IMG/VR virus record: IMGVR_UViG_3300037468_000342
Coordinates: 1 to 45,196 of that record
From: a virus
Reading direction: 5' to 3' (one strand)
DNA length: 45,196 bases
Position numbers and translations under genes: made by a program. Positions 1-45,196 of the stretch are shown piece by piece; position 1 is the stretch's first letter, and each line of letters starts with the position of its first letter. Below the pieces are notes generated by a model, which made no database searches, was not told where the DNA came from, and saw only the letters and a program-made list of their open reading frames with translations.

Positions 1-127
1 AAGGTTCTCGAGTTCTATGGTTGGACTCGGGAACAAGCCAATACTGCAAAGGATGTTGGTATTTCTTGCCTTGATAAGCTTGAAGAGTGCGGCGATTATC
101 GGTTCCAAGATGCCTTGAAGGACATTT
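1..127. repeat. Terminal direct repeat, left copy (circularity overlap)
   Basis: The first 127 bases are identical to the last 127 (45070..45196). The 100-residue ORF that begins at 45046 continues in frame through this copy to its stop at 279, as expected if the ends are one locus read twice. I infer a circular or circularly permuted molecule of 45,069 bp, with the overlap produced by assembly; 127 is also a common assembler k-mer length. A true packaged terminal repeat of this length cannot be excluded from sequence alone. Confidence 0.95.
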
Positions 128-279
128 GTGCCGCAGACATCCCTGACACTCTGAAGTGTCATACCAGTACCACGGTCTATGTGATGCTTGTGAAACTGCT
201 CGATAGGAGGCGCGAGCTCAAGAAGATGCTCAAATCTCTTGAAGAGCGAGAAGTCCATGTCGTTATCATGGGTGGTTGA
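1..279 (+). CDS. Hypothetical protein, 3' part of a gene spanning the circular join
   Basis: This is the last 92 codons of a 100-residue protein whose first 8 codons lie at 45046..45069. The product begins MVFLDTEEKVLEFYGWTREQ and ends with a basic, probably helical stretch (LLDRRRELKKMLKSLEEREV). It has three Cys residues but no clear metal site. I do not recognise the family. It overlaps the next gene by 4 nt (TTGA) and follows the 44642 gene with a TAATG overlap, so it belongs to a translationally coupled early operon. Function unknown. Confidence 0.8.
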   Translation, partial: KVLEFYGWTREQANTAKDVGISCLDKLEECGDYRFQDALKDICAADIPDTLKCHTSTTVYVMLVKLLDRRRELKKMLKSLEEREVHVVIMGG

Positions 280-524
280 GTGTGGGGCAAGAAGCGTGCA
301 AAACGGGCGAAGAGTGCTGGATGGGCGAAACGCCCATCAAAGCCCCGCCAGTCTATAAAAAGCCGTCATTGGTTACGAGGATTCGGTCAAAGATTGCTCG
401 GATCCTCATTGACCTTGCCTACCATATCTCATGGGATGGTTATTACGATTCTATGAGTGATGGCGAGTTTGGCTATTGTCCTGACTGTGAACAACGAGGA
501 GACCCGGAGTGGAAATGCCGTTAA
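276..524 (+). CDS. Small hypothetical protein with C-terminal CxxC pair
   Basis: An 82-residue ORF read from a TTG that overlaps the previous stop (TTGA); GTG at 282 is an alternative. The middle is basic and hydrophobic (VTRIRSKIARILIDLAYHIS), and the C-terminus has CPDCEQRGDPEWKC, which could bind a metal with few other ligands. The product is unrecognised. Its tight overlap with both neighbours supports it being real, but the start codon is uncertain. Confidence 0.6.
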   Translation: MSVGQEACKTGEECWMGETPIKAPPVYKKPSLVTRIRSKIARILIDLAYHISWDGYYDSMSDGEFGYCPDCEQRGDPEWKCR

Positions 525-829
525 ATGATATTAACACATTTGCCGATTGCCGATGGCGAAGGGAGCGCATCTTGCATATTGATGTGGTTCTTGAAAGCTT
601 CGACTATACCCATGACATCTGTCCAGATAGGTGTCCAGTTAGTCCGAGAAATTCTGATTATTCTACTTGCATTCATCCAGATCGGCAACACGGTGAAGTG
701 ACACATTGCCCTTCGTATTACAGGGCTCATCCGAATCTTCGAGAGGGTGATTTGTCCTATGGTATTGATACCAGGTGGTGTGAAGTGAATACTTCCCATA
801 GGATTTGCCCAATGGGGTATGCAAGATGA
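515..829 (+). CDS. Cys/His-rich hypothetical protein
   Basis: A 104-residue protein. ATG at 515 follows GGAGTG at about 506-511, a reasonable ribosome binding site, and the ORF overlaps the end of the previous gene. It has seven Cys and several His, including CPDRCP and late Cys residues (THC, RWC, ICP), suggesting a small zinc-bound or disulfide-rich fold. No family is recognised. The next gene starts inside its stop codon (ATGA), so the two are coupled. Confidence 0.7.
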   Translation: MPLNDINTFADCRWRRERILHIDVVLESFDYTHDICPDRCPVSPRNSDYSTCIHPDRQHGEVTHCPSYYRAHPNLREGDLSYGIDTRWCEVNTSHRICPMGYAR

Positions 830-1116
830 TGACATTGACGAGGCTTCTTGGCATTGGTTTAGCTCTTGGTAATAATTCACCCCACCATTCTCCTCAGCTC
901 GTAATACGAGCCCGGTTTATTGGTAGTGACCTTGAGCGATTCTATGCCGAACTTGAGCATGTTGAGGTTAAGGGCAATGGCGTCCTTATTGGCATGTACG
1001 GCAATGGTGCAACACCAGACGAGGCAATGGAGAACTATCTCAAGAAGATAACTGGTCAAACCCTTGTTATCCATGCCAGCGATGCTGAACGAAGGAGAGA
1101 GCTTTTTGTCCTCTGA
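826..1116 (+). CDS. Hypothetical protein, small alpha/beta fold
   Basis: A 96-residue protein whose first ATG overlaps the preceding TGA; a second ATG follows at 829. The sequence has a beta-rich middle (GNGVLIGMYGNG) followed by a helix (TPDEAMENYLKKITGQ) and a second strand (TLVIHASD). This order is common in small phage accessory proteins that modulate or bind other proteins, but I cannot name a family. It is part of the coupled early operon. Confidence 0.7.
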   Translation: MMTLTRLLGIGLALGNNSPHHSPQLVIRARFIGSDLERFYAELEHVEVKGNGVLIGMYGNGATPDEAMENYLKKITGQTLVIHASDAERRRELFVL

Positions 1117-1345
1117 TTCGAGAGTGCCCGATGATGAGCGTATGCCCGATGCGCTCAGGACACTCCACAACAACGATTGGGTTCAGTGTGACTCCTGTGA
1201 TGATTACTTCATTTGGGATAAGATTGATGACACATTGATTCGGACACAGAACGAGAGCAGGGGCGAGTTTTGGGGTGCGCCCTGCTTTGAGAGAGTTGTA
1301 GTGGGATGGATTTGCCCAGGCTGCACCCATTACAACGAGATGTAA
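1106..1345 (+). CDS. Zinc-ribbon-like small protein
   Basis: A 79-residue product if started at TTG 1106, chosen because AAGGAGAG at 1092-1099 sits 6 nt upstream; ATG 1082 and ATG 1073 are in-frame alternatives. The protein holds VQCDSCDDYF near the middle and WICPGCTHYN at the end. These two CxxC knuckles about 45 residues apart form a zinc-ribbon pattern. A nucleic-acid or protein-binding role is plausible but unproven. It is the last gene before a 246-bp intergenic region. Confidence 0.65.
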   Translation: MSSDSRVPDDERMPDALRTLHNNDWVQCDSCDDYFIWDKIDDTLIRTQNESRGEFWGAPCFERVVVGWICPGCTHYNEM

Positions 1346-1453
1346 TTTTTGCGCCGATATTGTAGAGGTATGTCAATGGTAAGAATACGACTGTAAATCA
1401 CCTATCGTAAACCTTATCTCTACGACGGTACAGCTATTGTTACAGCTACCACT

Positions 1454-1473
1454 ATCATATCATATGATATGAT
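1454..1473. repeat. Dispersed 20-bp palindrome, copy 1
   Basis: A perfect 20-bp inverted repeat centred on CATATG (core TCATATCATATGATATGA, flanked by A and T). Near-identical copies occur at about seven other places on both arms. This copy lies upstream of the DUF932-like gene and about 50 bp before a possible TATA element, consistent with an operator. GATGAGGTGA follows directly. Confidence 0.85.
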
Positions 1474-1523
1474 GAGGTGACGGGGTTTAAGCCCAGTTAA
1501 AAAACGGCGGCGGTATTTCCTGA

Positions 1524-1529
1524 TTTATA
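1524..1529 (+). promoter_or_regulatory. Possible TATA box for the 1592 gene
   Basis: TTTATA in the context GATTTATACC lies about 65 bp before the ATG. An archaeal start site some 25 bp downstream would give a leader of about 40 nt carrying the strong ribosome binding site. The match to a TATA consensus is moderate and no BRE is obvious. Confidence 0.35.
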
Positions 1530-1591
1530 CCGGGCGTGTGGGTGGCGCAGCTTCCCGAGACCGTTTCCCCATTCAGAGTAGGAGAGAAACT

Positions 1592-2458
1592 ATGTCAAAA
1601 GTGGACAAGTTTGATTCCCTTCGTGATTTCGAGGGGATAGTAGCAAACATGGACGACTATGCAAGAAAGCCATTGTTTGCAGAGGATGAGTTGGGGCGGT
1701 ATGAGTCCGAGCGCGTCCATGGTATCGTAAACCTACGGACGCGGAAGGTTACCATGTCTTGTGGCAAAGAGTATCCCGTATTCGGTCACAGGCAAGCCTA
1801 TGGTCTTGTTGTTGATGACCTGAAACTGCGTGGACTTGAAGTGCATGGGCGTGTTGAAACCATTGGTGATCGCACCAAGACGACTATCCTGTTCAATTCG
1901 TTAAAGGTCATCAAGGATGACAAAGACGGCGTTGAGTTGGGTATCTCTTTCAAGAATCCCATGGATAGAAAGACCAGCTTCAAAGGCAATGGTTACACAT
2001 GGAGACAGTTCTGTTCTAATGGTGCAGGCGTTAAGACCCTGTTACCACAGCTCGAAATCAACGAGCAGCACACTTCAACCATGGTTCACCGGCTTCCTGC
2101 AGTAATGCGGCAGTTCGTTGATGAGTCACTCAAGCAGACAAATGTTCTGCAAACCATGGTCAGTAAGTCTATGGAACAGAAGGTAATCTTCGAGTCCCGC
2201 GAACAATTCGAGGCTACGATGGCACTTGAGTTTGATGGTATCGCCGAGAAGCACACAAGGGCTGTCATGGCTAACCTGAAAACGCTTGAGCCTACCCGAT
2301 GGGAGATGTTCAACGCAACAACCTATTACACCAGCCATTCTGCTGTGTCGATGGACATACAGGAACGCATTGACGATGTTGCGGAGAAGTTCCTCAATAT
2401 CACACGACCAATCAACCCGGTGCCAATCATCCGCAAGAAGCGAATCGAGGATGATTAA
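1592..2458 (+). CDS. DUF932-like phage/plasmid protein
   Basis: A 288-residue soluble protein. The ATG at 1592 is chosen because TAGGAGAG ends 5 nt upstream; a longer in-frame ORF from 1538 lacks such a site. The central segment (ELGISFKNPMDRKTSFKGNGYTWRQFCSNGAG split as LGISFKNP and WRQFCSNGAG) resembles the conserved 'CsNG' region of DUF932 / TIGR03299 proteins, which are frequent in phages and plasmids and of unknown biochemical role. The C-terminal half is helical. Its placement ahead of the recombination and replication genes fits an early function. The family call is by motif memory and not by search. Confidence 0.7.
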   Translation: MSKVDKFDSLRDFEGIVANMDDYARKPLFAEDELGRYESERVHGIVNLRTRKVTMSCGKEYPVFGHRQAYGLVVDDLKLRGLEVHGRVETIGDRTKTTILFNSLKVIKDDKDGVELGISFKNPMDRKTSFKGNGYTWRQFCSNGAGVKTLLPQLEINEQHTSTMVHRLPAVMRQFVDESLKQTNVLQTMVSKSMEQKVIFESREQFEATMALEFDGIAEKHTRAVMANLKTLEPTRWEMFNATTYYTSHSAVSMDIQERIDDVAEKFLNITRPINPVPIIRKKRIEDD

Positions 2459-2469
2459 AGAGTGATTTC

Positions 2470-2847
2470 ATGTTCGAGTCCGTAACGGAACTTGTGAACC
2501 TTACTCCACATGAGGTCAACATCTGGATGAAGGGAGAGAAAACTACTTTTAGAGTGGTTGATATTCCCCCTTCCGGCAATGTTGCACGGCTTCATATGGT
2601 ATCGAAGAACTGTGGTAAAGTTCTCGGTATCCCTGTTGTCAGCTCTGTGGGTAGGAAGATCGTTGGACTCCCGGCTCCGAAGAAGGGTGTAGCTTACATC
2701 GTTTCTTCTGTGATAGCCAGGGAAGTCAAACGCCCGGATGTTCTTGCACCTGATACCACTGATGATGGTGTTATCCGAGATGGTGCAGGGAATATAATGG
2801 CGGTATCGCGGTTCCAGTTGTTCTGCGAGGATACTGAGGTGCTATAA
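2470..2847 (+). CDS. Conserved phage hypothetical protein (LTPHEV family)
   Basis: A 125-residue protein with the pattern NLTPHEVNIW near the N-terminus, then IPPSGNVARL, GLPAPKKGVAYIVSSVIAREVKRPDVLAPDT and a C-terminal AVSRFQLF strand. I recognise this arrangement from hypothetical proteins in many bacterial and archaeal phages, where the strand-rich domain has no assigned activity. GTGATTTC just before the ATG gives a weak ribosome binding site. The stop overlaps the next ATG by one base (TAATG). Confidence 0.75.
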   Translation: MFESVTELVNLTPHEVNIWMKGEKTTFRVVDIPPSGNVARLHMVSKNCGKVLGIPVVSSVGRKIVGLPAPKKGVAYIVSSVIAREVKRPDVLAPDTTDDGVIRDGAGNIMAVSRFQLFCEDTEVL

Positions 2848-3029
2848 TGGGAAGATACGGCTTTTATGAAGTTGAAGTTGATGGGGTGAAGTACAAAGTA
2901 CAAGCCTTCGATGCTTCTGACGCTCGAGAGCAAGCTCTTGACATTGATGTTGGCGGTAGAGCAGAAAGAAAAAGACTTGGTGACACGGTGCATGATGAAG
3001 ATAGCATACGTGTAACCAGAGAGGATTGA
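2847..3029 (+). CDS. Small hypothetical protein
   Basis: A 60-residue protein starting in a TAATG overlap with the gene before. A beta-hairpin-like N-terminus (YGFYEVEVDGVKYKVQAF) is followed by a helix (ASDAREQALDIDV) and a charged tail. The layout resembles small beta-beta-alpha phage accessory proteins, but no family is recognised. Support comes from tight packing and coding-like composition. Confidence 0.65.
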   Translation: MGRYGFYEVEVDGVKYKVQAFDASDAREQALDIDVGGRAERKRLGDTVHDEDSIRVTRED

Positions 3030-3030
3030 G

Positions 3031-3285
3031 ATGGTAGATGTCGGTATTGATGTTGGTGGCTCTGTAAACCATCGACAAAGTGGTGCGAAGTCAACGATTG
3101 GGGTTGCATCCGATCAGGTTGTAGTTTACTACGACCCCGAAGATATGGAGGGCGCGAAGATTATCATTGAGCGCACCATACGGTTGCACCAGTACGCAAA
3201 AGAGATTAAGTCCGGGCTTATCCCGGCGCGTCAGAGGGCTGGCGATCCTGATCTGGATACCATGCCTCCGAACAAGGCGGCATGA
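3031..3285 (+). CDS. Hypothetical protein
   Basis: An 84-residue protein beginning one base after the previous stop. It contains QVVVYYDPEDMEGAKIIIERTIRLHQYAKEIKSGLIPA, an alpha/beta stretch with a long amphipathic helix, and a Pro-rich end. It is unrecognised. Its stop overlaps two consecutive start codons of the next small ORF (ATGATG), so coupled translation is likely. Confidence 0.65.
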   Translation: MVDVGIDVGGSVNHRQSGAKSTIGVASDQVVVYYDPEDMEGAKIIIERTIRLHQYAKEIKSGLIPARQRAGDPDLDTMPPNKAA

Positions 3286-3446
3286 TGACTCAGACAGATT
3301 TGGATGCTGTGATGTTGATTACACATTCGGCAAAGCAAGGCATACCTTTTGAACAGTATATCAGGAGTGTTGCCAGAGTGTCCCGGTCAAAGATTGCCAA
3401 GATTTCCAAAGAGCTGAGAAGCTTTGAGGATGTGGAAGACATATGA
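3282..3446 (+). CDS. Small helical hypothetical protein
   Basis: A 54-residue ORF read directly from the sequence: MMTQTDLDAVMLITHSAKQG, then a basic helix with RSVARVSRSKIAKISKELRS. It overlaps its neighbours at both ends by ATGA-type junctions. The Ser/Lys/Arg-rich helix could contact nucleic acid or the adjacent Bet protein, but there is no direct evidence. It immediately precedes the recombinase gene. Confidence 0.6.
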   Translation: MMTQTDLDAVMLITHSAKQGIPFEQYIRSVARVSRSKIAKISKELRSFEDVEDI

Positions 3447-4090
3447 AACAAGGTGATGCAGTGACACAAAGTGAGATAGATGCGGTAGCAGCCGCAAGGA
3501 AGCGCAACTTGGATGCTCTCGGTGACATCAATGCACCGGGGGTTATCAACAATGAGAACGCAAAAGAGCAGTTAGTACAGTACTCCCGGATACCCGGGGA
3601 GCCTACAAGAGTAAGTGTTTTTGAGGACGACAATGCAAGAGATAAGCGCATTGCCTTAATCAAGGCGAAGGTTGCTCCTGATGCAACGAACACAGAGTTC
3701 GAGTTGCTCATGTACATCGCAGCGAAGTATGACCTTGACCCCCTGCTCAAAGAGATATGGTTGGTCAAGTTCGGCTCTGCACCTGCACAAATCTATGCAG
3801 GGAGGGACGGATACCTCAAGATTGCTCACCGTTCTGGTCACTTCGATGGCATGGAGACCAAGGTGAATATGTCAGCAGACGGAACAAAGATTGAGTCTGC
3901 TACCTGCACCATTTGGAGAAATGATATGCAGCACACCATTTCTTCCCACGTTCTGTTCAACGAGTACTCTACGGGGAAGAACCTGTGGGCTTCAAAGCCA
4001 GCCGTAATGATTGGCAAGGTTGCCGAGTCTGTTGCACTCCGCAAGGCGTTCAGTGTTGCAGGACTGTACTCACCCGAAGAAATGGGATGA
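3443..4090 (+). CDS. bet: Bet/RecT-family single-strand annealing protein
   Basis: A 215-residue protein. Residues 70-215 match the phage recombination protein Bet (Red-beta/RecT superfamily): the helical ELLMYIAAKYDLDPLLKEIW segment, the core IYAGRDGYLKIAHRSG, and the C-terminal MIGKVAESVALRKAF...LYSPEEMG block that is diagnostic for the family. Such proteins anneal complementary single strands during recombination-dependent replication or repair. The N-terminal 60 residues are variable. The start at 3443 overlaps the previous stop. A partner 5'-3' exonuclease (Red-alpha, RecE or YqaJ type) is not evident nearby, so single strands may come from replication forks or host nucleases. Confidence 0.92.
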   Translation: MKQGDAVTQSEIDAVAAARKRNLDALGDINAPGVINNENAKEQLVQYSRIPGEPTRVSVFEDDNARDKRIALIKAKVAPDATNTEFELLMYIAAKYDLDPLLKEIWLVKFGSAPAQIYAGRDGYLKIAHRSGHFDGMETKVNMSADGTKIESATCTIWRNDMQHTISSHVLFNEYSTGKNLWASKPAVMIGKVAESVALRKAFSVAGLYSPEEMG

Positions 4091-4093
4091 GGT

Positions 4094-4348
4094 ATGAACT
4101 TCACCAAAGAGGAGCTGATTCATATGCTCCTCGCTATTAACGCTGTGTCGTTCAAAGGGAGTTGTGACCACTGTGATTCTGCGGCGAATAAGATCCAGGA
4201 AGAACTTGTGCGACTACACGAAATCCCTGCGGAAACGGTCATGCTCGTTGTCCCGGAAGAATACAAGAAGCTCGGCGTTGTTTCGTGGGAGAAGGTCGGT
4301 GGAAAAGATGGTGACGTTTCACTTCAACATAACGAACCTGACTCATAG
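4094..4348 (+). CDS. Small hypothetical protein
   Basis: An 84-residue protein four bases after the Bet stop; GATGAGGT precedes the ATG. A CDHCDS motif sits at about residues 24-29 within an otherwise acidic, helical sequence (NKIQEELVRLHEIPAETVMLVVPEEYKK). One CxxC pair alone does not define a zinc fold. It is unrecognised; by position it may assist recombination or replication. Confidence 0.65.
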   Translation: MNFTKEELIHMLLAINAVSFKGSCDHCDSAANKIQEELVRLHEIPAETVMLVVPEEYKKLGVVSWEKVGGKDGDVSLQHNEPDS

Positions 4349-4562
4349 GCAGATTCGAGATAAGTTAAAGCTTCACGGTCTGGTCTTTGACGACATGACA
4401 TGGAACGGTTACCCTGATTACAAGGTGTCCCGTTGTTGTGCAGTCCATTGTGAGGAAGTCTTTGCTTACCTTGGGATGCCAAACCCGTGTTACTGTGAGA
4501 AGTGCCTAAGTCGTAAGAACAGACCGGCAAAAGGAGTACCATATGGTCAGAGTAAACTGTAA
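4308..4562 (+). CDS. Cys-rich small protein upstream of PCNA
   Basis: Read from ATG 4308 (84 residues), overlapping the previous gene by about 40 nt; the same frame is open further upstream. The end carries a cluster of Cys and His: SRCCAVHCEEV and then PNPCYCEKCLSRK, a possible zinc-binding module. The stop lies inside the start of the PCNA gene (overlap 4543..4562), which implies coupling to clamp synthesis. The start is uncertain and the function unknown. Confidence 0.6.
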   Translation: MVTFHFNITNLTHRQIRDKLKLHGLVFDDMTWNGYPDYKVSRCCAVHCEEVFAYLGMPNPCYCEKCLSRKNRPAKGVPYGQSKL

Positions 4563-5283
4563 CAACTTTCGTAATTTCATCAAAGCGGTTTCTCCGCTTG
4601 GTGATGAAGTCGTTATGGACTTCAAGCCTGACTGCATTGAGGTGATGGGAGTTGATGGCAGTAATGCTATGGGCGCTATCATCCGTATCGATGTGGCTTC
4701 GGGGTTTTTAGGGAAGATGGGTATTAGCCTGCCTACACTCAGCAACCTTCTCCCTAAAGGTATAGATGAGGTGGACATTGTGTTTGATCGTGAGACCACG
4801 ATAACCGCAACAGGTTACAGGTCAAAGATTTATGCAATTAATGATACCTCATGTGCAAGAGTTCCGAAGGACGGGTTACCAGCACCAGAACTCGGTATCA
4901 TTTCTGTGATACCACAACAGGTCTATGAGAAGTTGCAATCCCTCAAGTCAGCATTTGACAAGAGTACTTCGTTCTGGATCCGCTTCGACCCTGCAGAGCC
5001 AACATTGGTATCGTTTACTGATGAGGATTCAGTTGTCGGTTCGATGGTGACTTCAGTACCAACGATTACGCCCATCATCAATAAGGGGGAGCATTGCTAC
5101 TCTTATGATTTGGTGATGCCCGCCCTCAATTCTATACGGCTTACCTCGGCATCCCTTGACATTCAGTTCAGGGAGAACCCCAAGGATAAGAAGATTAGCC
5201 TGATGTTCTTCCGTGGAAGGACTGGAGATACTGTGCCAATCACGTATCAGTATATGTTTGCACCGAGGGTTGAGACGCCATGA
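4543..5283 (+). CDS. pcn: PCNA-type DNA polymerase sliding clamp
   Basis: A 246-residue protein, the normal size for archaeal PCNA, which encircles DNA as a trimer and tethers polymerase, ligase and nucleases. The N-terminal repeat has FRNFIKAVSPLGDEVVMDFKPDCIEVMGVD, matching the helix-strand pattern of domain 1. The interdomain region and C-terminal strands end with FAPRVE, comparable to the APK/RIE terminus of cellular PCNAs. AAAGGAG lies 8 nt before the ATG. The sequence is divergent, as viral clamps often are. With the adjacent MCM it indicates a virus-encoded partial replisome using the host polymerase. Confidence 0.88.
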   Translation: MVRVNCNNFRNFIKAVSPLGDEVVMDFKPDCIEVMGVDGSNAMGAIIRIDVASGFLGKMGISLPTLSNLLPKGIDEVDIVFDRETTITATGYRSKIYAINDTSCARVPKDGLPAPELGIISVIPQQVYEKLQSLKSAFDKSTSFWIRFDPAEPTLVSFTDEDSVVGSMVTSVPTITPIINKGEHCYSYDLVMPALNSIRLTSASLDIQFRENPKDKKISLMFFRGRTGDTVPITYQYMFAPRVETP

Positions 5284-5504
5284 ATGAGTGCGTTCATCCT
5301 GCCGGTGCGCTGATTGTTACTATGGTTGGTTTTACCCGGGATATGCGTAGGGTGTGGACTTCACCTTTTAAAAGTATCACGCTGCCGGGAAAAATGCACA
5401 TGCTTGTTGATACCAGGTGCGCCATGTGTGGAGAGACGGTTAAATTGGAAGGTGATTATGATGTCCCGGGTGAAGATAGCGTGGGTTTACCTCTGCTCAA
5501 GTGA
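5280..5504 (+). CDS. Small hypothetical protein with CxxC
   Basis: A 74-residue protein starting in an ATGA overlap with PCNA. A strand-rich body (GALIVTMVGFTRDMRRVW) leads to DTRCAMCGETVKLEGDY, a single zinc-knuckle half. Its C-terminus overlaps the next reading frame by 47 nt. It is unrecognised. The position between clamp and helicase genes suggests a replication accessory role, as inference only. Confidence 0.6.
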   Translation: MNECVHPAGALIVTMVGFTRDMRRVWTSPFKSITLPGKMHMLVDTRCAMCGETVKLEGDYDVPGEDSVGLPLLK

Positions 5505-6060
5505 GTTGCAAAGGCTCTCTTGTGGTGTGAGTATGCCCTCACTTGATAACTGTCGCCTTGGGTGTCCCTTCCTTCAGAAGCGGAAGCCCGGTCAAGACCT
5601 GAAGCGCGATAGAATGACACGGCTTGAGAGCAGGCTTGTTGATTTCGCCAAGGAACGTGCAAGCATCCTTGAATTTTGGAGCAAGAAGGAGAGGGACTTC
5701 CGAGACGAGGGGTTGAGGAATGATGAGTATATCATTCATCACCTGTTGGAAATTATAAAGGAAGCCAATCCCAAGATTGCTTTCAAGGAGCTGAGTCTTG
5801 CAATGCAGAAGTGCCAGCTTCCACTTTTCCGGGATTATTACCGGAGAGCGAGGAGTGACATCTCTCGGCTGAGGAAGATTCAACTCGACCATGAGCGCGT
5901 GAGAAAACACAAGGAGAAGATGGAGATTTTAAATGCAGCAAAACGAGGACTTCTCGCCGGAGAAGGAACTGACGAAGTACTTTCACAAGTCACAGACCCT
6001 ACACAGGGAACTTCTGGAGTTGTGGAGATTATACCCGGAGAAGAAGTCAATAGTCATTGA
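5458..6060 (+). CDS. Charged helical protein between PCNA and MCM
   Basis: A 200-residue protein from ATG 5458, preceded by GGAAGGTGAT. The N-terminal 40 residues have five Cys (YLCSSEL, LSCGV, DNCRLGCPF). The rest is long, strongly charged helix (RLESRLVDFAKERASILEFW through HERVRKHKEKMEIL), probably coiled coil, with an acidic tail. It overlaps the MCM start by 128 nt in a different frame. It could be a helicase loader or bridging factor, but no sequence match to GINS, Cdc45 or Cdc6 is evident, so function is left open. Confidence 0.7.
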   Translation: MMSRVKIAWVYLCSSELQRLSCGVSMPSLDNCRLGCPFLQKRKPGQDLKRDRMTRLESRLVDFAKERASILEFWSKKERDFRDEGLRNDEYIIHHLLEIIKEANPKIAFKELSLAMQKCQLPLFRDYYRRARSDISRLRKIQLDHERVRKHKEKMEILNAAKRGLLAGEGTDEVLSQVTDPTQGTSGVVEIIPGEEVNSH

Positions 6061-7930
6061 TTTCCTCGAGCTTCAGAAAGCCGGGCATATGGGTATTCAC
6101 TATGCAGACAAGTTGCTATCGAAGCCAAGAAGCGTTCTCGCCGATTTCGAGTCGTCGCTCTATGAGCTGAGCCCACAACAGATGCGGGATGATCTTATAC
6201 GGAATGTTACTTTCCGTTTTAAGAACCTGCCACGAAAGATTCCGATACGCCAGATACGGTCAACTGACCTGAACAGGTTGGTTGCATTTGATGGCGTTAT
6301 CAGAATGGTGAGCCAGGTTAAACCGAAAATATCTACCGCGGTGTTCAAATGCCAAGGGTGCGGCGACCCTGTTAGGGTTCCACAGCGTTCAACCAAATTG
6401 GAGATGCCAACTGAGGGTATTTGTCGTCATTGCGGAGAACGCGCGAAATGGCAGATAGACCTTGAGACTTCCCGGTACATCAATGCACAGCGCGTTGTTA
6501 TTCAAGAGTATCAGGAAGGGTTGAGAGCCTCTGAACAGCCGTATTCGATTGAGGTTGAGCTGCTTGATGACCTGTGTTCTATGGTGAACGCCGGGACAAG
6601 AGCCACGATTTCGGGGATACCGCGTGTCGTTGAGCGCGAGAAGAAACAACTTGGTGTGGACACTATCATTGAGGGCAATTGGGTTGATCTCGGTGAGCAG
6701 AGCTTCACAGACATGGTGGTGACTGAGGATGAGGAAAAGCAAATCAGAGAACTTGCAAAGCAACCGGATGTGCTTCACAGAGTTGCCTCGAGCATCGCGC
6801 CGTCAATTTACGGACATGAAACAGTTAAGTCGGCGATTGCCTTGCAACTGTTCGGAGGTGTTGACCGTATTCGGGGGGCGAACAGAACAAGAGGCGATAT
6901 TCATCTTCTCCTCCTTGGAGACCCCGGTATTGCGAAGTCACAAATGCTCGACTTCGTTGCCGCTACGTCCCCGAGAGGGGTATCTGCTTCTGGTGGTCAA
7001 TCCACCAATGCTGGTCTGACCTGTGCCGCCAAGCAAGACAGTCAGGGAGACTGGATGCTTGAGGGCGGTGCGCTTGTCCTTGCGGATAGCGGTCACTGTT
7101 GTATCGATGAGTTCGATAAGATGAACAAGGACGACCGTGCAGCCATCCACAAAGCAATGGAACAGCAACGGTTAGAAGTGAACAAGGCAGGTCTTAATGC
7201 GACTCTGATGACCCGGTGCAGCATCCTTGCAGCAGCGAACCCGAAGTCGGGAAGATGGGATCCGTACGGGAACATCAGTGAACAGATCGACTTGCCACCT
7301 TCCCTGTTAAGTCGTTTCGACCTCATCTTTATTATGCGTGACGTTCCCGAAAATGACATGGATGACAGGATTGCCAGCCACATTCTGCAGGGCGGTGATG
7401 TGCCGGATGGGATAGCCCCAGACTTGCTCCGTAAATACATTGCGGTTGCGAAAAAGAACTATCGTCCGAATCGGAGCCCGGAAGCAAATGAAATCATTAA
7501 GCAGTTCTACCTGCGCCTTCGTGGGTTGAACAAGGATGGCACGGTCCCTATCACACCACGTAAACTCGAGGACTTGAAACGAATCACCGAGGCTTCGGCG
7601 AGGATGCGACTCCATGAAGTTGCTGATGCCGACGATGCCAAGGTAGCCGTAAGGATCGTTGAGGCGTGTCTCCGTGAGGTTGCATTTGACAGTAAGACCG
7701 GGAAGTTCGATATTGACCGAGTCATCTCCAATGTGAGTGGACGGCAAAGGTCGGACATCGCCCAGGTAATTGCTGCAATGAAGCTCTATGGGCAACCGAT
7801 GACTATGGCGGATATTTACAACGCCTGTGGGACGAGCCTTGATAAGGAGAAAATCGATGTAGCCATTGAGAAGATGAGTCAGAACGCCATGATTGTTATA
7901 GGCAATGACAAGCTGGTGAAATTGATATGA
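5933..7930 (+). CDS. mcm: MCM replicative DNA helicase
   Basis: A 665-residue protein with the full archaeal MCM layout. An N-terminal helical/OB region contains a zinc site (CQGC at 140-143 and CRHC at 164-167). The AAA+ core has Walker A GDPGIAKSQ (about 329), Walker B CCIDEFDKM (about 389), sensor 1 AAANPKSG and arginine finger SRFDL (about 461). A C-terminal winged-helix-like domain starts near residue 590. Cellular MCM forms hexamers that unwind DNA 3'-5'. GGAGAT precedes the ATG. All key catalytic residues are present, so an active helicase is expected, probably acquired from an archaeal host. It overlaps the genes on both sides. Confidence 0.96.
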   Translation: MQQNEDFSPEKELTKYFHKSQTLHRELLELWRLYPEKKSIVIDFLELQKAGHMGIHYADKLLSKPRSVLADFESSLYELSPQQMRDDLIRNVTFRFKNLPRKIPIRQIRSTDLNRLVAFDGVIRMVSQVKPKISTAVFKCQGCGDPVRVPQRSTKLEMPTEGICRHCGERAKWQIDLETSRYINAQRVVIQEYQEGLRASEQPYSIEVELLDDLCSMVNAGTRATISGIPRVVEREKKQLGVDTIIEGNWVDLGEQSFTDMVVTEDEEKQIRELAKQPDVLHRVASSIAPSIYGHETVKSAIALQLFGGVDRIRGANRTRGDIHLLLLGDPGIAKSQMLDFVAATSPRGVSASGGQSTNAGLTCAAKQDSQGDWMLEGGALVLADSGHCCIDEFDKMNKDDRAAIHKAMEQQRLEVNKAGLNATLMTRCSILAAANPKSGRWDPYGNISEQIDLPPSLLSRFDLIFIMRDVPENDMDDRIASHILQGGDVPDGIAPDLLRKYIAVAKKNYRPNRSPEANEIIKQFYLRLRGLNKDGTVPITPRKLEDLKRITEASARMRLHEVADADDAKVAVRIVEACLREVAFDSKTGKFDIDRVISNVSGRQRSDIAQVIAAMKLYGQPMTMADIYNACGTSLDKEKIDVAIEKMSQNAMIVIGNDKLVKLI

Positions 7931-8061
7931 CCTACGTGGCTCGACAGTTAGTAACCCGGGAGAGAGGCGGTGAGAACATCGTCCTGTTCAAGAGGGAAAC
8001 GGACTGTGATACTCTTGAGGAAGCTCTTGCAATAGTTGACCCGAAGGGTGAGGGTGAATGA
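7927..8061 (+). CDS. Very small hypothetical protein
   Basis: A 44-residue ORF (begins MTYVARQLVTRERGGENIVL) starting in an ATGA overlap with the MCM stop and ending in an ATGA overlap with the next ORF. The content is strand then acidic helix (DTLEEALAIVD). It is unrecognised; its reality rests on perfect junctions at both ends. Confidence 0.55.
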   Translation: MTYVARQLVTRERGGENIVLFKRETDCDTLEEALAIVDPKGEGE

Positions 8062-8210
8062 ACTACATCCAAGTGATTGATGACCGAGGAACGGGGTGGG
8101 TTCACTACCCGGTTCTCCATGTTAAAGAGGATAAGGCGGCGGATGAAATTGTGCGCTGTCTTGTTGAGAATGGCATGATGGTAAAACGCCAACATGAGAT
8201 GATACTATGA
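8058..8210 (+). CDS. Very small hypothetical protein
   Basis: A 50-residue ORF (begins MNYIQVIDDRGTGWVHYPVL, ends KRQHEMIL) in ATGA overlap with both neighbours; GAGGGTGA precedes the start. A predicted beta-hairpin is followed by the helix DKAADEIVRCLVENGM. The layout resembles the previous ORF, but the sequences are not obviously related. Function unknown. Confidence 0.55.
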   Translation: MNYIQVIDDRGTGWVHYPVLHVKEDKAADEIVRCLVENGMMVKRQHEMIL

Positions 8211-9022
8211 GTGAAAAGCAAACTATGTCTTTGAAGAAGGTTGAGAAATCTAACCTTTCTGGTGGGTGGAACGAACTCCGGTTTACAGAAGAATGGAGCC
8301 TCTCCGGTATTGAGAAGGATCGCTGTATCGTTTTCAACGATGATGAACTCGAGCAGCTACGAGACCTCCTCGGGGCTGGTCGGGGAGACTGTGACCACTG
8401 TGCTGAGTTGATTGAACTCAGGAGTCTTAAAGCCCGTGGAAGAATCATCGGGGACGCAGACGCCCGCCTGTTTGCCATGTTCAAAAGTGGAACGGCGTGT
8501 GATTGTAGTTGTGTGGACACCTCAAATGTCATATCACATGATATGATGCAGTTGAATAAGACTGACCTGCCTGATAGAGTTCAGGCTCTCGATGGGGGAA
8601 CTCGGTACACCGTCCATGTGGACAATCACAAAGCCATTAGCATCTGCATCGATGACCTCATCAAGAGGTTACAGGTGCTTGAGAAATTCGAGAAGCACAC
8701 GCAGGAGGTTTACAAAGTGAACCTCAACGAGCGCATTTGTAAACTCGAGAACGAAGCCCTCAAGGACGTATGTATGGCGAAACCATGCGAGTTCGTCAAA
8801 GGCGTTGCTGAGCAGGGAGACCAAGCCATCGCTGGTTACCACGTCCTTTCAAAGTGCATCGACGACCTCAAAGTTCTGGTTGATAAACTGGTTGGAGATA
8901 TTGGCGTGATGAAGTTCGCTATCACATCACACCTGGAAGCCTCACATGAACAGGACAAACAGGATGAAGCTGACTGCACGGGAAGCCGGTGCGGTAAAGC
9001 GTTTGGGGTTCGACCCAAATAA
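8207..9022 (+). CDS. Coiled-coil hypothetical protein
   Basis: A 271-residue protein. The N-terminal part contains DDELEQLRDLLGAGRGDCDHCAELIELRSLKARG, a CDHC pair between charged helices. The centre and end are long amphipathic helices (DDLIKRLQVLEKFEKHTQEV and ECVLSKCIDDLKVLVDKLVGDIG-like stretches). It has no enzymatic motif. A copy of the dispersed palindrome lies inside the gene at 8528..8547 and encodes NVISHDMM. It may be structural or regulatory; I do not recognise it. Confidence 0.75.
   Translation: MSEKQTMSLKKVEKSNLSGGWNELRFTEEWSLSGIEKDRCIVFNDDELEQLRDLLGAGRGDCDHCAELIELRSLKARGRIIGDADARLFAMFKSGTACDCSCVDTSNVISHDMMQLNKTDLPDRVQALDGGTRYTVHVDNHKAISICIDDLIKRLQVLEKFEKHTQEVYKVNLNERICKLENEALKDVCMAKPCEFVKGVAEQGDQAIAGYHVLSKCIDDLKVLVDKLVGDIGVMKFAITSHLEASHEQDKQDEADCTGSRCGKAFGVRPK
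8528..8547. repeat. Dispersed palindrome, copy 2 (inside a gene)
   Basis: GTCATATCACATGATATGAT: the 20-bp palindrome with one internal base differing from copy 1 (C for T in the left half). It lies within the coding sequence of the coiled-coil protein, about 600 bp before the repeat cluster at 9131. Confidence 0.75.
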
Positions 9023-9086
9023 GAATGATCACCGCAAGGCGAGATTCTACGCCACAAGCGGGGTGGATTCGGTAAATGGAGTCTGA
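8964..9086 (+). CDS. Very small basic protein
   Basis: A 40-residue ORF from ATG 8964, with an in-frame upstream ATG at 8946, overlapping the end of the 8207 gene. It begins MKLTAREAGAVKRLGFDPNK and continues NDHRKARFYATSGVDS. The GFDP...ATSG pattern resembles the start of the ribbon-helix-helix-like protein encoded at 9212 (GFDP...ATTG), so it may be a truncated relative. Confidence is modest because of size. Confidence 0.4.
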   Translation: MKLTAREAGAVKRLGFDPNKNDHRKARFYATSGVDSVNGV

Positions 9087-9130
9087 TTTGACTCTCTTTC
9101 TAAATCTATCTATACTCATTCTTATATCTC

Positions 9131-9164
9131 ATCATATCATATCATATCATATCATATCATATGA
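9131..9164. repeat. Pentanucleotide tandem repeat related to the dispersed palindrome
   Basis: Six tandem ATCAT units (9131..9160) followed by ATGACG. The right end contains TCATATCATATGA, a shortened dispersed palindrome, so the array looks like an expanded half-site. It sits in the 125-bp intergenic region directly upstream of the candidate ribbon-helix-helix regulator gene. An AT-rich TATATC (about 9124-9129) lies immediately upstream and TTTTTAAA (about 9188) downstream; either could be a TATA box. Confidence 0.8.
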
Positions 9165-9211
9165 CGAGATAACGCAGCGCCTACCGATTTTTAAAACAGC
9201 GAGGTGTCAAA

Positions 9212-9655
9212 TTGGTTAAAAGAGAACAGTCTGCAGTTGGGTTTGACCCAGACAACAAGCGGTTCATGGAACGGCACACTGCAACAACCGGGGAGTCCAT
9301 GGCAGACTTCCTGAACAAAAGAATTGCGGAATACCGCGAGATTCACCCAGAAGTAGCAACAGACGAGAAGGGAATCCCTCTCTCTACACCAGAGGCTTTG
9401 AAAGCCCGGAAGGATGCCGACGAACATTCCATACGGTTGTTCCTCCGGGAAAATGACCATTTGCTTTACATGGGCAAGGTTCAACGCCGCACGGGAAAGA
9501 ACGACTTACTTAAAATCAAGGACGAACTGTTCTTCTCCAAATACAAAGTGACTACTACGAGCGAGATCATCAAACCACTCCTCCGCGATGAGATGGAGAA
9601 GTTCGATGTCGCGGCTTACGAGAAGAAAAAGAACATTACGAGGCGAATGAAGTGA
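9212..9655 (+). CDS. Candidate ribbon-helix-helix DNA-binding protein
   Basis: A 147-residue protein read from TTG 9212, preceded by GAGGTG; ATG 9267 is an alternative. The N-terminus fits a ribbon-helix-helix: strand (EQSAVGFD), helix A (DNKRFMERHTATTG), helix B (SMADFLNKRIAEYRE). Such proteins dimerise and insert a two-stranded sheet into the major groove of short palindromes. The remaining 100 residues are charged helix and strand of unknown role. The gene sits just downstream of the ATCAT repeat and dispersed-palindrome half-sites, making it a candidate to bind them and regulate itself. The RHH assignment is by pattern and not by search. Confidence 0.6.
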   Translation: MVKREQSAVGFDPDNKRFMERHTATTGESMADFLNKRIAEYREIHPEVATDEKGIPLSTPEALKARKDADEHSIRLFLRENDHLLYMGKVQRRTGKNDLLKIKDELFFSKYKVTTTSEIIKPLLRDEMEKFDVAAYEKKKNITRRMK

Positions 9656-9927
9656 CACGACGAAAGAAAACAGTGAAACCAACGACAGTGGTTCACAGAC
9701 CAGAGTCTCCAGACTATCAGTTCGGTTGCAAGTATCACTTCTGCGAAGGATGTGAACACAAGACCACGATTATGAAGGGTGAGAAAGTCATCAGGTATTC
9801 CTGCCCGGCACGGTTTGACCCGTATGAGGTGTTCGATGAGGATACCGGAAGGGGTTGTCCCAACAACAAAAGATTCCTTGAGCGTGAGAAGTCGAAAATG
9901 GAATACGGTCGGGGGAGGAATCGGTGA
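9652..9927 (+). CDS. Cys-rich small protein
   Basis: A 91-residue basic protein starting at a GTG that overlaps the previous stop (GTGA). Four Cys and several His cluster in GCKYHFCEGCEHKTT and YSCPARFD, with a further Cys in RGCPNNKRF. The spacing suggests one zinc or iron-sulfur site. The N- and C-termini are Lys/Arg rich. It is unrecognised, and one of a run of Cys-rich small proteins from 9.6 to 12.4 kb. Confidence 0.65.
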   Translation: MTRRKKTVKPTTVVHRPESPDYQFGCKYHFCEGCEHKTTIMKGEKVIRYSCPARFDPYEVFDEDTGRGCPNNKRFLEREKSKMEYGRGRNR

Positions 9928-10097
9928 GCTTCAAGAAACCCCGGGTTCGTTTCAAGTGCTGGTGTGGAAAATACTTCACCCTTTTTCCTTCAGAGGCAAA
10001 GAGAAGGATTGCAAGGTCTAATCAACCACTGTCTTGCTGCAGGAGACATGCGGCAATATTGAGAAAAGAAAGAGGTGGCTATGGAAAAGTGCTGTGA
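9924..10097 (+). CDS. Small zinc-finger-like basic protein
   Basis: A 57-residue ORF from GTG 9924, with GGGGGAGG ending about 6 nt upstream. It reads MSFKKPRVRFKCWCGKYFTL then AKRRIARSNQPLSCCRRHAA. The CxC and CCxxH spacing with flanking strands resembles a small zinc ribbon. The strong ribosome binding site and start/stop overlaps with both neighbours support it as real. Confidence 0.55.
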   Translation: MSFKKPRVRFKCWCGKYFTLFPSEAKRRIARSNQPLSCCRRHAAILRKERGGYGKVL

Positions 10098-10392
10098 GGA
10101 TGTGCATGGCAACTCATTGTGCAGAAGGCAGATTGGGACGTTCTGCAACATCAAGCAGGTTGCAGGCGGGGATTTCATCCGCCTGACCCGGGACGGCGTT
10201 GCTCTGATGAGGGAGATCGGATGTCCGTACTTCCTCCAGAGAGAAGCTCGAGTGGTTGAAAGAACACAACTCAGCAGGTGTGAGTCGTGCGAGAAGTTTG
10301 ATGGATGCCTGTTCAAGGCAGTCATGGGGGATAACCCCTGTAAACTATTTACACCACGGTCAGGTGTGCTGAGCAAGGAGAATTGGACATGA
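10081..10392 (+). CDS. Cys-rich hypothetical protein
   Basis: A 103-residue protein starting at ATG 10081, with GAGGTG about 6 nt upstream. Nine Cys occur: KCCEDV, LCRRQIGTFC, GCPYF, RCESCEKFDGC and PCKLF. The RCESCEKFDGC segment resembles Cys-rich motifs of small metal-binding proteins in anaerobes, and more than one metal could be held. The function is unknown. Confidence 0.65.
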   Translation: MEKCCEDVHGNSLCRRQIGTFCNIKQVAGGDFIRLTRDGVALMREIGCPYFLQREARVVERTQLSRCESCEKFDGCLFKAVMGDNPCKLFTPRSGVLSKENWT

Positions 10393-10550
10393 GAGGAAGA
10401 AAAGGCAGACAGAGCCTTATTGACTATAATCGGCGAAACAATCTGGTTCGTAATCACCGAGCCAGTTGGTTGCTGGACAGTCCAAATGCAAGAACGGATG
10501 TTGATACAGCATGGTTGAAGTCAGGTTTACCCATAACCCCGACGATGTGA
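10389..10550 (+). CDS. Small basic hypothetical protein
   Basis: A 53-residue ORF (begins MRGRKGRQSLIDYNRRNNLV) in ATGA overlap with the preceding gene. It is rich in Arg and Asn and ends in PTM. No fold is recognised; possibly a nucleic-acid-associated microprotein. It overlaps the next ORF by 40 nt. Confidence 0.5.
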   Translation: MRGRKGRQSLIDYNRRNNLVRNHRASWLLDSPNARTDVDTAWLKSGLPITPTM

Positions 10551-10726
10551 GGCACATACTCCCCTGTATTATCCCGGGACTAACACCATGCCCACACCGT
10601 TTGGTAGCACCGAATATTATGGCAGACAACGTAATGAGGTGCGAAATCTGGTGCATGAAATGGAGACTGCAACGGGATAAGGAGTTCCGTATTCACGGAT
10701 GCCACCCCGACTATCCAAAGGATTAG
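10511..10726 (+). CDS. Small Cys/His-containing hypothetical protein
   Basis: A 71-residue ORF with PCIIPGLTPCPHRL, RCEIWCMKWR and HGCHPD. Five Cys plus His residues could coordinate a metal. The gene ends where the dispersed palindrome at 10726 begins, so it closes this operon segment before a new promoter. It is unrecognised. Confidence 0.55.
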   Translation: MVEVRFTHNPDDVRHILPCIIPGLTPCPHRLVAPNIMADNVMRCEIWCMKWRLQRDKEFRIHGCHPDYPKD

Positions 10727-10745
10727 TCATATCATATGATATGAC
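10726..10745. repeat. Dispersed 20-bp palindrome, copy 4
   Basis: A perfect 20-bp inverted repeat (GTCATATCAT + ATGATATGAC). It lies directly after the 10511 gene and 21 bp upstream of a good archaeal TATA box, which is where an activator or repressor site would be expected. Confidence 0.88.
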
Positions 10746-10760
10746 ACGGTTTCTTTTTTA

Positions 10761-10774
10761 CAAGGGTATAAATA
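10761..10774 (+). promoter_or_regulatory. Archaeal promoter (BRE/TATA) for a leaderless transcript
   Basis: TATAAATA at 10767-10774 is preceded by CAAGGG. A start about 25-28 bp downstream falls at roughly 10797-10802, coincident with the GTG at 10802, so the mRNA would be leaderless or nearly so. This is the clearest promoter in the early arm and the best evidence that the genome is read by archaeal RNA polymerase. Confidence 0.75.
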
Positions 10775-10801
10775 CCAACCAGTGAACACACTATACATAC
10801 T

Positions 10802-10993
10802 GTGGTGAGTTCAGTGTTACCAAAGCGATGTAAAGGATACCGTTCCCCCTGCAATTCAACAGATTGGGAACGGGTTGGTGTAATCAGCGCACAGAAAGGA
10901 ACATACCTTTTCCAGTGTCGCAGGTGCTATCGGTGTATCATTATCAAAGGAGACCATGTGCCGGAGACGGAGAACCCGCTTGATTCGATATGA
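10802..10993 (+). CDS. Small zinc-ribbon-like protein, leaderless
   Basis: A 63-residue protein starting at GTG 10802, at the predicted transcription start; GTG 10805 is an alternative. It has KRCKGYRSPC near the start and FQCRRCYRCIIIKGD in the second half, a plausible zinc ribbon. It is the first gene of an early operon controlled by the promoter at 10767 and the palindrome at 10726, and is followed by a ribbon-helix-helix gene. Confidence 0.7.
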   Translation: MVSSVLPKRCKGYRSPCNSTDWERVGVISAQKGTYLFQCRRCYRCIIIKGDHVPETENPLDSI

Positions 10994-11133
10994 GCGATGA
11001 CCTGTCGAGGAAAAATGTGCAGGTCAATCTTGATGTGTGGGAAACCCTCACACAACTCAAGCGTGGGAACATGACCTACAATGACGTAATGATTGAAGTA
11101 CTTTCAAAGGCAAAGATACCCCTTGTGAAATGA
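10990..11133 (+). CDS. Ribbon-helix-helix protein, VapB/antitoxin-like
   Basis: A 47-residue ORF in ATGA overlap with the gene before. The sequence shows the classic short archaeal RHH: strand KNVQVNLDVWETL, helix TQLKRGNM, then TYNDVMIEVLSKAK. Proteins of this shape act as homodimeric repressors or as antitoxins binding palindromic operators. No PIN-domain toxin follows, so a transcriptional regulator is more likely. It lies about 250 bp downstream of a perfect dispersed palindrome. Confidence 0.72.
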   Translation: MSDDLSRKNVQVNLDVWETLTQLKRGNMTYNDVMIEVLSKAKIPLVK

Positions 11134-11294
11134 TGACCGGCAAAGGATATTGGAAGCACATATGGGCAACCAATCAAATGAAGGAGATGGTATCAGACGC
11201 CGCCTACCCCAACTTTGAAGGTGCGAAGCCGTGTGATGTGATCCAGCGTCACATCCAGATGTCGAATAAAATCTTCGAGGACAAATGGGGGTAG
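11130..11294 (+). CDS. Small hypothetical protein
   Basis: A 54-residue ORF (begins MMTGKGYWKHIWATNQMKEM) overlapping both the RHH gene (ATGA) and the next gene. It has a Trp/Lys-rich start, one Cys, and a helical end (CDVIQRHIQMSNKIFEDKWG). Function unknown; it could partner the RHH protein. Confidence 0.55.
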   Translation: MMTGKGYWKHIWATNQMKEMVSDAAYPNFEGAKPCDVIQRHIQMSNKIFEDKWG

Positions 11295-11854
11295 ATATAG
11301 GAAACCACCACCTTTCAACATTCATACAGATGAAGGTCATAACAGACCACGTATTGAAGGATGAGTGGCAATCCGCTAAAGAAATGTATCCTGTTTTTGA
11401 GAGGGAGATGCTCACACGCACCAAAGTCAAACCTGTCTTGAGTCACAATTTTCTGGTGCATCTCCGTAAGTTATGTGAAGAAGGTAGAGCAGAGTCAAAG
11501 GACATGGAGTTCGATTCTCCGAGGCTCAATGGATTAAGACCAGTCAAATTATTCAGGAGAAAGATTATGGGCGAATGTTCAAGATGTGGGGAATGTTGTA
11601 AGTTTTTACCTATTGCACCGTGGCTCGAGATGACGCCAGCACAGAGGCACTATCTGGACTGCAGGGCAACGCTGCGGGGGAAGGTCTATGTTGTTTATTT
11701 CCCCTGTAAATTTATGATAGAGGAGCCAGATAAAAAGACCAGATGTGGTGTCGAGGACAACAAGCCGGAGATGTGCCGCATTTACAAGGGCAACGAGAAG
11801 CAGGGCAAGTACACATTTTGGGTTCCAGACTGTTGCACGATGGCGAAAAAATGA
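11285..11854 (+). CDS. CxxCxxCC (YkgJ-like) metal-binding protein
   Basis: A 189-residue ORF. The second half, from about residue 95, carries GECSRCGECCKFLPIAPW, a later CKF, a KTRCGVED segment and PEMCRIY. This is the pattern of the YkgJ / CxxCxxCC family (PF03692), proposed to chelate zinc or iron. The first 90 residues are unrelated helix. An internal ATG at 11567 has AGGAG upstream and would give just the metal domain, so this may be a fusion or produce two products. Confidence 0.7.
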   Translation: MGVDIGNHHLSTFIQMKVITDHVLKDEWQSAKEMYPVFEREMLTRTKVKPVLSHNFLVHLRKLCEEGRAESKDMEFDSPRLNGLRPVKLFRRKIMGECSRCGECCKFLPIAPWLEMTPAQRHYLDCRATLRGKVYVVYFPCKFMIEEPDKKTRCGVEDNKPEMCRIYKGNEKQGKYTFWVPDCCTMAKK

Positions 11855-12441
11855 TAGGCAACCCGCAGCGCAGGCAGATTGACAGCCACAGAAAAGAGCA
11901 GTCATTGTGGCGTGGTCGTAAGAAGTGGAAAAACTTGGTTAAGACACATGCACAAGTCCCCGGGAAAGTGTGTGTACATTGTCTTAAATCGCATGGAGAG
12001 GTTCGGCTTGATAAGAACGGTGACCCCCAGACAAACAAGGCAGGAAAGGTCGTTCACGTAATTCTCACAATCAATCACCTTTCAAGGACATCATACTGGA
12101 CGGAGGACACCTACTGCACATGGAATGAAGCCGACATGGAGATTTGCTGTACCCTGTGCAACTGGAAGATTGAGAGTGGACTCAAGCCATGCCCTATCTG
12201 TCACAGGAACTACATTCATTGGAGGGATAACACCTGTCAGATGTGCCACGATAAGGCACACCCAGTAGAGGCAGAAGAACGGGCATTGGGAAAATACAAG
12301 AAAGTGGTTTTATGGGGATTGAAGAAGGTCTTAAAGAAAGAGGCGGATGCTGCTGAACGGAAAAGGTGGAAAGAAGAACATCCTAAGCCCACCCGAAAGC
12401 GTGTTGGAAGTACCCTGAAGCAATCCCAATTATCAGGGTGA
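11851..12441 (+). CDS. HNH-like endonuclease / zinc-binding protein
   Basis: A 196-residue protein starting at ATG 11851 in ATGA overlap; the frame is open upstream. The core has KVCVHCLKSHGEV, then LTINHLSRTSYW, then MEICCTLCNWKIESGLKPCPICHRNYIHW and CQMCHDKAHP. Paired CxxC knuckles around an N-H sequence are typical of HNH nucleases with structural zinc, although the canonical DH-N-H triad is not fully clear (NHLS stands where DH would be). The C-terminus is Lys/Arg-rich. It is the last rightward gene and overlaps the convergent leftward gene by 59 nt. Confidence 0.62.
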   Translation: MIGNPQRRQIDSHRKEQSLWRGRKKWKNLVKTHAQVPGKVCVHCLKSHGEVRLDKNGDPQTNKAGKVVHVILTINHLSRTSYWTEDTYCTWNEADMEICCTLCNWKIESGLKPCPICHRNYIHWRDNTCQMCHDKAHPVEAEERALGKYKKVVLWGLKKVLKKEADAAERKRWKEEHPKPTRKRVGSTLKQSQLSG

Positions 12442-12688
12442 GTACGCCACCAAGGACAACTGCCATGATGGCGAAGTAAATATCATGTGCCTGAACCTTT
12501 GCCATTGTGGCTTTCTGTTCTTCGGCAGTTGGTCGTGAAGCAATTTCAATCTCAATCTCGTTTACCTTTTTGAGATACTCCTTTTGGTCGTCTTTGATTT
12601 CCTTAATCTCTTTCTCTATGGAGACCAACTGTTTGCAGATAATCTCCAGGGTGGTTCCTTGTTCGCAGTTGTGTTGTCCTCTCTCCAT
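12383..12688 (-). CDS. Coiled-coil plus single TM protein, candidate holin
   Basis: A 101-residue protein: a soluble N-terminal coiled coil (LVSIEKEIKEIKDDQKEYLKKVNEIEIEI) followed by one strongly hydrophobic helix (YFAIMAVVLGGVLTLIIGIASGYF) near the C-terminus. The topology resembles XhlA-type or other small holin-associated proteins, and the position at the very end of the late arm fits a lysis gene. No lytic enzyme is seen next to it, so lysis is inferred and not shown. GAGGT precedes the ATG, just downstream of a dispersed palindrome. Confidence 0.68.
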   Translation of the reverse strand: MERGQHNCEQGTTLEIICKQLVSIEKEIKEIKDDQKEYLKKVNEIEIEIASRPTAEEQKATMAKVQAHDIYFAIMAVVLGGVLTLIIGIASGYFQHAFGWA

Positions 12689-12697
12689 TTTAACCTC

Positions 12698-12717
12698 GTC
12701 ATATCACATGATATTAT
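12698..12717. repeat. Dispersed palindrome, copy 5
   Basis: GTCATATCACATGATATTAT: the 20-bp palindrome with one base off symmetry in the right half and the same internal C as copy 2. On the late (minus) strand it overlaps the stop of the large hub gene and is immediately followed by GAGGT and the ATG of the candidate holin. Confidence 0.7.
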
Positions 12718-15700
12718 GTCATGGTTCTGTTAAGAGCGTTTGTTTTCCGTTCAAGCGAAGTGAATACATTTTTCTCAAAGTCACCAAGCTCGAGCTTCAT
12801 TCTCCCCTCATCATAAATCGTTTCAACAGAGACGACTTGCCAATCTTCGGGTGTTGCGCCGCTGAACTCGGTGACGGTGAGATGGTCACCAGCAACAATG
12901 GGAGTTGCAAACGATTTGGTTTCGGGGTATTCTGCAATACGATTTACAAAGGAGCGGCTGAGCGGCAACCAACAAGTCCCTTTCTTCCAGAACTGCCCAA
13001 GACCGAGGAGCATCACAGTTGCATACGCATCGAGGTCTCCATAGGTAACATTGTTGTCCACCGTTTCATCAAGAACGTGGATACCATAGAGGTCAATAGG
13101 AGACCCCGTTTCGGGAGCTGCTGTTGTGTAATTTGTCTTTGCAACCAGAGCGCCAAGACTATGTGGATAACACTTATTATTTGCACCAGAAATGCGGTTT
13201 GTTACCGTTGTGAGGTTGATATAGGGTCCGTATGCAATATCCACCCCTGTGTCAGATACTAGTACAAGCTCCTCACCGACAAGGGCGTAATTCTGTCCAA
13301 TAATATCTGCATCCTCAACGTAGAGTCTTTTGTTAAGGAGGAACCCCTTGCCACCACCATAGTCTTGAGCCCCAAAGGTATCCACCTGAACGGTTGTACA
13401 CATCACACCATTAAGATCAACAACCTCGATAGGAGTGCCAACCGCCCTCATAGCAGACGACGACTCGCCGGGAATTGAGATCGCAAGGTAATCGCCATCT
13501 TTGATGGCATAACCCCAATCGTAGAGCCAGACACAGGGGTTGCCATTCTCATCGGGGTTGTGGATAGTATTCGGTTTGAAGCAGACCACATCCGTTCCAG
13601 CAGTGGTAAAGTTTACAACACTCCCTTCATACTTCAGCATGAACACGGCGGTTGCGGAGATTGTGACAGCATTGCCAACATTGTATATGGTTCCGGCGGA
13701 GACCCCAGTAGGCAGTTCGGTTGCACCAAACTCAATTTGCATGTTCTCTGTGAACCATCCATCGAGGTTGTTCACCATGACTGTCCCAACATCAGAAGCC
13801 GTGAGAACGACACTCTCATCCCAATAACTTGTAGTTGTTCCGACGTAGTTTGGACTACAATAATATGCGTCCTGAATATCAACCACCGAACTCGCCAGCT
13901 CCTCATTGTTGCATCGGAAGTAGGTTGTGGAATAATTCATATCACAGGTGACAGTCCACGTATTGCCATCGGCATCAACATATCCACCAGCGAAAGCCGC
14001 AACTATCTTCTCTGCAATCTGGTGACCAGAATCGGCAGGATCACCATTAATCCAGATTGATTTCGCAAGAGTTCCCTTAATGTATATGTGCATGGTCGTC
14101 CCGCCGACTTCCCCATAGGTACTGAACTCCCAGGTATATGTCCTGTAATAAGTACACCAGTTCAGGTGAATCGGGGAACCGCCCTGTGTTGCAGAAACTT
14201 TGATGTAGCTCCCGGTGTGATAGACGATATAGTATGCAGTATTGTGGGCAAGCCCCGGAGGGGGGTTTGTGAATGATACCAGATTGCCAATAGCAAACCC
14301 GCTTGCACCAACATAAATTAAGTAGTGGTCTCCGCTATTGTAATTGACCATGTAGGTAACAGAACTTCCGGGCGTGAAGGTACACGCCTTCGAGATGTCG
14401 GTTGAATAAGAGTTCTTGTAAATGTACCCCTCTGATTTCTGGTTGATGTAGGTCGAGTCGTTGAAGAACTTTCGATTGATGTTGTAGGCATGAACCCCGG
14501 CTACCTGAACCGATATGGACTTCCCCTGGTAATCTTTACCACGAACTACAATCTGTGTTGAGAGTTTCTCCTTTCCATCATTGTCATTGAACCCGAAGCA
14601 GTCCTTGTTTACATCGAGGTTCTTTACCGCATGTGGTTGGGATACGTCGGGTGCGAAGTCGATGACATACCCTGTCGGTTCTGCAATGCTCTCACCAGTG
14701 GAGAACCTAACATTGGGGTCGGCATCATAGAAAGCAACAGTATCACCATTGTTATCATCTGCTGTTTCCACTATCCCAAGAGAGCCAAAGTAATAGGTTG
14801 AACCAATAAGAGAGCCGGGCGGTATGCCGTTTATCAGCGTCCAGCTCTGACACCAATCAGTCGAGTGATACCAGCACGGTTGATTATCATAATGATTGAA
14901 CCCATATGAAATACAAGTCCCATCGGCTTTAGGGAAGAATGGTCTATCGTAATATCCGGGACCGCCCACGATTGTAGTACCGGCAGTCCATGTTGCACCG
15001 TGGTCGGTGGAGGTGCATACCTTCGCGCCGGGACTACCAGCTTCGCCGCCAAACATAGTGATAACATTGTCTGTAAATTCAAAGATTGGATACCCCGCAT
15101 ATCCCCCATACTCTTCGGGAATTTCCAAAAGGGCGTGTTCAGTCCAGTTCAGCCCACCGTCGGTAGATGTGTAACACCAGAGGTAAGCGAACATCGTGAG
15201 GGTTCCATCATGCGTCCTTATTATCTGGCTTGGACTATCCCCGGTATAACCCTTACCTATCCATGGGGTTGTCTGAAAAACAACCTGCGTCCATGTTGCA
15301 CCATAATCTGTTGAGGTGTAAAGTGTAACAAGGTCTGAGTAGAACCCATTACAAAGTCGGTACAATGTGGAGGTGTCTGCGTTCCAATAGAGGTATATTT
15401 CAGAGGCATAGCCGGGTTGGTCTGTCGCCATCACAGTCCAAGTCAGCCCCTCGTCCTCTGACATTATAATGTTGTGCTTGTGGTAGGGGTAATCCCTGTA
15501 AACCTGAGCGACAATCTTTGTCCCACAAACGCACAGTTGAGAGGGGAAAATATCTTCATGTTTGGCAAGAACTTGGAAAGTGTTTCCATTATCTATTGAC
15601 CTGTAAAAAGTATAGTTCGGTGCGTACCAAATCCACAACCCGCCATTTACAATTATGTGACCATTTGGAAGCTGACAACCAGTACAATCCCACAGTGTCG

Positions 15701-17300
15701 GCATTACGCCCTCTGGTATCAATTTTATGTATGCCCAAACCCCTGCCGCCACATCATCTGGATAGTGGTATCGGAAGTTGTCAATCCAAAACTCATACTC
15801 ATACGTCTGCCCTTGGTTTGTCGGGAAGCAGTTGTTGAGAGTGAAATAAAAGTCAATACCCGATGCTATGGATGTTGGTACATCTATCACTACATGAATC
15901 CAATCTGTTTCCTCTTGAAGTGTGTTGCGCCAAAGGGTTGTACTTGGAGTTTTATCCATCTCTAACCAGAAACAGGCGGCAGACTCACCATCTGCGAGCG
16001 GGCTCCCCCATTGGTGTGCATCGTCGGTGTAAGTTACGGGGTGGCTCCACTTATGAATTTTATAATCAAAGGAGATGCTGGTAAATCCGGCTGGAGATGC
16101 CGCCATATCCATAACGCAGTTCCAGCACCCGAAAGTATAAAGTTCCGGGGCTCCCCCGTCCCAATAATGGTCTGGATCAGCGTCGTCTATTCTTACACTC
16201 ATCCTCATACCATAGGTTCCGTCTTTCTTATATTCGGCTCCTACCCAATTCCCCCACACAGATTGTCCTTGACCTTCCGCACCTGGAGCAAATATTTCGC
16301 CGCACTCCCCCCACCCTTGATCGTAGTCACCAAAAGGTTCTCCTATCTCAAAGTTGCCATTGAACGGCTGGTATCCCCAACCAAGAGTCTGCCCCAAACT
16401 CACTGTCCCATATGGTCTTGAACGGAGGTCATAATTGGTAGCATCCCTCAAGGTCATCAGGTGTTCATATTGACTGCCGACTTCTTCCTTAGCCGTGGAG
16501 TTGAGGCGGTACGCAATCTTGGGGTCGATACAATCAATTACTCCTCGAACATCCTGCGCCCCGCCAGCAGGCGTAAGGAGCCTTCGGGCGATGTACCCGG
16601 GAGAATCGATAACAGGTTCGCCATTTGCTGTGAGCTGTGAGCCCAATATAGGCATTTTCTTATGACGGGCGAGGTCAGAGTCGCACTCGATATTCCATTT
16701 CTTAACTCTCGTTGTCTGAGCAAAAGCCCCTTGCAAGTCCTGACCCGCTCTCCGTATCACCCCTTGAAACGAGATGCCCTGATTGGAAGATATGGCAACA
16801 TTTGAACCCTCTTTGATAAGCGAGAGTTCGTCAGCCGTGGCAGTCCCTATATCAAGAAGGGCGAATGTGGCAGTCCCTATTTTATCAAGTTGGTCACTTA
16901 TCTTTGGAGAGATAAGGTACAAATTGCAGTCTGGATACGCCTGTCTTTTTACCTGCATCGAGTTGTTGTCATCCCAAATAAATACGATAACATTGATGTT
17001 GAAATTGGGAATAACCACGTTGTCGTCAATATCAGAAGTGATGAAGTCCTCATTGGTGTGAGTTGCCTGGTTTGAATTGGAATCAGTTACGGTGAGGATG
17101 ACATCATAAGTTGTGTACTCAGTAACCACGGGAAAGGTGTGTATCGGGGTCGGCTCATCAACGGGCGACGAGCCATCCCCAAAATCCCAATTATAGTTTG
17201 TGATAGGGGAGATATTACCGGACACCCGAGGATAGAACCGAACCGTCTTTCCACTAACTACCCCTCTTGGAGTGGCATCAAAGTCGCAAGTAAAAGTCAT
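12714..17300 (-). CDS. Giant tail hub / adhesin with PKD and Asp-box repeats
   Basis: A 1528-residue protein from ATG 17300, which overlaps the preceding stop (ATGA); a GTG at 17342 is a less likely start. An N-terminal PKD domain (YNWDFGDGSS about 36-45, then YDVILTVTDS) comes first. A tail-hub-like segment follows (LISPKISDQLDKIGTATFALLD). Six Asp-box/BNR motifs lie about 50 residues apart between about 565 and 820 (SEDEGLTWT, STDYGATWT, STDGGLNWT, STDHGATWT and variants), suggesting a beta-propeller. The C-terminus (VVSVETIYDEGRMKLELGD) again resembles baseplate hubs. It probably caps the tail and binds host surface glycan or S-layer. Sialidase catalytic residues were not identified. Confidence 0.8.
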   Translation of the reverse strand: MTFTCDFDATPRGVVSGKTVRFYPRVSGNISPITNYNWDFGDGSSPVDEPTPIHTFPVVTEYTTYDVILTVTDSNSNQATHTNEDFITSDIDDNVVIPNFNINVIVFIWDDNNSMQVKRQAYPDCNLYLISPKISDQLDKIGTATFALLDIGTATADELSLIKEGSNVAISSNQGISFQGVIRRAGQDLQGAFAQTTRVKKWNIECDSDLARHKKMPILGSQLTANGEPVIDSPGYIARRLLTPAGGAQDVRGVIDCIDPKIAYRLNSTAKEEVGSQYEHLMTLRDATNYDLRSRPYGTVSLGQTLGWGYQPFNGNFEIGEPFGDYDQGWGECGEIFAPGAEGQGQSVWGNWVGAEYKKDGTYGMRMSVRIDDADPDHYWDGGAPELYTFGCWNCVMDMAASPAGFTSISFDYKIHKWSHPVTYTDDAHQWGSPLADGESAACFWLEMDKTPSTTLWRNTLQEETDWIHVVIDVPTSIASGIDFYFTLNNCFPTNQGQTYEYEFWIDNFRYHYPDDVAAGVWAYIKLIPEGVMPTLWDCTGCQLPNGHIIVNGGLWIWYAPNYTFYRSIDNGNTFQVLAKHEDIFPSQLCVCGTKIVAQVYRDYPYHKHNIIMSEDEGLTWTVMATDQPGYASEIYLYWNADTSTLYRLCNGFYSDLVTLYTSTDYGATWTQVVFQTTPWIGKGYTGDSPSQIIRTHDGTLTMFAYLWCYTSTDGGLNWTEHALLEIPEEYGGYAGYPIFEFTDNVITMFGGEAGSPGAKVCTSTDHGATWTAGTTIVGGPGYYDRPFFPKADGTCISYGFNHYDNQPCWYHSTDWCQSWTLINGIPPGSLIGSTYYFGSLGIVETADDNNGDTVAFYDADPNVRFSTGESIAEPTGYVIDFAPDVSQPHAVKNLDVNKDCFGFNDNDGKEKLSTQIVVRGKDYQGKSISVQVAGVHAYNINRKFFNDSTYINQKSEGYIYKNSYSTDISKACTFTPGSSVTYMVNYNSGDHYLIYVGASGFAIGNLVSFTNPPPGLAHNTAYYIVYHTGSYIKVSATQGGSPIHLNWCTYYRTYTWEFSTYGEVGGTTMHIYIKGTLAKSIWINGDPADSGHQIAEKIVAAFAGGYVDADGNTWTVTCDMNYSTTYFRCNNEELASSVVDIQDAYYCSPNYVGTTTSYWDESVVLTASDVGTVMVNNLDGWFTENMQIEFGATELPTGVSAGTIYNVGNAVTISATAVFMLKYEGSVVNFTTAGTDVVCFKPNTIHNPDENGNPCVWLYDWGYAIKDGDYLAISIPGESSSAMRAVGTPIEVVDLNGVMCTTVQVDTFGAQDYGGGKGFLLNKRLYVEDADIIGQNYALVGEELVLVSDTGVDIAYGPYINLTTVTNRISGANNKCYPHSLGALVAKTNYTTAAPETGSPIDLYGIHVLDETVDNNVTYGDLDAYATVMLLGLGQFWKKGTCWLPLSRSFVNRIAEYPETKSFATPIVAGDHLTVTEFSGATPEDWQVVSVETIYDEGRMKLELGDFEKNVFTSLERKTNALNRTMT

Positions 17301-17722
17301 GCCAATCCCAGTGGTTTGTATCTTATGAGGCTCATGGAACACCCTTGGAGAATATCTTTCATACCGGGTGACGTACCCATCCCGAGTTCCTCTATTTTTA
17401 CATAGCAGGTCTGGTCATCATAGGTGAATGTGATTAAGTTTGAATCCCCTATGGTGTTGCTCGCCATCATTATAAGTGACCGATAATCTGAACTTGTACC
17501 AATACCGTCGGTAAGGTCAAACTGCAAGATATACCTGTCAGTGAGCATGGCAAGATCAATGATTATCTGGTTGTCTTCCGAGGGATTGTCTGGATCCGTG
17601 TACGCTGTTTTTGGTAAAGGAAGTGTAAAGACAGGATTATTGATGAGCCGCTTCACAGAACAGTTCTTATTTGTTAAATCAACGGTCGTACTACCTTGGG
17701 TTAAAGTGATTGCTCCGGTCAT
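17297..17722 (-). CDS. Minor tail protein, distal-tail position
   Basis: A 141-residue beta-rich protein (ITLTQGSTTVDL, YILQFDLTDG, LITFTYDDQTCYVKIEEL). It starts in ATGA overlap with the tape measure gene and ends in ATGA overlap with the hub gene. In siphoviruses this slot between tape measure and hub is usually occupied by the distal tail protein (Dit). The size is small for Dit, so it is called by position only. Confidence 0.6.
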   Translation of the reverse strand: MTGAITLTQGSTTVDLTNKNCSVKRLINNPVFTLPLPKTAYTDPDNPSEDNQIIIDLAMLTDRYILQFDLTDGIGTSSDYRSLIMMASNTIGDSNLITFTYDDQTCYVKIEELGMGTSPGMKDILQGCSMSLIRYKPLGLA

Positions 17723-19854
17723 AGTTTGTACTGAGCCCCCTGTTGCCTCATAACATCTTTCACCTTGGCTACGAACTTGTCATCCTGATACCCATAGAAA
17801 TTGAAGATGTTGTGTTGGGTACTACTCTGGTTGGTCGTGTTACCACCAGAGCCGCCCTGACCGGGCGGTGTAATCTTTTCTCCTCCATGAACGACTGCGA
17901 GTTGCGGCGCACCGATGGCTCCCGGGACTGTGCCACCAAGAGCGTACCCGGCAATCTCCCTCATACCAAGTGCCTGTGCAACGGGGTTTCTTGCTATTGC
18001 ATTATACGCACCAACGATAATGCTCATGGAACCCCTTACGAGGGAATTGAACGCGGAGATTACATTGTCCCTGAAAGTGTTGATAATCTGCATGGGGTCA
18101 TTGAGCCATGCAAATGAGAACGCACCTTTCATCCAATCAACAAAGGTTGCAAGACCTGTATTGACATAAGCGAAATCGAATGCGACTTTAAGAGATACGA
18201 CGAAGCCTTCAAGAACGGCTGCGGCATTGTTCCACTCCCATTTGAGGGACTCCAAGCTCCGCATCAGAGGGTCGTAGAAATCTCTCCTCAAACCCTCTGC
18301 CGTATCCCATCCGGCTTTGTAGAACATACCCCCGGCTTTATCTCCTAATATATACGCCTCATCGACAATTCTGCCAAAGAACGCACCAGAGATAGCCGCA
18401 CCAATGGTAGCCCCAACGGGACCGCCAATGAAATATCCGACAATCCCGCCAACAAGCGCACCCGCGATTACTGCAGCAGACCTTGGGATGTTTATGTCAT
18501 AGCCACCAATATTAACAGAAGCCATCTCGTTTCCTGCCTTGGCTCCTTCGGTCATGCCCTCTGTGTGTTTTGTGCTGAATAGAGGTAGCTGCTTTCCTTT
18601 GTAGTCTGGACTCCCTGGCTGATCGGACTCATCGGTAACTGTCTTGGGAAACATCCACGCTATGAACTCCGTTATCTTCTGACAGAGCAGGTCAAACCAC
18701 TCACTCAACTTTGTGAGAGCCGGTTGAAGCCACGTCTTGAGGTCATCGAAAATCGGCTTGAGAGTATCATACCACTCTTGGAAGGCTTTAACGATACCAT
18801 CCCAAATGGGTCCGAGTATTTCCCATATCTTATCCGCAAGGTCTTTTACGAACTTGCCAATAGCCATACCGAGCATGATTATCCCCTTGAATAGGAACAC
18901 CAGCCCCATAGCAATTACCGGGAGGAACGGCAGGAGAATCAAATCCATCAGCAGACCGAGTGCTTTTGAAATCATGGTGTTTACTGTGGAAAGTATCTTT
19001 GATTCCTCAACCATCTTCTTCAATGCGTCTGCAAGGAGGATGCCCACTGCGACTGCGGCTGTCATTGCAGCAGTAAGCCCTGCAAGACTACCGCCGAATC
19101 CCCCGCCCTTTGCACCGCCACCGGGCATCGGGGTGGGTGGCGCAGGTAACACAGACTTTCCAGATGGGACTCGTTTCCAAGAATCGCCTATCTTCACTGG
19201 TCGCATTATCTCTTTTTGACCTTCTCCTGTTACCCTTGGTGAGGGGGAGAACGCCGGTTTGAGCAGTCGTTTAATCATACCGCCTGTGGATTCGGGCTGG
19301 TCTTTTTCAGGGAGAACCTCACTTGTCGGCTTCCCCCCGGTCTTTACCGTATCGATACCAAGTTTTCCCCATTTGCCTTTTGATACGTCCTCTCTGCGGG
19401 CTTTTTCAAGTTCTGCAAGCTTCTTTGCATGGGCTTCTTTCTCCCTGAACTCCTTTTCCCTGTACAACTTCCTGATGTCATCTTCTCTCTTGAGGACTTT
19501 TGTTGCCAGTTTAATGAGTTCTGGCTCTGTCATGGTAATCTTCTTCTTCAGAAGCACACCCTCGAGTTGTGCAGCGAGTTCAAAGATTTTCCTCTGCTTG
19601 TCAAGTTCCTCTGTTGCGAGGTGCATTGACACCTTGATTGGTGACATGAGCTTTCGGCTCAACTTCTGGTAATCCCTGTCAATGATTTTAGCACTCTCGG
19701 CAAATGCCTTGATGTCGAGAAGGGGTATGCCTTTTCTTTTTGCCTTCTTATTGACCTCCTCAAGCAGACTGTCAATAGATGAATCAAGGTTGGATCCTTT
19801 CACCACCTTGTCGATTAAAAGTTGAGTCTCTACATCAACCGATATTCCGGGCAT
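17719..19854 (-). CDS. Tail tape measure protein
   Basis: A 711-residue protein. ATG 19854 is preceded by GAGAGGAGGATAAAA, an ideal ribosome binding site, so the upstream in-frame start is rejected. The N-terminal 170 residues are charged helix (LRKREDDIRKLYREKEFREKE-type), then a Gly-rich linker, then hydrophobic segments (LAGLTAAMTAAVAVGILLADAL and LGLLMDLILLPFLPVIAMGLVFLFKGIIMLG split over about 265-345), a Gly/Ala membrane-like region (AAVIAGALVGGIVGYFIGG) and a Gln/Asn-rich tail. This fits a tape measure that sets tail length and inserts at the membrane during DNA entry. It lies directly after the chaperone genes. Confidence 0.88.
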   Translation of the reverse strand: MPGISVDVETQLLIDKVVKGSNLDSSIDSLLEEVNKKAKRKGIPLLDIKAFAESAKIIDRDYQKLSRKLMSPIKVSMHLATEELDKQRKIFELAAQLEGVLLKKKITMTEPELIKLATKVLKREDDIRKLYREKEFREKEAHAKKLAELEKARREDVSKGKWGKLGIDTVKTGGKPTSEVLPEKDQPESTGGMIKRLLKPAFSPSPRVTGEGQKEIMRPVKIGDSWKRVPSGKSVLPAPPTPMPGGGAKGGGFGGSLAGLTAAMTAAVAVGILLADALKKMVEESKILSTVNTMISKALGLLMDLILLPFLPVIAMGLVFLFKGIIMLGMAIGKFVKDLADKIWEILGPIWDGIVKAFQEWYDTLKPIFDDLKTWLQPALTKLSEWFDLLCQKITEFIAWMFPKTVTDESDQPGSPDYKGKQLPLFSTKHTEGMTEGAKAGNEMASVNIGGYDINIPRSAAVIAGALVGGIVGYFIGGPVGATIGAAISGAFFGRIVDEAYILGDKAGGMFYKAGWDTAEGLRRDFYDPLMRSLESLKWEWNNAAAVLEGFVVSLKVAFDFAYVNTGLATFVDWMKGAFSFAWLNDPMQIINTFRDNVISAFNSLVRGSMSIIVGAYNAIARNPVAQALGMREIAGYALGGTVPGAIGAPQLAVVHGGEKITPPGQGGSGGNTTNQSSTQHNIFNFYGYQDDKFVAKVKDVMRQQGAQYKL

Positions 19855-20017
19855 TTTTATCCTCCTCTCGTTTGGCAATTGCCCATGTCAGGAACTCTAA
19901 TTCCTGCGGGGTTAAGATTTCGTCTATGTCTTGGGGTCTGCACCTGAGCAGTTCGCACAGGTATAGAATCATCTGTCCTTCAGGACTTCTTGCGAAAGTC
20001 CTTGGCTTCGGTGGCAC
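19835..20017 (-). CDS. Tail assembly chaperone, downstream frame (gpT-like)
   Basis: A short ORF in the +1 frame relative to the 19980 gene. From the proposed shift point the product is EGQMILYLCELLRCRPQDID followed by EILTPQELEFLTWAIAKREED, the hydrophobic/acidic pattern typical of gpT-like extensions. It lacks a good start of its own (only a GTG at 20017, inside the upstream gene). It is therefore most likely translated as a 48-residue C-terminal extension by +1 frameshifting at 19985..19980. It overlaps the tape measure start by 20 nt. Confidence 0.68.
   Translation of the reverse strand: MPPKPRTFARSPEGQMILYLCELLRCRPQDIDEILTPQELEFLTWAIAKREEDKNARNIG
19980..19985 (-). other. Putative +1 programmed frameshift site (UCC-UGA)
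   Basis: The upstream chaperone gene ends AAG-TCC-TGA. Skipping one base after UCC continues into the gpT-like frame (GAA GGA CAG). UCC-UGA is the same codon pair used for +1 shifting in eukaryotic ornithine decarboxylase antizyme. A -1 heptamer is not seen in the overlap, and a -1 shift would give the wrong frame. Frameshifting is inferred from gene order and frame geometry. Confidence 0.55.
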
Positions 20018-20399
20018 TCTTGGTGATAATTTCCATCATCTGCTTCAAGATGCTGCCAACGTCACCCCCGGCATCCTCGATGAATCTCCAGGTTGAAGGT
20101 TTGTTGAATGGGTCATCCACGCACAGGGAGGCGAGGGCGTCATACATTACTTTCTCGGTTTCTTCCACATTGCTATCATCAAGTTTCTGTGCCTGATTCA
20201 GCCTGTGGCGAAGTTTCCTGTCCAAGAAAGACTTGAAGCGAATCTTTGCTCCACCAACATTAATCTCATCAATCTTTGCAAGTGAGGACGAGATGATTTT
20301 TGACACGGCTTCATTTGCTTTGAGCCGGTCAATCTCCATCTGGTCTGCTTCTGCAAACCCTTCCTCAACAAATTTACTGTTCTTTGATGTTCCCGTCAT
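19980..20399 (-). CDS. Tail assembly chaperone (gpG-like)
   Basis: A 139-residue, mainly helical protein located between the tail tube and tape measure genes, the standard position of the gpG-type chaperone that coats the tape measure during tail assembly. Sequence features include KIRFKSFLDRKLRHRLNQAQ and CVDDPFNKPSTWRFIEDAGG. A second, shorter ORF overlaps its 3' end in another frame. A minor frameshifted product of about 187 residues is expected along with this major one. Confidence 0.72.
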   Translation of the reverse strand: MTGTSKNSKFVEEGFAEADQMEIDRLKANEAVSKIISSSLAKIDEINVGGAKIRFKSFLDRKLRHRLNQAQKLDDSNVEETEKVMYDALASLCVDDPFNKPSTWRFIEDAGGDVGSILKQMMEIITKSATEAKDFRKKS

Positions 20400-20408
20400 A
20401 GTTCACCT

Positions 20409-20900
20409 TTAGGTGTTATCCCACACGATGTCGTCGCCCTGTCCGTCCATGTCCACTTTGATCCATTGGGCTTCTGATGCCTTCATGGGGAAGTTGTTGA
20501 AAGCGACATTCTTCACGGTTCCAGTGAAAGTGTCTCCATTCTCACCAGTGAACTTGGCTTCGATGTCGAAGTACATGACGGAGTTCGTGTCTTCCGTTCC
20601 TGCAGATGTATCACCATCAGAGGGAGAGATAACATAGAACGCCCACCACGGGCTTGCACCGGACGCATCAGGCGCGAATTTACAATACCCGACTTTCACA
20701 TCGACTTTCATCGAGTGGCGAGCCATTGCCTGACGCTTGATTGAACCCCACCCATAGAGCGGGACATGCTCGGCTGACCAGTTGATTTCAACATCCTTTA
20801 CAATTGCGATGACCTGATCGGTTGGTGTAGCTCCACCTGCACCAGATATGGTCAGGACACCCTTGTTCGCAAAATACGTCGTTGCTCCAGTAAATGCCAT
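20409..20900 (-). CDS. Major tail (tube) protein
   Basis: A 163-residue beta-rich protein: GVLTISGAGG, VIAIVKDVEINWSAEHVPLYGWGSIKRQAMARHSMKVDVKV (read in two parts), FDIEAKFTGENGDTFTGTVKNV. This pattern of a tube-forming beta-sandwich with the 'vkdveinws...' start is common to archaeal and bacterial siphovirus tube proteins. It precedes the chaperone pair and follows the tail terminator. High expression is likely, from its position and ordinary codon use. Confidence 0.78.
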   Translation of the reverse strand: MAFTGATTYFANKGVLTISGAGGATPTDQVIAIVKDVEINWSAEHVPLYGWGSIKRQAMARHSMKVDVKVGYCKFAPDASGASPWWAFYVISPSDGDTSAGTEDTNSVMYFDIEAKFTGENGDTFTGTVKNVAFNNFPMKASEAQWIKVDMDGQGDDIVWDNT

Positions 20901-20934
20901 GGTTATACCTCAATTTGTCTTTTTACTACTTTAG

Positions 20935-21408
20935 TTATCCGCTTTCGTACATCGTACATTTGAGCATGATGTCATAGCGGTAAATGACGTAATCAGTTAC
21001 CATAAAGTAACCAATGTCAATGTCTGCTCCTCTTGCGTTACATCCCGGATAAAAACCGGCGTTCATGGCTCCCCTGAAAAGCTCGAGAGTGTCGAAAGCG
21101 TACTTTCTCACTGTGCCGAGGTCTGCCATTGGATCTTTGTTATCCATGGAGAATCGGTAATACCCGACGATGTTCAGGTTGAAATCATGTAACCAGTCAG
21201 AACCGCCCATGGTGAAAGTAATTTTGTCTGGCTTATCACCTAATGGAATGACCGCCACCATCGGTAGGTCATTGGCATTATCCGCAAGGACAGCCGGATC
21301 TTCATCCCGGTCTTTAACCGATTTCACTCCACCGAGAGTTGTGGCAGCATTAAGGATTTTCGTCCTTACAGCAGCCGCAGCTCCGTCAATATGGTCATAA
21401 GAACTCAT
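20935..21408 (-). CDS. Tail terminator / tail completion protein
   Basis: A 157-residue alpha/beta protein. The helix AAAAVRTKILNAATTLGG is followed by LPMVAVIPLGDKPDKITFTMGG and FNLNIVGYYRFSMDNKDPMADL, then a helix with YAFDTLELFRGAMNAG and the terminal strand YDIMLKCTMYE. The order matches gpU-like tail terminators that cap the tube. It starts in ATGA overlap with the gene before and sits just ahead of the tail tube gene. Confidence 0.68.
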   Translation of the reverse strand: MSSYDHIDGAAAAVRTKILNAATTLGGVKSVKDRDEDPAVLADNANDLPMVAVIPLGDKPDKITFTMGGSDWLHDFNLNIVGYYRFSMDNKDPMADLGTVRKYAFDTLELFRGAMNAGFYPGCNARGADIDIGYFMVTDYVIYRYDIMLKCTMYESG

Positions 21409-22406
21409 ACATACCTCTCCTGCCCTATGGCTTCAAGAGCCCGTTCATCCTGTTGTTCCCCAACGGCGAATGATAGACCATTGAGGATGCACATGGAAAC
21501 GTATTCGTGGAAATCCATTACAACATCGCCCTCAATCCCCCTCCTCTGGAACACATTATAGTAGAATTTTCCTTTGAACCGATTGTAGAAACTCATCTTT
21601 TTGGGAGCGTTTTCTACCGCGAACTCTTTGAAGTCCGGGGGAATGTGGACACCAATCTTGTGCTGACCAACGTAGGTTGTGGTTCCTGCAGGTGCGATAT
21701 TTTTACCGCGGTAGAACTCTCCCGATGCACCCTTCTTCATTTTGCCAATCCACCCGGCTTGAGAGATAATCAGCCTCTCCGTCCTTATCTGCTCTGGTGT
21801 TTTCTTTGATGGGGCTCCCACCGGCTGATATTTCAATCGAGCCCACTCTGAATAAAGTTTTGATTGTTGTTCCCTCATTCTGGTCAGATATTGCCCGTGA
21901 AGCTTCTTACCGCCAATTGCGATAAGAGTTGACCTCTCCTGCGGGGATAATGGCATTGGGACAACGTATCGGCTAGTACCTTCCCAAAGAAGTTTGAAAA
22001 GGGGATAGGCTCCGTTCTTGCTGGTCACAACTTTGGGATTGCTCACAACGATAGAGCCATGACCGCCTCTCCCGGTGCGATACCCGACCTCCCATAGATC
22101 GAGAAGGTGCGGTTCCTGCGGTTTCATTACAAGAGATTTTCTTACCTTCTGCCTCTTGCTCTGGAGTGACCGCCGAGCCCCGGCACTTTCGGTGTCATAG
22201 AACTGTTTAAGTCCGTCCCTTGTTGGAAGATTTGTAGCACTCCGAAGATTCGCCTGGATAACTGGTGCGGCTTGTTCGAGGAGTGCTTTGGTAAATCGCA
22301 TCTTCTGTGCTTCTTCAACTCTCTCTTTGATGGCATTTACCACAACAGGAGAGTTTCTGCTAAGCTCGCTCATCAACTTGTGTCGGTCGATGGTAAGCTC
22401 ACTCAT
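21405..22406 (-). CDS. Head-tail connector / neck protein
   Basis: A 333-residue basic protein in ATGA overlap on both sides. The N-terminal helices (LLEQAAPVIQANLRSAT) and later strand-rich, Arg/Lys-rich region with GKKLHGQYLTRMREQQ and KIGVHIPPDFKEF resemble HK97 gp10-type neck proteins, but it is about twice their usual length. The extra central segment is unassigned. Function is inferred from position between the adaptor and the tail terminator. Confidence 0.55.
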   Translation of the reverse strand: MSELTIDRHKLMSELSRNSPVVVNAIKERVEEAQKMRFTKALLEQAAPVIQANLRSATNLPTRDGLKQFYDTESAGARRSLQSKRQKVRKSLVMKPQEPHLLDLWEVGYRTGRGGHGSIVVSNPKVVTSKNGAYPLFKLLWEGTSRYVVPMPLSPQERSTLIAIGGKKLHGQYLTRMREQQSKLYSEWARLKYQPVGAPSKKTPEQIRTERLIISQAGWIGKMKKGASGEFYRGKNIAPAGTTTYVGQHKIGVHIPPDFKEFAVENAPKKMSFYNRFKGKFYYNVFQRRGIEGDVVMDFHEYVSMCILNGLSFAVGEQQDERALEAIGQERYV

Positions 22407-23179
22407 TCAAACATATCCCCGGTAATCGGGAATCTCCTGTATGGCTCGAGTGCCATTTTCTCCTGATCACCAAGGATGTGACTTTCATCGAATGGTTCAA
22501 ACATGGTCTGATAGTCACGGACACCTTGCGCCCTGATGGTGAACGGCTCCTGTGACTTCTTCTTGAGCATCACGAAGTTCTTGAAGCAACGGAGAACCTG
22601 TAACTTGATGGTCTTGAACTGGTCTGATGCGTGGTCATAGCCGGTATAATAGGTCATCCTGACGTTGTTGAACCCCGGCTTCGGGATGTTGTTGTGGAAT
22701 CGGATTTGAGTGAGTTCATCCTGCGTCCAGACCATGTAATCACCAGCAGCCGCGACACCTCTTGGGGTTCGTGTTGCCCATGCGGGGATGGCGGTCTGAC
22801 CTGCGGTGTCCTCCTCAACCGAGAGTGCGGCTCTTGTAACGCCATTAATGGTGCCAGTGAAGTAGAGATGGCTCAGGTAATAGTCCACATCCCCCGGCTT
22901 GTAATCACCAGAATTGTAAACGCCCGTGGAACCCCGGATATAGGGATAATCGTCACTCGTATAGGAACGCCCGGATTTGTATTCTACGACCAATGCGTTT
23001 GATGCAAGTGGATCGAAGGTAACAACTCTGCAAAACCTGTGGACAAGTTCTGCGATTGGGACTTGATATGTCCTGACGAAATCTGCCCACTCCGCCTCAT
23101 TCATCGTCCGTCCGGCTACCTTGAGGTCAGTGTAGGCGACCCCGGTGAATATCTCTACTTCGCTTGCATCAACATACAT
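22403..23179 (-). CDS. Head-tail adaptor protein
   Basis: A 258-residue protein. It begins MYVDASEVEIFTGVAYTDLK, followed by helices (EWADFVRTYQVPIAELVHRFCRVV), the layout of gp6/gp15-like adaptor proteins that bind the portal ring (short helical bundle with an inserted beta domain, here about residues 60-190). It overlaps the previous gene by 11 nt and the next by ATGA. The inserted beta domain is larger than usual. Confidence 0.6.
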   Translation of the reverse strand: MYVDASEVEIFTGVAYTDLKVAGRTMNEAEWADFVRTYQVPIAELVHRFCRVVTFDPLASNALVVEYKSGRSYTSDDYPYIRGSTGVYNSGDYKPGDVDYYLSHLYFTGTINGVTRAALSVEEDTAGQTAIPAWATRTPRGVAAAGDYMVWTQDELTQIRFHNNIPKPGFNNVRMTYYTGYDHASDQFKTIKLQVLRCFKNFVMLKKKSQEPFTIRAQGVRDYQTMFEPFDESHILGDQEKMALEPYRRFPITGDMFE

Positions 23180-23813
23180 CTTCTATCTTCTCCAATTCTG
23201 CCTTTGCCCACAGGCGGTTTTTATCGTAATTTGCCTTCTGTGAGGATATGAGTTCTGCCTTCTTCTTCATATCATATGATATGACGCAGTTATCGTCAGT
23301 GGGGTCAACCCCATACCATGTTCGGTACTCCTCGTTAATATCTGGTGCATCAGGGGAATTTTCCATATCATAGGTTGCCTGATTTGCCCTGCCTTTTGGA
23401 TACCAGTTGTTGGGATCCACGAAACATTCGTGGAATTGGAACTGGTTTGTTTTTTTGCATATTTGATAGAGGAACCACTCCCCCCTTTCAACGTAAAATA
23501 TGTCAGAAGCGTAGAGTCCTATTGCGTACTCAATAAGAGGTACTAGCAGTTTTGACCTCGATGGTCGGTGTTCGTTCTTTTTGTACTCTTCAAGAATCTC
23601 AAGCAGGATAGCCACATTTGGGTTCTTATAGGTGTTCTGCGTCCACCTCTTGTCTGTGGTAAAATTCAATCGGCTAAGTGCTTTAAGAAAGTCGCCACCT
23701 TTCTTTAGTTTGTTCACGGCGTTTACAATTTTGGCTTTGCATTCGACATGGAATTTAAAGTGAGATTCGTCAATTATCATTCCTGTCATCTCTGGTTTTA
23801 TTACCGATACCAT
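23169..23813 (-). CDS. Hypothetical virion-module protein
   Basis: A 214-residue mixed protein: helical N-terminus (HVECKAKIVNAVNKLKKGGDFLKALSRL), a middle with AIGLYASDIFYVERGEWFLYQICKKT, and an acidic Tyr/Asp-rich end. It is unrecognised. A perfect-core dispersed palindrome lies inside it at 23266..23285 and encodes CVISYDMK, so the site is conserved despite coding constraints. It may be a head completion protein, by position only. Confidence 0.6.
   Translation of the reverse strand: MVSVIKPEMTGMIIDESHFKFHVECKAKIVNAVNKLKKGGDFLKALSRLNFTTDKRWTQNTYKNPNVAILLEILEEYKKNEHRPSRSKLLVPLIEYAIGLYASDIFYVERGEWFLYQICKKTNQFQFHECFVDPNNWYPKGRANQATYDMENSPDAPDINEEYRTWYGVDPTDDNCVISYDMKKKAELISSQKANYDKNRLWAKAELEKIEDVC
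23266..23285. repeat. Dispersed palindrome, copy 6 (inside a gene)
   Basis: TTCATATCATATGATATGAC: the 18-bp core is a perfect inverted repeat. It lies in the 3' part of the 23169 gene, on the late arm. A weaker half-site (CCATATCATAGG) occurs about 95 bp to the right, near 23364. Confidence 0.82.
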
Positions 23814-23833
23814 GATGTTCCCCGTAAAAAAGA

Positions 23834-24040
23834 TTATGCAGAGGTAACCAACGCCCAGTCAGTTGAAGCCGTTGCGGCTGCGGCGATGTACATTTTACCT
23901 GCGGCATAATCAATACAAACGTCCCCGGCTCTTTCCGGGGTTTCGCTGTTAGCAATGCCATTAACGACGAAGAAGGTGACTCCACCTATCTTCGCCTTGT
24001 TGGGTAGGGCTCCAATACCCTGAAGTACTCTGTCGGTCAT
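23834..24040 (-). CDS. Small virion-associated protein
   Basis: A 68-residue protein with KIGGVTFFVVNGIANSE and AGDVCIDYAAGKMYIAAAATASTDWALVT. The last segment resembles a short beta-motif repeated in many phage capsid or fibre-associated proteins that end with 'iDyttgklYiatgtsastDW.lv'. It follows the 24052 gene closely. It is a minor head protein or decoration candidate. Confidence 0.6.
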   Translation of the reverse strand: MTDRVLQGIGALPNKAKIGGVTFFVVNGIANSETPERAGDVCIDYAAGKMYIAAAATASTDWALVTSA

Positions 24041-24051
24041 TCAGACCGCCC

Positions 24052-24564
24052 TCACTCGAACAGCCGTGCTTTCGGCTCTGCGGGCATGGGCGTGAACTCG
24101 AAGTCCACGATACCTGTGGTCGCTGCACCGAAGATTATCATGTTCTTGATGTACAGGACAACATCGTTAGCCACGTTTGCGGCTGCGGGGGTTGTGCCAA
24201 GACATCCACGAATGACGGTGAGTGTTGAAGCTGCCGCACCCTTTGCGGTCTCGTTGGTGACCAGCATGATTTCTCCACCAACGCCAGTCTGGACATAGTA
24301 CGGAAGCTGACGGGTGATGACGCCTGCATCGACCACAATCTCTGTGGTGTTTGCAGTATAGGCGGTTCCCACGTTGTTCACGACTGCTGTACCAAAGGTC
24401 AGAGTTGCTTCCTCTGCGCCAGTGTACAGGTGTGCGGTAAGCCCGCCAACACCCGGGTATGGGAGAACAATCCAGTCTGCGGTTGTCGCCTTTGTGAAGC
24501 GTCCAGAGACTCTGATTGCGCCCTGCCGGTTGAAGTATTTTGGAGTGATTTCTGCTGCTGCCAT
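24052..24564 (-). CDS. Probable capsid decoration / head protein
   Basis: A 170-residue Ala/Thr/Val-rich beta protein located directly after the major capsid gene. Segments such as LTFGTAVVNNVGTAY, TTEIVVDAGVITRQLPYYVQTG and GEIMLVTNETAKGA suggest a beta-barrel or sandwich. This position is usually held by decoration or head-stabilising proteins. GGAGGAAAAGAAATG precedes the start, a strong ribosome binding site consistent with abundant expression. Confidence 0.6.
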   Translation of the reverse strand: MAAAEITPKYFNRQGAIRVSGRFTKATTADWIVLPYPGVGGLTAHLYTGAEEATLTFGTAVVNNVGTAYTANTTEIVVDAGVITRQLPYYVQTGVGGEIMLVTNETAKGAAASTLTVIRGCLGTTPAAANVANDVVLYIKNMIIFGAATTGIVDFEFTPMPAEPKARLFE

Positions 24565-24576
24565 TTCTTTTCCTCC

Positions 24577-25893
24577 TTATGCGATTCCGAACACCCCTCC
24601 ATGGAGTGAGCTGGCGGCATCAATGTCGGACTTATCAACCATGGTCTCGGCGGCTGAGATTACTGCCTTCGAGCTGAGGTTGATCTTTGCAAGATCCTCG
24701 TACATATCCTGCCAAAGCGTTCTGCGGGCAATCAGGCGGGTATCAATGAGCATGATAGTTCCTGCACCTGCTGTCTGCGGCATGAACGCATGGGGAACGA
24801 GCGGGAGCCCGTCTGCACCGGGGAAGTTCAAGCTGAGCTTGGAGATTCCGGTTGCGAGTTCCTTGATAGGCTCGGTACGCATTTTCTGCCATTCGCCACG
24901 TCTCATAATGGCAAATACACGATAATCGCAGAGGGCGAGATTCGGCTGCATCCCGAACTTGACCATCGTGTTGTAGGTCTTGTCGAGATCCTCTTGCATC
25001 GTGTCATATGAGTTGCCACTTGAAGTTACCCAGGTCTGGTCGCCTGATGTTCCTGCAGTGTTAGCCTGAATCATCTGGTAGAGACCGTTGTACCCGACAT
25101 CCCCTGCGGCATATGCCGTGTGGAATGCAAACGTGGTGTCATTGACCGAGATATTTACCCCGAGCATAAGACGTTCACGGAGAGCCCGGAGTGCGTCCTG
25201 TGCAGCATCGATGCGGATTGCAAGCATGTCACGGGCGGGAACCTGTGCCAGACCGGCAAGCTGAGCTGCCTTGGTGACCCGGAGAACCGCATACAGGTAC
25301 TTGATGTACTGTGAACGGTTGTACGAGGTCATTTCGGATTCGGTGAAGTCCTGATCCTCAACACCGGGGAACGCCGAGCCCTGGTCGTATGGTCCCACAA
25401 TGTCGAAGTTCGCGGTCTTACCCTTGTTGGACTCCGAGGGGATGAGCGACTGAACTGGATATGGACGCTTGTACAGATAGGTGACATCCTGATCTGCGAT
25501 AACGTGCATGAAGTTCGAGCTGGTCGTCATGGCTTTCTTGAGTTCGCAGACATCGGGGAGTTCGTCCCAAAATGCCTTGCTGACATCATCGAGCCACTGG
25601 TTATAGTTCTTGTCGAGGGCTTTCTGAATCTTGTCAGTCATGTCTCCTTTGATGCCATGTTCAAAGATAGCGCATTTGACAAGTTCTGGATCCATGTTCG
25701 GGAGAAGCGGAACCATGTCCGTTCCTGCATCCAGAAAACGCTTCTGTGCATTGGCTATGTGAGCCTTTGAGATGGGAGTTCCATCTACCATTCCGGGCCA
25801 CATTGCTTCGCCGATAAGTGCAGCGTCGCTTGCGGCAGGGACGTAACGAGAGCCTGTACCGGCTCTGTATAACATTCGTGGATCGTACACCAT
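24577..25893 (-). CDS. Major capsid protein, HK97-type
   Basis: A 438-residue protein placed directly after the protease-scaffold gene. The N-terminal 150 residues are helical (delta-domain-like), then comes PYPVQSLIPSESNKGKTANFDI, the extended-loop/spine region with QDALRALRERLMLG, the A-domain segment TYNTMVKFGMQPNLALCDYRVFAIM, and the C-terminal GTIMLIDTRLIARRTLW. Together these match HK97-fold capsid proteins of archaeal tailed viruses. A delta-domain plus a separate scaffold suggests scaffold-assisted assembly. Fold assignment is from pattern and gene order. Confidence 0.85.
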   Translation of the reverse strand: MVYDPRMLYRAGTGSRYVPAASDAALIGEAMWPGMVDGTPISKAHIANAQKRFLDAGTDMVPLLPNMDPELVKCAIFEHGIKGDMTDKIQKALDKNYNQWLDDVSKAFWDELPDVCELKKAMTTSSNFMHVIADQDVTYLYKRPYPVQSLIPSESNKGKTANFDIVGPYDQGSAFPGVEDQDFTESEMTSYNRSQYIKYLYAVLRVTKAAQLAGLAQVPARDMLAIRIDAAQDALRALRERLMLGVNISVNDTTFAFHTAYAAGDVGYNGLYQMIQANTAGTSGDQTWVTSSGNSYDTMQEDLDKTYNTMVKFGMQPNLALCDYRVFAIMRRGEWQKMRTEPIKELATGISKLSLNFPGADGLPLVPHAFMPQTAGAGTIMLIDTRLIARRTLWQDMYEDLAKINLSSKAVISAAETMVDKSDIDAASSLHGGVFGIA

Positions 25894-25894
25894 T

Positions 25895-28336
25895 TTAAGC
25901 TCCTGCTTTCTTTGCTTTGGTAATTGCTGAAATCGCGGCTGCGTTGGACTGGATTACAGTACCGAGCTCCCCATCGCCTTCGCGTAGGATCACAGCCACA
26001 CCGGATTTCTGGACGGTTTCGTTTTCCATCTTGTCAATCCTTGCAGCAAGGTCAGCGTTTGCCTTCTTGAGTTCATCGAGCGATGCCTGATATGCCTTAG
26101 AGATGGTCTCCACCTCTGCGGCTACTTTCGCTTTTACAAGCGTGTCAACTTCTTCATCTTTCATGGTCTCAGTTCCTTTCGAGATTGCCTTTTCCTCCTC
26201 AGCTCCCGGGTTGTCCATACCTGCATGAACTTTCTCATCGGACTGCACAAGTTGTGCAACGATGGCAATAAGCCGGTCGAGCCGAGAGTTGATGTCGGGC
26301 ATTTCACCAGCCTTTTCCTCATCCTTGAACTGCTTTGTGGAATCGTCTGCGAAGAACTGTTTGTACTTCTCACCTTTTGGTGCAGGTTCAGGCGGGGTCT
26401 TTTTCGGTTGAGGTGCGCCGGGCTTGGTTCCAGTTGCAAGAGGTCTGGTTTCACCGGGTTTTGCATGGACGTTTGGCATTTCCGAATCTTCTGGTTCGGT
26501 ACGGAAAGAGCGACCTCCACCGGGAGCCGCGTTCATCTCCTTGTCTTTGACCGTTGCATGTCGTTTAACGTCCTTCGATTCGGTGTCCTTCACTTGAGAG
26601 GGCGGAATCTTTGCAACATTTTCCTTTGATTCCTCCTCTGATCCGAGTTTCTTGCCACCCTTGTCCTTTGGTGCTGGCGGTTGCTTCTTTGCGTTCTGCT
26701 TGAGTTTCGCATCACGCTCGCCAATTTCCTCCTCAGCCCAAGGTTTCTTCGGGTCTATCCGTGGCACAGCCGCAGTTGTGGACTCCTGTTTAAGACCAGC
26801 ATCACGGTCTTTCTTGTACCGTTCCTTCTCGTCTTTGGTTTCCCACTTGTGCTGTGACGGTTCGGGTGCTACCTTATCCTGCTTCGGGTCGGGTTCCTCG
26901 GGGTCGGCTTTTATGTCCACGCGAGCAACGTCTGGATTAAGACTTTCGTTGACCTGTGTTTGATTAACGTAGTCCTCCTTCTTCTGTTGTTCTGCGGCAA
27001 TTGCCTCTGCCTTCTGCTTCTGATAGCCGGGTTTGCCAGCCTCGTACTGGTCTTTCCAGTGTTGGACTTCCTCGGGAGATGTGGTCTTACGGTCTGTAAG
27101 ACTGATTTTTGGAACTGCCTTTTCTTCTGCACCGCCCTCTCCTACCTTTGAAGATAGGTGGATATGTGCAGCAAGCTTGTCCACATTGTCATATCCCCCA
27201 GGTGCGGGAGATACGGGTTCAACCTCAACATCTTCCCGGGTTTCACCGGCAGATGGCGCACCATATTCCCGTTCGGCTTCGGGGGGAAGTTCATACGACT
27301 CGCCCGGATCCTGTTTAGGAATATCGCCACCCTTGGCTTCCTGGTCTTTCTGGACGAGCCCCTCAATGATCATCTCGAGCTTGTCGAGCTTGGATTCAAT
27401 TGATTCTTCGGCATCGCCTTCAACAGAAGCTTCCTCAACCTCGTCGCCTTTCTTTTCCTCGTCTTTCTTCGGAGGCTGGTAGTTTCGACCCATAGAGTCG
27501 AACTTGCCCTTTTTGGGGATACCTCTCCCCGGCATCTCGATTTTACCCTTATCTACTTCATCATCGCTCATGTCCTCCCCCTTTCCTAAGTCCTGTCGCT
27601 CGTATTGAGGACAAGTACCTCTGCATTTCGTGTCCGTGCGTATGACCTCCCCTTTGCTGTTAATACGGTAACCTTTCTTATCGGGGTAGTCAGTCGCCGT
27701 GTGCATTAGAGAAGATTCTGTGGTTTCCGCCTTGATAAGCTCATCGTTTGCGGTGAAAACTACTTTACCGCCTTTTGCGATATAGAGGCTCGTTCCTTCA
27801 TTACGTGCCTTGTCATCACAAACGCTGATAGAATCAAGACGAAGTGCTGTGGTTATGCAGGGCTCCGTTCGCTGTCCGGGTCTTACCGCACATGCCTTGG
27901 AACCGCAGGTTCTCTTTCCGAAGAGTGAAACCTGATCGTAGTTACCCTTCTCGATGAGTTCCCACACATCGTTACAGTCATCCGTTGCCTTAATCAGACC
28001 TTCAAAATCGAAACTGCCATCGGAAAGCTCCACAACTCTTGTAACGATACCGACAGTCCTCTCCTTGTGGAAGTCATGGAGGATTGGAAGGTGAATAAAA
28101 TCAGGCACGGCGTTTCTTACTGCTTTACCTTCGATGTACTCTTGGTCTTTGTCCACCAAAGGTGTATGGAATTTTCCTTTGACCTTGCGTGGACTGTTGA
28201 GGATTTCTGCAGGGTCGAAGTCCCATACCTTCACAGCATCTCCGGCTTTCTTTATCTTCGGCTCACGTACTGCACCTCGCCCATTGATGCGCCCTATCGC
28301 CACATTTTGCATTGAGGGCGGGAAGATTGTGGGCAT
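25895..28336 (-). CDS. Prohead protease-scaffold fusion
   Basis: An 813-residue protein. Residues about 75-215 resemble XkdF/prohead-protease domains: LPILHDFHKERTVGIVTRVV with candidate catalytic His 87 or 90, DYEGLIK-like FDFEGLIKATDD, and YDQVSLFG with candidate Ser 137, then ALRLDSISVCDDKARNEG. From about residue 250 to the end it is low-complexity, highly charged Lys/Glu/Pro-rich sequence and coiled coil (VETISKAYQASLDELKKANADLAARIDKME), as expected for a scaffold. The unusually long linker (about 400 residues) is notable. It probably self-cleaves during head maturation. Confidence 0.75.
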   Translation of the reverse strand: MPTIFPPSMQNVAIGRINGRGAVREPKIKKAGDAVKVWDFDPAEILNSPRKVKGKFHTPLVDKDQEYIEGKAVRNAVPDFIHLPILHDFHKERTVGIVTRVVELSDGSFDFEGLIKATDDCNDVWELIEKGNYDQVSLFGKRTCGSKACAVRPGQRTEPCITTALRLDSISVCDDKARNEGTSLYIAKGGKVVFTANDELIKAETTESSLMHTATDYPDKKGYRINSKGEVIRTDTKCRGTCPQYERQDLGKGEDMSDDEVDKGKIEMPGRGIPKKGKFDSMGRNYQPPKKDEEKKGDEVEEASVEGDAEESIESKLDKLEMIIEGLVQKDQEAKGGDIPKQDPGESYELPPEAEREYGAPSAGETREDVEVEPVSPAPGGYDNVDKLAAHIHLSSKVGEGGAEEKAVPKISLTDRKTTSPEEVQHWKDQYEAGKPGYQKQKAEAIAAEQQKKEDYVNQTQVNESLNPDVARVDIKADPEEPDPKQDKVAPEPSQHKWETKDEKERYKKDRDAGLKQESTTAAVPRIDPKKPWAEEEIGERDAKLKQNAKKQPPAPKDKGGKKLGSEEESKENVAKIPPSQVKDTESKDVKRHATVKDKEMNAAPGGGRSFRTEPEDSEMPNVHAKPGETRPLATGTKPGAPQPKKTPPEPAPKGEKYKQFFADDSTKQFKDEEKAGEMPDINSRLDRLIAIVAQLVQSDEKVHAGMDNPGAEEEKAISKGTETMKDEEVDTLVKAKVAAEVETISKAYQASLDELKKANADLAARIDKMENETVQKSGVAVILREGDGELGTVIQSNAAAISAITKAKKAGA

Positions 28337-28342
28337 GGTTCC

Positions 28343-28672
28343 TCAGTATGTTGTCCAGTCGAGCTGATACGTTCCGGCTGCGCTGTTCTGTTTAACCGAA
28401 ATGACCACAATCGCATTGTAGGGAACTTCGGTAGTCGTAATTTCAATCTGCGTATTTGCCGCGATTGAGGTTTCTGCCTTACCGACCTTCGTTAATGTAC
28501 CAGCAAGGTAGATGTCCACCTTGTAATACATCGTCGATGTGCCATGGGTGTTTTTGAGGAAGGCAATGAACTTGCCTGTAACCCCATACCCACGAAGTTC
28601 TTGGCGCAGAGCTTCCTCATACACGCCAGACGTTGCGCCGGTTTTTGTTCCTGATACGTTTTGCTGTATCAT
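28343..28672 (-). CDS. Small beta-rich virion protein
   Basis: A 109-residue protein: a Thr/Gly-rich start, a helix (YEEALRQELRGYG), then strands (GKFIAFLKNTHGTSTMYYKVDIYLAGTLTKVGKAETSI split; IVVISVKQNSAAGTYQLDW). It could be a spike, decoration or turret-associated protein. It starts just after a dispersed palindrome and a GAGGT ribosome binding site and ends 6 bp before the protease gene. Unrecognised. Confidence 0.62.
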   Translation of the reverse strand: MIQQNVSGTKTGATSGVYEEALRQELRGYGVTGKFIAFLKNTHGTSTMYYKVDIYLAGTLTKVGKAETSIAANTQIEITTTEVPYNAIVVISVKQNSAAGTYQLDWTTY

Positions 28673-28678
28673 AAGTAC

Positions 28679-28698
28679 CTCATATCATATGATATGAT
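28679..28698. repeat. Dispersed palindrome, copy 7
   Basis: CTCATATCATATGATATGAT: an 18-bp perfect core. It fills the 26-bp gap between two late genes. On the minus strand it follows the stop of the 28699 gene and runs directly into GAGGT, the ribosome binding site of the 28343 gene, as copy 5 does for the candidate holin. Confidence 0.85.
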
Positions 28699-29484
28699 TC
28701 ACTCTAATGGTGGAGTACCCGTAAGTGTAATTGCAAAGTTGTCAGTTGTGAGCCACTTCGGGTTCTTGCCGACCTCATCAAACTGCCCGGTGTAGATGGT
28801 GATGATGTGCGTTCCCGGGACGTACCCTGCATTCCACAGGTTAAATCCAAAGGGCATACGTTCCCCAACCTTGTTCACTACTGCATTGAACACACCGCCA
28901 TCTACGGAGATTATGTCGGGCATCCACTTGACCATGGTCTTACCGTCAATGTCCATCTTGAGTGCGATGACACCAGTGGTTATGCCAATGAGGTCAAAGA
29001 ATAGATTTGGAACCTGATTGATGTTGAAGGTCAAAGACTGCTGAGGGACGTTCCCTGCGGCGGATCCGCCATAGATGCCTGCAACCTTCGCCCTGCCGCC
29101 CTGTTCTGTGCCGGTGCTACCTGCTGCAATCGGGGTAATAGTAGTTGTTGCGGCAACGGTTTTCTTTGCCTGAATAGTCCTCGAGCCCTGCTGGAACACG
29201 CCCATTATGACGGCGAATATGAGTGGCAGGATTGTCGCATAGTCCGGTATCTCCTGAAGCTGAATCATAATCTGATCCACGCCGGGGATTATGCCAGTAG
29301 TCAGGTATGCAATCACCGCAAGAAGGGCAACGTACCCGTAAGTCAGAGCGTACTTCTCAAGTGAGAACTGCTCTCCACCTGCAATTTTGCGGTAGATAAA
29401 CATGGTCGTTTCATAGATAATCCCCGCCACGAGTATAGCCCATGGGATGAGGGTCTGAATATTAACTGCAAATTCAAATACCAT
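28699..29484 (-). CDS. Membrane-anchored protein with C-terminal beta domain
   Basis: A 261-residue protein with three predicted membrane helices: about 8-31 (IQTLIPWAILVAGIIYETTM), 44-65 (ALTYGYVALLAVIAYLTTGI) and 83-100 (ILPLIFAVIMGVFQQG). A Thr/Ala/Gly linker then leads to a beta domain of about 120 residues (VPQQSLTFNINQVPNLFFDL through HIITIYTGQFDEVG). An integral membrane protein amid structural genes is unusual and may be a host-envelope anchor, superinfection-exclusion factor or injection protein. The ribosome binding site is part of a 16-bp palindrome. Confidence 0.7.
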   Translation of the reverse strand: MVFEFAVNIQTLIPWAILVAGIIYETTMFIYRKIAGGEQFSLEKYALTYGYVALLAVIAYLTTGIIPGVDQIMIQLQEIPDYATILPLIFAVIMGVFQQGSRTIQAKKTVAATTTITPIAAGSTGTEQGGRAKVAGIYGGSAAGNVPQQSLTFNINQVPNLFFDLIGITTGVIALKMDIDGKTMVKWMPDIISVDGGVFNAVVNKVGERMPFGFNLWNAGYVPGTHIITIYTGQFDEVGKNPKWLTTDNFAITLTGTPPLE

Positions 29485-29493
29485 ATCATTTCT

Positions 29494-29509
29494 CCTAAAG
29501 CGCTTTAGG
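29494..29509 (-). promoter_or_regulatory. 16-bp palindrome overlapping a ribosome binding site
   Basis: CCTAAAGCGCTTTAGG is a perfect 16-bp inverted repeat. On the late strand its right half ends in TTTAGGAGA, which contains the AGGAG ribosome binding site 9 nt before the ATG at 29484. A hairpin could hide that site in the mRNA; alternatively a dimeric protein could bind the DNA. Confidence 0.6.
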
Positions 29510-29561
29510 CTCCGAATTTCTCATCATTGCCTTCATAGTAGTTTTCATACCAATTCCGTTA

Positions 29562-32500
29562 TTAATCATCCGTTTCGCATACAGGACAATTAAGAGTCAC
29601 ATTGTTCCCCGAAATATTACAAGTCAGGTTCGCTTGGCTTTTCGGACAGTTGAGATTAACTACTCTCGGTTTCCCAATGTCACAGGTGAGATAAATTGTT
29701 GTGGAAGCCCCGGTGTAGGGAGGAATCCACCTCTCAATGGTGCTTACAATGAAACTGACGATTGAGGAGATGGTGACAAAGAACTTTCTTGAGATACTCG
29801 CAGTCGGTGTTAAAGTGGCAGATAGTGACCTGTACATTGTCAGGGAACGAGAAAGTTCTGAAAGCGTACCAATGGTTGCATCGAGCGTCCGTTTGAAATA
29901 ACTCTGTGTTGTGAGGCTTACACTGAATATGGCGTTTACAGACACGGTTTGGTAATATCGTCCGGCTTCTCGTATTGCATCGAGTGTGACGGAGAACGTA
30001 GTAGTTGCATTGAGAATCCTGTATGTGAGCCGGTTCAGTGAAACGGTAAATACCTGTGAAACATCAAGAGTCCTTTTCAGGTTTAACCCTCGGTCAAGAG
30101 ATACGGTGAACGCTTGGGTAACTTCGAGTGTCACGTAAGAAATGCCCTGTTTGTACCTGTCAATAGTTGCTGTGAACGTGGCAGAAACATCCAATGTCCG
30201 GTAGGCATGGACGAACCTTGCAACAGTGGCAGTAAATCCTATGCTTACGTCCAGTGTTCTTTTGAACGTGGAAATCCGGCTGAGTGTGGCACTTGCGGCT
30301 TCGGTAACTGACAGGGTTCGGTAGAGCGAGAGCCTGCGGTCAAGTGAGACCGTTTGCACCATGCTGACCGAGATTGTCCTGTAAAACGAAGCTATGCGGG
30401 TCATTGTTGCGCTTCCAGTGAGATCCGCAGACAAAGACCGCTTAAAGGTTGCAATGCGTGATAACGAGGGCGTTATTGCTTCGACCACATCCAGCGTCCG
30501 GTAAAAGGTTTTCTTCAACCCAATAGCAACATCAAAGGTTGCATTTACCGCAATGGTCTGGTAATAGAGGTTTTGGGCTTTTATGGCGCTGAGAACGGCG
30601 GTAAAAGTACCATCGGCATCAAGCGTCTTATACATCTTACGGACGATTCCAACAGTGAAGGTCGCAGTCGCATCAATAGCCCGCTTGAAGGTTGAGACCT
30701 TCGAGAGCGATGGTGTTGCGGCTTCTTCAGCAGAGATTGTCCGATGTGCAGTAATCTTTCTTGTGAGTTCTACCGTAGCGGCTTCAACAACATCGAGTGT
30801 TCTCTTGAAGGTGGACTTTGTGGTGAGTGCAACGGAGAACACAGCATTGACGGAAATCTCTTGGTAATAGATCCCCTGTTGTTTTACCGCATTGAGAGCC
30901 GCGGTAAATGTTGCAGAGGCGCTTATAGTCCTATATGACTTCTTCAATATCTCAACGGTTAACTCCAAAGATGTCGAGAGGGTTCTCTTGAAGGTAGATA
31001 ACCTTGTTATAGAAACCGTTGATGCCAAGTCGGCAGAGAGGGTGCGGTATCTTGTTGCTTTTGTGACAACAGTGTTGGTGAAGGTTGCTGACGCATTGAT
31101 GGTGATTTGCTTAATCTTCCGAAGGGTTATCCCAACGGTACTTGCCAGTGATGCGGAGATTGTCCGATAAAGAGTGAGTTTCCTTGAGAGTTCGACAGTT
31201 GCGGCTTCAGATACGGATAACGTGCGGAATCCTTTTTTCAGAATCTCAGTAGTGAATGTTGCACTTGCCGCAAGAGTCCGTTTGAATGTCGGAAGTCTTA
31301 AAAGTGATACGGTGGCGGCTTCGGTCACTGATAGGGTTCGGAATGACTTTTTCAGGATTTCCACAGTTGATGCCAGGTTCGCAGAAATTGTCCGATAGGA
31401 TTTCTTCAAGATTGCAACCGTGAAGGTGGCATTAGCCGAGATGCTTCTCTTAAAGGTAGGAATCCGTGACAGGGCGGCGGTAGCGGCTTCATTGACCGAG
31501 AAGGAACGATATGCAGTCACCTTCCTTGAAACGTCTGCGGTTGGCGGCTCTGTTGCATTAATGGTGCGTTTAAAGGTTCCAATTCTTGATAGAGTTGGCG
31601 TAATCGCTTCCTCTACCGAAAGGGTAATGTATTTTATTTTCTTTTTGAGGATTTCAACGGTGCTTGCAAGGTTAACAGACAGGCTTCTTTTGAGTCCAAG
31701 AAGTCTTGAGAGGGAAACGGTTGGAGCTTCACTTGCTGAAATCGTCCGGTAAAGTGTTCCTTTTCGTGAGAGAGTGGCAAGTGAAACCAAGGTCGCCGCG
31801 AGTATTCGCTTAAAGGTCGAAATTCTTGATATATCGACGGTAAACGACAATGATGTTGAAATCTCCTGAAAGAAATCGGCTGTGGATTCCCAGGTATCGT
31901 AAACTTCGTTCGACCACCCTTGCGATACACCGTCGATGTATTTCGCTATCCGGTAATAATAGTCGTTACCCACAGATCCGGTATAATCGTCAAACTCTGC
32001 ATCGCCCCACAATATCTTTCGTAGATCAGCATACGTTCCCCCTGATCCGGTCTTGCGCTGTAACAGACCGTAAAGGGTGGAGATAAGCACCGTTGAGGCA
32101 AGCGATACTGATATTGACCTATAAACTGTCGCAAGGCGTGACAGGGAGACCGTTGCCGCTTCTGTAACTGAAAGTGTCCGGTAATGGGTTGCCAACCGGC
32201 TTACTGTCGGTGTGAACGTGACATTCGCTGAAACCGTTTGAGTGAGGGCATACCACGAAATGTCTGCGGAGAATTCGACATAAGAACCGTATGCACCGGC
32301 ATCAGCACCATCGAATTGTAAAGCGTGTGCTCTTGCTACGGTTTCTGTCGGATCGGACGAATCTTCAATTTCAATGACAATCCTATCACCGGCAGACATT
32401 GACGTTGAGGTAATGGATACTGCTGAAAAGTAGGTGACAAGTGACGCGGTTAAACCAACTTCTGTGCCGGAATTTACGAGTGCCAGTATGTCAGAACCGA

Positions 32501-32846
32501 ACGTATCATCTGCTTTCCACCGATAGATTTTCACTCTCGGGTAAATGTTCTGTTTGGCGTTCGTTTCCAGCATCGACAGCGCAATCGTAACCGTGCCGCT
32601 TAATGTCTGTGCTGCAAGACGTTCACTCACCCACGTCCCGTAATGAGAATAATGTAAGTCTGCGGTACCGGTGCCAGTAGCGGTGTTAGACCGATCGTTT
32701 GACCCGGCAGTTATGGTCATCTTTGCCGGTGCTGCATACGTGGCATACGATGACGCGAAATCGTCGGTGATTGTATCAGCAGACTGTTTTGCGTTCGGGA
32801 TTACACCCGTTGCACTTGCCGAGTTCAGATACAGTTTTGTTGCCAC
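29562..32846 (-). CDS. Giant repeat fibre protein
   Basis: A 1094-residue protein from a GTG overlapping the previous stop, with GGAGTGAA upstream. Residues 1-205 form a unique beta-rich head (MATKLYLNSASATGV...SYVEFSADISW). Residues about 215-1035 are over 30 tandem units of about 22-23 residues, consensus (F)(K/Y)RTLSVxEAATVxLSRxxT, each predicted as two short strands. The last 55 residues carry four or five Cys in spaced pairs (LTCDIG, LNCPKS, LTCNIS, LNCPVCE) that could staple the fibre tip or bind metal. It is probably a long tail or capsid fibre used in host recognition. Repeat number is likely to vary. Confidence 0.75.
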   Translation of the reverse strand: MATKLYLNSASATGVIPNAKQSADTITDDFASSYATYAAPAKMTITAGSNDRSNTATGTGTADLHYSHYGTWVSERLAAQTLSGTVTIALSMLETNAKQNIYPRVKIYRWKADDTFGSDILALVNSGTEVGLTASLVTYFSAVSITSTSMSAGDRIVIEIEDSSDPTETVARAHALQFDGADAGAYGSYVEFSADISWYALTQTVSANVTFTPTVSRLATHYRTLSVTEAATVSLSRLATVYRSISVSLASTVLISTLYGLLQRKTGSGGTYADLRKILWGDAEFDDYTGSVGNDYYYRIAKYIDGVSQGWSNEVYDTWESTADFFQEISTSLSFTVDISRISTFKRILAATLVSLATLSRKGTLYRTISASEAPTVSLSRLLGLKRSLSVNLASTVEILKKKIKYITLSVEEAITPTLSRIGTFKRTINATEPPTADVSRKVTAYRSFSVNEAATAALSRIPTFKRSISANATFTVAILKKSYRTISANLASTVEILKKSFRTLSVTEAATVSLLRLPTFKRTLAASATFTTEILKKGFRTLSVSEAATVELSRKLTLYRTISASLASTVGITLRKIKQITINASATFTNTVVTKATRYRTLSADLASTVSITRLSTFKRTLSTSLELTVEILKKSYRTISASATFTAALNAVKQQGIYYQEISVNAVFSVALTTKSTFKRTLDVVEAATVELTRKITAHRTISAEEAATPSLSKVSTFKRAIDATATFTVGIVRKMYKTLDADGTFTAVLSAIKAQNLYYQTIAVNATFDVAIGLKKTFYRTLDVVEAITPSLSRIATFKRSLSADLTGSATMTRIASFYRTISVSMVQTVSLDRRLSLYRTLSVTEAASATLSRISTFKRTLDVSIGFTATVARFVHAYRTLDVSATFTATIDRYKQGISYVTLEVTQAFTVSLDRGLNLKRTLDVSQVFTVSLNRLTYRILNATTTFSVTLDAIREAGRYYQTVSVNAIFSVSLTTQSYFKRTLDATIGTLSELSRSLTMYRSLSATLTPTASISRKFFVTISSIVSFIVSTIERWIPPYTGASTTIYLTCDIGKPRVVNLNCPKSQANLTCNISGNNVTLNCPVCETDD

Positions 32847-33070
32847 TACGGTTCACTCCATGTCAAGTGCATGTGGTCAGTCACGAATGATACTGCAAGA
32901 GTGTAAGGATAAGTGTCACCTGCGGCAGGATTACTCACAAACGGTTGCGCACAACAAGCGTAATCCATCCCCGTTAAAACAACAGCAGACTTGGCGGGAA
33001 CCTGAACGTATGGCTGCGCTTGAAAAGCGTAATCCATTCCATCCAAATCAGTGCTGTTCGGTAATGCCAT
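32846..33070 (-). CDS. Small fibre-associated protein
   Basis: A 74-residue protein with an internal duplication: GMDYAFQAQPYVQV and GMDYACCAQPFVSN about 24 residues apart. Proteins with 'lDGMDYwyqaQPfv' elements are common beside tail fibre or capsid genes in archaeal and bacterial viruses; the role is unknown. It sits between the beta-helix spike and repeat fibre genes and overlaps both neighbours. Confidence 0.6.
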   Translation of the reverse strand: MALPNSTDLDGMDYAFQAQPYVQVPAKSAVVLTGMDYACCAQPFVSNPAAGDTYPYTLAVSFVTDHMHLTWSEP

Positions 33071-33302
33071 TCTCTGCCATTTCCTGTCGTATTCGTGTTA
33101 ATTTCTCTGCCTGTATCCGTGCGGGTTCGGCTGCTTTCCATGCTTCATATTTATCAACTTCTGCCTGCATTGCCCCTGATGAGGGGTAAATAACATATTT
33201 TAAGGTCAGTGTTTCCCCGCTATCCAAGGTAATACACACCCTGCGTTTGCCTGCCATATCAGCAGGATAGTAAAATCGGTTTTGTGCAGTAATGATCGTC
33301 AT
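33048..33302 (-). CDS. Small coiled-coil protein near fibre genes
   Basis: An 84-residue protein: a beta N-terminus (NRFYYPADMAGKRRVCITLDSG) and a charged helix (QAEVDKYEAWKAAEPARIQAEKLTRIRQEMAENG). It could be a fibre chaperone or trimerisation factor. It begins two bases before the stop region of the spike gene and overlaps the next gene by 23 nt. Confidence 0.58.
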   Translation of the reverse strand: MTIITAQNRFYYPADMAGKRRVCITLDSGETLTLKYVIYPSSGAMQAEVDKYEAWKAAEPARIQAEKLTRIRQEMAENGITEQH

Positions 33303-33304
33303 GG

Positions 33305-35521
33305 TTACGCCTGCGATATGGTCATGTCATCTACCGTTACGGTGCTTACTCCTGCCACGTAATACGCCCACGCTTCAATTTCAACAACGCCTGCTTCTGT
33401 TGGGGTAAATGTGATAGTGAGTTCTTCCCAGTTGGTATCATCTGCTTTCGTTGCAGTCACATCCGAGGGAACACCTGCCAACTGACCGCCTCTACATACC
33501 AGTTTTCCGGCGATGTTGGTAGCATGACCCTTAATCATCCAGATTTTAACGGTGACAAGGGCGTTGGCGGCACACGCTATCTTGGCAACTTTGAAGTCAA
33601 GTGGATAAGTAGAGATACGGGCTGCTGCCGGTGTTAGCGTCCATGCAATGCCCGATGCGGTATGACGGGTAGTTGCCTGTGCGTTAATCGTGCCGCCGTC
33701 GGTGAATATCCAATGGTTCCCTGTGGTGTTGTCGTGGTTGTGAGAGAATACCCGGAGATTGGTATATGCGACAGTAGTGACTTCGCTTCCCTCACCGATA
33801 ATAGCGTTATAAAAGTAATTCCAGCCACTATTAGAATAAATCCCCGATGTTCCGTTCCCGGTAGTTGATAGGGATTTGAATGTGTTGTTGCTGCTGCTGG
33901 TGTAGAGGTAGATGCCGTAATTGGTGTTATTATTCGCGTTACTTACCGTCGTAAAGATGTTGTTGTTGCTGCTGGTGAGATTGATGCCGTAATTGGTGTT
34001 ATTATTCGCGTTACTTACCGTCGTAAAGATGTTGTTGTTGCTGCTGGTGTTGAGGTAGATGCCGTAATTGGTGTTATTATTCGCGTTACTTACCGTCGTG
34101 AATGTGTTGTTGCTGCTGGTGTTGAGGTAGATGCCGGAATAGGTGTTATTATTCGCGTTACTTACCGTCGTAAAGATGTTGTTGTTGCTGCTGCTGTTGA
34201 GGTAGATGCCGGAACTGCTATTATTATTTGCATTACTTACCGTCGTGAATGTGTTGTTGTTGCTGCTGCTGTAGAGGTAGATGCCGGAATTGGTGTTATT
34301 ATTCGCGTTACTTACCGTCGTGAATGTGTTGTTGCTGCTGCTGCTGTAGAGGTAGATGCCGGAATAGGTGTTATTATTCGCGTTACTTACCGTCGTGAAT
34401 GTGTTGTTGCTGCTGATGTAGAGGTAGATGCCGTAACTATACCGACACACATTCAGGTAATTCACCGTCACATACGACCGTGATGAGAGTTGGATGCCAT
34501 ACCCATTCCCATTCAGCCCGTCAAAGAACGTCTCTCCTGTCTGGTTAGATGTCCCGGTATCATACCCGCCTTGGAACTGGATATTGTTACCCACCGTTCC
34601 GTTATCCATGACGTTCTGAACTACTGTCGTTGATGCTGATGCAAGGTCAGTCTTGATAGTTTCCCGTTTATAGGTGGTGACCGTTTCGGTTGTGCCGTAA
34701 TATCCTTCTCCTGCATTGGCTTTGGTATTGGTATCGGTATCAAGCAGTACCGTCGTTCCGTTGATACTCTGGATACCATACCACCCTTCAGAGCCGCCTT
34801 GTTCTGCGGAGTTCTTGCTGATGAGGCTTTGTAGATTTAATCCTGCGGTAGTGCAGGCGATAAAATCATCTACCAGTATATTACTGGATGCTGTCGGTGC
34901 AGCACTATCGGTATAGATAGCAATTGACTGGATTGATGCACCAAGGTTGCCCCCGCCGTCTTTTGTCAGTGTAAGGGGTAACCATCGTGCCGTTGAAGGG
35001 ACTGCCGTAATATAGAAAGTATCAACACACGTTGCCCCCGCGGTATCCGAACAGAGGCAGACTTTCCAGTTGTTCGCTACGATTGCTGCACTATTCTTTA
35101 TCCAGAAACTTATCTTCTGGTATGCGGACAGGTTCAGTGTTCCCGTCGCATAATACGCCTGTAAGATACTGGTCTGTGGGGATGCGCCTAATGCCAGTTG
35201 CATACAATACGACCCTTCTTTTGCATCGGTCGCAACCCCAACTCTCGTAACAGTGGTATCACCAGCAGCAGTCCACGCGGTTTCACAAAGGTCAATAGTA
35301 GCGGTCTGTGCAGTGGTAAGCGTAACCGTTTTTGATAGGTTCGTCCACGCAGCAGTACACCCTAACGAAGTTGGTGCCGGGGATTTAGCAATCCTGATGG
35401 TATCTCCCGGAGCTATACGTGCGGCTGTAGCGCCTGATGTGATGGTTTTCCACGCAAGAGCCCACGTTGAGCCATCGTTACTATCATTCCCGTTCTCGTA
35501 ATCGAGATAGAAGATTGTCAT
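33305..35521 (-). CDS. Beta-helix tailspike / receptor-binding protein (NosD-like repeats)
   Basis: A 738-residue protein. Residues 1-90 form a head (MTIFYLDYENGNDSNDGSTW, a common start for phage right-handed beta-helix proteins). Residues about 90-230 are a carbohydrate-binding-like beta-sandwich. Residues about 330-570 are parallel beta-helix with at least seven nearly identical 24-25 residue coils (NTFTTVSNANNNTNYGIYL and variants) full of Asn ladders. A second beta-sandwich ends the protein (LDFKVAKIACAANALVTVKI...VVEIEAWAYYVAG). This is the most likely receptor-binding or depolymerising spike. No catalytic residues are assigned. Confidence 0.82.
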   Translation of the reverse strand: MTIFYLDYENGNDSNDGSTWALAWKTITSGATAARIAPGDTIRIAKSPAPTSLGCTAAWTNLSKTVTLTTAQTATIDLCETAWTAAGDTTVTRVGVATDAKEGSYCMQLALGASPQTSILQAYYATGTLNLSAYQKISFWIKNSAAIVANNWKVCLCSDTAGATCVDTFYITAVPSTARWLPLTLTKDGGGNLGASIQSIAIYTDSAAPTASSNILVDDFIACTTAGLNLQSLISKNSAEQGGSEGWYGIQSINGTTVLLDTDTNTKANAGEGYYGTTETVTTYKRETIKTDLASASTTVVQNVMDNGTVGNNIQFQGGYDTGTSNQTGETFFDGLNGNGYGIQLSSRSYVTVNYLNVCRYSYGIYLYISSNNTFTTVSNANNNTYSGIYLYSSSSNNTFTTVSNANNNTNSGIYLYSSSNNNTFTTVSNANNNSSSGIYLNSSSNNNIFTTVSNANNNTYSGIYLNTSSNNTFTTVSNANNNTNYGIYLNTSSNNNIFTTVSNANNNTNYGINLTSSNNNIFTTVSNANNNTNYGIYLYTSSSNNTFKSLSTTGNGTSGIYSNSGWNYFYNAIIGEGSEVTTVAYTNLRVFSHNHDNTTGNHWIFTDGGTINAQATTRHTASGIAWTLTPAAARISTYPLDFKVAKIACAANALVTVKIWMIKGHATNIAGKLVCRGGQLAGVPSDVTATKADDTNWEELTITFTPTEAGVVEIEAWAYYVAGVSTVTVDDMTISQA
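33930..34400 (-). repeat. Near-identical tandem repeats encoding beta-helix coils
   Basis: The segment ACTTACCGTCG recurs at 33941, 34013, 34088, 34160, 34235, 34310 and 34385, at spacings of 72 or 75 bp. Units are nearly identical at DNA level and differ mainly by in-frame loss or gain of one codon in a TTGTTGCTGCTG stretch. Such conservation of DNA, not just of protein, points to recent duplication or recombination and gives a substrate for length change. Confidence 0.88.
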
Positions 35522-35547
35522 GTGTCATCTCCGGTAAAAAGAGATGA

Positions 35548-35925
35548 TTAGGATGTGGTATAGGTCAGGTTGAATGTGAACTCGATGACATCGTTCTGGA
35601 CAACCGGGATTCCAGTGAATGTCCCGCGAATCAGCAGAATACCCACTGTGACTGTCTCAAACAGTCCTGCTTCCGAGATAGTCTTGCCGGTTGCGTTACA
35701 GGTCAGTGAACCCACTGCTCGATACACAGCACTTGACGGATTGGTGATTGTCGCTGTTGCACGAGTTTCACCACAACCCGTTACGTTTTCAAGTGCGGTA
35801 TTCGCAATCACCGGGTCGGTTGTACCGATACCCCAATGAATGTATTTCCACTTCCCTGCTCCGGCTGCATAGAGATCAGTTGCCATTTGGTTGATCCCCG
35901 CAGTTACTAATTTTGTACCTACCAT
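35548..35925 (-). CDS. Tail fibre-like protein
   Basis: A 125-residue protein beginning MVGTKLVTAGINQMATDLYA and continuing with YIHWGIGTTDPVI, GETRATATIT, YRAVGSLTCNATGKTISEAGLFET and IEFTFNLTYTTS. This is a familiar small fibre domain pattern ('...yialGtGtt...R...t.. EaGlf...') found at fibre or collar genes of many tailed phages. It lies between the spike and the Ig-like protein. Confidence 0.68.
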   Translation of the reverse strand: MVGTKLVTAGINQMATDLYAAGAGKWKYIHWGIGTTDPVIANTALENVTGCGETRATATITNPSSAVYRAVGSLTCNATGKTISEAGLFETVTVGILLIRGTFTGIPVVQNDVIEFTFNLTYTTS

Positions 35926-35926
35926 C

Positions 35927-36082
35927 TTACCTTCTCCTGCCAGTTATGGCGATAATTCTGTTCTTAATGCGATCAAGGATTGAGCCGCCACAGATTACTC
36001 CGTAGTCGATGACTCTGCCATCTGCACAGATTTTCCTTGCGCTGATGGTTAATTTGGGTTGTTCGTTTACGTTTGCTTCCAT
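35927..36082 (-). CDS. Very small hypothetical protein
   Basis: A 51-residue protein if begun at ATG 36082, just after the previous stop; the frame is open to 36157 but that region overlaps the 36085 gene. It reads ANVNEQPKLTISARKICADG then RVIDYGVICGGSILDRIKNR. It is unrecognised. Tight spacing on both sides supports a real gene. Confidence 0.5.
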   Translation of the reverse strand: MEANVNEQPKLTISARKICADGRVIDYGVICGGSILDRIKNRIIAITGRRR

Positions 36083-36084
36083 GG

Positions 36085-36381
36085 TTATAACCGTTTTAAT
36101 GCTTTGAAGTAGTCTATCCCCGAGCCAAAGTTTACTCCGGTATCGGTTCGGATACACTGAACTTTGTACTCGCCTTCATAGGGAATTTCTCCTGCTTTGC
36201 TCTTATGTGTTATGATTCCAGTAGTTTTGTTGAGTTCTCCCGCTTCAAGGCTCCATTCAACGGTTGCTCCAAAGGGATTCTCAACAATGACTTTCACCGT
36301 TGTACTAACGGCAATGTTGGTGCTTTCAAGGTTTATGATTACGCCTGCTCCAACATCATTCACGTAAATGTTTTGGGTCAT
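36085..36381 (-). CDS. Baseplate-like small beta protein
   Basis: A 98-residue protein: MTQNIYVNDVGAGVIINLES, STTVKVIVENPFGATVEWSLEAG and GEIPYEGEYKVQCIRTDTG. The order 'd.Gt.i......ls..t.v.i...p.G....w......G.Y....' resembles the short N-terminal domain of BppU/DUF2479-like baseplate proteins. It begins in ATGA overlap with the portal stop and opens the fibre cassette. Confidence 0.6.
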   Translation of the reverse strand: MTQNIYVNDVGAGVIINLESTNIAVSTTVKVIVENPFGATVEWSLEAGELNKTTGIITHKSKAGEIPYEGEYKVQCIRTDTGVNFGSGIDYFKALKRL

Positions 36382-38756
36382 GTTACCTCAAGTCCGTTTT
36401 CCTGCGCTATCGTAATCATCGTATCAAGAATGGTTGCTGCATCCGGTTGTCCTTCGAGTTGACCTGCAACATAGCTCAAGAACTGTCCTGTTTCTTCAGT
36501 GGGTAACATTTCTCCCTGAAGCATCCCGTTCTGAATGGAAATTACAACACCAACATCTCCTCCTGTAATGTGGATTACCTGCCCACCCCCGGCTTCACCG
36601 CCAGCACCGCCAGCTCCCCCGCCACCGGGAGGTGGTGATCCGCCGCCTCCTACCGCCTGTCCCCATCCGGGGTGTGGGTGGTGTGTCTTTGGGGCTTGTC
36701 CCATTTTACCAGATGTTGCCGTCTCTCCCGGGTTTGTGATGTAATAGTATGCACCACGATTACCCCGCTTGACGCTTCTTCCAGAGGGGGCTTCCCCAGG
36801 GTGATTGATATAGACCTTGGCTTTGAGGACGTTTTGGGTGTCGGTATAGAGCATCGCCTTACACTTTCGTATTATGCCATCTCTCCCCTTTACTTCCAGT
36901 TCTGTCGTAGCCTTTTTTGACTCGTTCTGATCGTTGGCTTCTCCGGTTCGAGTTTCAGTCCCAGAACCCCCAAGACCATAGTCGCTGAAATTAATTGGTT
37001 GGTATCCGGGAGTCCCGGCGTTCTCTCCATTATATCGTCCCATCTCTGCGTTAGGATCCTGTCCCTGCGTCTGCCCGCCTTGTCCCTGTTGAACATCAGT
37101 ACCTTCCGTTCCTGCAACCTGCATTTGCAACTGCTGAAGCTGAAGTTTGCTTAGGTGGTCTGTGAGGTTCTCGACTTCTGCAGTTGTCAGGTCATCCCCA
37201 ATATCTGCCATTTTTATTGAGAGTTCCACCGGGAAGTTCATGTTGATGAGTGTGTTGAGGTTACTGACCTTCACGCTCTTGATTTGCTGAATCTTCTGCT
37301 GGTCATCGAGGTCAATGTCCTTGACGAACTCGAACTTCCATGACTTCCTGTACCCCTTGATGAATGGCAGGATTTCCCTGTTCATCTTCTGCTCGAAGTA
37401 CTCCATCAAAGGGTAGAGCATCCTGCTCTTGGTGATGTTGCGCTTTACGTAGGCTGTTGCCCTGTTTGCTCCTCCTCCGAGGAACTCGTCTTGGGAGAAT
37501 CCCCACATCGCCCAGATGAGTTGCGCCACGAATTTCTGACCCTCAAGCCATTGCATGTCGTGGAGAGACTGAGCGAGTGAAGATACTTTCTCGCCATTGA
37601 CAGCGTGGATAACCGAGCCAAATTTGTTCACTCCCTGATTGTTGAATTGTGCTTCCTTGACCCTCTGCCTGAATTGAGGGATACTTCGCATATCCGGGTG
37701 TTCCCAGACGATTGATGGCACGATACCATTCTCGAATGTTTTTCCCGCGGCTTTGGTCGAGTCGATGAGGTACTGCATCTGATACTTGAGGAACTTGATG
37801 AAGTCCGTTCCATAGATGCCGTCCGTGCGGGTGTACATTGCGAAATAACTGATTTCCTCTGGTTGGAAGGGAATATATACACCCGTCCTCGAGCGTTGCC
37901 AGAAACGCTCTGTATAACCATGAGACCACCAGCCCTGATAGGTCGGGTAGCTCTGGTCAAAGTATTTCCCCTTGTTATTCCCGGACAGATTTACCGCGGT
38001 CTGAACAGGGACGTTGATGATAAGAGGGACGCGATCCTGCTCCTTCCAGAACTCTGTTCCGAGATATGCCTTCATTTCGGCAAGATACCCATTCTTCTTG
38101 AATGATTTTACCAGGGCTCCCGCATCGTACCGAATCAGGTCACGGAGAACCTGCTTCTTGATGTCACCAAAAGACTCCTGCGGGTTTGGCGTTTCGAGGA
38201 AGTCCATTGCCTTATCCACAGGCTTCCCGTCCTTGGTGTCTTTTACCATGTGTTCCAAGGGACCGAAATAATCAACGATTGCTTTTTCGCCGATTGCATA
38301 GTAGGCGTTCCGCGCCATCTTGTCGTTGAGGGCTTTGTCGAAGTCGTCACGGAAGATACCGAGGGTGTTGTAATAATTTGAAATCGTATGGATTGCCCGC
38401 CGGTCAACCGTTGTGTCGGTTACATCTTCCCCTGTTTTGTTGGCGATGTAGGTTTCCCCGCCCTCATAGAAGGATGGAACGATATTTTTTGAACCTTTTT
38501 CAATCAGAGCCAATAGTGCTTCTTCGTGCTGAAGCCCGAGATATGCCTCATCTATCTTACCCTCTGCCAAGAGGGCGATGATGCGACCATCTGGATCCAC
38601 TGCTGCTGGCACGTCATCATATGCTGATCGGTTCTGTGGCTCCTCAAAATTACCGCGTTTAAGCGTTGAAGGAGTTGCAGTTTGTTCAATGCGTTCATCA
38701 ATTGAGAGGAGGTCAACTTCAGAAAAGGGGATTCTGGATTTGGAGATGCCTCGCAT
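36378..38756 (-). CDS. Portal protein
   Basis: A 792-residue protein located after the large terminase. The central part (about 150-520) has typical portal features: helical wing and stem segments with YFAMYTRTDGIYGTDFIKFL, MQYLIDSTKAAGKTFENG, WLEGQKFVAQLIWAMWGFSQDEFLGGG and FVKDIDLDDQQKIQQIKSV. The C-terminus is long: a Gln-rich stretch, a polyGly/Pro linker (near residue 700) and a small terminal domain (GDVGVVISIQNG...AATILDTMITIAQENG). The extra C-terminal region of over 200 residues, including KGRDGIIRKCKAML, is unusual. Portals form the dodecameric DNA gate and terminase docking site. Confidence 0.82.
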   Translation of the reverse strand: MRGISKSRIPFSEVDLLSIDERIEQTATPSTLKRGNFEEPQNRSAYDDVPAAVDPDGRIIALLAEGKIDEAYLGLQHEEALLALIEKGSKNIVPSFYEGGETYIANKTGEDVTDTTVDRRAIHTISNYYNTLGIFRDDFDKALNDKMARNAYYAIGEKAIVDYFGPLEHMVKDTKDGKPVDKAMDFLETPNPQESFGDIKKQVLRDLIRYDAGALVKSFKKNGYLAEMKAYLGTEFWKEQDRVPLIINVPVQTAVNLSGNNKGKYFDQSYPTYQGWWSHGYTERFWQRSRTGVYIPFQPEEISYFAMYTRTDGIYGTDFIKFLKYQMQYLIDSTKAAGKTFENGIVPSIVWEHPDMRSIPQFRQRVKEAQFNNQGVNKFGSVIHAVNGEKVSSLAQSLHDMQWLEGQKFVAQLIWAMWGFSQDEFLGGGANRATAYVKRNITKSRMLYPLMEYFEQKMNREILPFIKGYRKSWKFEFVKDIDLDDQQKIQQIKSVKVSNLNTLINMNFPVELSIKMADIGDDLTTAEVENLTDHLSKLQLQQLQMQVAGTEGTDVQQGQGGQTQGQDPNAEMGRYNGENAGTPGYQPINFSDYGLGGSGTETRTGEANDQNESKKATTELEVKGRDGIIRKCKAMLYTDTQNVLKAKVYINHPGEAPSGRSVKRGNRGAYYYITNPGETATSGKMGQAPKTHHPHPGWGQAVGGGGSPPPGGGGAGGAGGEAGGGQVIHITGGDVGVVISIQNGMLQGEMLPTEETGQFLSYVAGQLEGQPDAATILDTMITIAQENGLEVT

Positions 38757-38791
38757 ACATTGGTTAAACCCTACGGGGTAATAAATCCTTG

Positions 38792-40129
38792 TTAATCGTC
38801 CAAGTAGTCCGTAACCCGGTCATCATCATCCTGATATTCCGCATGGAAATCCTCAAGGAATCTGTTTGTTGCAGATGGTATGGGCTTTGCATCCTGTTCA
38901 TCTTGTTCAAAGAATGGAGCCATTGTTCCTACAACCCGAGCTCCAAATTCCTTCTCAAGCCCATAGACTGCAAGGGCAAGGGCGATAACGCAGTCATCGT
39001 GAAACCCCTGTGGCGCTGAGTAACGAAAGAGCCCCGACGGGAGCCTTTCATACGAATAAGCACCAAGTTCCGCGAGAAGCACATTGTCTTGTCGGGGAAT
39101 AAAAATCTCCCGATTCTGGAAAGCAACCTGCAGTCCTTCGATAACCTGTTTCTTGAGAGTGTTACCACTGAATTTGTACGGGCTGACATCGATACACCTT
39201 TTCTCCAAGTCCTCTACGATTGGATCCCCGACCCCGGTTGCATCAATCAACATCCTGGCATTATTCCATCTCTTGTGGACATGCTCGATGATGTCCTTCT
39301 GCGGAGCCCAGTCCATGTGAGGCACCCGCTTGAACCAGACGACGTGCCGTGTTTCGGTGTCCACGACATAGATAACGGTGTAGTCCTCGTATTTTGCCAA
39401 GTCCACACCCATGATGTATTCCCGTCCCTCAACGGGTCCGGTATTAATGCAGGAGAACAGACACGCCTCGATTCCCGAGAACACTTCGCCGCCATCGTCC
39501 ACGAACTCTGCCATGATTTCCTGCCTGAACATCAGGGAGGTCATGGTCTTTTTCTTCCGGTCAATAAGTACCGGGTTCAGGAAGGGATTATCATAACTTG
39601 AAAAGTGGAAGCTCTCATACTCTGGAAAGTCCTCTTTGTTCTGACCCTTGAGGTACTCCTGATAGTACCAGTTTTTCCCCTTTGGTGTTGAAAGAAGGAG
39701 TGCATCGCCATCGGAGTCCAGCAATGTTGGTTGAAGTGAGACTTCCCAAGCCTCGGGCTTGACCCTCGCCGCTTCGTCCACAACGCATAAATCCAGACCT
39801 TCTCCCACAAGTGAGTCCGGGTTGTCGGCTGATTTGGCAAACACCATCGAACCGTTCTCGAGTTCGATCCAGAAATCTCCCTTTGACGAATCAACAATAT
39901 ACTGTTTTGGGATGACACGGTTAATCTTCCTCCACATAATCATTGTCTGTGAATATCTCGGGCTGACCACCCATGACATAGAATTGGGCTTGGTGAACGC
40001 CTTTGTAACCACTACATTGCCTGCAAGGACGGTCTTACCGAACCGCCGCCCGCAGTTTACAACCTTCACTTTTGCAGGAGAATCGAATATGAGTTCCTGA
40101 CACGGATGCAGGCTGAGTTCAAGATCCAT
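38792..40129 (-). CDS. terL: Terminase large subunit
   Basis: A 445-residue ATPase-nuclease that packages DNA. Walker A is CGRRFGKT (26-33), Walker B LCVVDEA (about 114-120), and the coupling motif LLLSTPKG is near 145. The nuclease domain has the RNase H-like acidic residues: GVDLAKYEDYTV (D243), LIDATGVGD (D296) and HDDCVIALALA (D378/379). All expected catalytic residues are seen. The N-terminus is short, so the small-subunit contact is probably minimal. The gene is preceded by two very small membrane protein genes. Packaging strategy (headful or cos) cannot be read from sequence. Confidence 0.95.
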   Translation of the reverse strand: MDLELSLHPCQELIFDSPAKVKVVNCGRRFGKTVLAGNVVVTKAFTKPNSMSWVVSPRYSQTMIMWRKINRVIPKQYIVDSSKGDFWIELENGSMVFAKSADNPDSLVGEGLDLCVVDEAARVKPEAWEVSLQPTLLDSDGDALLLSTPKGKNWYYQEYLKGQNKEDFPEYESFHFSSYDNPFLNPVLIDRKKKTMTSLMFRQEIMAEFVDDGGEVFSGIEACLFSCINTGPVEGREYIMGVDLAKYEDYTVIYVVDTETRHVVWFKRVPHMDWAPQKDIIEHVHKRWNNARMLIDATGVGDPIVEDLEKRCIDVSPYKFSGNTLKKQVIEGLQVAFQNREIFIPRQDNVLLAELGAYSYERLPSGLFRYSAPQGFHDDCVIALALAVYGLEKEFGARVVGTMAPFFEQDEQDAKPIPSATNRFLEDFHAEYQDDDDRVTDYLDD

Positions 40130-40226
40130 TGCGTTGCCTCAAATATTCCATTAAGAAAAAAGAGAGGTATCCCACCCACAATATTCCTACTGCAAGCACT
40201 ATGGTTGATTCGGCAATTTTCGTCAT
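40119..40226 (-). CDS. Single-TM microprotein
   Basis: A 35-residue ORF: MTKIAESTIVLAVGILWVGY then LSFFLMEYLRQRNGS. One hydrophobic helix with a short basic tail is the layout of small phage membrane proteins such as holin-like or antiholin-like peptides. Its stop overlaps the terminase start by 11 nt. Its ATG overlaps the degenerate palindrome at 40222. It is too short for family assignment. Confidence 0.5.
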   Translation of the reverse strand: MTKIAESTIVLAVGILWVGYLSFFLMEYLRQRNGS

Positions 40227-40242
40227 ATCACATCATATGATG
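40222..40242. repeat. Dispersed palindrome, degenerate copy 8
   Basis: GTCATATCA followed by the perfect 12-bp palindrome CATCATATGATG. Compared with other copies it looks like the 20-bp element with a 3-bp slip in the middle. It lies between the two microprotein genes and contains the ATG of one and the end of the other. Confidence 0.6.
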
Positions 40243-40386
40243 AAGTAATCCTATGGTGATACCGATTCCAGAGCCAAGTATTATCCCTTCGGTGATCCAA
40301 AAAATCGGGTCGTTTAAAGGGTCACCGAGTCCGTAGTTTGTCGTTCCCGGCTGTGTTCCATGTGGCTTGACAGGTATAGGAATCAT
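40228..40386 (-). CDS. Single-TM microprotein
   Basis: A 52-residue ORF whose ATG overlaps the stop of the methyltransferase gene (ATGA). It has a Pro/Gly-rich N-terminus (MIPIPVKPHGTQPGTTNYGL) and a hydrophobic C-terminal helix (FWITEGIILGSGIGITIGLL) ending HHMM. It is probably membrane-inserted. It forms a pair with the 35-residue protein downstream and could be part of lysis or entry. Function is unproven. Confidence 0.5.
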   Translation of the reverse strand: MIPIPVKPHGTQPGTTNYGLGDPLNDPIFWITEGIILGSGIGITIGLLHHMM

Positions 40387-41648
40387 AATAGTTCACGCTT
40401 CTGCCCGGTCATAGTTTCCCACCGCCGAATAGAAAGTTCACAATATTCTGGCTCAAGCTCGACTCCATAACAGGTTCTTCCGATTTCTTCACAAGCAACG
40501 AGAGTAGTGCCTGTTCCAAGGAAGGGGTCGCAAACACTGTCACCAGCATTGGTGAAGCTGGATACGATGAATAAAGGAAGGTGAACTGGGAACGTGGCAT
40601 TGTGGATTCCTGAGAACTCGTTATTTCTTTGAGGGGGGGCTGAATAGACATTGGGTAAGACACCTCTGAATTTCTTTGTTCCTACTACTCTATTGGCGGG
40701 CTGTTCTTCCTTAAAGATTGCGATTAGCTCGAAGCGGGAGTCCATCACATTCTCTGTCATCGCGGGCGGTGCGTGTCCTTTGTCCCACACAATCAGGTCG
40801 GCGAAATGATGTCGCCAATTATATAGCCACTCGAGGAGGGCAAGCTTGTTTCCAGCGACCATCTGAACATTGACAAAAGAGTAGCAACACAATGGGATCC
40901 ACAATGCGTTGAGGTTATCGAGGAGCTCCAGGTATTTTCTCTGGTCTGCAACATCTTCATCCTCCTTGTATTTGCTGGTCTTGCCAGCCTTTACTTCTTC
41001 GATGCCGATACCGAGGTTGTACGGGGGCGAGGTAAACAGGATAGATGCGACTTCATCCCCCATGAGGGATTTGCAGATGTTTGGAGACGTGCAATCGCCG
41101 CAAATTACCCGGTGTTTACCAAGCTTGAAAGTATTTCCAACCTCGATGTCAGTGTCTATCTTTTCATACTTAAAATCCTCTCCCTTCCATTTGGAGTTCG
41201 GAATTGCACCGGCTTTCATCCGCATGGTTTCCAAGAGGTCTTGCATCTTCTGTGATTGTGACTTTGCAATCAGGAGTATGCTTTTAAGTTTGGCTTTGTC
41301 CGTTTTCGCCATCGCCGATATGGGGTCAAGCGTAGCCAGTACCGCAGCTTCTTCTTCGGGGGTGAGATCCACAAAAGTGACGGGAACAATCGGCTCTTTC
41401 CTACGGAGTGCCAGGTCGAGCCGAAGGTGTCCGTCCACGACAAGCCCAGTGTTTTTATTAACCGTGATCCCGGCAACCCATCCAATATCATCTAATGCAC
41501 CACCCATTGCTTCCTGCTGACTCTTTGGGTGCAACCGCCAGTTCTCCGGGTTCGGCACCAACATCTTTGGATCCATGTCGGCATGTCCAACAATCCTGTT
41601 GCGCCATTCAGTTTTCGGCTCGGTGTTTGTGTGATTTGGCTGCGGCAC
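40383..41648 (-). CDS. ParB-like domain / DNA methyltransferase fusion
   Basis: A 421-residue protein from a GTG. Residues about 25-115 resemble the ParB/sulfiredoxin nuclease-like domain (VPNPENWRLHPKSQQEAMGG, GLVVDGHLRLDLALR) found fused to phage methylases. The methylase part has catalytic TSPPYN (206-211) before the AdoMet motif DPFLGTGTT (374-382), the beta-class order, and a C-terminal VELEPEYCELSIRRWE. TSPPY is compatible with N4-cytosine or N6-adenine activity. No restriction partner is nearby. It probably modifies viral DNA to evade host restriction. Confidence 0.88.
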   Translation of the reverse strand: MPQPNHTNTEPKTEWRNRIVGHADMDPKMLVPNPENWRLHPKSQQEAMGGALDDIGWVAGITVNKNTGLVVDGHLRLDLALRRKEPIVPVTFVDLTPEEEAAVLATLDPISAMAKTDKAKLKSILLIAKSQSQKMQDLLETMRMKAGAIPNSKWKGEDFKYEKIDTDIEVGNTFKLGKHRVICGDCTSPNICKSLMGDEVASILFTSPPYNLGIGIEEVKAGKTSKYKEDEDVADQRKYLELLDNLNALWIPLCCYSFVNVQMVAGNKLALLEWLYNWRHHFADLIVWDKGHAPPAMTENVMDSRFELIAIFKEEQPANRVVGTKKFRGVLPNVYSAPPQRNNEFSGIHNATFPVHLPLFIVSSFTNAGDSVCDPFLGTGTTLVACEEIGRTCYGVELEPEYCELSIRRWETMTGQKRELL

Positions 41649-41862
41649 TCTTCAATCCCCCCTCTATCTGTTTGGCAACTACCCGCTCCCCGACTGCCTT
41701 CTTCCCTGCCGCAATCATTCGGTTAAGGACAATTTCATCTTTCTTTTCACGGTATAATATTGCATCATCTCTTGGATGCAGCCGTTTCAATTCCTTGGTC
41801 AATACGGGCAACTTCTCCCTTGCCACTTGCATCTCTGCAAGCTCTTCTTCCGTTTTGGTCAT
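41608..41862 (-). CDS. Small charged helical protein
   Basis: An 84-residue protein from ATG 41862, in ATGA overlap with the gene before; the ATG at 41886 is less likely. It is almost all helix: KTEEELAEMQVAREKLPVLTKELKRLHPR (read as two helices), IVLNRMIAAGKKAVGERVVAK, then a basic tail. It lies between the putative small terminase region and the methylase. It may bind DNA or protein; unrecognised. Confidence 0.6.
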   Translation of the reverse strand: MTKTEEELAEMQVAREKLPVLTKELKRLHPRDDAILYREKKDEIVLNRMIAAGKKAVGERVVAKQIEGGLKSAAAKSHKHRAEN

Positions 41863-42035
41863 GGTACACACTTTATCCCATCGCACCCAATCTCCAGCTT
41901 GTCGCCTTTCTTTAGATAGACCGGGCTTCTTACCTTTTCAGAGAACAGTTTTCCTTTATAGAAATGGGTTTCTATAATCAGAATCCTGCACTCGTGGTCT
42001 TTGCTTAAATCGTCCGACATCTCATTCAGAATCAT
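41859..42035 (-). CDS. Small hypothetical protein
   Basis: A 58-residue protein from ATG 42035, chosen because TGGAGG ends 6 nt upstream; TTG 42059 extends the frame. It is strand-rich: CRILIIETHFYKGKLFSEKV, SPVYLKKGDKLEIGCDGIKC. It overlaps the neighbours at both ends. Function is unknown; the fold may be a small beta-barrel. Confidence 0.58.
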   Translation of the reverse strand: MILNEMSDDLSKDHECRILIIETHFYKGKLFSEKVRSPVYLKKGDKLEIGCDGIKCVP

Positions 42036-42717
42036 TGTCATCCTCCAAAAATCTTTCAATGTTGCTCTCGATTTTGATTTCTTCCATGGTGATTGTCCTG
42101 TTCACGATTCTCTCCATCACCGGGCTGTTCAACATGCTTTCCGGGTCATCTTCCGTTCCATCATCGTTTGCAGGATTTACCACGTCCTCAATGCTGAACG
42201 TCCCTGGAGGGAGTGCCTGATGTGGCATGACCGTGAGCGTTTCCGTGGGTACGCCCACGCGCCTGATAGTGATGGTGAGTGGTTCCTTGACCGTCGTTCC
42301 CTTCCTTGGGGAATTATAGACTTCCTTATAGAACCGCAGCATGAGGTCAATCATCTCCTTCTTATCCCGCAGGGTTCCGTAGGCATCCACGTCCACCATA
42401 TAATTGTGAAGTGCCTTTTTGATGGATGCGATGATTCCCTCCTCACCAGATAAGAAAAGGTCAATGAACTGTTGCTTCACCGTTGGGGGAAACTCCTTCA
42501 TCAGACACGGATGCACAACCCCCGTCTTGGGGTCTGTGTGGTTCATTGCGATTGCAGAGACCGGGCAGGTGTGGAAGAACACACAAGAGGTACTGCATTT
42601 CTTCCTCATCCCAAGAGTTCGTGCCAATGACTTATAGACAGAGATTGACTTCCCTCCCTTCGAGCATTCCTCCTTGGTCAATGCGTGTTCCTTATCCGGT
42701 AGTGGTATTGTGACCAT
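42022..42717 (-). CDS. Putative terminase small subunit or packaging-associated protein
   Basis: A 231-residue protein from ATG 42717, with GAGGTT upstream; TTG 42723 is an alternative. A Cys-rich segment (KKCSTSCVFFHTCPVSAIAM) near residue 40 may bind metal. The central helices include QQFIDLFLSGEEGIIASIKKALHNYM and DKKEMIDLMLRFYKEVYNSP, and the C-terminus is acidic. Position at the head of the packaging and structural genes suggests the small terminase or a factor for it. The Cys motif is unusual for TerS, so the call is tentative. Confidence 0.5.
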   Translation of the reverse strand: MVTIPLPDKEHALTKEECSKGGKSISVYKSLARTLGMRKKCSTSCVFFHTCPVSAIAMNHTDPKTGVVHPCLMKEFPPTVKQQFIDLFLSGEEGIIASIKKALHNYMVDVDAYGTLRDKKEMIDLMLRFYKEVYNSPRKGTTVKEPLTITIRRVGVPTETLTVMPHQALPPGTFSIEDVVNPANDDGTEDDPESMLNSPVMERIVNRTITMEEIKIESNIERFLEDDNDSE

Positions 42718-42829
42718 CGTCAATAACCTCTATGACTATCGGGGGTCGCATGAACGCTGTTATCTCCATCTTACCACCAGCAACGATTTCGTGGCTCTCT
42801 CCGTCAAAATTTACATAGGTGTGCAACAT
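42692..42829 (-). CDS. Very small hypothetical protein
   Basis: A 45-residue ORF read from the minus strand: MLHTYVNFDGESHEIVAGGK, MEITAFMRPPIVIEVIDDGH, NTTTG. AGAGGT precedes its ATG. It overlaps the start of the putative small terminase by 26 nt and begins just after the first late gene. Unknown; supported by tight packing and ribosome binding site. Confidence 0.5.
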   Translation of the reverse strand: MLHTYVNFDGESHEIVAGGKMEITAFMRPPIVIEVIDDGHNTTTG

Positions 42830-42830
42830 T

Positions 42831-43100
42831 TCAATACCTCTTTGCATCTTCAATGCACTTATCCACTACGGTTTTGAGCTTGTTCCAGTAGGAATCGGAC
42901 GATAATTGCTCGGGCAGATCGCCAAACGAGGCAGTTTGCAAGGGTTTTTCACCACTTTTTGGTGCATTTGCATAGGTTTCGTTGGCGTTTTGTAACATTT
43001 TAACCCTGTTTTGTAACATAATAATCGACTGATTCGGGTCTTGGGAGTACTGTTCAAGCGCCGCCTTCGCTTCCCTTTTCAGGCGGAAAACGTCTTTCAT
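42831..43100 (-). CDS. First gene of the late arm, helical hypothetical protein
   Basis: An 89-residue protein whose ATG (43100) lies at the predicted start site of the leftward promoter, so its mRNA is probably leaderless. The sequence is helical and charged (KDVFRLKREAKAALEQYSQD, YWNKLKTVVDKCIEDAKRY). A short repeat, IIMLQN / VKMLQN, is encoded by two copies of the octamer found in the promoter. It may be a regulator of the late operon, but no DNA-binding motif is clear. Confidence 0.62.
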   Translation of the reverse strand: MKDVFRLKREAKAALEQYSQDPNQSIIMLQNRVKMLQNANETYANAPKSGEKPLQTASFGDLPEQLSSDSYWNKLKTVVDKCIEDAKRY

Positions 43101-43150
43101 GTAACATAATGTTACACTTCAAGGTACTTAAATGTTACACTTTGTAACAT
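42991..43150. repeat. Six TGTAACAT octamers around the late promoter
   Basis: TGTAACAT or its complement occurs at 42991-42998, 43012-43019, 43100-43107, 43109-43116, 43132-43139 and 43143-43150. The last four form two inverted repeats: a 17-bp palindrome with one central base (43100..43116) and a pair with a 3-bp spacer (43132..43150). The two other copies are inside the first late gene. The palindromes flank the TATA-like box, as operators do. Confidence 0.85.
43125..43132 (-). promoter_or_regulatory. TATA-like box of the late (leftward) promoter
   Basis: TTTAAGTA on the minus strand, centred about 28 bp before the ATG at 43100, the spacing of an archaeal TATA box for a leaderless mRNA. 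It lies between two octamer inverted repeats, one overlapping the start site and one just upstream over the BRE position. All leftward genes down to 12383 could be served by this promoter. Confidence 0.55.
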
Positions 43151-43228
43151 TGTGGAAATACAAAAAATCGTATTGGCAACCAGACAGAGCCCCGCTCTTC
43201 TTCGACGTGATGTGAAGCTGCAATGTCA

Positions 43229-43236
43229 TTATATAC
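43229..43236 (+). promoter_or_regulatory. TATA-like box of a rightward promoter
   Basis: TTATATAC, a good archaeal TATA match. A start about 25-27 bp downstream falls at the beginning of the inverted repeat at 43256, so the transcript would open with a stem-loop and carry a leader of about 200 nt before the ATG at 43467. Confidence 0.5.
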
Positions 43237-43255
43237 TCAGCCCGGCTCGATATGT

Positions 43256-43306
43256 TTGTTAGAGGAACATTATGCGGAACTTCATTGTTCCACTGTCGTC
43301 TAACAA
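43256..43306 (+). promoter_or_regulatory. Bipartite inverted repeat in the early leader
   Basis: TTGTTAGA + GGAACA (43256-43269) can pair with TGTTCC (43286-43291) and TCTAACAA (43299-43306), leaving a 7-nt bulge and a 16-nt loop. A second hairpin follows at once: CGCTTA / TAAGCG at 43310..43326 with a 5-nt loop. Both would be in the 5' leader of the rightward transcript and could affect its stability or translation. Confidence 0.6.
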
Positions 43307-43466
43307 CAACGCTTAGCAGGTAAGCGCAACGCCTATGAGTATCCCTCATACCGTGCTTAAAAGGGATATGATGCACTAACTCACCTCATCAGTGATAGGT
43401 CTTATGGTTCATTACCATGACGCTCTATACCTGTGTACCAGTGTGTATGCAGGGGAGAGTAGTAAT

Positions 43467-44018
43467 ATGGACAACACAATGTCGTTGGAAGAGCTGAGAA
43501 CCGCTATGATTAGCGCAGTATCACAGCTTATTGAATCGAAGAAGAACGCTGGAGTTGCAACGGAACTGAGTCCAGAGGTTAAAGCAGCACTTGAAGCAGC
43601 TGGAATGAAAGCTACTCCAATCAGCAAGGTTAATCCTGCTGTTGCTGCAGCGAACCGGGACGCAGCCGACTTCCTCAAGATGGGTATTATTCAATGCCGA
43701 GTCAGTGACCGGCAGGAACGCCCGGACGATGAGAAGGCAACCTTCATCAATGAACTCGCTGACAACAACACCCAAGATGCAGCCTTTGCCATGATGGTAA
43801 AGAAGCTCGAAGGTGTACCGAAGGACAAATACAAGCTCAACAGCTACGACCCCGTGACTGGCAAGTTCAAAGCTGCTGCGTTTGACCCGAACGAAGGGAA
43901 GTTTGTCGGACTCGGCGAGCAGAAAGGCGGATACGCCTATCCGGGGTCACTTGCGGATAAAATCAAAGTGACTATCAAGGGCGGCAGACACGCTGATGAG
44001 ATTGTAGTTGCCTCTTAG
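43467..44018 (+). CDS. Hypothetical protein, first gene of the rightward operon
   Basis: A 183-residue protein from ATG 43467, with AGGGGAGAG ending about 8 nt upstream; a longer ORF from 43392 is not preferred. The N-terminal half is helical and Ala-rich (AMISAVSQLIESKKNAG, EVKAALEAAG, AVAAANRDAADFLKMG); the C-terminal half is beta-rich and basic (AFDPNEGKFVGLGEQKGGYAYPGSLADKIKVTIKGGRHADE). It is unrecognised. It is flanked by a structured leader and two 3' hairpins, so its mRNA may be processed separately and expressed strongly. Confidence 0.75.
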   Translation: MDNTMSLEELRTAMISAVSQLIESKKNAGVATELSPEVKAALEAAGMKATPISKVNPAVAAANRDAADFLKMGIIQCRVSDRQERPDDEKATFINELADNNTQDAAFAMMVKKLEGVPKDKYKLNSYDPVTGKFKAAAFDPNEGKFVGLGEQKGGYAYPGSLADKIKVTIKGGRHADEIVVAS

Positions 44019-44028
44019 GGGGCAACTA
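44005..44028 (+). promoter_or_regulatory. Hairpin over the stop codon of the 43467 gene
   Basis: TAGTTGCC (44005-44012) pairs with GGCAACTA (44021-44028) around an 8-nt loop that contains the stop codon. Its GTTGCC and GGCAAC strands are also complementary to those of the next hairpin, so alternative pairings are possible. Confidence 0.65.
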
Positions 44029-44043
44029 GCACGTCCCTTATTA

Positions 44044-44072
44044 GGCAACAGTAGGTCAAATCTCCTGTTGCC
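44044..44072 (+). promoter_or_regulatory. Hairpin 1 with conserved GTCAAAT loop
   Basis: GGCAACAG (44044-44051) pairs with CTGTTGCC (44065-44072). After a T-C mismatch, AG/CT closes the 7-nt loop GTCAAAT. It lies between the 43467 and 44103 genes, followed by GGGTGATT, the ribosome binding site of the latter. Confidence 0.75.
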
Positions 44073-44102
44073 TTTGCTCCAAATGAGCGATGGGTGATTG
44101 AA

Positions 44103-44357
44103 ATGAATCTCTATGATTCCATTAATGCGAGGTTGCAGGAAGTAAACATGGTGCAACTTCAGGGTGAGAAGTCTGTGACTACCTATTGTTGGGATAAGTC
44201 TACTTTCCGATGGGTTGAGTCGTACATGGGCAATTCAAAGCGGGTATTCCAGCAGTACCAAATCGTTGATTTGCTGATGGGTATCCCCCATGTGATGAGA
44301 AAGAAAGGGTCAATGCTCATAGTGACGCTGATTGATCCGACCGTACGGGCAGAGTGA
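44103..44357 (+). CDS. Hypothetical protein
   Basis: An 84-residue protein from ATG 44103, with GGTGAT 5 nt upstream; the GTG at 44094 is not preferred. It is beta/alpha: VNMVQLQGEKSVTTYCWDKS, TFRWVESYMGNSKRVFQQYQ, IVDLLMGIPHVMRKKGSMLI. It is unrecognised. Both its leader and its stop codon are embedded in hairpins with the same loop, suggesting shared post-transcriptional control. Confidence 0.68.
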   Translation: MNLYDSINARLQEVNMVQLQGEKSVTTYCWDKSTFRWVESYMGNSKRVFQQYQIVDLLMGIPHVMRKKGSMLIVTLIDPTVRAE

Positions 44358-44373
44358 GGTCAAATCTCACTCT
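44351..44373 (+). promoter_or_regulatory. Hairpin 2 with conserved GTCAAAT loop
   Basis: AGAGTGAG (44351-44358) pairs perfectly with CTCACTCT (44366-44373) around the 7-nt loop GTCAAAT. The stem includes the stop codon of the 44103 gene. The closing AG/CT and loop match hairpin 1, although the outer stem sequences differ, which implies selection on structure and loop. Confidence 0.75.
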
Positions 44374-44641
44374 TGTTCATTCCCCTTTATGGGGATAGAC
44401 GAGGGGTGATTGCTGGTTGCTGATGGTCTGACAAACCCCCTGAGCGTAATAGTTCCATGGTATCACGTAGGTCAAACTCACCTCGTCTTTGGGTGACAAC
44501 TGCCCATTAGTTGTGTGTGGTACGAGTTTTGCCGGTTGCGTATCACACTACTTCAACCGGATAGTAGGATGGGGGGCTCAATCAAGCTTATGCGAGGAAT
44601 TATCCGTAGAGCCCCTTTCAAAACTACGAGAGGTGAAAACT
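44374..44641 (+). promoter_or_regulatory. Structured leader of the 44642 gene (candidate cis-RNA)
   Basis: About 270 nt with no convincing gene. Stems: TCCCC/GGGGA (44381-44395); a long-range stem AGACGA plus GGTGA (44397-44409) with TCACC plus TCGTCT (44478-44488); AG-GTCAAA-CT at 44469-44478, a third copy of the loop motif; CCGGTTG/CAACCGG (44532-44560); GGGGCTC/GAGCCCC (44573-44615). A GAGAGGTGA ribosome binding site follows at 44628-44636. The long-range stem would hide GGGTGA at 44404-44409, which could serve a 28-codon TTG-started ORF (44410..44496). It may be an RNA switch, leader peptide or small RNA. Confidence 0.5.
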
Positions 44642-45046
44642 ATGATGGATAAATCTACAAAGAAGCATGTTGCTCAAATGGATGGTCAGCTCCAATGTAA
44701 GATTGGTGAGGACGAAAACATCTTTGTTGGGCGCAGGTCTATTAAGCGGCTCGAGGATGAACTTGAGCTTGCCCGAGCTATGGACGAGTCCGACCGCAAG
44801 GAGAATATCCTTGAGTCTTTTCGTGATGCTGTTGGTCAATTTGAGACCGAATTTGGTTTCAAGCCGACCGTTGCACTCCTATGCTATACGGATAAGAACT
44901 GTCTTGCTTATGCCTTTGATAAGGAGTGCATGATGAATAAGGTTCCAACAACGTATGGTAGAGTCGATGGTATCAAGATTAAGAGCGGTTGCGACCAGAC
45001 TCTCGGTGATGTCCAGCTCAGGACGACCAATGAGGTGACAACGTAA
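44642..45046 (+). CDS. Hypothetical protein
   Basis: A 134-residue protein from ATG 44642 with GAGAGGTGA upstream; the frame is open to 44489 but that part lies in the structured leader. The N-terminal half is a charged helix (RRSIKRLEDELELARAMDES, DRKENILESFRDAVGQFE). The C-terminal half is beta-rich with several Cys (ALLCYTDKNCLAYAFDKECM). It is unrecognised. The stop overlaps the ATG of the join-spanning gene (TAATG). Confidence 0.72.
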   Translation: MMDKSTKKHVAQMDGQLQCKIGEDENIFVGRRSIKRLEDELELARAMDESDRKENILESFRDAVGQFETEFGFKPTVALLCYTDKNCLAYAFDKECMMNKVPTTYGRVDGIKIKSGCDQTLGDVQLRTTNEVTT

Positions 45047-45196
45047 TGGTTTTCCTTGATACAGAGGAGAAGGTTCTCGAGTTCTATGGTTGGACTCGGG
45101 AACAAGCCAATACTGCAAAGGATGTTGGTATTTCTTGCCTTGATAAGCTTGAAGAGTGCGGCGATTATCGGTTCCAAGATGCCTTGAAGGACATTT
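45046..45196 (+). CDS. Hypothetical protein, 5' part of the gene spanning the join
   Basis: This holds the start and first 50 codons of the 100-residue protein completed at 1..279. The ATG overlaps the stop of the 44642 gene (TAATG). From 45070 on the sequence duplicates 1..127. See the entry at 1..279 for the full product. Confidence 0.8.
   Translation, partial: MVFLDTEEKVLEFYGWTREQANTAKDVGISCLDKLEECGDYRFQDALKDI
45070..45196. repeat. Terminal direct repeat, right copy
   Basis: Identical over 127 bases to 1..127. See the left copy for interpretation: an overlap of a circular or circularly permuted genome. Confidence 0.95.

Follow-up and report, generated by a model that had tools for sequence, protein, structure and literature searches.

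Paired hairpins with an identical tip and different stems between the early genes of a probable archaeal tailed virus

In nut sites, a hairpin with a fixed loop on a variable stem stands near a linear box, and the arrangement is repeated in an early operon. Likewise, the T-loop of tRNAs is constant while the T-stems differ, UUCAAAU being a common T-loop. Other small hairpins stand next to a Shine-Dalgarno (SD) sequence and act as phage translational operators, such as those of MS2 coat, T4 RegA and gp32, and archaeal genes can end on terminators, with or without a hairpin, whose U-tracts usually comprise four to seven U (PMC8716108). We have analyzed two hairpins, S1 and S2, and a related third site, S3, located in a window of 45,196 nt (the whole stretch of DNA under analysis, record IMGVR_UViG_3300037468_000342), the hairpin pair being placed between the first genes of a rightward operon (A-B-C-D).

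The comparison of S1 and S2 with these systems reveals partial likeness in each case. The general layout of the lambdoid nut sites (boxA-boxB), a fixed-loop hairpin with a variable stem plus a linear box, is found here in two copies, with the block CGAKGGGTGATTG in the place of the box, but the sequences are not those of boxA and boxB: the host is probably archaeal, the apex AGGUCAAAUCU differs from boxB loops, the location is intergenic and no N-like protein was seen. In respect to phage operators, S1 could likewise count as a small hairpin next to an SD, lying upstream of that of gene B, but neither S2 nor S3 is near a start codon and S1/S2 have no known reader. S2 resembles a tRNA T-arm or minihelix, since its heptaloop GUCAAAU is closed by a G-C pair and the stem varies while the loop is constant, although the first loop base is G instead of U54, D and anticodon arms are lacking and no tRNA was detected. 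Finally, S1 and S2 sit at early gene ends, as the U-tract terminators of the relatives do, but a U-tract is absent after S1, S2 and S3. The hairpins fall outside the U-tract terminators, the families of Rfam 15 and the tRNA/T-arm class as defined by a T-loop of the form U54-U55-C56-R57-A58.

The virus genome and its early operon

The window carries a 127-bp direct terminal repeat (1-127 = 45070-45196), which indicates a complete genome of about 45.07 kb, terminally redundant or circular. Its products include an MCM helicase closely similar to MCM helicases of archaeal tailed viruses, along with TerL and portal proteins, RecT, and a capsid protein whose match to the SU10 capsid family is marginal; from this gene content, the window most likely represents a tailed virus of archaea. 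Leftward and rightward genes diverge at ~43.1-43.4 kb.

Gene A (43467..44018, +) is an ORF of 183 aa with an SD and a TAG stop codon at 44016-44018, and has neither a recognized family (Pfam, PHROG) nor viral or genome relatives. Gene B (44103..44357, +) is an orphan of 84 aa when counted from ATG 44103, GTG 44094 being a possible alternative start, and its TGA stop falls within the 5' arm of S2. Gene C (44642..45046, +; 134 aa; SD GAGGTGA) has a homologue with 36% identity in a related virus (L144 7504-7097, -), and gene D crosses the genome join, from 45046 to about 279. No family match was obtained for genes A, B and C, no RNA-binding protein was found among them, and the AlphaFold single-sequence models of A and B lacked the quality needed for a fold search. 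Judging from gene order and from the absence of T-runs between them, A, B and C are probably carried on a single transcript. Genes A and B also share one reading frame, with two UAG codons between them (44016 and 44052), both inside hairpins.

The hairpins, their common tip and the downstream block

The initial annotation had reported one sequence shared at three places, and AGGTCAAA is indeed present on the + strand at 44053, 44357 and 44469. There are 11 copies in the genome, versus 1.9 expected; the remaining 8 form no such hairpin and look like chance matches. The 12-nt tip AGGTCAAATCTC has exactly two genome copies, both exact and on the + strand (44053..44064 and 44357..44368), each of which tops a strong hairpin. 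S1 (44043..44073, +; AGGCAACAG-TAGGTCAAATCTC-CTGTTGCCT) is made of 9 perfect outer pairs and a 13-nt apex, in which a U/C mismatch is followed by AGGU-CAA-AUCU, and S2 (44351..44373, +; AGAGTGAG-GTCAAAT-CTCACTCT) comprises 8 perfect pairs and a 7-nt loop, and extends outward via a bulge to about 44346-44377. The two stems, of 8-9 bp, have different sequences under the identical 12-nt tip. A further hairpin, HP-A (44005..44028, +; TAGTTGCC/GGCAACTA), covers the stop codon of gene A and has GTTGCC/GGCAAC in common with the arms of S1.

The remaining claims of the initial annotation on the arrangement of these sites stood in part. Of the three sites sharing the sequence, S1 and S2 form strong hairpins, whereas the stem of S3 is weak and other pairings compete with it. 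The perfect 8-bp stem closing a 7-nt loop, described for two of the sites, is exact for S2, whereas in S1 the U/C mismatch separates stem and tip. A location over stop codons holds for S2, which contains that of gene B (44355-44357), but S1 begins 25 nt 3' of the gene A stop. Likewise, a location just before a ribosome binding site applies to S1 but not to the other two sites, as the next convincing start, that of gene C, is found ~266 nt past S2 and ~155 nt past S3.

Besides the tip, S1 and S2 have in common a 13-nt downstream block (CGAKGGGUGAUUG), whose first copy (CGATGGGTGATTG; 44088..44100, +) is offset by 35 nt from the start of the tip and contains the gene B SD, GGTGAT, and whose second copy (CGAGGGGTGATTG; 44400..44412, +) is offset by 43 nt and precedes no convincing ORF start, so that a role as Shine-Dalgarno site does not by itself account for the block. 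The genome holds no third exact copy of the block, and an equally good match between random 50-nt stretches was obtained in 7 of 2984 trials. In both copies a short second hairpin is predicted between tip and block (GCTC-CAAAT-GAGC at 44074..44090, +, after S1, and TCCCC-TTTAT-GGGGA at 44381..44395, +, after S2), which is suggestive only, as 4-5 pairs could occur by chance.

A distinct situation is observed at S3 (44465..44486, +; GTAGGTCAAA-CTC), where the primary sequence (at 44469) is kept with one base deleted and the stem, ACG-u-AGGU/ACCU-CGU, amounts to -5.0 kcal/mol. This site pairs equally well with the block that follows S2, forming a long-range stem between 44397..44412 (+; AGACGAGG) and 44473..44488 (+; CCTCGTCT), the 3' side of which overlaps S3.

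Fold stability, controls and related viruses

Perfect stems of at least 8 bp with loops of at most 17 nt occur 12 times in the whole window, and three of them are S1, S2 and HP-A. Taking as a pair any two identical 10-mers that lie within 1 kb and are enclosed by stems of at least 6 bp differing from each other, we have found S1/S2 to qualify, while none was obtained in 100 dinucleotide shuffles of the genome, nor in other viral loci amounting to 1.29 Mb. One same-loop pair from L106 is unrelated, one copy overlapping a TATA-like stretch and the other lying in a coding frame. Matches to GTAGGTCAAATCTC and to the two-block pattern in viral contigs came without matching stems, and a weak model match at 1047-1071 is at chance level (E 2.2) and inside an apparent coding frame. 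No Rfam 15 family reached its gathering score in the window, or E <=1 in 42700-45196, and neither ARAGORN nor Rfam identified a tRNA.

The region 44000-44110 has a fold z-score of -4.3, none of 200 shuffles being as stable. Folding of the sense strand is preferred over that of the antisense strand in S2 (-15.5 vs -11.5 kcal/mol) and in S1 (-16.1 vs -15.1 kcal/mol), and the tip pairs AGGU with AUCU via a sense-strand G.U, which on the opposite strand is an A.C mismatch. This sense-strand stability, together with the location in gene spacers, favors S1/S2 acting as RNA structure rather than as DNA. The RNA structure put forward in the initial annotation is thus supported by the different paired stems, the G.U pair and the better sense fold; the compensatory pattern, however, comes down to 4/13 pairs differing on both sides in just two sequences of one genome, and 27/500 shuffles do likewise.

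Ordinary archaeal termination does not account for S1/S2, as a T-run of 5 or more is absent from 43100-45069 and the longest within 25 nt after any hairpin is of 3 T, where a terminator of this kind would need about 4 or more U at the 3' end (PMC8716108).

Scans with the products of genes A, B and C and with the terminase retrieved nothing close, no near relative of the leaders was encountered either, and the MCM relatives, at only ~31% identity, lack the motif. The search with the major capsid protein led to three related viruses (58, 49 and 44% identity), the first of which (58%) has portal, terminase, MCM, gene C and the surrounding gene order in common with the window. The S1/S2 motif is absent from all three, including the syntenic one, so that the conservation at homologous loci that the initial annotation had proposed to check was, as far as testable, not found, and the designation of conserved cis-regulatory RNA element is not borne out in these three. 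No relative near enough for a proper covariation test turned up, and the absence confines the claim to the lineage of this virus without refuting it.

What the relatives do carry is U-runs after early genes, two with a perfect hairpin just upstream. At L150 10066-10095 a hairpin over a gene stop is followed by T8, the virus comprising L147-L149 has gene-end hairpins or U-runs at 24957-24981 and 24461-24487, and in L144 a hairpin separates gene A' from gene B'. The relatives thus appear to terminate or process transcripts at positions where, in this virus, S1, S2 and HP-A stand without U-tracts. In the syntenic relative the gene in the equivalent position ends with UAA. tRNAs were found in the same operon of a relative, on the early-gene strand (L144 6993-7067, -; L146 2508-2583 and 2735-2800, -), corresponding to tRNA-Ile(TAT), tRNA-Met(CAT) and a third tRNA-like gene, one tRNA being directly 3' of gene C in the first relative. 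The second relative contains an Rfam RT-17 RNA (RF03020) at L149 1700-1789 (+), with 46.1 bits.

Possible roles of the hairpins and other repeats of the window

The reading that we tentatively prefer, at somewhat less than an even chance, is that S1/S2 represent an intercistronic RNA element, specific to this lineage, to which a sequence-specific RNA-binding factor would bind and thereby affect how the A-B-C transcript is processed, stabilized or translated. The first rightward operon would carry two sense-strand copies of this element, in which the stem is kept as a helix and not as a sequence, the tip AGGUCAAAUCUC is invariant and the block is retained. An RNA-binding factor of the virus or of the host would read the invariant tip, the stem merely presenting it, and binding would set mRNA processing or stability, or translation of the next gene, as for gene B, whose SD lies in block copy 1. 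S3 may be a decayed or differently folded third copy, able to pair with the second block. Indeed, a tip and a block kept as sequence next to a stem kept as helix resemble sites read by factors, such as nut sites and phage operators, and also tRNA T-arms. In favor of this reading are the same tip on different stems, the strong fold, the sense preference, the recurring block and the absence of a U-run; against it, the good copies are only two and from one genome, the four covarying pairs are thin, the motif is absent from three relatives and S3 is without a good stem. Of the cis-regulatory or protein-binding role suggested initially, the RNA structure is the supported part, no Rfam family matches, and the role itself is what we infer from the arrangement. 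The fixed tip could serve as bait for a factor that reads it, and the two copies make a compact test case.

We consider it unlikely that the early genes are separated by a repeated recognition element, with fixed tip, free stem and linear box, for which a dedicated factor exists and which works in a nut-like manner or as a tRNA T-arm mimic. To our knowledge no such viral RNA control has been described in archaea, and a limited literature search returned no account of gene control at the RNA level in tailed viruses of archaea.

The main rival, which we consider unlikely but well worth weighing, is that these are generic gene-end mRNA hairpins, involved in 3'-end protection, insulation or processing without a specific reader, the common tip having arisen by intergenic duplication. 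The different hairpins and U-runs at the early gene ends of the relatives agree with this, as does HP-A over the stop of gene A. However, a plain duplicate would be expected to keep its stems and let the loop drift, whereas here the stems differ and the 12-nt tip and 13-nt block are kept. Were it correct, S1/S2 would be one further case of gene-end hairpin.

Less probable still, and to our judgment quite unlikely, is a T-arm-like minihelix with a helix of ~12 bp and the G-C closed heptaloop, whose recognition by tRNA-handling enzymes, such as RNase P, tRNase Z or T-loop modifiers, would result in processing of the polycistronic mRNA. The constant loop on differing stems is the same pattern as in tRNAs, GUCAAAU departs from UUCAAAU at the first base only, tRNAs occur in the same operon of a relative (L144, L146), and S2 is the sole T-loop-like hairpin with a stem of at least 6 bp across four genomes; the second-best match of the S1/S2 model in that relative is also a tRNA T-arm, but at chance level (E=1). 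Position 1 of the T-loop normally makes a reverse Hoogsteen U-A pair (PMC4810234), and here it is occupied by G; moreover, no tRNA was found, a mismatch interrupts the would-be T-stem of S1 and S3 does not fit. A functional T-arm likeness would connect the processing of viral mRNA with the tRNA machinery of the host.

Antitermination of the nut/boxB type, in which variable stem, fixed loop and linear box would be loaded onto the transcribing RNA polymerase, appears very unlikely. The layout is the same and is repeated early in the operon, and the U-runs that the relatives carry between early genes are absent here, but neither an N-like protein nor an archaeal counterpart is known, and the sites lie between genes and not in a leader, which makes this an analogy only.

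The last three readings are all highly improbable. A recoding element for stop-codon read-through, with the in-frame UAGs at 44016 and 44052 read as pyrrolysine, draws on the shared A/B frame and on UAG ending just 2/46 of the genes counted in the virus, but TAG is rare genome-wide (572 vs 1879 TGA), the A-B spacer has a codon score of 0.02, intermediate between coding and non-coding (coding median 0.21), gene B is provided with a start and an SD of its own, the stop codon within S2 is a UGA and the equivalent gene of the relative ends with UAA. A DNA-level element, namely a cruciform or a replication or recombination site, would agree with inverted repeats near the divergent promoter region, but scarcely with the sense preference derived from G.U, the gene-spacer location and the lack of repeat arms of shared sequence. 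Chance plus duplication, without function, is in line with the lack of conservation in any relative found and has against it the shuffle and cross-genome controls (0/100; 0 in 1.29 Mb).

Other repeats were observed in the window. A cluster of GTAACA/TGTTAC repeats occupies the divergent promoter region (42992-43150), with a similar GTAAC/GTTAC cluster in the equivalent place of the syntenic relative (L144 9309-9410). Palindromes resembling TATCATATGATATGA recur at 1454-1473, 9128-9165, 10726-10745, 23269 and 28682, some of them (at 1.45, 9.1 and 10.7 kb) lying in spacers between genes of the early region, and are a possible operator of a viral regulator. Adjoining the terminase gene, 40383-41648 (-) encodes a DNA methyltransferase with an N-terminal ParB-like region, which is matched in two relatives too.
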